DNA of 64,000 bases from Hyperoplus lanceolatus (taxonomy: Eukaryota > Chordata > Actinopteri > Uranoscopiformes > Ammodytidae): positions 9,021,452 to 9,085,451 of the forward strand of contig CM049409.1 of assembly GCA_026929865.2 (NCBI GenBank), in the 5' to 3' direction. Of the stretch, positions 1 through 64,000 are shown one piece after another; the first letter of the stretch is position 1; each line of letters starts with the position of its first letter. The notes under the pieces were generated by a model. That model was not told where the DNA came from. It saw nothing but the letters and a program-made list of their open reading frames with translations, and made no database searches. A program made the translations under genes and the position numbers.

Positions 1-94
1 TCTTGTTCTGCGAGCATCCTTTTAGAGTTGACCTGATTTCGGTGTGTGCTCTTGTTCCCCCGGATTTATTCACCCCCACAAACACACACAGTCT

Positions 95-96
<2 letters not shown>

Positions 97-143
<47 letters not shown>
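97..143. repeat. (CA)n microsatellite in a dhx32 intron
   Basis: A 47-bp CA array. The rest of 1-623 is intron sequence with no recognised exon; an AG at 523-525 followed by a short frame ending in TAG is not a credible exon. Confidence 0.9.
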
Positions 144-145
<2 letters not shown>

Positions 146-623
146 AGCCTCCCATTAGTTGATCAGAGTTGGTATGTGGGCGTCTCTCTTTGTTTTCCTC
201 GTGATGTTCATCGAAATACATGTTTGCTGCAAAAGCAGAATACAAAATCTCCTTTGTACCATGGAAGACTCTTCATTTTGCATAGTGATGCATGGCAGAT
301 GTTGCTGAGGATTATAAAAAACCTAATCCCCTGCTGCCTTTTCACTCCCACTGTGCCCACCGTGGTGTCAGTATACTTAAGGGTGATTGTCCCAGTTGGT
401 CACTCTTTGGATTACAGTTTAGACATGAAAACTGAAAATAACTAATCCTCTTCGGTTTTAGTTAAACTGTATGTGTATTTAATTAATAATCTCACTCATA
501 TATTAATATGTTTGCTTCTCTGCAGGATTTGGTTCCCAATGTTCAACCCACATTACTAACCAAAATTCAAATTATGTAGAAAATTAAATAAATAAATTGA
601 ATCCAAAAATCTTCCCAACCCAG

Positions 624-3147
624 ATCCGGGGGGCCTAATGCAGGCTTTGGAGGAGCTGGACTACCTGGCAGCTCTGGATAACCATGGCAACCTGTCAGAG
701 ATGGGCATCATTATGTCTGAATTCCCCTTGGAGCCACAAATGGCCAAAACGCTACTCGCCTCCTGTGAGTTTGACTGTGTCAGCGAGGTCGTCATCATTG
801 CTGCCATGCTAACAGGTAATGTGCTAGCCTAGCATATAAATAAACACGCCTTGCTATGGTACAATACCATATTCATGTCCAGAACCATTCTGCTATATAT
901 CTGATCAGGGATACTGTATATTCATATTTGTCTTGTGGATTTTTTTTTAGCACCCACTTGCTTCCTGGTTCCCTCTGTGGACCTGAAGCCAGAAGCGACC
1001 CAGTGCCGCACAATGTTCCAGCACCCAGCAGGAGACCACTTCACCCTCATCAATGTCTACAAGGCCTTTAAACAGTGCCAGCAGGATCCATGTGAGTTTT
1101 AGAGAGCATCATCTACATACACTCAAAACAAGACTATTATGTTTGTTGGGGGATATTTGCCTTAGTGAGATAGTGGACCATGGAGAGATAAATACTAAAA
1201 CAAAACTCCTTGTTACACATATGCTTTGATTATTGTCTCATCCATATGTCTTTATCGCAGCCTCTGCCTTCCTATAATCCACCCTTATTAGCTCTGTCCT
1301 CTCCCCTCATTAGCCTGTGATGTGGAGAAGTGGTGTGAGGATTTCTACCTGAACCACGCCGCTCTGCTGATGGCTGACACTCTTCGTAAAGAGCTCCTTG
1401 ACACTCTGAAGAGGATCGAGCTGCCCATCTCAGTGTCCGCCTTCGGTTCCCGTAGCAACACCCTAAACATTAGGAGAGCCCTGCTGGCAGGTTTCTTCAT
1501 GCAGGTCAGATGACTCAAAATGAAAAATGCTTCTAATTAAATTTACAACATTTCAGCCTACATCAATCACCCAAAGTAGTCTCGACAGCATTTATCTCTT
1601 TCTCCTCAAATTTAATTTCACACCCTTTCAGGTCTCAAGCCTTCACCTCTGAACAACACTAGCTTCAGCTCTTTTAACTCCCACAAACTTCAACATGCGT
1701 AACTAGAATATAGAATAATATACCCCCCCCCCCCCCCCCGTTTCTTATACTTATGCACACCTGCCACTTTTTTTTTAGTGCTGCCTTCTTTTAGTGTATA
1801 CAGATGAACTGGTACTATTTTATTCTCCACTTCATTACTCCCTACTTCTTATAACACGTCTATTTGAACTGAAATTTCATCTTTTCTCAGAATTTGCATT
1901 TCAACACTTTCCATTTCAAAATGTTCAACTGCAGATTAAAAAAAATTCAAAATAATAAGAAAACTATGACGTTTCTTCTGTGAATTTAGCCCTTTCTTTT
2001 TGTTTGTTTTATTTAGGACTTACTTTATTCAAGTCTAAATTGTGTGTTTGACTATACTGATGTATTTTGTATTTGTATGCTAAGGTCTTGGCTTATTTAG
2101 AAAAGGTATTCTTGGGTGGTGAAACCCATCTGACTTGGCCTTGCTATGATTTCCCCCTTCAGGTGGCTCGGGATGTTGACGGATCAGGGAACTACTTCAT
2201 TCTGACCCATAAGCATGTGGCACAGATCCATCCTCTGTCTGGCTACGGCACCAAAAGCCCCAAGCTGGAGCTGCCAGAGTGGGTGATGTTTCATGAGCAC
2301 TCCTTCTCTGAAGACAACTGCCTCCGCACCGTAACCACCATAACACCAGAGCTGTGAGTCTCAGCCATGTCAACATTTAGTTCCTGCACTTGTGTAACGT
2401 TAACATAACTGACCATATAAAGTCTTGTTAACTAAACGGCAGCCTCTTGTTTTTAAGCGAAACCCAGCAGACCACTCTCGTAAATTCACATCTGAGAAAG
2501 CTTAAACATAATCAGACAGACACATTCCTTTTCGCTTTTTTTGGTCCACATGTTAAGCCCCAGTTCAGCAGAGACTAGACATGCTAGCTGTGTGAGGGGT
2601 GGTATCATAATCCTAGTATCAGCTGGTTGGAGAGCTGATTACGGATGGCATAGCATAGAAACCCTGGGAATGTGGGAGCTACAGCTTAACAGAGGGAGAG
2701 AGAGCTCTGCAGCCTTTGTCATGCTCTCTTACGTTCCACATCCTGAAATGTGTGACTCCATATAATGCCATTCAAAATAATTTAAGGAGGAGATAGTGTA
2801 AGTACTTCAAGTGTTCTCCCGAACAAAAGTGGGTGCCACTAAAAGTGAGCCTAAATTAAAAACGAGTTTGCCAAATTGAAATTGAACGCGCATCTGTCAC
2901 ATTCTACACAAATGACTTTCTTCCATGTGCTGCAATAAACACTGCTTAACACACTGTCCTCTATCCCGCTAGGTTCATTCAGATGGCGCCACAGTATTTT
3001 TTCTACAATCTTCCGCCTAGTGAGAGCAAAGAAATCCTCCAACACTTTTTGAACCAGGGAACTTCTCAATACCAAGAGGAGAAACCTCCAACATCCCAAC
3101 AGGAGCCCCGGGTGGAACAGACGTATGACCGCTGTATCATACAATGA
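624..3147 (+). CDS. dhx32: DHX32-like DEAH-box helicase family protein, last five coding exons
   Basis: The coding exons are 624-815, 951-1091, 1314-1504, 2163-2353 and 2973-3147. All junctions are AG/GT and phases agree, giving 295 residues plus a TGA stop. The N-terminal helicase core lies upstream of the window. The visible part covers the winged-helix segment ([19 protein letters not shown]), the HA2 region ([11 protein letters not shown]) and the C-terminal OB-fold ([27 protein letters not shown]). The ending [11 protein letters not shown] followed by a divergent tail fits DHX32 and not DHX15, whose OB-fold end reads differently. DHX32 is a catalytically atypical relative of the splicing helicase DHX15/Prp43. 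Its cellular role is poorly defined, so I assign no reaction. It converges on edrf1. Teleosts can carry dhx32a and dhx32b; I cannot say which this is. Family assignment is strong, paralogue unknown. Confidence 0.93.
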
Positions 3148-3287
3148 CTGACCGGCCCCGCTGAGGAAAAGCAACAACTAGGCTAATTGTATAATGTCCT
3201 TTCATCTGTGTCCATCATATTTTCATATGTATGTCAACATATCATGTCCTGTATTTGTTTGAATAGTTAAAGTGCACAATTCTATGA

Positions 3288-3293
3288 AATAAA
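3288..3293 (+). terminator. polyadenylation signal of dhx32
   Basis: A canonical AATAAA lies 141 bases after the dhx32 stop codon, in AT-rich sequence, so the 3' UTR is about 160 bases. Confidence 0.7.
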
Positions 3294-3309
3294 CAATAAT
3301 AGGTGTGCT

Positions 3310-3780
3310 CATGTTGACTTTCAGTGGGTTAGGGTTTTTTTACATTTTACCTTGAGCCACTGTCCAACAGTCAGTCACCCACATCAGCGAGGGTCCAGCC
3401 TGATTAATGAGGTGCAGGGACAGTGTGCTAGACGCCTGCAGCTCCATCTGGCGTGGATACAGTTCAGCAAACAGTGGGGTAACCCAGTTCACTGAGACCG
3501 CATTGAAAACATCATGTCCACTCTACAGTGACCCGGGCTGAACGGTGCAGAGGACCAATGCCAAAACCCACCGGGGTACAGTGTTGCCTAACCAACTTTA
3601 AATCTTTCACTCGTCTTTGTCTTTTCAAGGCAAATAAACTAGCATTATAGTCATCATATTGTATATTTGTTATCCATTAAAAAAATTCAGCTCACAGTTA
3701 GTCAGATGTGTCATATAATTCCATTAACATTTTAGTATTGTCCTATGCTTTGGGGAGAAATATGAAATAGGAGGCAGGTG
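3310..3780. other. intergenic spacer between two convergent genes
   Basis: This is unique-looking sequence between the dhx32 poly(A) site and the inferred end of the edrf1 3' UTR. I see no coding potential or repeat in it. It is the whole gap between the two genes, so both transcripts end within about 0.5 kb of each other. Confidence 0.5.
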
Positions 3781-3801
3781 CTTCATAAAATTTAAAAACT
3801 T

Positions 3802-3807
3802 TTTATT
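3802..3807 (-). terminator. polyadenylation signal of edrf1 (candidate)
   Basis: AATAAA on the minus strand lies about 720 bases past the edrf1 stop codon. It would close a 3' UTR covering 4526 to about 3785. Other AT-rich matches occur in this stretch, so the exact signal is uncertain. Confidence 0.5.
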
Positions 3808-4526
3808 TTCCATGTCACAGCAAACCATGCTGATACAAAGTCACATTTACACATACAGCAATGTGGACCAAGTAGCCTCTACATTTGCATTCAAACTATT
3901 GCACACTGTTGTTTTGGAAAGCAAATAACGGGCGGGTCTGAGCTTATTTTTCAAATTGTCAGCCATCCATAAAGTATCAATCTAAATTACTCACAGCATT
4001 ACTGGTATTATTGAAAATTAAAAAATTAAATGACTGTTTTTTCTGAGCATGGGATTAATGATTTTTCTTGTTAAAGTTAATTTACATACAAATTATAATT
4101 TATTATACTACCTTTGAATTCTTCTGACTTTACATGTTTTTGTTTGTAAAAAAGAAAAAGAGGTGAATTCAGGTGAATTTTGGTGCAGTAAACAACAAAT
4201 CCTACACATATGACCCATGACTACTTAAGCAAAAAAAAAAATTTAATTAAATAATATCTTCAGAATTTACAACTCTCAATGTACAATTCAAAATCCTGGG
4301 ATGAGATGTTAGAAAAAGATGAATTCATTTTGAAGGCGCAGGAGGTGAAGTTAGCTTTTTAAACTGTAATTCATAGTAGATGCCTGAGCGTGTGCCTGGT
4401 TAGAATGGTGTCCGTAAAATCAGACAATTGTGTAGTCTTTCCCAGAGTGGGACTTGGAAGCCAGCCAAGGTGCAAAAAGCAGAGTTAAAGTCTTGAGTGT
4501 CTCCTTTGCCATGGTGTATGTCATTA

Positions 4527-20687
<16,161 letters not shown>

Positions 20688-22058
20688 ACTGGGACAAACT
20701 ACCGTTCAACCCAGCAAACACCGGCGATTTCTCAACAACCAGACAACCTATCCATGGCTTTGACAACGCAACGAGAACCTATACATTGGCTTAACAACAA
20801 GTGAGACGCGTCAATGTTGTGAATAAAGTTAATTGATGCCTGTAGTTTGCTAGCTTAAAAGGCTAGCTTCACTAAAGAGAGACTCGTGGAGCTCTTAATT
20901 AAAGTGTAGTTTAACAAAAAGGTTATTGAATTATACACGAACGTCGCTAATATGAGAGGCTTGTGTTTGGTTGTAGGAATAAGTAAAGTTCAGCCCTTAA
21001 TTAACTAGTTAAATTAGTTTACAGCTCCTTCTGTTCCCATCTGCAGCCACACTGTTATTGACAGAGAGAGCAGAAAGCAAACAACTTCCGGAATCATGGT
21101 AAGACAAACTCCAAAAAACTTATTTATTTTTATATATTATTTTATAGTATTACAGAATAAATTAAAAAGTTGACTTTAAAACCCTTTTAATGTAGAATTT
21201 TGGCTCCTGTCAGAATTATTTCAGCCGCACCAACGTATTGGGAAAAAAGCGAACCGGAAGTACTTTCCTAGCCAACCTTTCTAGAAGAGTTGAGCACTTT
21301 CTAGTCTGTTCTGGTGTTTTATTCGGTTTTATTGCGAAATTTACTCAGTTATTACGTTAGATGTTCACTGTTTTTAACAAATGGCTTAGCAAAACGATTG
21401 GTAATGTGTTATTGTACGGATATTTTTCATAAAGAAGAAAAGTGTGTAAATATTTAGGAAAAATAATGATGTTTGCAACATTTAAAAACTGCATACCTAA
21501 TATAATTGAATAATATAATACGTATCATTATTTTATATAATAACATTCAGTTTATTTATAGAAGTAGCCTATCCATATGGATGTACATTGTTTATTTAGG
21601 CTACAAGTAGGCTAAAACATTTTGCAACATGATTTGACTTTAAAAAATAAAATAATCAAACGTTTAGATAGGCTACTCATTAGTTGTTGTTGTTTGTTCT
21701 TTTATGAAGGCCCTAAGCCTAAATACCAAAATCCTATCAAATATTAAGATTACATAGCTTCTTGCCATACGGAAGGCTAACCTTCATCTTTTAAATAAAT
21801 ATATTGGAATTGAAATATAGCGGTGAGTTCAGGTAGGCTATAAAGTAGGCTACCATTTAAACACGTCCAGTGACGTGCAGGTCAGAGGTAACATCCAGAA
21901 GGGGAATGTCAAGCAGCTGACTGACTAGGGAGGAGCTGTGAAACTGCACATTGTTATTTATTTATTCTACAGATGGAATCATTTTAGCAGTCATTTCATC
22001 CTCTACCAAGACAAGAATCAGTGGTCACCGTAGGAAACCCGTCGCGTGTGTATAGCCT
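20688..22058. promoter_or_regulatory. Divergent promoter region of edrf1 and the ATG16-like gene
   Basis: The two genes are head-to-head with 1.37 kb between start codons. Two ETS/GABP-type cores face opposite ways: ACTTCCGG at 21084-21091 and ACCGGAAGT at 21253-21261. The edrf1 5' UTR contains a short upstream frame on the minus strand (ATG at 20755, stop at 20732, 7 residues). I see no TATA box. Transcription starts are inferred, not seen. Confidence 0.4.
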
Positions 22059-23620
22059 ATGGTTAAAGTGTTTTATCCCACAATGACAAGCTGGAAAAAT
22101 CACGTGCGCGCTCGACTGGAACAGAGAGACCAATGTGAGAAACTTCCATACGTCGGCGTGTTCACAAGCTGTAAGAGTCACTTTTTGCTATGGTTAGCCT
22201 TTCCAATGATGTTCCTACAGTCCCAGCCTGATGACTTATCTGTTTGTTTGTTCATTTATTTCAGTGTCTCGGCTGGAAGAACGTTTTGAAATTCGCAAAC
22301 AAATTTTGGATGAAGTTCAGTCCAAGAGGTTAGGAATTCAGCATTTCATTTAACACACAAATACACGTCTCTGTTGACCTTGACTGTTCTCTAAATTGTA
22401 GCCTGTATTTTAATCTGTAATATGGCTTTTTTTTAACAGTTTAGATCGAGGTGGGGTTGTTGAAGTTGGGAAAAACACCAGACTCCTCCATCTCCAGCTG
22501 AGAGAGAGTGAACACCTGACAGAAAAGGTAATTCTAATTAGTAGGCAGCAATAATCTTTCAGCTCTCATTTGACTTTATAAGCATCAGCACTTTGCACAA
22601 ACATTTGTACCAAACAAACCTCAGGCGTTACAGCAGGGATATATTGATACACCCATCGATATTGATGGGTGTGTGTACTGTGTAGGCACTGGCAGTGACC
22701 TTTTGAATTTATGAGATCCTCCCGTAATCCGCCACTCATTCCATAACTCCTTCCCTTACTTTTTGTCTTCCCAGCTGTCTCAGACTGTCTCTGACCTGAC
22801 CACCGTCCTGCATCTGAAAGAGGCTGAACTGCAGTACTGGCAGTCACGGTAATTTCAATTTCAACTTCAACCATAGCTATCAGAGTAATACTCATACCTA
22901 CGCTGAATGTAATCCCATGAGACAAATACACATTGGGCTAATAGGCCTATTGGTTGTTGGGTCCCACTGTATAAAAATGATTTGTCATTTATTATTTAGC
23001 AGTTTCTTCAGGTTTCCATTGTATCATGTAAATTATGCAGTTTGTCCATGTTCCAGAATAAATTCACTATTTTCCTGATAATGGAAATTCACCACAATCA
23101 TCATGTTGTGATTGTTTACTGTCACAATTTATGATCAAATTGTATACCCTCTCATCTGTGACCGATTGCAACCTCTACAAGTGTGACCCAATACCGCCAA
23201 GAGGCTCTTACTCTGGCCAAAAGGAGTAACACCCAGAAGGCGACCCTTTCAGAATTTGAGTTCACCATAGAGTGCCAGTCCAAAGAGTTGGCAGTGCTGC
23301 GTGCAGAGCAGAAAGGACTGAAGGAAGATTTGGCACAGGCACAGGGAGAGAAAGAAGAACTCCTGCAACGATGGATGGGGGAGAAGAGGGAGGGGGCAGA
23401 GCTGCTGAATAAGTACAACGACACACAGGAAATGTAAGAGTATGCAAATGTGTGGTCTCTCTGCATGACTTCCAGGATATAAATGTACAAAATGTAAATG
23501 ACAGTGTCTTTTGAAGTTACTGTTGTTGTTTTCTTTACCAGGTTGCAACGTTTGGCCAAACAGCTGAAGAAGCTACACCAAAGGGAAATGGGAAAAGAGC
23601 GTGCCCCCATTCCATACTGA
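22059..23620 (+). CDS. Short ATG16-like protein: ATG5-binding helix plus coiled coil, no WD40 domain
   Basis: The exons are 22059-22170, 22265-22328, 22440-22527, 22775-22848, 23182-23433 and 23542-23620, all in phase and AG/GT-bounded. The product is 222 aa, or 214 aa if ATG 22083 is used; that codon has A at -3 and is the better context. Residues from MTS: W4, V8, L12 and R15 in SWKNHVRARLEQRDQ align with W13, I17, L21 and R24 of the human ATG16L1 N-terminal helix that binds ATG5. A long coiled coil follows from about residue 80. It ends in EELLQRWMGEKREGAELLN, which matches ATG16L1 QELVTRWMAEKAQEANRLN. The frame stops soon after, at APIPY, and no WD40 exon lies before tex36 at 24.9 kb. Architecture is that of yeast Atg16. 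In ATG16L1 this part scaffolds the ATG12-ATG5 E3-like complex for ATG8/LC3 lipidation. Family membership is strong; function is inferred. It may be annotated elsewhere as atg16l1-like. Confidence 0.85.
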
Positions 23621-24329
23621 CAAACTCGTGGGAGTGGTACAACAAAAAATGTCTGCATCAGTCACTCTGAGTAAGAACCTCTTCAAATATTAATGCATAG
23701 GTTGCAGTTGGGGAAAAGAAATGGCAATTATCATGACCCTCAAATGAAGATAAATATGGTAACCTCTTCAGCTGTGTTTTGAATGTAACCCAAAAATATG
23801 TGCTTCAACTTTTTTCTGTGCTCATCTTGCCCTTAGGTATCGATAATACAACAGACACTCAGGCCACAAGCATGTCTCAGCTGTGACAAAAGTCATATAT
23901 TCCCATGGGACCCTGGAGACCACAGCACAAGGATTACCTCCTTGTCCATTTTCCCTAGAGAAAAACGAATTGCCCCTATGTGATGCTAAACCAATGTAGT
24001 GAGTCCTCCCAACTCAAATTGTAATGGAAAAATAGTTTCTTCAAATTGTCTTTTATATATTGTTTGATTTAGATTTTCACCTTATTCCCAAGTGATGTCA
24101 ATTAAATTCCAGTTAACATAGCGTATCTGGACTAACTGACTTACTTACTAAAAGAGTTCTTAAAAATCCTTCCAGTTTGAGGTGGTAAACAATGTCTAAT
24201 TATCTGGTTGGCATCATTTAAATTGCAGCAGCCAGGTGTTGTTGGTGACTTTTTGCATATTTTAACTCTTTTTTTTTTTTTTTTTTTTGTTTTAAAGCTT
24301 GCGTAAATAATTTTTAAATAACTTTTGAA

Positions 24330-24362
24330 TGATTAACATGTCTTAATAAAACAGAATAAATA
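24330..24362 (+). terminator. polyadenylation signals of the ATG16-like gene (candidate)
   Basis: Two AATAAA motifs lie close together near 24345-24360, about 730 bases after the stop codon. They would close a long AT-rich 3' UTR. A possible 3'-UTR intron (donor near 23670, acceptor near 23836) cannot be excluded. Confidence 0.45.
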
Positions 24363-24849
24363 AAAACACTATCCCAGATGAATATGTTGTGTTTTATAGA
24401 AGTGTGTTGTTGTTTTTCTATTTCGATTGAAACAGAAATAAAGTTACTTATATGCTCACTTGTTGTCACCTTGTCATCTATGAGAGAACCCTTTCCTGAT
24501 TTTTAAAAAAACACACCTTTTTGTAAAACATCTGACCACACTAGCAGAGTATAATAGCCTAATTTAATGGCATTTTAGCTCCACATTTTTCAAAAAAAAA
24601 AGGAATTTCTCCAATCCAAATAACAGAGAAATCTATTATTGTGCATTTATTTGTTTAAATATTCAACAAAATGTGTTCAATTGCTTCTTTTGTTTGATTA
24701 ATATAATAAGTCAAGGAAGTCTTCTTTTAGTCCGAATTCATGTTCCACGTCTCCATGGCAATTTGAGATCACATTTCAGTTCTGTTTGCATGTTTCCATA
24801 GTCACCAGTGTTTGCATTAGTTAAGTTGGACAGTGTGTGTGAGCGAGCG

Positions 24850-24873
24850 AGTGTGTGTGTGTGTGTGTGTGTA
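24850..24873. repeat. (GT)n microsatellite in the tex36 5' UTR region
   Basis: A short GT array ends 25 bases before the tex36 start codon, preceded by GAGCGAGCGAG. Confidence 0.8.
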
Positions 24874-24897
24874 GTGGACTCCACATCTCCTCTTAAA

Positions 24898-26202
24898 ATG
24901 TTGAAAGGTGGAAAGCGCTATTATTCGAAGAGCATTGATGGCAAATGGGTAAGAAAATCATCATTATCAAATCATGACATCCTAAAACCCTGTCCATGTA
25001 ATAAGCTTTTCTTTTTGAATTTTCCTCTCAGTTTGCTCATCCAGTTCTTCCAGAAAATGAGACGAGGAGCCGTGAGACTTGTACAAGCACTGGGATCATG
25101 CTGACCCAGGTTAAAGCCTCACTGCCTCAGGCTTTCAACTTGGAGCGCTATCCTAAATGCAGAACTCACCAGGTGTGTATTGACAGTGTATCATTTTCTA
25201 AGTTTTCACAGTATAGTCGTGGCCTGCAGGCTTGGAAAGATTGTATTGCACTTCCTATCGAAGCACTAATGCAAATAAAGATGTCATCCTATTCCTCTGT
25301 ATCCAGTTGTATTAATTAAGACTGCATACTGTCCTCCCAATATGAGTTTCTTTGCAGGAATCCAGAGAGTATCCATTCTCGAAGCATGACAACAAGCATT
25401 TCCTAAAAGAAAACGTCTCTGTCTTCACTTATGTGAGTACCAAGGGAAATTCAAGGCATTGTGAAATGTTAAAGGTGATTCTGGAGAACGTTTGTTGTCA
25501 AAATTACTTTTTGTCAAAATCAATGAAGATCTCCTCATGATCCCCAACCTGTCTGTACTGTGCGCGCTGAATCAAATCAGTTGTAAATACCCAGCCTAGA
25601 CCCTATAAACTGGTATGTAAACAAAGGTTGTGTAAGCAAAGGGGCCAACCGTAGCTAGTGACATGCCTATTTAAAGAGCCTAGGCTGTGTTTTAACCATA
25701 GATAGTATATAAAACACCATATCCTTTTTGTCAGCTCGCACACAGGAAGTGGATTGTTAGGACATATTCACTTATTTGATGACAAAAGGTGATTTTGATA
25801 AGAAACATTCTCCAGAATATCTTACTTTACCTCTTAAGATCCATCACCACATTACTACCCATGTTGATATCCTTTTAGGGTGTAGGACGCAGGAAGTGCC
25901 CTGATGATCACAGACAGCACAACTCCCACTTCTGCCTGTGCCGTGATGCAGTTGATGGGTGCACTGTGGAGGCTGCGGGTAACAACACGGTCTACCACAC
26001 TGACTTCATGGAGAAGCCAGCTGTTGATGTTCCAATCAGTAGCTGCAGACGGTTCACCCGCGACCACCGGCAGAAGTCTGCAGGGGCGGCTCTGGCCCAG
26101 GCAGGCGAGAGATACATGTGGTTCGGACGGCACGACGCCCGTGACCTCCCGGAGACCCTGGACGTGCTGGGGGCTACCCGCTCTGCCAGTTCCAAGCACT
26201 AG
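24898..26202 (+). CDS. tex36: Testis-expressed protein 36, complete, four exons
   Basis: The exons are 24898-24948, 25032-25172, 25358-25432 and 25879-26202, all phase 0, giving 196 aa (human TEX36 is about 186). Matching blocks are SIDGKWFAHPVL (human DGRWFPHIGL), REYPFSKHDNKHFLKE (human NQFPFSVHDNRHSLEN) and GVGRRKCPDDHRQHNSHF (human GLGRKKISPDKRQHVSRNF). No signal peptide or membrane segment is seen. The N-terminus is basic, and the last exon is Cys- and Arg-rich. TEX36 is testis-enriched in mammals; its molecular role is not established, so none is given. Start is the first ATG after a GT tract, and the neighbour edrf1 supports the identity. The (TATC)n array begins about 100 bases past the stop. 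Confidence 0.92.
25472..25833. mobile_element. MITE family A, copy 2
   Basis: Terminal sequence AAGGTGATTCTGGAGAACG, flanked by TTA at 25469-25471 and 25834-25836. The core CCTGTCTGTACTGTG and GCCTAGGCTGTGT is shared with copies at 4745 and 37746. It occupies most of tex36 intron 3. Confidence 0.75.
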
Positions 26203-26302
26203 ATGGCATCATTCTAGGTTAAACTTTGTGGGGCTCTCAAATAAAAGAACTGAATTAGAATGTCCTCTTGTTTTGGAAACTAGAAGACTCCTTCAATCAA
26301 TG

Positions 26303-26303
26303 C

Positions 26304-26402
<99 letters not shown>
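26303..26402. repeat. (TATC)n tetranucleotide microsatellite
   Basis: About 100 bp of uninterrupted ATCT units, roughly 24 copies, lie just downstream of tex36. Confidence 0.95.
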
Positions 26403-27005
26403 GTAAAGTGGACTGTGTAATATATGTTAATGCATCATATCATGCACTTCAGAATCCTTTTTCCAGACATCATTGAATTGAATCTAATATATACTTTTTC
26501 ATCCAACACAGGGTCAAATGACTCATTCAGGTATGTTATATACATATTCAAAACTATATTGATTTGGAAGCACATAAGACCTTACTTATTTAGCTTAAAA
26601 ATATAATTTAGGATAGAATACAATAAGAAACATTTAAACATAATCCTGGATTGATTTCATGCACAGTATATCATGAGCCACCTCAGTAGCCCTGTGTAGA
26701 CTGTTAGGAGTTCAGGGTTTTGCCAGCAGAGGGCAGCAGGTCAGCATGACTCACAAGCTGGCCTGATCCACTGAGTTGTCAAACAGCCAAGTTGTGTGAG
26801 AAATGTTCTAATCAGCAAAACCTGTGTAATGTCCATGTTCTGGAGGGAAATGTGAGGGGAAATCATTAGAGAAAGAATCCAGCTATTTTTGTTCGGTGCA
26901 TTTCAACATGAAGACTTTAAATTGGAGCATGTGAAATAAATTAAGCTTGATCTGAGTCATAATGCATTGGTTTGTCTCACCCCTGGGGATGAAAGGGATG
27001 GATAT

Positions 27006-27009
<4 letters not shown>

Positions 27010-27081
<72 letters not shown>
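27010..27081. repeat. (GT)n microsatellite
   Basis: About 72 bp of uninterrupted GT repeats in intergenic DNA. Confidence 0.95.
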
Positions 27082-27083
<2 letters not shown>

Positions 27084-29481
27084 CCGCCCATGCAAGAGAA
27101 GAGGAAGCGTGGGAGTGAGAAACAGAACTCTGCTCAGAGAAAAAGGCACTTAAGAGAAGAGTATCCCCAACCACTCTCTCCAATAGCTGATGTTTTCTCC
27201 AGAGTACGTTCTGACCAGCTGCTTGGTTTCTTTAAGTACCCGCTGGGGAGATGGCAATTATTATTTTTTTCCTCACAAGCTTTCTTTGAGCTACAGTAGG
27301 CTAATTAGCTGATCCACATACGCCGCCGACCTTGCAGGAGTTTGTTTCGCTTCTTAAAAGGTGCTGTACATCCCACCATCTTTTTATATAACACAAGAAA
27401 GCTTGTAATACATCCATCTTCAAATGTCACCCCTTGTGATTTCAAGTGGAGATTGTCTCACACGTTGCTGGCTGCAGGTGCACGGCCCACACCAACAGAA
27501 ACAAACAGGTGCACAGATAGAGCAATAAACCTCTATTTGGACACTATCTTTGCCAAGTCACTAAAACATAGGTCCACTGTATGTGGTTGTTAAAAATGTA
27601 TGGTAGATCACAAATTATTTCATCTAAAACACATCTTAAAGCCCCTCTAAACCCAAATCCAAAACATATGTTACAGTGTAATTTGGGGAGTTACTTGCAT
27701 AATAGCAAGCATCTGAAATATTATCAATCCAAATTAGAGATATTGTCATTGAAGTTTGATAATCCTTACAGTAATTCTGTTTAGATGAGGCGGAGTATGA
27801 TCTGCCTCTTATGACACATTAAGTATTTTGAACCAATCACAGCAATTCTCTGCCCGAACATTATATAAAAACAGTGACCGTTGCCCTGGAGACCGTTTGA
27901 TACAGCCACGCCCACACAGTCCTGTCAAATGGTCTAGAGTAGACAGTAAAAAAGCTTAAGTTTTAGAATATTTATGAACATTTATTCTCAATCAGCTAAG
28001 GACAGAAAGTGTTTAATAATGAAAACAACCTTTCCTTGTGTTTTGACAGTTGGTTCTGCCTGGTCTAGACTGCATTTGTCTGCCACCTCTGTCCCTGTGG
28101 GTGCAGCTTCGGACTTGCCACAACTTGAACAATTCCTGCCACCAACACTTCATAATCAGAAACTCCCATTAGCTCTCTCAGAATAGCAGTCAGGCTAGTA
28201 AGGCTTTCACAGGGGAGTGAAATGGTCCGTCAATCATGTGGCTGAGTGTGCCGTGGTCTCCACGTTATAGGCCAGGTATGTGTGTTGTATCATGTAGGGG
28301 AAAAACCGCAAGTATATGTAAATACATTTACTTGGTGGAATATCAACAAAAAAACTGCTCCTAAGGACAAAAGACACATCTCGGTAAACAAGCGTTCAAC
28401 CACCAAAGCCTTGCACCTCATAAATATTAAATCAGACACTTTGAATCCTACCTCTTTGGTGTGAGGAGGCCCCAGTCTAGGATTCCTACCATTTTGCTGT
28501 GATTTATTCGCAGGTGCATGTGTCTCTTTGATGTGTTGATTTGGGGGGTTTTGCACCTGTTAGAGAGAGAAGAAGAAAAAAAAATTAAAGCTTTGAAAAC
28601 AAGAGGTGGATTTGCCAGACAGCCACAATGACAGCGACAGAAGGAAGATTTGTATTGCCGACATTGTGTGTGTTTGTGCTTTCTTTTCTAAAAAGGCTGC
28701 TGTGCTGTTTTGACACACTCTGTTGTGCGCACATCTAAATCACATTTTGTCGAACAAAATCGACCCCTTTTTTTTTAAGTCTTGTGTCAGTTTTGGCATA
28801 ATGTTCTGACGTTATGAAGTTGTGCATGTTGCATCTTGTCCATTACCTATTCATTAAGGATGGGACTTTGCATGGAGATGCTGCGGTTAGATCACATAAC
28901 TCTCAAAGATCTTTCTTTCTATTTATTCTTTTGACAATTATTACTAATGTATAGCTTCCCGTCGATTTTTCTTAAGATTTGTTCTCCCCCTCTCTTCTTC
29001 GATCCTTTTTTTTAATAAGGTGTCAAGGCTAACAGGATGACTTTCTCCTCGTGTTTAACATTCCATCTCTTTCAAACATTCAGCATCCTGTCCGAATAAC
29101 AATTTTAAAGTCAAAAATTGGCCTTCAAGACATAGAGTCGAACTCCCTCGGCTGGGTTAAGCTATAGCTAACCACAATACTCCTTCCAATCTCCTGTCAG
29201 TCATTCCACTTGCAGTGCCTACAATTCCCTCACAGTCTTTTTTATTTTTGTTTGTTTTTTTATCCAGGCCAGCCAGTTGGTTAGTGTCCCCTGGCAGCCA
29301 TAGTGGTCCTTGTTCCAGTATTGGTCATGGGCCCTGCAGAGTCTGAGTGCAGTGATAAAGGTGGCTGGCTATCTCATTTACACAGAGGACAAGATAACAT
29401 CCTGAGAACATTCCCATCACTCGGGGAGTTTGTTCAGCCGAGATAAGAGGACCCATGCTAAAGCTCAGCTACAGTATGTGG

Positions 29482-29484
<3 letters not shown>

Positions 29485-29544
<60 letters not shown>
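29485..29544. repeat. (GT)n microsatellite
   Basis: A 60-bp GT array followed by GCGTGCGTG variants. Confidence 0.95.
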
Positions 29545-29548
<4 letters not shown>

Positions 29549-32518
29549 CGTGTGTTTGTTTGTGTTGCATACTATGTGTGCTCCAATGGAGTTATTAGCC
29601 ACTGTCCGGTTCAGGCCTTCTGCCCCTGTTGAAGCTGTAGTGTCCTCCGTGCCCGGGCATAGCGCTGCAGAAGCATTGCTGCAAAATATCGGACATTTCC
29701 TTGCTCTAAATCACATTTCTCCCTGTATTTTTTCGCAACCTCCGACTCAGTTTGAATGCTAATTTGTGTGTAGGTGGGGAGTATAATAACATTAGCCTGT
29801 AAACAAAGACATTCAAGCAGGAGTATGTTCAAGTACCCGACCCCGGAGAGAGAACAATGAAATAGTTTGGATGGATGAATTCCTCATGCATAGTTTATAC
29901 GATGGAAATTATATTTCAAGGCTGTGTCTGTTTGTCAGTGAAGCTGTGATTAAAGAGAAATCTGATTAATGAGAATAAAGAAAGAGTTTGATTAGGTTGA
30001 TTCATGTTTTATGCTCTTAGCATTTGAAGCCCCGATTCTGCTTAAAAAAAATGCCATTTAGCTAACATAATTAGCTCAAAATCATCCTTCTTACCTTTAA
30101 CAAAGGTGGAGTATGGCATTGCCACATTACATGTACAAAATTACCAAGTATTTCATCACTAGGCCTAGTTAGTTGCATCTTCGTCTGCTATTTCAGGTCA
30201 GTCAGTATCATACATTTTTTGATCTCATGAGATAAAAAATGCCTAAGCATCTATTCCAATTTATAAATCAGGAGCCAGACCAAAAAACAAAATCCGCTAC
30301 TTTAAGCCCTTTGTCATACTTGACTGAATGGCGGTTGTTCATTTTCGTGGGAACCTGATTGAACAAGTGAAGTGTTTTGCATTTGACATGATCCTCTAAT
30401 TGGAATAGAGAGGTGCAACTTGAAGATCAACAACATTTCAGACAATTCAGCGTATGTTTCTGTTCAGATGGGACTGTATAACTTCCTGCTTTCAGCTCCA
30501 TAACGCACCATATACAGTACAGTTTATGTCACACATACACATTCACAGTTTTATCTGTCCTGCTATTAGATGAAGAAGCAACATCCAGGGGCCTCACAAC
30601 AAGTCTAATGAACCGTTTTCACACTTGTTCTCCGGTCAGAAGGGGTAAATCTGCCTCATCTGCATTCTATTTGAGGCGTAAATATAAGTCAATGGATGCC
30701 TTTTACAGGCTGCCATGAATGTGTCAGAGGCCTTACAGTGGTGGAATATAATTGGATGTGAGTGTGGTCTGAGTGGTGCTGTGTTTTTGTTGTTGTTTTT
30801 TTTTTTCATCTCAAAAAGCAATGTTAAAAGATGTGCCGCTGCTCACTGAATAGAGGAGGTACATTCTGTTTCAATGACACACTCTTGATAATCTGACATT
30901 ATCATCAAATGTTAATTACTCTCCCACGAGCTGCTCATTACAATATCCCATATGTAGCGAGTGTCATAAGTTGTTAAATTTCCAATTCAACATGACCTCC
31001 ATTTTTAAGCTGCTGGTAGCGATGTTCTAGTTAAATTAGCGACACTTCATCTCCTCAGTGAAAGGAGCAAAGATGTGAAATTATGGATCTAAAAATCAGA
31101 AGCAAGGTCCTTACAGAAGTAGCTGGGTCATCCGTAGTGCAATAAACAAGGTTAGTTTTGAATGATAACAGGTTAGTTGATATAATGAAATATGGGTGAC
31201 TGGCTGGACTGAGTGAAAACACATTAAATTGTTTATTTTGATATTAGAGACTGCAAAGCAAAACACCCAAGTGTTATTGTAGTATATACGCATGCAGGCC
31301 CCAGTGAAAGGAAAGGCTGCGCAATAAGGTGATTTAAACACGAGAGACTGATTCAAGGTTGCAGTGAAACATTCATTCAAATGAGGTAAAGAGTGGAGCA
31401 GCATAAGAATAACCCTTCTTTAAAGATTAACATAACCCTGGGAGATGTTATTGTATCCCCACAACCGGGTCCTGACTCCAGCAGGTGCAGAACAGCTCTC
31501 TCTCTCCCTCTCTCTGTGAGTTACTGCATTAAGTCCCTCAAATTTAGTGGCACAATCATGAGCCTCCCGTTCACTCTCCGGAGTAGAAGAATCACTTTGC
31601 ATTTTAAAAAGGTCAAACACTCAGATCTCTGCCAGGAGGAATTGAGGGAAGAAATAATGTCTCCCTGCAGAAATATGCAGTCGCACACTACTGATCCTCT
31701 CAAATACCCACTGTACAGTGAACAGATTAGAGGTGTGTGTGTGTGTGTGTGTTGACTCTCATTCTCCAGGAACAAGTGTATATAAACAAAAGCTAATTAT
31801 AATATCAGAAAAAACGTGGTGAAGATTTTAATTATTTTCAAGACTGTATTGATTTAGAACAGTATGCTACAATGCTGGTGGCTGAAGAACAATACAACAA
31901 AAAAAGTGAAAGGCACTGAAAGTCATGCAGCCTTATCGCTATTTAAAATGTGCAAAAACAAATAAAGTGCAGTAAGGTGACTTACAAAGTGACCCGTGGT
32001 AAACAAACCAGGGCATAAGCTCATAATTAGCCAACACAACCTGTTTTAGGATTAAATCCTTATTAATAAAGCAGATTTGGAAATAACTATAGAGGGGTAT
32101 TCTGCCACACAAATAAATGTAGGATAAATACAGTATAGTATGCTACTAAATCATACGTGTCATTTTACGTGATTAAATGATATACCACATCATCGACTTG
32201 GTTATTGATGATTCGATTTTGATGTATTGGTTTGATGGGAGTTTTAAGTGTCTTTGTGTTTATTTTTTATTCATTTCAGAAAAAGTGATGCTTTTTCCAT
32301 TTTAACTTGCAGCAGTGATTTGAACTGTTCCCCTGGTCTCTCTTCCTCCTCCAGTCATCCGTCCCCTCTGCTGCCATTGCAAAAACACACGCTTCAGTTG
32401 GGGTCCCCTGTTGGCTGCTGCTGGTCTTTGGAGTATAGTTGGGTTAGTGCCCGGTAGTTACATTGTGCTGAGGACAAAATGACCACAGGGAAAGATGCAC
32501 TCAGGACAGAGCCAAGAG

Positions 32519-32546
32519 CCCCCCCCCCCCCCCCCCCACCCTGGGT

Positions 32547-32625
<79 letters not shown>
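32519..32625. repeat. Poly-C tract plus (CA)n microsatellite
   Basis: A run of 19 C bases (32519-32537) is followed after 11 bases by a 77-bp CA array. Confidence 0.95.
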
Positions 32626-32627
<2 letters not shown>

Positions 32628-34334
32628 CCAAGAAAGACACACAAACAAAAAGATATGTAAAAGTGCTGGAAAAGTATGCTCAAGTGACAATGAATGGACC
32701 GGGAAATCCAAAGATGCTTTTGGCCATCTGTGCCGTGTTGTATGGCCGACACTTTGGTGCGAATGCAAAAAAAAGTTAGATCATAGCTTACATGTTTTAA
32801 GCATGACATCAATGCACAGCTGCAGTTGCTGCTATATCTGCACCTGTGGTATGAAGAGGAGGACTGAAGGGAGCACAAGTTAATATGCAGTGGAGCTCTG
32901 ACTTAAAAAGAAAGTCTTTTAAAATGGTATAATCGTTTCCATTTTTCACATCTTATTTATTCAGTTGACTGTTCATGTAAATGTGTTTCCCCTGAAGGTC
33001 TAAATACTGTTGTGAAGACTCTTCAACGCTGCCAGAAAAAAGAAAATACTCAACCCCTCTTCCATTCAAGCATGTATCCATTTAATTATTGTCCTAACTT
33101 AAATAGAATGAGTCTACAAATAGAGGAATCAGCCTGTTAAATAGCCAGCATGTGTTTTAAAAAGTCCCCCTGGTTATGGATGGTTGCACCAGCGGTTGGT
33201 AAGGTCAAGTATGGAGAGTTAAAGTGAAACCGGAACTTCCAGGTTCAGTTCCAGTAAGACAGTACCTAAAAGAATCTCCTTAAAAATCTCAACACAAATG
33301 ACTTAAATTCTCTGGAACATGTATTTCCTCGACAGTATTACAAGCTTTATATGATGCCTAAATAAGGTGTTTTTGATTAACTGCATAATATGGTTCTTTA
33401 TTTAATATTCCTGTATTTTTTAAAAGGCACAAATTCCGTTTCACTGGCCAAACATCCCAGTTTCGTCACAACAAAAAATTCAAGTCGACGGCGGGTATGT
33501 GAAGGGGCCAAGGTTAGCTCAGACATGTTTGTAATAACAGCAAGACAGCGAGAAGTCGACTACTTTTAGATAACAGCTACAAAGTTAAAAACACAAAATA
33601 CTAAACTAAGAGAGCTTTGCTACTTTTTATGGAAATGGATAAAACTATATACGATGATGTAAGTACCCGTGCTGCCTCGCTAGTGCATTTTCCTGGGAGC
33701 TTTAGTTTATCTGTGCTCACAAAGTAATCGTTGTTTAACTTACATGAAGGTTTCATTCCTGCTGTAGGCCTAGTGGATGATTCATTGTTGTATTTTATTG
33801 AAAGTAAACTCAAATAAAACAGTTTTTATAATCTTAAAAACGATTAAATTAATATCAAATGATAGACTGCACAGTGGAGCAGAGGTTAACCCCTGACTTA
33901 ATGTCATGACTCCTTCAAATATGAAGATATGTTTACAACTTGTAACGCTGGAATTATTTCATAGCCCAGTTCAGTGGTTTTGACTGGAGGGCGTTTCATG
34001 TTTTGTGGCAACTGGTTTACGCATTATTAAAGTCTTAACAGTCTTAACTACTTATGACGTTAAACAAATGGTTTTAATGGCGCAACTCAATTTTTTTTAT
34101 TTTCAAATAGGGTACACTACATTAAGTTAGGTAAAAACTTGGAGAAGAAAACAAAAAACAAGTAGTCCTAATGAATTTAGGAATAGGTCCCTAAAACACC
34201 AAAAAATAAATAAAATAAAAAATAAATATAAGCCAATTTGGCCAATAACATTGGCCAAATGACCAAATGGTGTATTTTAGGTAAACTCATGGCCTATTGC
34301 TAGCTAGAGACATTATTCTGTTAATTGTCGTTTC

Positions 34335-34491
34335 AAGGTGCTCCGAGGAACTTTCAGTTTGTGTTCGTTCTTGCACCCCCTTTGGACAAAAGCAGTAGTG
34401 TTTTTACTACGCCAGCTGTAGTTTCTGGTTGAGCGTAGGCTACCCATGACAAAGGCATTAAGAAATATTTAAAAGCTCCTCGTAGCACCTT
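34335..34491. mobile_element. MITE-like family B, copy 1
   Basis: AAGGTGCTCCGAGGAAC at the left and GTAGCACCTT at the right are inverted ends. The interior (GGACAAAAGCAGTAGTG, ATGACAAAGGCATTAAGA) recurs in opposite orientation at 54967-55205. Confidence 0.65.
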
Positions 34492-34900
34492 TAAGGAGTC
34501 TAGTTTCAGAGATGTTTTGTGGACAATTAAGTCGAAACTAGCTAAAGATGGCCTATTCAAAAAGTTGTAATTTTGTTAATGAAATGATTTCAAGTTAGGC
34601 TAATTGTTGCCTACTAAAAACTTGAATCTAGCCTACAGTCTACAAAACTACTTTGGAAGAGTTAAATCCCCTAGGGCTAATATAAGAAATGTCTGCAAAC
34701 CGGTGTCTTCATTGGAAGTAGACATATTTAAAATATTATTGTTTAACATTTGCTAAAATTATATTTAGAAACGAACCAATTTCATCTAGCCTAGACTTTA
34801 AATTGCAGTGGAAACTGAATCGAGTCTTAAAGGACAGATAGGCCTAACCACGAATTGCCTTTCTGTTAAATTCCCGCTACCCCATCTCCATCAAAAATAA

Positions 34901-34947
34901 GTGTGTGTGTGTGTGTGTGTGTGCGCATACGCGTGTGTGCGTGCGAG

Positions 34948-34985
<38 letters not shown>

Positions 34986-35007
34986 CAAACGCGTGTGTGC
35001 GTGCGAG

Positions 35008-35039
<32 letters not shown>
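34901..35039. repeat. Tandem GT-rich minisatellite with CG-containing units
   Basis: Two about 60-bp units each contain (GT)n, then GCGTGTGTGCGTGCGAGAGCG. Alternating purine-pyrimidine sequence with CG steps continues for nearly 140 bp. It ends at the CpG-rich block that may be the ctbp2 promoter. Confidence 0.85.
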
Positions 35040-35042
<3 letters not shown>

Positions 35043-35545
35043 AAGAAGTGGGCAAAGGCTCCGCCTCACTCAAAAAGCGAGAGAAAAAAAGGAAAAGCAA
35101 ACTGATACACACCTCTCAATTCTGGCAGGAGGAAAAGAATAGGAGTGTTTATGAAGCGTATTTAAGTAAACAGCAGGATAACCAGGCACACCGGGAGCTG
35201 AGGCTACTTCCCCCCCCCTCGAAAACGACACGAGGGACCGTTTCCCAGCGCCGGAGATTGTCCCGTGGCGTTCAGGATTAAGTTTTTATGTCATCTAAAG
35301 GTGGATCATTATCTAAATCCGAGATAACAAGCGAATTTGAAATGCGTAGCCTGCGATGCTATTTCTGGAGCCCCCAAAGCCGACGTTTGAACTCTCAGTA
35401 AACATCCAGTCGAGGTAGGATTCAAGATTATCGCAAAAACAAAAAAGGTGGTGTAAAATATTTCGGTGTGTGCTCCGCTGGGGTATAGTTTTTGAAAGCT
35501 ATACTCGCGGCGTCGCTGTCCATGTGTCCCTGCGCCATCAGCAAG
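35040..35545 (+). promoter_or_regulatory. CpG-rich candidate promoter and 5' UTR exon of ctbp2
   Basis: This is the densest cluster of CpG dinucleotides between tex36 and ctbp2 outside a transposon. It has a TATA-like TATTTAAG at 35159-35166 and possible splice donors such as CGAG/GTAGGA near 35413. The ctbp2 coding exon at 56743 opens with an acceptor, so a non-coding exon must lie upstream. This block is the best candidate visible. Orientation and linkage are inferred. Confidence 0.35.
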
Positions 35546-36154
35546 GAGGGACAAGGGAGGGTGGGAGTAGACATTAGACGATACTTCATAGTGTTGTGGG
35601 AATAGGGTTTATTAAGTTCCTAATGAGCTGGCCAACCACAATGTAATGGTAAACACATTAAAGATCCCATTAAGATCAATTATGAATGATTGTTTTTTAG
35701 GCTATATAGTGATTAGGCTCTTTAAAATAAATCATTTTAAAGCACACAGCATATTGACGTCGGCTATACGTGAAGAGTTTGATCAAAAGTTTGGTACAAG
35801 TGTGTTATTGTGCATTTGCATGTGTATAACCAAAACAACTCCCAGTTTGGACACGTTTGTCATCTGCAGCCTTGCTAATTAATGAGGTCTTAATTAGTGA
35901 CCCAATCAGGCACCCATATGGACACCTGCACAGTTAGGAACAGGAGGATTACCCTTTATTAGATGTCACAGTTTTGACAGGGAATGAGTGGGCACCGGTA
36001 CTTAAAATGCAACACTCTCCACTCTCCCTCTTCGTCTTCTTTTTTTTTTACTGCATTTGGAGGAAAGCTTCAAGTGGAGGAGGAGGGCGGCTCCATTGTC
36101 TGGCTGTCCAGTGAAGGGGTGGGGATTGAGGCTGTATGCAGATGTGCTGCTGGC

Positions 36155-36159
<5 letters not shown>

Positions 36160-36207
<48 letters not shown>

Positions 36208-36240
36208 TCTCCCTCTCTCCCTCTCCCTCTCTCCCTCCCC
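36160..36240. repeat. (CT)n microsatellite, degenerating to CCCTCT
   Basis: About 43 bp of pure CT are followed by about 35 bp of CTCC/CTCT variants. The tract is pure polypyrimidine, with mirror symmetry in part. Confidence 0.9.
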
Positions 36241-37025
36241 CTGTGGGCATTGTCACAACAGGCAGTTGAACCTAGAGTGGAGCCTGCCCGCAGAGAAAGC
36301 AAAACCGAAGTCCTTTGTGAGTGATATACAGGCCGTGGCCCCGCACCCTTCCACAGGCCAATCTTTGCATTTGAAACGCCACATTTATTAGAACATCTGG
36401 TCAGCTCAAAAGCCAGGCTTTGAGTCAGAGATTTAGATTACGGACATCTTTCCCACAAGAAATAAATCATATGTGTATGATGCATTGCTTACAGTACTTC
36501 TTAGTTTATTCAATGCTTACAGGGAATTTCCTCTTTCCCACCTCTCCCCCATCCCTCCCCTTAACTCCGCTGGGGGTTGAACTTCTCCTCACGTTCTTTC
36601 TTATCTGCATGTTTTCAGGATATGAAAGCCGGCCTCCCAAGGCAAACGCATCACAGGCGGCATCACAATGTACATGGCAGCCTCTATCAGGTCTGTTTTG
36701 ATTTATGGCTGAGGAGGAAGAAATGCCAAGAAAATGCAAAACCAACGCTTTAATATTTATGATATCATGCACACGCGGCTAGTGCTGCTTGATGACATGT
36801 ATCAGTAGTCCAAGTGTTTGTGTGCATGCATGTGTTTGCATTGGACATCAGGAGTCTCATTTTGCCTCAACAGATATTCCCTTGTGACTGTTGGGAGTCG
36901 GTGTACTGTGATTAGGAACATGATTTGCGCTTGTCGGGAGCACTGTTGTACATTGCTGATCTGCTGTACGACATGCTTGTGTGGCGACTCATTTGTGTGC
37001 TTGTGCTGTATTATAACACGCTGGG

Positions 37026-37058
<33 letters not shown>
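37026..37058. repeat. (GA)n microsatellite
   Basis: About 33 bp of GAGA repeat. Confidence 0.85.
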
Positions 37059-37062
<4 letters not shown>

Positions 37063-37745
37063 GCTTGGGGAGCAAGTGCACCGATGCAGGAAGAGATTAT
37101 GGGGTTTTTGAAAGCACAGGTGCTGTCTGTCTCACTTTTTTGCTCAGTGCTCTCTCATTTGGCATGCCTTTTATTCTTTGGACAGCATCTTGTGTTTTTT
37201 TCTGTTGTCGACTACTCTGACTCTGCTGCCTGCCATGTCCCTCTGTTTTGTTGACGTGATGAATTTGTAAAGAGGGGAGAGCTAGAGACGGAGGTGGGGG
37301 GGGGGGAACAAATCTCTGAATGGTGCGTTCACTGCCTGCTTTTGAAGTCACAGAAGCAAAGTAATTACAATTGGTTAATCATACTCTCCGAGCCTGAGAC
37401 TCCCATTTAACACAGTGATTTGGACCGCTGCTGGAATAGCTCTCGTGAACTCTTCTGAGGATTCCTATAATGGCCGGGCCACTAACGGCTTCTAAAAGTT
37501 CCCATAGGAGTTGGTTTGAGAGGATTTTACTGTCATGCAATTGTGTGCTATGCATTGTGGAGAGGAGGGTAATGGCTGTGAAATTACACTGTGCCATCTG
37601 CAAGAGGCCAGAAAAAAATGCACAGCCTGATGTTGCTTGGACTGGCTGGCTTTATGAAATCATCACAATGGGTTTTGGATTTGCACCACAGACCTTTTGT
37701 TGTGGCTACATCTCATCTATTAATTCTAAGTGTTTGCTACAGTTA

Positions 37746-38091
37746 AAGGTGGAGTCTGCTGTTTGTAGAATGCTTGTTGTCAAAATCTCATTTTGTCACA
37801 ATCAGGAAATATCTCCTCACGATCCGCTACATGTCTGTACTGTGTGTGCTGAAAAATAATCTGCTGTTAATATACAGCCATGGCTCTGTAAACTGGTATG
37901 TGTAAACAAATGGGCCCACAGTAGCTATAGCAACATGCCTGTACGCATTTACAAAGCCTAGGCTGTGTATTAACACTGGATATTCTTTTCGTCGCACACA
38001 CAATATGAACAGTTATCGTGAGGAGATATTCACTGATTTTGAAAGAGTTATTTTGACAACGAGCATTCTCCAGAATCACTGACTCCACCTT
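37746..38091. mobile_element. MITE family A, copy 3 (best preserved ends)
   Basis: 346 bp with about 43-bp imperfect terminal inverted repeats, AAGGTGGAGTC...GACTCCACCTT, flanked by TTA at 37743-37745 and 38092-38094. A 3-bp TWA-type target and non-coding interior suggest a PIF/Harbinger-type MITE. No transposase is present. Confidence 0.8.
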
Positions 38092-39472
38092 TTATATATA
38101 TATAAAAAAGGAATCACTGTTTGGTGGTACCGAAAAAGATCCTGCTGTAATCCTGTGACCCGGATCTTTATACTTCATGAAGCTTAATTCTCATTTTGTG
38201 TTGAGGCTTTGATGTTGAAAACAAAAGTTATGCTGTGAACTATCTGCTTTGCAGATTGAGACCTGTGAGTACTGCAGAGTGTTACAGTGATGAGGCAAGT
38301 AGGCAACAGTTCAGTATACTACAGTTTGTTACTCCTTGGAGAAACCTGTTGTACTGTATTTCATGCCGGCTGCCTGGTAATTGCTTTGTCTTGAAGAAGA
38401 GACATTTTAAAATCCACTGTGTGTGGTTTAGTGTAATTGGTGCACCTGTTTCTGGCTTGTTCCAACACACTCTGTTGTGTGTCAGCTGCTTGTATGTCAC
38501 TCTTTTTTTTTTGTTGTTGCTTGTGGCCGTGAAGGACAGTTTAGAGAGAGATTGGATGAGGACTGCAATAGACAGCAGCAGGTGTCTGATTGTCTTCACG
38601 GATAAGGCCTGTTTGTTTGCACAGTGTGTGTCAAATACATATATCAGGACCTTCTGAATTTTTGTCAGCATGCACTCCTCTCTGCCTCTGATATAAAACA
38701 GACAGTATGGAGAAATAGATAGCCTACTCATACTCAGTTGTTTGCTCTTAAGTGCAGCCCAAGTCATTTCACCACCCCCACAGCTCCTCTGATGCTATAG
38801 CTCCTGCCACATTGGCATCCGACACGCTTGTTTGTAAGCTTCGCCAATCCAAAATAATGTATTTAATACTCACTCCCAGTTCATCTGGCGCAGTGGCCAG
38901 AAAACAAGCCAATTATAGTCCAGAGTTTTTTTTTTTTTATAATTGAGACAATCGAACACTAAACTGCGGAATCATATCCAATCCACACATCGTTGCCAAA
39001 TCTTAAATGTTATGCCCAAAGTGATTAACATAATTAGTTGCGCTGTTGCTTGTAAAGAAAATGCACAATTGTGTGTGTTGTGTCCAAACACTGCTGCATA
39101 ATCTCCCTGCTCATTGTGTCTGTGAGTGTTTAAATGTAAGTATGTTATGGCTTGGAGTCTCCAATATATATATATAGTGTAGGAAGGAATCAAGCTTTGA
39201 TCAGGAATGACCCTCTTTCACATTTCTTTTTCACTTTTAAATGAATAATTAGAGTGATCTAATAACATGCTGTGAAAGGAGTTAGATATTGATTTTCTTC
39301 TTGTCAGAACATGTTGTGAAGGCCTGGGTGTTGTTCTCCACAATTGCTTTTTTTTTCTTTCAGTCCACCAGTTAAAAACTTAAACAACCAAAACTGGGTC
39401 GTATGTATAGTTATATCCATAATACCTGTGCTTAAACCTCTTAATTAAAATGGTTTGGAACAATTCCTTATA

Positions 39473-39473
<1 letters not shown>

Positions 39474-39529
<56 letters not shown>

Positions 39530-39534
39530 GGGGG
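39474..39534. repeat. (GT)n followed by a G22 homopolymer
   Basis: A 39-bp GT array leads directly into 22 consecutive G bases, a potential G-quadruplex former. Confidence 0.95.
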
Positions 39535-39893
39535 TACAGTACATTGTGGATGCACAAATGAGTTTTTCTCTAAATTACTAACTCATTACATGATTGGAGG
39601 CGAAGTGCTTATAGCGGCAGTGGAAGGATGTTTACTATTGCCCTGTATTAATGACAGTGGGAGTTTGCTCACACCGCTTGGCTGTCTCTATAGCCTCCCA
39701 CCTGGCGTAAACCATCACACTCGGAGCCCCCTGCATCCTCCTTAATGACTGGCCATTTTCACCAAAAGAAGTCCTAATTGCTCTCAACTGCATGCAGGGA
39801 CATTATGCCAGAGATGGATGGAGTGAAGAGGGGGGGATGATGAGGATGGATGGAAGGGTGTAGTAGTTTCAAGATATAATAGGGATGTAACAC

Positions 39894-39895
<2 letters not shown>

Positions 39896-39937
<42 letters not shown>
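39896..39937. repeat. (GT)n microsatellite
   Basis: A 42-bp GT array. Confidence 0.95.
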
Positions 39938-39940
<3 letters not shown>

Positions 39941-40903
39941 CATCAGCAGACAAAAAGGAGTTGATCTTCTCCCACTCACCTCCCCCTTTTTTCTTTTCTT
40001 TTTTTCTCTTGGCATAGCCAGAGCTACCATTAACTTTCATGCAAACCACAGAGGATTGGGAATGAATAGCGGCAACGTCTTCCAACTATGTGTGCATGTA
40101 CGTGTGTGCTATGTCTGCATGTCACTTTTGCAGGAACTAGCAGAAGACAAAAGCACCATCTGCACACAGCAGGCTGTCCTGACTGCCTGCTCCTCTCTCA
40201 CTGGGCCAAGAGAAGAGGCTTTTTTTTCTGTGAGCCCACTCTACTGCTGCTACGCTACGTTGTTAATGCTGACAGCTAATAATGTCCTCCTGGGTGACTG
40301 TGCTTTGTTGGAGCCAGAGTGAAGAGACAGAGACTAATGAAGGGAGGCAGGACGTGAAGTAGAGAGAGAGAGAGGGAATATGACAAACAGATAGAGAGAG
40401 AGAGAGAGATGCCAGTGGTGGAAGTGTAAGTTTCCTGATAAGGATTACACACAGACAGAATGTAGAGGCATACAGTATGTATTGTGTTTTATTTCCTCTT
40501 TTTTTCCTTCCTTCCTTCCTATACTCTCCTGCCTCAGTGTCTCAGGAGGGAGAGGAAGAGGAAGAGTTTCATTGTATCTCTGCAGAGCCCCCTATTCCAG
40601 TCCAGCTGACATAGAGTTGTGTCAGGAGGATCCATCCTGCTGATGTGAGGGAAGCTGCTGTATAAACTGAAAGAGATGTCTAAAATGCTGAAGTGAGCCT
40701 TGGCCAGCGCAGAGATGGCTCTGTTTGTTTGCCATTCTGCTGAGCACCACTTCGCAGCGAAAACACTTTTCTGCCCAAATGTGCTGACTGAGAGAAAAAG
40801 GGGGGAACAGGGGGGGGGGGAAAGAGTTGGGTTGGGGCTTTGGGAGTCACTTGTGGGCACACAGAGCGTTACCCATTGTGGGTCTGTGACATTGACATTT
40901 GAA

Positions 40904-41034
<131 letters not shown>

Positions 41035-44000
41035 TGTATGCGGGAGGGTAGAAGCTTACTTTTTTCCAGCCGTCTTTTACCACACAAACTGTTTTGAGAC
41101 TGCAGTCATTGAACCTTTCCAACCCCATGAATATGCATGATAAGTCCACTCTTCTTCACTGCCCTCCGAGCTGTTTTTCTCTTCCTCTCCCACCCAGAGA
41201 CCTGTCGTGCTGTGTTTGATTGGCCCTGACATTTGAAAAGGTCCTTGAATAAAAAAAAGTTGTTTATGACAACTGAGGAACTCTCCTTGCAGCAGAGTGC
41301 AAAAAACTGGCATTTTGAAAGGAGCACAGCTCCTGCATATTTAAATGCTAATGGCTCTGTGAATGTGCAGACTAATAGGATGTTTCAATATGGAGGAGTG
41401 CAGTCACAGTGTCTGAGGGCTTCTTCTAATAGCTGCGGATGGTGCATCAGCATTAACTGATTATGTGGAATTTTTTTATTTTTTAAATATTTTTTTTATA
41501 TGGTCATTTTCTTTTCTTTTTATGGCAGCATGGGGATTATCTTTACACATAGACACAAAGAATAGGCGCATATACAGAATAAAAACCCTTGAGGATTTCT
41601 TTTTTCTGGCATCTGTAGTGTATTATCACAACGGTTATGATGCAGATAAAGTTTAACAGCTTGTTTTACAAGCTTGCTGATGCTGTGTGGCAGAGTAGGG
41701 CTGCAAGTCATAGACGGGGCCCCTGGGGTAGTGGCTGGGCAGCCCTGTAGTGAGGCATGGGGTCCTTGGTTTATTATGAGCTGTTTTGTTAGCAGTAGCC
41801 AGCCATAAGCGCCATGGATCTTATTGGACTTTGACCTGCTGGTGAAGTGTATTTGGTCTCAGAGTCCTGCTTGGTCTCTTGGGTTTACATTGTGTGGACA
41901 CAGGATAATTGGTGATGTCATTAGAGATACATTGCTATTGAATTTGAGCCTGGTATCCCACATGTTACATATATGTGGTAACTTGTTATTGTTATTTTAT
42001 GCCATTTCAGCCTTTCTTTGACAGAAAAGTGATTTGACATGTGTTATTCAACAACAGGGCATATGTGTGAGAGGTCCTTGTTGATTTGGAATTCTTAGGA
42101 TGACAATATTGCATTGTGTGAAAGCTTTAAGACTTGCTTACGGCAGAAAGTCGTACAAAAAAAATAAATGTGGGTTTAGTCGTGAGATTTGTTTTTCTTT
42201 TTGTGAAACCATGGTAAAGTATTGGCAAATCGCATTTCTAGTTCATCAGCTGCTGTATCAGTCAGTTAGGAACAGTTATGCCACCTCCTCTGTTTGGAGA
42301 TTATAGTTCAACACAGCTAATAAGCTATTTTGAGCCCTCCAGCTTTCTGCTCCCTCAAAAGTTAACACTGTCAAGGCTGCTTCCTATTGTAGATTTGCAT
42401 GAAAAAGTTGACAAATTGAACTTGACACGGAATATTTCATAGGATTTACTTTACCCCCTTGAGCGAATCAGCTGATCACGTTTTCTGCCAGTGTGGCCAC
42501 GCCCTTAGACCTAACCTTTTTTTTTATTATTCTTTATTTAACTTCATCCTCACAGTCCAAGAAAAAAAAGTTCCTACATACAAAGCTTTTTAAGCATCTA
42601 ACAGCCTATTTGATTGCATGCATAAATACTGGCAGCAGTCCAAACAGTGAAATCTGGCAGATGTCCATGAAACCATTTGATTCCAAAAACCGCACTGTTT
42701 AGTGAGAGGCTGCACTTCCCATTCATGTGATTGAGCAATGGACAGTATCTGCGGTGTGGCCGTTTTTCAGTGCTCGTACACACACCCGCAAGTGCTTTCA
42801 CAATGTCACACAAAAGCAATGTTTGCTACTTGTTGTTTTATAGATAGATAAACGGGGTGAGCTGTCAGTCACCCTTGCTTCTCATCTGTTGCTAGCAGTT
42901 ATTATGGAAGTGTTGACAAAGTGAGTGGTGGAAGCTGAGTGATGGGGGTCTTATCGCTACAGCCATCTCCATTACGGATATGGATATTATTACCAATGTT
43001 TGGCGAGCCTGAGGCTAATTCTTTGATTCTGTGCTGTGGGGCTCAGTGGGACGGTTGGCTTTAGAACTCGTAAGCTTGTTCGCACAAAGACATGCTTGAT
43101 TTTTTTCGCCTGTGTGGAGATGTTTGATTCCTGATCCTGAACAAAAAGGACTTACTGTGTGGGTTAATGTTTGACTGAGCCAGAGAGAAGCCACAGACTC
43201 ATTCCCTCTGTGAATTCTCCTCTCGGGACTCTATGAGGTTAGAAAAAGGTGTCCCTGTGGCTTTTCAGACAGATTCAGCGAATGCTATTTTAAGGTCTTG
43301 TACTGTGTATGTGTATATATGTGACTGTCTCTCCAGCATCGTTTTATTCTTGTAGTACATATCTGACATATTAGGCAGAGACATGCCTCTTTAATAAATG
43401 TACAGCATTTAATGAACAGTGACTTAAAGTGCATGATGCCTTTTATTTATAACTTCCGACATCTTTTAACCTTAGGTGAACATTTTTCCAATAATGAAGT
43501 TTTGTGCCAACAGGAGATAGGGGGAGTGCATTAGCACGATAACAGAGCTACAGTTCATTGGTATTGCCTTGTCAGGGATTTTTGCTGATACGCGAGGTCT
43601 ATGTTTTACCTACAGCCATACTGAACTAGCTGTGAAAAAAAAAAAGCTGCATAGCCTAATTTGAATACAAAAGTGAGAAGTCTTATTATCTCATTCAGAC
43701 ATGCAGTCAATGCAGCAGCTCTGGAAAGATCTTAAAATTGATGTACCATGGGAATTGCGGTACGAATTCCATGCACCAGTCATTTTATGCCTTTTTTTTG
43801 TTATAGTTTTTTCATCCCATTTTGTTACTCTTCATACGAGGTGTGTTTTTTGTGGTAATCTTGTATAAAATGTGCCATGAGAAAAGGGTTTTCATTTTTA
43901 CAGCGCAAAGCAAGCTGAATGGATGAAAAACTTGAGGCTATATGTTTTCCACTCTGTTATAGCCTCAGGGGAAGTTTGAACTACTGTAAGTATTTCAAAT

Positions 44001-44722
44001 AACTCACAGAACATAGCTTTATGTTCCACTTTCCGTCCACTTTGTCCGTGTCTTCCCTCCCATGGTTAAACCTCATCCCTGACCTTTCAGCTTGGCTCTC
44101 TTTCCTTTATGTTCCTCTGAATATCAGTTGTGCCTTCTAATCCGTCTGTGCTCTTATCTTGCCTCAGTTTGATCTCTCTGTTCTCACTCACAAGTGGCTG
44201 AGGGATGTGCTGGCTCTTCTCCTCTATTGAATACAAGCTGCTGTCCTTGGTCGGGGACACATGTCAGTTTTATAAGTATGGATGTTGCGTGTGTACATAC
44301 ATACGTATATAAAGTACATAAAAGCAGCAGGCACACCTACACAAAGACAGAAACACACACATGCGTGCAATGAGAAATTGGCCTTGGTATAGGACACCAC
44401 GTTATCAATCAGAGGTGATGAACAGAGACAAAACCTGCCGTGAATGGAAAAAGATCTTTTCAGGTTACACTGAGACAAAATGTCCTGTGCAGTTTATTTC
44501 CATTTCTAAAATTGTAACGCCATGTTAAAGAACACTGCTTGTATGATGGTTTGCTACGCACCGCCTTAACCAGCTCTCGCATGTCTCCCTCCCAATCGAA
44601 AAGCCTATTCACACTGGGCAGAGTTTTTCAGACCTCTCTCCCCGGAGGCTGTATGCAGCCATATACACCCACCTTGGCCCCGGTTCCCAGCCGACACGTC
44701 TGTGTTTTTTGGTGTCCGTCTT

Positions 44723-44824
<102 letters not shown>

Positions 44825-46332
44825 CAGCAGCAGCAGTCAGCGGTGTTCTCACAGCCCAGCTGAGACTGACAGATGGAATCATTTCACACACAGACAGAAA
44901 GGCAGGATACAGGAAACCAGGGTGTGTTTAATAGCCCTGGCGCTGCTGCGGTTGGTATTAATCTAGGTCAGTGCCGTTCAGCAGAGTCGGCCTCCGGGGC
45001 AAGCTTGGCCTTCCCTTAACCCCATTTACTCAACTAACTTACCTTACCTCATACTGTACCTAGTTAGCTGGTAAAGAGCCTGACAAGATGTTTACGCTGT
45101 GCAGTGTTTAGCAGTTTACTACTGTACCTGTTTGAGTGGGCCTTTCTTAGTCCATGCCCATACTGAAACTACTTTTTTTTATTGGACTGGATTTACATGC
45201 CAAAGATTAGATCTGATGTTAAAGTAGCTCAATGCATTAGGGGTACTTAACATGAACAGGGGTTTAATAAGCTCTCTTACAGTAGGAATTCAATTTCGGT
45301 ATCATCTAATAATGTGAAAATCATTAAACCAAAGCTCTTCCGAAATATGAGCGATTGCACGCACACCGTGAACTCTCTCTACAGCTAATTTGAAGTTTAA
45401 TTTCTTTTTTACAGTTGTTGCATATGCATCAGGTGCTCAGTAGTTAATTAGTAGGAAAAGACAGATCATCAAGTTCAACAATTAAAAACTGGCAGTTGCC
45501 AACCTCAACACACAAAAATGTAGTAAAAAGTGTATCTAATTAGACTTAAACCATTCTGAGGGGATTTCGTGTAAATGATTTAGAAATACGTATTACATGG
45601 ATAACCCACTTCTCCACTGGGGGATCAATACATTATTTCTGTATCTTGGTCAACATTTCCTCTGTAATGTTGTACCTGATGAGCAATATTCAAATAGATT
45701 TTGCCGTTAACTGTTGACAGTGATGATGTGGAAAAGAAGGTATTTGTCGTTATCTGTCTTTTTGAACCCTCATGTTGCCCGTTAGTAGAAGCCGTAATTT
45801 TTCCAGTCTCTCCACATATTGGCCTTTCTTATTGCCTCTTTGTAAATATTTGAATGTCCTCCTCAAAAAGCTTTGTTGCATCTGCATCCTTCAATCAGAC
45901 ATTGGACAAGTTTTTTTTTTTGTTTAACTAGATTGGCCCTTTTGAAAAACATTAATTTATTTTTTTGAAGTGCGGATTTGAATGCCCATCTCCCCGATGC
46001 ATAATTATTCCATAGCCCTAAAATATAATTGTGTTTGTCTCCTGTCTTTGCTCTTTCCTTGAATGTGTTTTGCTCTGTTACAGTTAAATGGTTCTGAACA
46101 TGTTGCCCTGGAGAGGTGTAAGAAATCCGTGAGCTTGAGTTTAGGTATTTTGAGTAGATGGATTTAAATAGTTTAGACTTGTTAATGATGAAGTGTCTTT
46201 GTTCACTCTGTCCTTGTTTTTAATGAGCTGTTAGCAGAGGAATGGAAATGTGCAAAAGGGCTGAGAAAGACCAGGATATTAAAGTTTCACATGGGCTGTA
46301 GACTACAATGTTTCACTGGAAATACGTTCATT

Positions 46333-46640
46333 TCAAGATTCAAGATTTTTATTAGTGTCCCAAGAGGGCAAATTGGTTTACAGCGAGGAGAGGCGACAAC
46401 ACATACCAGTACAAACAGTGACGGACGCAAACATCACAACATGTACGCAGGCCTGGGCACTAAAGTGCAAAGTGCAAGAATCAGGGAAAAACCAACACAA
46501 CACAGTCAGTTCCTTTCCCTCCACAACTTAAGACGGGCCACACTGGGGATAGAGTCTTGCTGTACGGCAAAACTCGCCCAAGATATGACCAGAGGATTCG
46601 GGCTCTTAGTAAAGAGTGTTCCCGCTCTGAGAATTCAAGA
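46333..46640 (-). repeat. Possible LINE 3' tail fragment
   Basis: The segment begins with two CAAGATT copies and TTTTATTAGTGTCCCAAGAGG, which on the minus strand resembles the AATAAA-like, repeat-ended 3' tails of fish LINEs. The rest has no recognisable coding content. Tentative. Confidence 0.3.
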
Positions 46641-47190
46641 TTCAGTACGAACAACATGAACAACACATGATCTCAAGCAACCTCTGAGGCTCTTCTACCT
46701 GGTGTCGCCACTAATAAACATTTCCACTCAATTTTGACTTCAAATTTTAGGTTTGAAAGCTGGTTAGAAAAAATGGTTTCCGCGGCTTCCACACAAACTC
46801 AAGCTTTCACACCATGTGGCGTCCATGATCAGTAAACCGACCTTGCGGACATCCTACTTAACAGTGAGCATGAATCAGGATCATAGTATGTCCTCCTTCA
46901 TTTGCCTTTGTTACCATGTCTTGTTTATCACCAAGGAGTTTTGTCCGATCAGCCAGTACCAGTGTGTCCTTGAGAAGAAGTTGGTCCAATTCTCCAAAGT
47001 GTATTCTACATGTAATGATTAGTATGCCTGTGGTTTAGCTCTCCGTGCTGGTCTTTGTCCCCCAGAGAAAAAAGGTCTGAGGTCATTCTTGGCATGTTAA
47101 ATGTCAACAGGAAAGTGGAAAAGACAGATTTATTACCACAATAAAAGCATCTTGGACACAGCCTTTTATGTGTCAGCTTAAATACCAGAG

Positions 47191-47372
<182 letters not shown>

Positions 47373-48433
47373 GCTCTGTGTGTTGAGTAATAAAGTATTT
47401 AGTACATGATCTAGTCTATCAGGTGAAGGTACAAATACCCAGCATTATATTTAGAGACGTGTTTATAATGCTTTTTATTTAATACTAATATCGTGGACTC
47501 TGTATTGTTCTGAGTCTGTCTTGTGAAAAAAAATATAAATTGCCAATTATACCAGTGGAGATTTTAATGCCAGCCTCTGTTTTAGGTTGTTAGATGTAGG
47601 GAGCTGGAGAGAGGAGGAATGCAGGCCACGGTGAAAAGGCCTCGATGGGGTGAGGCTAACAGGCAGCCGGGCACAATAATGTCACCATTATGCCTTTTCC
47701 TGGGTGACTTAAACGAATAGGCATTATAACATAAAATGGTGCATAAGCCCAAGTCAGCAGTTAGTAGGGCTGCGGTCCCATTTCGTTCAAGAGTTGAGAG
47801 AAAGATGGTGAGAATGTGAGAGGAGGAAGGGAGGGAGGGAGGGAGATGGAAGGGTGGGGGAGGATGAGATAAGGGTTGAGAGAAAAAATGGCGATAAATG
47901 TGGTAGAAATGTGGAATGAAAAATGACTCTTATTTGCCACAGGCTAAATGAGTTAAGGATAGGCTTTTCATAGCGAGAGGCACAGATGGACGGACAGACT
48001 CCTAGGATGGCATTGATGATGGAAAGGTAGAAAGAGGGAGAGCCGTTATTGTCAGTATGTAACATGGTGTATTTAGACAGGGAGTGTTTTGGTAGGGAGA
48101 AAGAGGGGCTGGCAGGGAGGAGGAACAGGTGTAAATCAGTGGCCTGAGCGACAGCTTTACGCGCCCCTCGGAGCCCCAACTATCCGATTAATGAGAGAAG
48201 AGAAACCTTAACCACCTTCCCCTCTCTGACTCTTCTTTTTTCTGCTATCTTGCACTTTCAGGACATCAATCACAGACTCTTAAGCCGTCACTTTAGCTAG
48301 CACCTACACAATTCTTTCTCAAAATGTTGGCCGTCAAGGTATCCCTGTCCGATGACGTGCAGCACGGACAAGGTTTTACTGCTGCTATAGTGTGGTGGGT
48401 ATTGAATCACGCTCATTCCTTGTCAATTGTTAA

Positions 48434-48668
48434 AGGAATAAGTCGACATTGTGGGAGATTACCCTTTGTCGCTCTCTTACCAGAAGAATGTTGAGAAGAT
48501 TGATACCACTCCCATGCCTATATTTGGTGAATATTGACTGAAGTCGATTTGCTTTGTTTAGCATTATGATGGGAACACAGGGAAAACAACTATAGTTAGA
48601 GGTTCTGGTGGGCAGATATTGTTGCTTTGAGACGGAGCCAGGCTGGTGGTTTCCCCCGTTTCCAGCCA
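48434..48668. repeat. Teleost interspersed repeat copy (non-autonomous)
   Basis: The text TTAAAGGAATAAGTCGACATTG... GATTGATACCACTCCCATG ... ACGGAGCCAGGCTGG matches a repeat motif I recognise from many fish genomes. It is about 235 bp, with no coding capacity. The class is not certain. Confidence 0.45.
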
Positions 48669-50934
48669 CTATATAGACACAGTAGTATCAATCGTATCAT
48701 CTAACTTTCAGCGATTTTAAAAATGTCCCAAAAATTCCTTTGAGGAACGATGTGCTAAGACTGATCATGGAGAGACAAGGCTATATACTAAGAACAAATA
48801 TATTTCAAAGTTAAAGATCTGTGCAGATTATTAAAGAAAGAAGATCTGTGCAGATTATTGCCAGAGTGAAGAAATTGGCGCTTTCTTCTTTTTAAACAAA
48901 AATTTAAATAATATTATTTCTATTTTATCTTAATGGCACCAGCTTTGACTCTTTGACAAAAGCCACAGGCTTAAGAGGCCCAGTCTTTGTGTATGGGCTG
49001 GTGGCCATTAAGTTCACATAGTTAAACTAGTTCACTGAGGTCAAGGGCTGGGAGCTCTAAAAAAACACAAAAAAAGAGCAAGACAGGTTTTATTTTCAAG
49101 ATGAAAAAGTCCCCCTTGAAGTAAACGCCTCCATAGATATTTCAGTCGAGCGCGCTTCATGACAAAGTCAAAGCTAGTTTTACTTCACTCTGTGCCTTTT
49201 CACCTCCAGCCAGACCCACAGGTTTCCTAATCTAGTGAGACGGCTTTTCTGTGAGTCAGAAACAAGAAACTGCTCTCTCTTTCACTTTCCCTTCCCTCCC
49301 TCGTCTTCAGCTCTCTTACCAACCTAAACAAGATCTCCTGGGCTGCCTGCCTCGTTTTGCACTTCTCATCACAAAAGCCGAACAAAGGAAGGCGCGCCAG
49401 TGAAAGAGATGTAACATAAGGAGCATATGTTTTTTCAAAGTGTAGAATCGGCTCGTTCTGCTTGTGAAATTATCTTGATGTGCAGAGTGTCAGATGGAGA
49501 AGCACTGAACGAATTCATAACCTCGTGGAAGTGACGCAACAGCTGCGACTGCTTCTGTTGTGTGTGTGTCTCTTATAGACGCAGTAGAGAAGTTGTTGTA
49601 ACACATCTGGGGTGTACATCTGCCACATTTCACAAGCATTGCAAAGCTCTTAACTCTGATAACCATTCAGCTATGTGGCAATAATACATCCACTGTTAAA
49701 GTGTGGGAAAAAAAGAGAGCTTTATTTTGGTTGGTCTGTCATGTGAGCGGTATTTGTTGAAATTAACACCTAAGTCTAAGCCTTTACAAGGTGTCTCAAC
49801 ACTTCTGCAGCCCAAACATGCAACTGTGTGAAAATGGTGTGAATTTCTAGCACGTTTAAATTCATTACCCAGAAAACTTGCAATATGACATGAATAATCG
49901 TTTCACTCTTCTGAAATGGATGCTTTCCTTTTAGTGGCTTGTAGTTTATGTCGGTGGTGGGAGAATGTGTTTGAAGAGGGAGTCAAGGGTTCTGTTTTAC
50001 TGCTGCTGAAGTGACTGTTTTGTTTTGCTTTGTCATTTCTTTTTAAATGTAATTGTCCAGTCCAGTCATTGTCAAAGTTATTCAGTTCTCAATGACATTT
50101 AAAACCAGGAAAAGCTGCAAATGCTTACTTCACTAAAGAAAAAAAGACTTAGATTATAAATTGATTATCAAAATTACAGAATTTTCTGTTGATCCACCAA
50201 TCAATTTAGTTGTCCAATCGTTTCAGCAAATATGGCTGCTGCCTTTATGGCACCAAACCTATTTGCATTGTTCATAATTTAGGATTTAGGTTGATAAGAT
50301 AGACTTACAGTAACCTTTACATTTTTTACTCTTAAGAAAATAACATTTTGAAATTTGTTGTAGTAATGATTCACACCAAATAAAATACAAACATTAAGAG
50401 CTTAACTGGTATATGTAATGTTGAAACAACAGGATGTTGTCATTCATTGCACGGCAAACTTCAGGAGAAACTGAACATACTGTAGATACACAGTATAGTG
50501 CTTGGAAATAGTGGCTTCAGGCATTATGGCAGGTTGCAATCCCAGCAGAGAGTCCCATCAGTGCATGAAATGCATCCAAGTAGAAAGGCAAGATGTAATT
50601 ACAAATATACCACATTTGCCGAGTGGCATACTGCAGAGATGATGTGTATTGAATGTCAGATGTCTTTGTCATTAATCACAGTCATACTATAGCTTATAAG
50701 TGTACATTCTATATATTGTTGTTATATTGTTGTAATTCTTGTTTTCCTGTGCCTACAAAGTCTAATGCAAGGTTCAATAAAGACAAGAAAAAAACTTGTA
50801 CTACAAAAAATAAACAATCCTTGAGGTCTGCGGCATTCAGCGGTACTTTGGTCACGATCTGACTTGGTAACATTAAATGATTTGTCATGGAACTAGCAAA
50901 AAAAAAAAAAAACAGTCACAAGTAATACATTGCC

Positions 50935-50960
50935 GTGTGTGTGTGTGTGTGTGTGTGTGA
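50935..50960. repeat. (GT)n microsatellite
   Basis: A 26-bp GT array. Confidence 0.85.
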
Positions 50961-53312
50961 GCAGAGTGGCTGCCCTTTCTACACCGAGCCAGACAAACCC
51001 TGGAGATGTATATTTCCGTCGTTGGAGTGTGTGTGACGTTCTCCTCTCTTTCTCATCCTGTCCTCCATGCACTGAGCACCTATTTTTCTCTCAGGTCAGC
51101 CCCCTCATTGTTAGGTTACATAACAGCACTTAGTCAAGAAACAATCCAGCAGGGATGGTGGTGGTAAATGTAGCAGGGCAAGCTGTACTTCCTCTCCAGC
51201 ACTCCTTTTGGCTTAAGAACTCTTCTCAAAGTTGTTGACTTTTCAACTTGCTCAGTGCAGACGGCCATGTCTTTTTTTTCCCTTCTGGAAATGAAGTGGC
51301 TCTCTTCTTCTTACATGAGTCAAATCTCTGGTATTAGTTTATGGAACTGAAGTCATGTATAGCCAACCACAGATTTGGTTTTTCGGTCAAAATGTAGCTT
51401 GCATGCAAACTGCTGAGTGGGGCCAATATTCCAATCCGGTGGGGTTTTGCCATCCGATTCAGTTGAGACCACCCACGAGAGAAGACAGAAATGATTAAAT
51501 GTCATATCTTAAATGAGCATAGTTCCGTGGCATAGATCACAATTAAAAAAACAGTAACACATAAATAAATGGTAAAATGTATTCTTATTTGAGGTTCTAT
51601 TTATCAAATATTCTGATAAATATAGATTCAAATAACAAGGTATATTTTAATGATAGAATCAATCAAGATTAAACATGTGCACCTTAATTCTTTGTGGTGG
51701 ACAACAATCTATCAATCATCCTAACATTTGCAACACAAAAATATAAAATGTTGGAGCTGGAAAACGATACACATATCACAAAAATTAATATCACGATATA
51801 TTACTGTATGGATGGTTTTTTCTAGCACATTACTGTATGTCCACTGACGTAGCTGTCATTGAAGTGAGGTCTATATCAGGAGACTTTCTAATGACTATAT
51901 GGACGGATGCACTCGTGACCTGTACTAGTGTTGGCGCTCATGCTTCAACAGAGTATAGGGATGTTGCCCATGCATGTCTGTCTTCTCCAGGGGTTGACAC
52001 TAAGGTTTCAAATGCACTTGCCCATAGGGCAAGTACAAGTAATGTTTTACTTGCCCGAATGTTGTGTTCACTTGCCCAAAAAAAACAAAAAAACTGTTAA
52101 ACAATGATATATACAGTATAGGCTAATTAAATTATACATTTTAGCGAACCGTATCTCTTACATGCAAACACTGCTTACTTGTCTCATCCTGACCACATAC
52201 AACCAACAACAATTCATATAAGCCTAGATATCATGACATTACACTACACCAAGAGCTTGGTCCTGCTGCAGCATCGTGAAAGGGCCTCTTTTTGCCATGC
52301 ACCTGGCCCAGGGGCTCAGAAAACTCAGAGTCAAGCTGAATGTTAGCTTCCTCAGAAAGATTTAACTTATTTTACTTATTTAAAACGGTCACATTGTTCC
52401 AAAAAGTGATCGTGTGCCATAAAATGATTAAAGTCCACCATGTTAAAGCTATTGCCCAGTTACACTGTAATTAGAGAGGGGGATCATTCATTTCTATTCA
52501 TATTGATACCATTATAAAGACTCCACAATCCAAATCTTTATCAATACTTTTCTATTATTTTGTATAAAGAGAACTGGTATTATTGCTTTAATTGCTTATA
52601 AGATGAGCAGAGTTCAGGATAGGACTTTAAGCATGCCATAATTCCATATTTAGGCCTACTATTTAGTTTATATTGCTGGGAAAACAAGTTTTTTTACCCA
52701 AACTAGGCTATTATTCAAGCTTCCCGCGAAAAACTCAAATTTCTTATTTTCTTGATGTTACATTTGAACACATCATGATGTCATTTTATTGACCTTTGCC
52801 CAATAATCATTTTACTGAGCCGACCTGAACACATCACATTTGAACCGTTAGCGATTTTTTTTTTTTACCTAACTAGGCCTATGTCTTATCCTGCAGATTT
52901 TAATATGGATTTAAAAACTAGGCTATCCGATTTTTGAACTGCGGGACTTGCTACAGAGTCTCTCGTTTGTTGATCACCGCTGCATTGAATGAATGATGAG
53001 ACGGTGCCGAGCCCGTCTGCAGCGGCAGCGGCCCGGCAGACAAGAGTTTTTTTTTTTTTTTTTTTTGGGAGACGGAGCGGGTTGAAGGAGTTTTTTCAAG
53101 ACAGTCGAAGGTAGAACACTTTTACAGTCCATGATGCGGTCCAGTGATGGAATAATACGCTGAAGTAGGCCTAATTAGATGAAGATGACCCGACTTAATA
53201 TTTAAAATTACATAATGTGACCTAGCCTACTGGACTCCATAGCGGTATCGATAAGCTCAAACGTTATTGATTTCTGGGTTTTGAATAGGCCTAGCGGAAC
53301 CAGGTCCGTAGA

Positions 53313-54237
53313 GCCGGTGTCGCGCCAATGTAGTTATCCCCGATAAAAATTGTATCCCCTGTCCGCGGGAGCGCGCATGCATTCATTGCAGGCGGAAGTA
53401 GGCCTACATGCTCCGCTCGGATTTCACCCATGGACGTTCACTCAAGGCTGTATTAAAAGTACTAAAAGTACATGGTTCCTAAATGTTAGTAATCAACAAG
53501 GTTGTAAAGCAGTCACTTCGGGCACATCTGTCAACATCTAAATGATTTTATTCTTCCTACGTGTTGACGATCTTTATACATTCAATGCGCAGCGGCCGAA
53601 CTGACAGCTGTCTACTGAAAACCAGCTGATCGTATTTTATTTCTGGAAGGTAATCCACGTTTCAGCTGCAAACTCTGCCTTTCATTACCCTACACAAATA
53701 ACTGAGGAAAAATAGACAAAACATGTAGGCTACCCCTTCTCTATGATGCACACTGAATGAAGAATATAGTCAGTCATAGGTTTAAGAGGAAATCAGTGCT
53801 AAGGCTATATTTGTTATCAGATTATGTTTATTACAATTACGTTTTCTTCTTAAAACATGTGCAATATGAATTTTAATCAAGCATTACAGCTCCTATACTG
53901 TTATAAAGAAAGAATCCCTAAGCAAATAGAATTGAACTCGATGTGCATAGCATATAGTATTAAAGGATAGGCTACAATGGCAAAGTGCAGAGCAGGGATA
54001 TGAAGCCAGGGCAAGAAAAGTAGGCTATTGTTCTAATTATAACAATCAAACCTGACTAATGCACCTACCATGAGTGTGTATGAGCAGATAAGTTTGCCTT
54101 GCATTAATGAAGGGGATAATGTTTGTTTATGCATAATACAGACAGTCCCAGATTAGAGCAAAGACATTTTCCTGGGCAATTCCGCGGACAGGGGATACAA
54201 TTTTTATCGGGGATAACTACATTGGCGCGACACCGGC
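53313..54237. repeat. Perfect 56-bp inverted repeat flanking about 810 bp
   Basis: Positions 53313-53368 (GCCGGTGTCGCGCCAATG...CTGTCCGCGG) and 54182-54237 are exact reverse complements over 56 bases. The enclosed 813 bases carry no coding frame. This may be a second transposon nested in the 2.7-kb element, but I found no clear target duplication beside the arms. Confidence 0.85.
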
Positions 54238-54274
54238 TTTCGGAACGTAGACAGCGAAACTGCGCGCACACAGG

Positions 54275-54275
<1 letters not shown>

Positions 54276-54357
<82 letters not shown>

Positions 54358-54372
54358 GTGTGTGTGTGTGTG

Positions 54373-54402
<30 letters not shown>
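54276..54402. repeat. (GT)n microsatellite with two TTG interruptions
   Basis: A 127-bp GT array within the right part of the 2.7-kb element. It runs into GAGAGAGATATAGAGAG. Confidence 0.95.
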
Positions 54403-54412
<10 letters not shown>

Positions 54413-54966
54413 TATAGAGAGATCGAGTGCGAAAGAGCGACCGTGATGCTGCTGGCTGCCGCGCGCAGCTGCTCAATTGCGAATATAGCCAATCTATTTT
54501 GTGAGTTAGCGGGGAAAAAAATGTTTTGCAGACTGTAAAATACATGAATACATAGCCTAGACTACAGACAAACCCTCTAAAATCCACTTGCCCGTTCGGG
54601 AAACCAAAAAGCAATCTCAACTTGCCCAAACATTATTTTCAGTTGCCCCGGGCAAGCGGGCAACCGTTAGTGTCAACCACTGCTTCTCCGTTCTATTCAT
54701 AGCCAAGGCAGTGTGTGACCCCCCCCCCCCCCCCGCTTCTCACTGGCTGTTTCCTGCTTTCCCTCTTGCTCAATGACTTCTCCTCTGACACCCACATGAG
54801 GCTAGCAAGCCTTTACCTTGTGTAGGAGGAGAAGCTGAGGCACAGCTGACATAAAACATTAAAAAGACATGCAGGGTAGTTTTGTCACTGTCGGACGAAA
54901 GACAGGAGCTCAAAGTGTGTTGAGTGCAGGAGAGATTTTAGTACCTACAGTATAGTATTTATTTTA

Positions 54967-55205
54967 AAGGTGCTACACGGAACGTTTAAATATTTCTGAA
55001 AGGCTCATTTTTCCTTTGACATTACATTTAACAGCAAACAAAACCACTAGTGCAAAGAATGCTACTTGCTATACAGTCATTCTTAATGCCTTTGTCATGG
55101 GTACGCTCACCCAGCAACAACAGCTGGCGTAGTGAAAAACACTACGGCTTTTGTCCAAACGGGGTGCAAGAATAAACTCAAACTGAAAGTTCCTCCGAGC
55201 ACCTT
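54967..55205. mobile_element. MITE-like family B, copy 2 (inverted relative to copy 1)
   Basis: AAGGTGCTACACGGAAC at the left and GAGCACCTT at the right are inverted ends. The interior matches the reverse complement of 34335-34491 and is about 80 bases longer. Confidence 0.7.
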
Positions 55206-55717
55206 TTAAAATGCACTGAGCTGCATTGCACCACCACCACCACCTCCTCTTCCCCCTGACCCTCTTATAGGAAAAAGCTCCCAGCAGCTGGCCAAATAAA
55301 CAACATCAATTAATGGTCCAGCCACATTACATAACAGTTTCTAATTGCCGTCACAGCAACACAAACATCAGTGTATCATCATATAAATAGTCAAGTGAGA
55401 GCCATTCTCTCAGTGCAGCACTCTAGGATTGGGGCCCGGAGGCGGATATGGAAAGAAATGGAAGTAGGGAGTAGGGGTTGCGCATGTGATAGTGCTGAAA
55501 GAGAGACATGGTTAAAATGTAGGAGGAGGATGGTGTCACACACTATATGCTCATCCTGTCAGACAATGTTTTTCTAGTACTGTCCTCTCCCTCCTCCCAC
55601 CAAGCCCCTTTTATGTCTCTTTATTGTGCTGATACAACCTCCTCCCGTCTGCTGTGCTGCTGACTATTTGACCCACATTCTTCCGTGTGACTTGCTGCCC
55701 CCAGTGTGTGTGTGTGT

Positions 55718-55777
<60 letters not shown>

Positions 55778-56742
55778 ACACGATGCAAAGCCTACATTTC
55801 TGCTTGTCATCTTGCCGTCTGTGTGTACTAAGATGTGTGTAATTTTGTGCATTTTGTCTATCTGTGCATCCCGCCCCCCAAAGAAACAAAAAAAAAAAAA
55901 CTGCAGTTCCTGTACCTCAGCAGCAACCAATTAGCAGATTGCTCTATCATCGGTCAGTGAACATAAATGATGGCTAGAAACGCCTCGTTTACTCACTCAG
56001 TCAGTCACTCAGTCACTCAGTCGCTGTGTTTGTCTGCTTTTGCTGTGGTCCTCTCACTTTGAGGGTGGGGGATCCTCATGTTGCAAGAAGTGGCATTTCT
56101 TCACTAAATCAAATAAGGTTGCTCAGTGACATGACGCTCCCTCTAGTGGAGAGCCGAGTCTGTGCAGCGTCTGATCGTGCAAGGCTATTCAATGATTCGG
56201 CCAAAGATTTTATACGGAAACAAATGATAATCGCTGTCAGATGACGATTCATGCATTTTATTTTATTTTTGGTGGGGGATTTCAGGAAGCCAGGAAATAT
56301 CCTGATTAGTTTGTGTTAAGTCATGCCAACTGTGCGTTATCTAACGTGTTCAGCTTCCTGATGAGCATGATGTTAAAAACCACAACTCAGTGGTTTACTC
56401 TACCGCACGACAAACAGTTGCAGTGCTATGAGTAGCATTTTAAGACAAGTTTACTTTAGCTTAGTTAGTTACCCAACTATGTAACCACTCATTGCATTTT
56501 AATTTTTTTTTTTCCATCGTTCACACACTTTACCTCGTATTTAATTTGCACAACAGATATTGTTTGTGGCTAACGTCTTGTTTGGTTATTGTAGTTGTGG
56601 GTTCTTTTTTTTATATTTATTTTTTTGGAAAAGCACCGTGTGATGTAGGCTACAATACTTAACATAAATGTTGCCATTTTGGCCATTTATCAGACTGGCT
56701 TTAAATAATCATCATCTTTGTCCTTGCTTTCTTGAATTTCAG
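55206..56742. other. Non-coding DNA upstream of the ctbp2 coding exon
   Basis: I see no exon in this stretch apart from the acceptor at its right edge. It holds a (GT)n array and a run of short CACTCAGT repeats near 56000-56020. Confidence 0.5.
55704..55776. repeat. (GT)n microsatellite with one TC interruption
   Basis: A 73-bp GT array. Confidence 0.95.
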
Positions 56743-56915
56743 GTATATCACATCAGCTCGCGGTGTTCTGGAGGAGTGGAGCGTTTGACACTTTGAGGAG
56801 GAGAGGTGGACACTAAACTTGAGAGAGAGGAGAGCACGTGTTTCAAGCTGTGACGGGATGGCGCTGGTCGACAAACACAAAGTGAAACGCCAGCGGCTGG
56901 ACAGGATCTGTGAGG
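56743..56915 (+). CDS. ctbp2: C-terminal-binding protein 2, first coding exon with 5' UTR
   Basis: The acceptor CTTGAATTTCAG precedes position 56743. The 5' UTR covers 56743-56857 and coding covers 56858-56915, up to a GTGAG donor in phase 1. The reading is MALVDKHKVKRQRLDRICEG, which is the known N-terminus of the CtBP2 transcriptional-corepressor isoform. CtBP2 is an NAD(H)-binding dehydrogenase-fold corepressor recruited through PxDLS motifs. The KHKVKRQR segment is the acetylated nuclear-targeting N-terminus. The remaining exons lie beyond the window. The alternative RIBEYE isoform of photoreceptor and hair-cell synaptic ribbons starts from a large separate exon that is not present up to 64 kb. 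Only 19 full codons are visible, but the match is exact to memory and synteny agrees. Confidence 0.92.
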
Positions 56916-57710
56916 GTGAGAGATTATTCATGTCACGATACGCTTGTGTGTGTGTGTGTGTAGTGTACATGTAACTTCTGTGTTATTAGTTCCACTGGTT
57001 TATGTTGTAGCAATAAAAAGTGCCTCCACCACTGTTATATGGAAATTAAGTTTCCACCAGTGTTCAAGCCTTTCAGACTGCTGCTAAAAATTCAGTGAAA
57101 AGCCAGTGGGATCGTTTGCATAAGTGTGTTTGTGTGTGCGTCAAAAGGGAACCTTGGGACCAGCCGAGGCTCCAAACTTCGCCTTTGAAGGCTGTCTAGG
57201 GTGTGCGTGTGTGTGTGTGGGGGGGAGGGGGTAGAGGAGGGTTGGGTTGATGGCTGAATGAGACTTGAGTTCGAAGTTTCCAGATTGCTGGAGAGATGAA
57301 GTAGGGAGTTTGTAATAAAGTGAAGCACTCCTCAGAGCCCTGGGATTGATTATAGCTGGTACTGCGAGTGTGTGTGTGTTTTATAGGAGAAAGACAAAGC
57401 ATGAGATTTTCATTTCATTTCTTCCTCACTCATTTTTTTTATTAACTTAACCACCAACAGGAGGCTCTGAATTTTTATTTTATGTTCATGCATTTCTTCA
57501 CTCATACTCGCCCTTCCTATTATTATTATTTTGTATTCCTCTCTATGTCCTGTGGCTATAGCGGCTAGCCACTAGCTTCTGCTCCACTTGATATAACTCA
57601 TTGCAGAAAAAGTAAAACATGTTTGAGGCTTTCATGTATTCTGAATTTCAAGTCAGAATCTAGAGCAACATGTGCTATTAGAATTTGATCACTTTGTGAT
57701 TTATAATAAG

Positions 57711-57810
<100 letters not shown>

Positions 57811-59643
57811 TTTCCTCACCTTCTCTCCTAATGTAGTCTTTGTAAGCACTGTCTTTGTAGTGTAAAATATATTTACACTTACCAGCCTTCTCTGTTCACT
57901 CTCAGAGCCTGTCTCTAACTTTTGAATTTTAACCTGCAACTGTTTTGGGCTTGTGGGAAATTCAAATTTGTGATTTTACTTATGTAAAAAGCACATAGAT
58001 GCTTCATCTCTCCATAAGCAAAACCAAATGATTTTTTTTTAGCAATATTGAGTAACTTCACACTATATCTATAGAGACGTGTATCAAGTATCAACATCCC
58101 TCTTTGTTCGAACGTCAAAGGGAAAATCCCATTTGAAATTGAGAAACACAATATACGGTAATAGATTCCTAAATGAAGCAGTGATGCTGTCAGTTTCCAC
58201 CCTCAGAATGGGAGCCACATGTGGCATCTCAAACCTCTCCAAACCGCCAACACTACTCGCTTGGCAAACACTTTTTCCCCCCCTTTTTTTTTCTTTTCTT
58301 TTTTTTGCCTAAGAAGAATGACTGTGTCCTGTCCAAGGATATGGTAATATGAGACACATCATATAGCAATAGTTTCTGAATTGTCCCACAGACCTATTTC
58401 AACAGTGTCCATGTCTGCTCTGCCCACCAACAATGAAGTCATTCTAGCTAAGATATAGGGGGGGATTTATTCAAATGTTTCTGATGTAGTTAGTCACCAC
58501 AGCTGCTCTTAAATACATGTAAAAGAAGAGGCTGATTCATATCGGGGATGTTTAAAGATTGCAGGGTGGTGAATCACGTTGTCTCCACGGTAGCTTTAAA
58601 TCTGCTCAACCGTGTAAAAAAAAAATGTTTTGGAGGGCATGGTGTGCTCTGCTTAATCTTAAAGCCACCCAGTATTATCTAGAGACAGTGTTTTCGGACC
58701 GAGGCGTGAAATAGGAATCAAGATTCACAATCATGTGTATTGACAAAAACAAGAATGTTTATGGAGTGGCTGTGATGCTTCCCTAATCTCCATTTATCTT
58801 CTGAGGATAACTGTGTCAATCGGATATTTGCTTCACAGTGGAGTGCATTGATTACATCTTTACTCATTGTGATGAGTGGCTAACTGAGCCATGCACCGTG
58901 GCCCAGAGTGGATTTGAAATGGCTGCTGTGTGTGGCTCTTTTATTTTTTTTTACTCCCATCAAAAGTAGTCACGGTGCTGGAATGTAGATTTCACTGGAA
59001 CCGTGGATGTTGTACCAATTGAGGATGTCTGATGTGATTCACTGTCTGTGTTGCTTTCATGTTGGATATTCTTTGTGCTTTTTTCTTTTTTTTTTCGTAA
59101 ATTAGAAATACAAGGTCAAGCTATGGCCACGGCTCATGACAATGTTTTTTTTTTGTTTGTTTGTTGGATTAATCTATTGAAATGTTTAGTCTTAAACGTG
59201 TCAGAAAACCCTTCGCTCATGGCAACTTCCCAGAGCCCAAGGTGATGTCCCAAAACCACATTTAAATCACAGTGATATTTAAACCAGCATGTCCTCACAT
59301 TTGAGAAGCTGGAGAGAGAGGATATCTCTTTATGGTTTGCTTAAAGTAAATCTTGGCTTATGCTGAATAGAACCAACATGTTATAAGCAAAACAATTGAT
59401 CGACTAAGATAATTAACCAAACCTGATAAAGATAATAATTTATTCTAAACTGAAGCCCCAAATATTTACATTTCTTGGTGTTAGCGAAGATGGGAAAGCA
59501 TTTCAATGATTTGTTATAATTACTGTACATTTTAGTTTAGTTCTGTCAGTCAATTCATTAATTCATGAAGTCATTGTTAGAATGCAAAAGTAAAGTCAGT
59601 TGTAATAGGTTACTACACTTTGTTCTTTATTAAGCCTTAAAGC

Positions 59644-59645
<2 letters not shown>

Positions 59646-59718
<73 letters not shown>
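59646..59718. repeat. (GT)n microsatellite
   Basis: A 73-bp GT array in the ctbp2 intron. Confidence 0.95.
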
Positions 59719-59721
<3 letters not shown>

Positions 59722-60795
59722 GGTACAACAGTTGTTTCTGTTGTGGGTTCGATTAAGTGCCAGGAGGAGTGTAAAAGCAATAAGGGAACTGTGGCAAACA
59801 TCTGTTGTGAGCATCAGTTCCCATACTCTCACACCCCTCTGCCACCCCCCAACCCCCCCCCTTTTTACCCACTCTCTCTCCCTCTCTGTCTCCCCTTCTG
59901 TCCGCTCCATCTGTGTACCCAGCATGCATTGGCTTGGGCAGCAGTGCAAGCCTTTGCCACAGCCGTTTAGCTGGAGCTAACTGACTGATCTGGGCAGACA
60001 CGGGATGGTGAGCGGCACTGCGACGTGAACTAGGTCGCCGTAGCAGCATGTTCCTGAATGTTGATTTCCAAGTTGCAGAATCTGTGCTTGGGTGCAAACA
60101 CCACAAGGTGGGGTAGTGCAATTTGTCATGGCCATTTCAAGTGTTTTGCTTGGCAGTTGAGTTAATATCCCAATGCTAGATGATGCATCTGGTTTTGTCA
60201 TACGATTGTACAAGAGGCGAAGAAGTTTTTAAAAAAGGAAAGAGAAATTAACATGGTTGGTCACTCAAGCTTAAATACCATAATACTTCACCTGTGAAAA
60301 GTGTGAATTATTCATGTTCTCAGTTTGTTTATAGCAAAGCTCTTTATTTAACAAACAACCAGAGAGGCTGAAGGAGGGAGGGAGGGAAGGGGGTGTCCTG
60401 ACAGTTTTCAGCCTAGACTTGGGGCTCTGCTGCTGCATCCAGCTCGCGGCTTTCATCCGTCCCTCCCACTCGTCTCCTCACGCTCTGGCATCCGGCTCTG
60501 GTATGAAGTCATCGGAGCGGACTCTGCCCCCCCCCCCCCCCCCCGGGCTTGTTCCAGGCTCCTCACCAAAACCCACCACCCCTTTATAGGCTTTGTGGAG
60601 AGGCAGGGAGGGGCACGGAGAACTGGGGGGTGGGGGAGCAGAAGGGAAAATAGAGCAAAGAGAAAAATGGTAGAAAGTGTCTTTTTTTTCAAGGCAATTC
60701 TTCTCATGATTCCAAGCAAATGGGCATATATTTTAGTTTTCTTATTATCATTAGAGTTTGCCTGTCTTGTCCACACCTTGAATGAAAATACATTT

Positions 60796-63700
60796 TATTT
60801 ATTTATTTATTTGTTTATTGAACAGGGACAATGTACAGCACAAAAGCAGTACCAGATTTAGCTATAAGCTAATTTTCATCTGCAGTCCCTGGGCAGGAAA
60901 CAGAGTATTACATCTCTGTTAAGATGGGAAACCTCACACTGAAGTATAAAAACAATAACACACAATTTCACAACAGTAAAACACAATACGAACAATAAAA
61001 TCACAACATTTAGGACACCACAACAACAACAACATCACAACAGTAAGACACCAAGATAACAGGACATCACAACATTAAGAAAACAATCTTTGCATGATGG
61101 GTACATGCTTGGGTTGATTTCAGCCATGACTTCATCTTACATTTAAAACCAGCAAAGGTGTTTCACTCTCTTATCTCGCTTGGTACTAAGTTCCAAGACT
61201 TGGTGGCTCTAACTGAAAATATAGACATGCCAAACTCAGTGGATCTGTGCTGTACTACACAGTCCCCTCTATTAGACGTTCTAGTTCTCCTTCCATTGTC
61301 TGAGCGCAGTGACACAAACTCATTTAATGGAGGAGCGGCCAAATCATTCATTATTTTATAAACTAAACATACATCCGCAAGAAACACAAAACTATCAAAC
61401 GTCATGAGATTATGTCTTTGAATTATGTTACAGTGGTGATATCGTAATGGCTTTTTGTCCAGTACCTTGAGTGTTTGTTTGTAAAGTGTTTGCAGTGGAG
61501 CAAGTGTTGTTTTTCCAGTTTGTGACCAGCTTGTAATACAGTATGAGATGTGTGAAAAGATCATGGAGTGCATGTAAAGTTTTGCTGCATCTAGAGGGAG
61601 CTGGTTCCTGATGTACCTAAAATTCCTTAAATTGAATTTGACTCTATTACACACCTGCTTCACATGTTTCTTAAATAAGAGCTGTGAGTCCACATTTATT
61701 CCTAAATATTTAAAATGTGAAACAGTCTGGATCCTTTCTCCATTAACAATGATATCAGGCTGATTTCCATTTTTCCTATTATAAAAGTACATGCATGCTG
61801 TTTAACTGATGTTGAGTGTCAGGCAGGACTTAGAGAGCCAATCAGAAATTTTGGCCATTGCTTCTGTTAATTTGGCGGCCACCTCACATCTGTTCTTTCC
61901 ATGTGCGAGGATGACCGTGTCATCTGCATACATTTGTACGTCCACTTCTGGACATACAAGTGGCAGATCATTTACATATAAGCTAAACAACAAAGGTCCT
62001 AAAATTGAGCTCTGCGGGACACCAACAGAGCAGCCAATGAAAGATGAAGTCCTATCCCCAACTCTGGTGCCTTGTTTTTTTCCAGTGAGATAGGACTCCA
62101 TCCATTTCATTGTTTCCACAGACAAATTAAAATTGGACACTTTTGAGAGCAGAACGCTATGATTAACAGTATCAAATGCTTTGCTCAGATCCAAAAATAC
62201 CGCACCTACAGCACTCCCACTGTCAATATTTGTTTTGATTTTTTCAATGAGATAGCAGGTTGCCATCTCAGTTGAATGATTTTTCCTGAATCCGAATTGC
62301 ATGGGATGAAGTGAGTCTTGTCCTGGGTTTAAAAAGGCAGTTAGTTGTTCAGCTACCAGTTTTTCAGCGATCTTTGATACAACAGGCAAGATACTGATAG
62401 GTCTATAATTTTTCACTTCAGTTGGTTCCCCTGTTTTAAAAATTGGAACTACAACTGCAGACTTCCATGCATTTGGGAAGGTTGACTGTTTAAATTACAT
62501 ATTAACCAAATGTGCAATTGGGGTGCTGAAGGATTGATTATTGCTTTTAATAAAAGTTGAGTCCCACTCAAACACATCTTTTGCCTTAGAGGACTTTAAA
62601 GTGCTTAGGATTTTTAAAATCTTTGCTTGAGGAACTTCAGTTATGTTAAAAACCGGTTTGGTGTGATTCGGCACTGAGATTTGTTTAAATCTTGCACCAA
62701 AGCTGTGTGACAAATTCTGTACTGAGTCAATAAAATATTTGTTAAATGTGAGGGCAATTTCATTAAAGTCATTTGTAATAATTCCCTGTACTTTCAGTTC
62801 ACGTCCGTGTCCTTGATTTTGCTTACTGTCAGTCTTTGTTAATTTATTAATATTCGTCCATATTAATTTGCTATTTCCTTTCCCTTCTTTAATAATAGTC
62901 ATGAAGAAATTGGCTTTTGCCTTTCTTAATTCATTAACCACTTTGTTACGGAGATTTTTAAAAACTTGTCCATCATTAATTGATTTGGACTTAAGTGCTA
63001 TCTTTAAAGCAAAATCACGCTTTTTCATTAAATCCCACAGTTTCTAATTAAACCAAGGTAAGTTACTCTTAGCACGTCTGTTTTTAAATGGTTTGTTGTA
63101 TTTTTCCTTAATTTTATCTACTGTGCCTACAAAGGATTCACAAGAGGCCTCTAGATCATCTGTTTGTAGAACATCAGTCCACTCAATTTGACCTAGTTCT
63201 TCCTTAAATGTATTCATGTCTTCTTTCCTTATTCCATGGGAGTGTTTATTTGTGTCTTGGCGATAAGTAAATCGTTTGTTAATTTTCTTGAAATAAGAGT
63301 CATATTGTGATCTGACAAACCAGTAAGAAGATTAAAAGATTTGGTGATTCTCTCAGACGTATTACTAAAAATGAGATCAATTTGTGTTTTTGAGGAGTTT
63401 GTGATTCTAGTCGGTCCATCTATTAATTGAGTCATTTCAAATTGATTTGTAAGTGCTTTAAGTTTCTTTCTTATGTTTTTTTCTGCCCAGTTTAAATTAA
63501 AATCACCTAGAACTATACATTCTTTTTTAGTATCTAATTCTTTAAGCTGGTTTTTGAAATGTTCAAAAAAGGTAATGTCAGATGAGGGAGGTCTATATAC
63601 ACCAATCACATTAAATGTCATTTGCTGAGACAAGGTGATAGTTACGGCAATACATTCCATGTCATTTGCGCATGCCAGGTCAATCTGTTTACATTTAATG

Positions 63701-64000
63701 TCATCTTTCACGTAGATGAGCAGTCCACCGCCCCTTCCTTTATTTCTGTCTTTTCTAAAAACATTGTAGCCAGGCATTGTGAAAGACGCTACAGGCGATG
63801 ATGTGGTCAACCATGTTTCAGATAAACACAGGAAGTCCAGATTTGAGTCAGTGAAAAGTGTTTCAAGTTGTTCGGTTTTTGCTTTAACGCTACGAATGTT
63901 CAAATGTCCCCCAAGAAGACCTCTCGGTTTTGCGTGTGGATCCCAGATGATTTTGGAATGTTGGACAGTTTGGAAGAGACCAATATTAAAGTGTTTTGTG
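60796..64000 (-). mobile_element. Non-LTR retrotransposon (LINE), 3' part, extends beyond the window
   Basis: Reading on the minus strand: an APE-type endonuclease, a linker, a reverse transcriptase, a C-terminal domain, about 360 bases of 3' UTR and an (AAAT)n tail at about 60820-60796 after CCTGTTCAATAAACAAAT. The tandem tetranucleotide tail replaces a poly(A). The motif set fits the Jockey/CR1/L2/Rex1 group; I do not assign a clade. It is inserted antisense in the ctbp2 intron. The 5' end is outside the window. Confidence 0.9.
61163..64000 (-). pseudogene. LINE ORF2: endonuclease-reverse transcriptase, broken by three stops and a frameshift
   Basis: The frame is open from the window edge (it runs through GLLGGHLNIRSVKAK without a start). 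The endonuclease shows LSETWL, YRPPS, GDFNLNW and the SDHN motif (about 63900-63260). The reverse transcriptase shows NYRPISILP, FLDLSKAFDTVNH, GVPQSSILGPLLF and the catalytic YADD in MYADDTVILA (about 62416-61900). The C-terminal region has FKYLGINVD and LQTLYKQTLKVLDKKP. Damage: a frameshift near 63230, TAG at 63046-63044, TAA at 62497-62495 and TAA at 61804-61802. Few lesions over 2.8 kb imply a fairly young but inactive copy. Confidence 0.88.

Follow-up and report, generated by a model that had tools for sequence, protein, structure and literature searches.

A divergent ATG16-family gene with no WD40 domain found, between EDRF1 and TEX36 in Hyperoplus lanceolatus

A short gene situated between EDRF1 and TEX36 in Hyperoplus lanceolatus very probably encodes a member of the ATG16 family and, judged by its sequence, the product is a divergent ATG16-domain protein, colinear with the N-terminal half of ATG16L1. 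The original prediction had described an ATG16-family member without a WD40 domain, and this part stands, in that Pfam, PDB and alignment searches point to ATG16 and no WD40 domain was found. Of the two functions that had been put forward, competition with ATG16L1 for ATG5 fits the protein better, while restriction to canonical autophagy fits it less well; competition is preferred since the ATG5 helix is kept, the acidic residues of the FIP200 site are absent and, in the best-scoring register, K and R occupy the positions of the WIPI2 contacts E226 and E230. The complete mechanism, in which an ATG16 protein devoid of WD40 would compete with ATG16L1 for ATG5 and in this way tune ATG8 lipidation, is drawn from the sequence and from analogy, and we regard it as evenly poised between right and wrong. 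A short relative that grips ATG5 and has no propeller may act in nature as a competitor of ATG16L1 or may modulate it. The material was one genome, represented by a 64 kb stretch of contig CM049409.1 that was analysed whole and is termed the window; all genomic positions refer to it.

The gene and its surroundings

The six in-phase exons and the product of 214–222 aa that had been proposed were recovered on the plus strand at 22059-23620, with GT donors, AG acceptors and a single open frame. Translation from the ATG at 22059 gives 222 aa, and 214 aa if the second ATG, at 22083, is used. The features are as follows.

22059-22170, plus strand: exon 1, aa 1-37; start ATG and predicted ATG5-binding helix with W12, K13, H15, V16, L20, R23 and D24
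22265-22328, plus strand: exon 2, aa 38-58; assigned by splice sites and frame
22440-22527, plus strand: exon 3, aa 59-88; holds gaps of 10 and 6 residues relative to ATG16L1
22775-22848, plus strand: exon 4, aa 89-112; coiled coil
23182-23433, plus strand: exon 5, aa 113-196; coiled coil and RAB33B-type segment RWMxEKxxxAxxLNxxN (aa 176-192)
23542-23620, plus strand: exon 6, aa 197-222 and stop TGA (23618-23620); basic tail where ATG16L1 has its WIPI2-binding helix
24345 and 24355 (about 0.73 kb past the stop), and a third at 24437, plus strand: AATAAA motifs, candidate polyadenylation signals

The introns measure 94, 111, 247, 333 and 108 bases. The GC content is 0.493 in the exons versus 0.366 in the introns, and 0.596, 0.336 and 0.547 at the three codon positions. 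When exon 5 is read unspliced, its frame ends immediately (ATG TAA; ORF 23162-23437).

Independently of the proposed exons, human ATG16L1 was aligned with the genomic DNA of both strands by an intron-aware method (intron penalty 14). The peak, 100.1 at 23422 on the plus strand, falls within the ATG16-like locus. When the locus is masked, 47.0 is left on the same strand; the minus strand reaches 59.9, the reversed query no more than 59.9, and 40 shuffled queries on the plus strand a maximum of 72.8 (mean 53.9). Four later plus-strand ends (90.9, 86.6, 71.9 and 66.2) are read as the same chain continued, because masking of the locus leaves so little on that strand. The choice of the penalty matters, since with cheaper introns the contrast narrows (122.9 versus 79.9 at penalty 10; 134.9 versus 121.9 at 8) and then reverses (148.5 versus 175.5 at 6). 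Masking of single exons cost about 10 score units for each of exons 1, 2 and 3, 23 for exon 4, 42 for exon 5 and none for exon 6, so that the last exon rests on its splice signals, on the stop codon in frame and on its position within the chain.

The location between edrf1 and tex36 is upheld by Pfam matches to both neighbours, EDRF1 on the minus strand and TEX36 on the plus strand. Between about 7.3 and 20.3 kb, minus-strand ORFs match EDRF1 N-terminal and TPR models (PF23788, E 1.4e-25 and 4.2e-31; PF23723, E 2.6e-31 and 7.4e-12), and TEX36 (HDNR, PF15115, E 1.1e-26 with hand-spliced exons) begins at 24898. Between the ATG16-like start and the opposite-strand EDRF1, 0.8-1 kb upstream of the former, two motifs which we take to be of ETS type, ACTTCCGG and CCGGAAGT, were noticed by eye at 21084-21091 and 21254-21261. 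A promoter region common to both genes is possible. Also by eye, Tc1/mariner-type transposase-like fragments lie at 8807-10841, inside the EDRF1 region, and consecutive ORFs resembling retrotransposon reverse transcriptase at 61163-63331 on the minus strand. A 90-aa minus-strand ORF with an IQ-like stretch (29611-29883) gave no Pfam match at E 0.01, and 45 of its residues gave no match in the PDB. Beside EDRF1, an OB-fold exon at 2061-2357 on the plus strand (PF07717, E 5.3e-12) probably belongs to DHX32, judging from the domain and the gene order, which would fit an order kept with mammals; in human, DHX32 belongs to a block given as Edrf1-Uros-Mmp21-Bccip-Dhx32 (PMC5774710). The part of that paper's table considered here names no ATG16 gene among those tabulated near Tex36 and Edrf1 (PMC5774710).

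Relationship to ATG16 proteins

In Pfam, ATG16 (PF08614) was the top family for the whole protein with E 5.8e-7, at 30.3 bits and thus 3.4 below the curated cut-off of 33.7, and the second-best family had E 0.0023. The C-terminal 134 aa alone reached 33.7 bits, which equals the cut-off (E 5.4e-8); the N-terminal 80 aa alone and the reversed protein sequence gave no Pfam ATG16 match, and a human ATG16L1 segment, used as positive control, scored 157.8 bits. A best match to an unrelated coiled-coil family, which the original prediction had named as evidence that would count against it, was not seen, the best Pfam family being ATG16. The PDB search returned five sequences at E <= 1, four of which are ATG16 proteins, i.e., ATG16L1 (E 8.5e-5, 0.0039 and 0.031) and yeast Atg16 (E 0.15), the fifth being acetyl-CoA carboxylase (E 0.89); by these values the candidate is nearer to animal ATG16L1 than to the yeast chain. 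When a profile of the candidate together with ATG16L1 was searched against the PDB, 12 of the 23 sequences found were ATG16 chains or peptides, which is no independent evidence, since the profile itself includes ATG16L1. A search for relatives in viral contigs gave six pattern matches, none of which was confirmed.

The Smith-Waterman score with human ATG16L1 is 169, compared with a maximum of 87 in 2000 plain shuffles and of 93 in 2000 shuffles that preserve the hydrophobic/polar class. The alignment covers residues 13-224 of human ATG16L1 with 49 identities over 194 positions (25%), and each of five overlapping sub-segments (aa 9-60, 59-125, 114-222, 126-222 and 151-222) scored above all 1000 class shuffles, with narrow margins in the first two (64 versus 62 and 57 versus 56). 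The long coiled coil that had been claimed is colinear with that of ATG16L1 and aligned over 105 residues, the longest gap-free block (candidate 88-192 to human ATG16L1 105-209). Its periodicity is moderate, as 42 of 2000 shuffles matched its 3.5-residue hydrophobic moment, and slightly higher values than at 3.5 residues are seen for periods near 4.85. Long coiled coils draw chance matches, and weak matches to other families occur here as well, the next Pfam family among them; yet that the gene codes for a coiled-coil protein unrelated to ATG16, matched by composition, is hardly credible in view of the shuffled and reversed controls, the colinearity and the signal that N- and C-terminal pieces each give on their own, by narrow margins in two of them. 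On the shuffle, reversal and intron-aware scan controls, a chance coiled-coil match was rejected.

The place of the protein within the family is less sharply drawn by the same measures. Identity is 25.3% of 194 aligned residues with ATG16L1 versus 25.1% of 207 with the human ATG16L2 sequence used for comparison, and the alignment scores are 169 and 113, respectively; ATG16L1 and this ATG16L2 sequence share 33.2% identity with a score of 297. Both an origin before the split of ATG16L1 and ATG16L2 and fast evolution would fit these identities and scores.

Binding sites kept and altered

At the N-terminus, the claimed pattern W-x3-V-x3-L-x2-RD is present. The positions of the ATG5 helix, as well as the general motif W-x3-I/V-x3-L-x2-RD, are assumed ones, taken in part from the original prediction; in human numbering, W13, K14, H16, L21, R24 and D25 are identical, I17 is replaced by V and Q20 by R. 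A proline and a glycine (P30 and G33) lie within the extension of this helix, and ATG16L1 positions 32, 35 and 36, to which we ascribe a role at the membrane, are Y, V and F here, still hydrophobic. The choice of one helix position is backed by I18W, described as an ATG5-binding mutant of ATG16L2 (PMC6796855).

The RWM-x-EK segment, likened beforehand to that of ATG16L1, was found within aa 176-192. All five residues of human ATG16L1 named for RAB33B binding in the papers considered, R193, K198, A202, N206 and N209, are identical in the candidate, and identity over ATG16L1 191-210 is 9 of 20, versus 49 of 194 overall. The human ATG16L2 sequence used for comparison carries the same five residues; at W194, M195, E197 and L205, positions picked post hoc, the candidate agrees with ATG16L1, and that ATG16L2 sequence has L, V, R and R. 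The agreement of this segment with ATG16L1 is suggestive at the level of sequence. In ATG16L1, RAB33B binding is reported to be abolished by K198A, A202W and N206K (PMC7395093), the N206A/N209A exchange lowers the affinity 254-fold, and R193 is described as an interaction residue (PMC8496732). ATG16L2 was reported either not to bind RAB33B (PMC7395093) or to bind it more weakly (PMC9117662). Since a protein with the same five residues is reported to bind more weakly or not at all, these residues are insufficient for binding, and they were demoted as proof of it.

The tail was compared with the WIPI2-binding helix of ATG16L1, in which L220, L224, E226 and E230 lie at the interface in a crystal structure (PMC8455133), E226R or E230R abolishes and E208R or D212R lowers WIPI2b binding (PMC4104028). 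The ungapped register with the highest score (14) retains L220 and L224 but puts K at E226 and R at E230, the kind of charge change that costs ATG16L1 its WIPI2b binding; an alternative register, five residues further on (score 8), has glutamates at both E226 and E230 and replaces the leucines by K and Q. The C-terminal E-x3-E was for this reason demoted as a kept WIPI2 site, as the register with both leucines has the higher score and carries K and R; the lower-scoring one would allow a canonical function. Position 208 is Y instead of E, and D212 is kept as D. At the second WIPI2 site of ATG16L1, D164/E165 (PMC10688262), the candidate carries K and E, and A and D replace I171 and K179, to which a part in membrane targeting is ascribed (PMC8496732). 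ATG16L2 is reported to lack the acidic residues of the WIPI2 region and not to bind WIPI2b (PMC4104028). In the FIP200 segment (about 230-242), read by extending the best tail register by hand, A and I stand at D237 and D239, the pair changed in the FIP200-binding mutant of ATG16L1 (PMC4104028), and the C-terminus lies 11 residues beyond the position of E230. Exon 6 starts at the equivalent of human ATG16L1 residue 214 (by the offset of the gap-free block) or 216 (by the alignment); if the ends of the deletion 69-213 cited in PMC4104028 are exon edges, it would agree with exon boundaries being conserved. In mouse ATG16L1, exon 6 encodes E230 (PMC6526875), and the tail of the candidate is likewise encoded by exon 6.

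ATG16L1 and ATG16L2 both carry WD40 domains in mouse and human (PMC6356889; PMC13020874). The claim that the gene stops with no WD40 exon ahead of the next gene agrees with the frame, which ends at 23618, and with no WD40 being found before TEX36 within the sensitivity of the searches. Over the 64 kb, the WD40 domain of ATG16L1 and the whole of ATG16L2, used as tblastn queries, gave no WD40 match better than E 1.2, and matches were scattered on both strands. The sensitivity of tblastn is low, given that with ATG16L1 it returned the candidate's own exons only at E 0.51 and 1.3, beside a false antisense match at 0.79; a strongly diverged WD40 could escape it, as the method is weak at such divergence. 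Among 10 of the 14 plus-strand ORFs of at least 25 aa contained entirely in the interval from the stop to TEX36, Pfam found no WD40, and one of the ten has a weak DUF4795 match (E 0.028). Hidden WD40 exons inside the window were rejected on the tblastn and ORF scans, a distant or strongly diverged exon aside.

Possible functions and significance

If the gene acts by competition for ATG5, an ATG16-family protein reduced to an ATG5-binding helix and a coiled coil would insert its helix into the groove in which ATG5, alone or joined to ATG12, takes up ATG16L1, and would dimerise through the coiled coil, possibly also with ATG16L1 or ATG16L2. ATG5 binding and dimerisation are the predicted part with the best sequence support. 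The complex would not be placed on phagophores or on stressed single membranes in the usual way, because acidic WIPI2 contacts are missing from the best register and no clear FIP200 or WD40 targeting is seen. The most likely net effect would be competition with ATG16L1 for ATG5 and tuned ATG8 lipidation, as reported for ATG16L2, which binds ATG5 (PMC4104028) and, as a dominant negative, takes the place of ATG16L1 (PMC6796855). ATG16L2 is the closest functional precedent: the sequence used for comparison has K and R at the same two WIPI2 positions, and both proteins are likely competitors for ATG5. The analogy is functional and not one of descent, as the alignment score is higher with ATG16L1; moreover, the candidate differs from ATG16L2 in having no WD40 found and in the W, M, E and L of the RAB33B segment. 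A further comparison is offered by TECPR1, whose ATG5-interacting region binds ATG5 similarly to ATG16L1 and competes with it (PMC12005411), although TECPR1 is a tectonin beta-propeller protein and no TECPR1 chain was among the five PDB matches.

The candidate might instead be a naturally WD40-less ATG16 whose work as an E3 scaffold is confined to canonical autophagy, in the manner of yeast Atg16 or of the Atg16l1-E230 mouse, which we consider possible though on the unlikely side. In that engineered mouse, stop codons were placed in exon 6 right after E230, and canonical autophagy is retained while LC3-associated phagocytosis is lost (PMC6526875); the candidate, a separate natural gene of similar overall architecture, ends close to this truncation point, one tail register keeps both glutamates together with D212, and the positions with an assumed membrane role remain hydrophobic. 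Against this stand the better register, with K and R at two WIPI2 contacts, the K, E at the second WIPI2 pair and the A and D at I171 and K179. The E230 mouse, unlike the candidate in its best register, keeps E226 and E230, and a mouse allele without E230 is autophagy-defective (PMC6526875). Yeast Atg16, of 150 aa (PMC6356889), likewise combines a short ATG5-binding helix with a coiled coil and has no WD40. It is quite improbable that the protein is a scaffold directed by RAB33, which would bring ATG12-ATG5 to Golgi-derived or RAB33-marked membranes without WIPI2 and open a distinct route of ATG8 lipidation. The five identical RAB33B residues, the raised identity over 191-210 and the four post hoc positions that set the candidate apart from the comparison ATG16L2 sequence speak for such a role, but ATG16L2 shares the five and is reported to bind more weakly or not at all, and the conservation of the segment may reflect coiled-coil structure. 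More improbable still is that an ATG16 duplicate survives here as a relic, silent or in decay; the identity to ATG16L1 of no more than 25%, a whole-protein score under the Pfam cut-off and the single genome would be in keeping with it, whereas the frame is intact across six exons, the splice sites are usable despite the divergence, and the GC content of exons versus introns and by codon position speaks against decay.

In the literature, the animal ATG16 family was hitherto described in vertebrates as consisting of two genes. A survey that traced ATG duplications through 30 chordates derives ATG16L1 and ATG16L2 from one chordate ATG16 and, in the parts considered, describes only these two in vertebrates (PMC13020874; 2026). 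As the survey filtered by conserved domains and dropped some short sequences, it could miss a gene of such type (PMC13020874). Among the literature matches listed, titles and the beginnings of abstracts revealed neither a third vertebrate ATG16 nor an ATG16 gene at EDRF1-TEX36, in line with the earlier statement that no mammalian counterpart is known at this locus, and the name ATG16L3 gave no literature match; genome databases may already list the gene under a generic name.

Set beside ATG16L1, the candidate shares the ATG5 helix, the coiled coil and the RWMxEK/RAB33B segment, and differs in that no WD40 was found, the FIP200-site acids are gone, the WIPI2 acidic pair is probably absent and identity is 25% over 194 residues. 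From this pattern, a third vertebrate ATG16 may be imagined, which mammals have lost or in which it has gone unrecognised, with the interfaces for ATG5 and RAB33 retained and WIPI2, FIP200 and WD40 targeting dropped, a reading which we hold to be unlikely. If it were true, some fish would carry a built-in switch that draws ATG12-ATG5 off phagophores and single membranes, and RAB33 would be used to place or withhold ATG8 lipidation elsewhere. A natural gene limited to ATG5 binding and a coiled coil would be the evolutionary counterpart of the engineered E230 mouse and would serve as a test of what the targeting sites of ATG16L1 contribute; it would also confound fish studies which assume that Atg16l1 and Atg16l2 are the sole ATG5 partners of such type.
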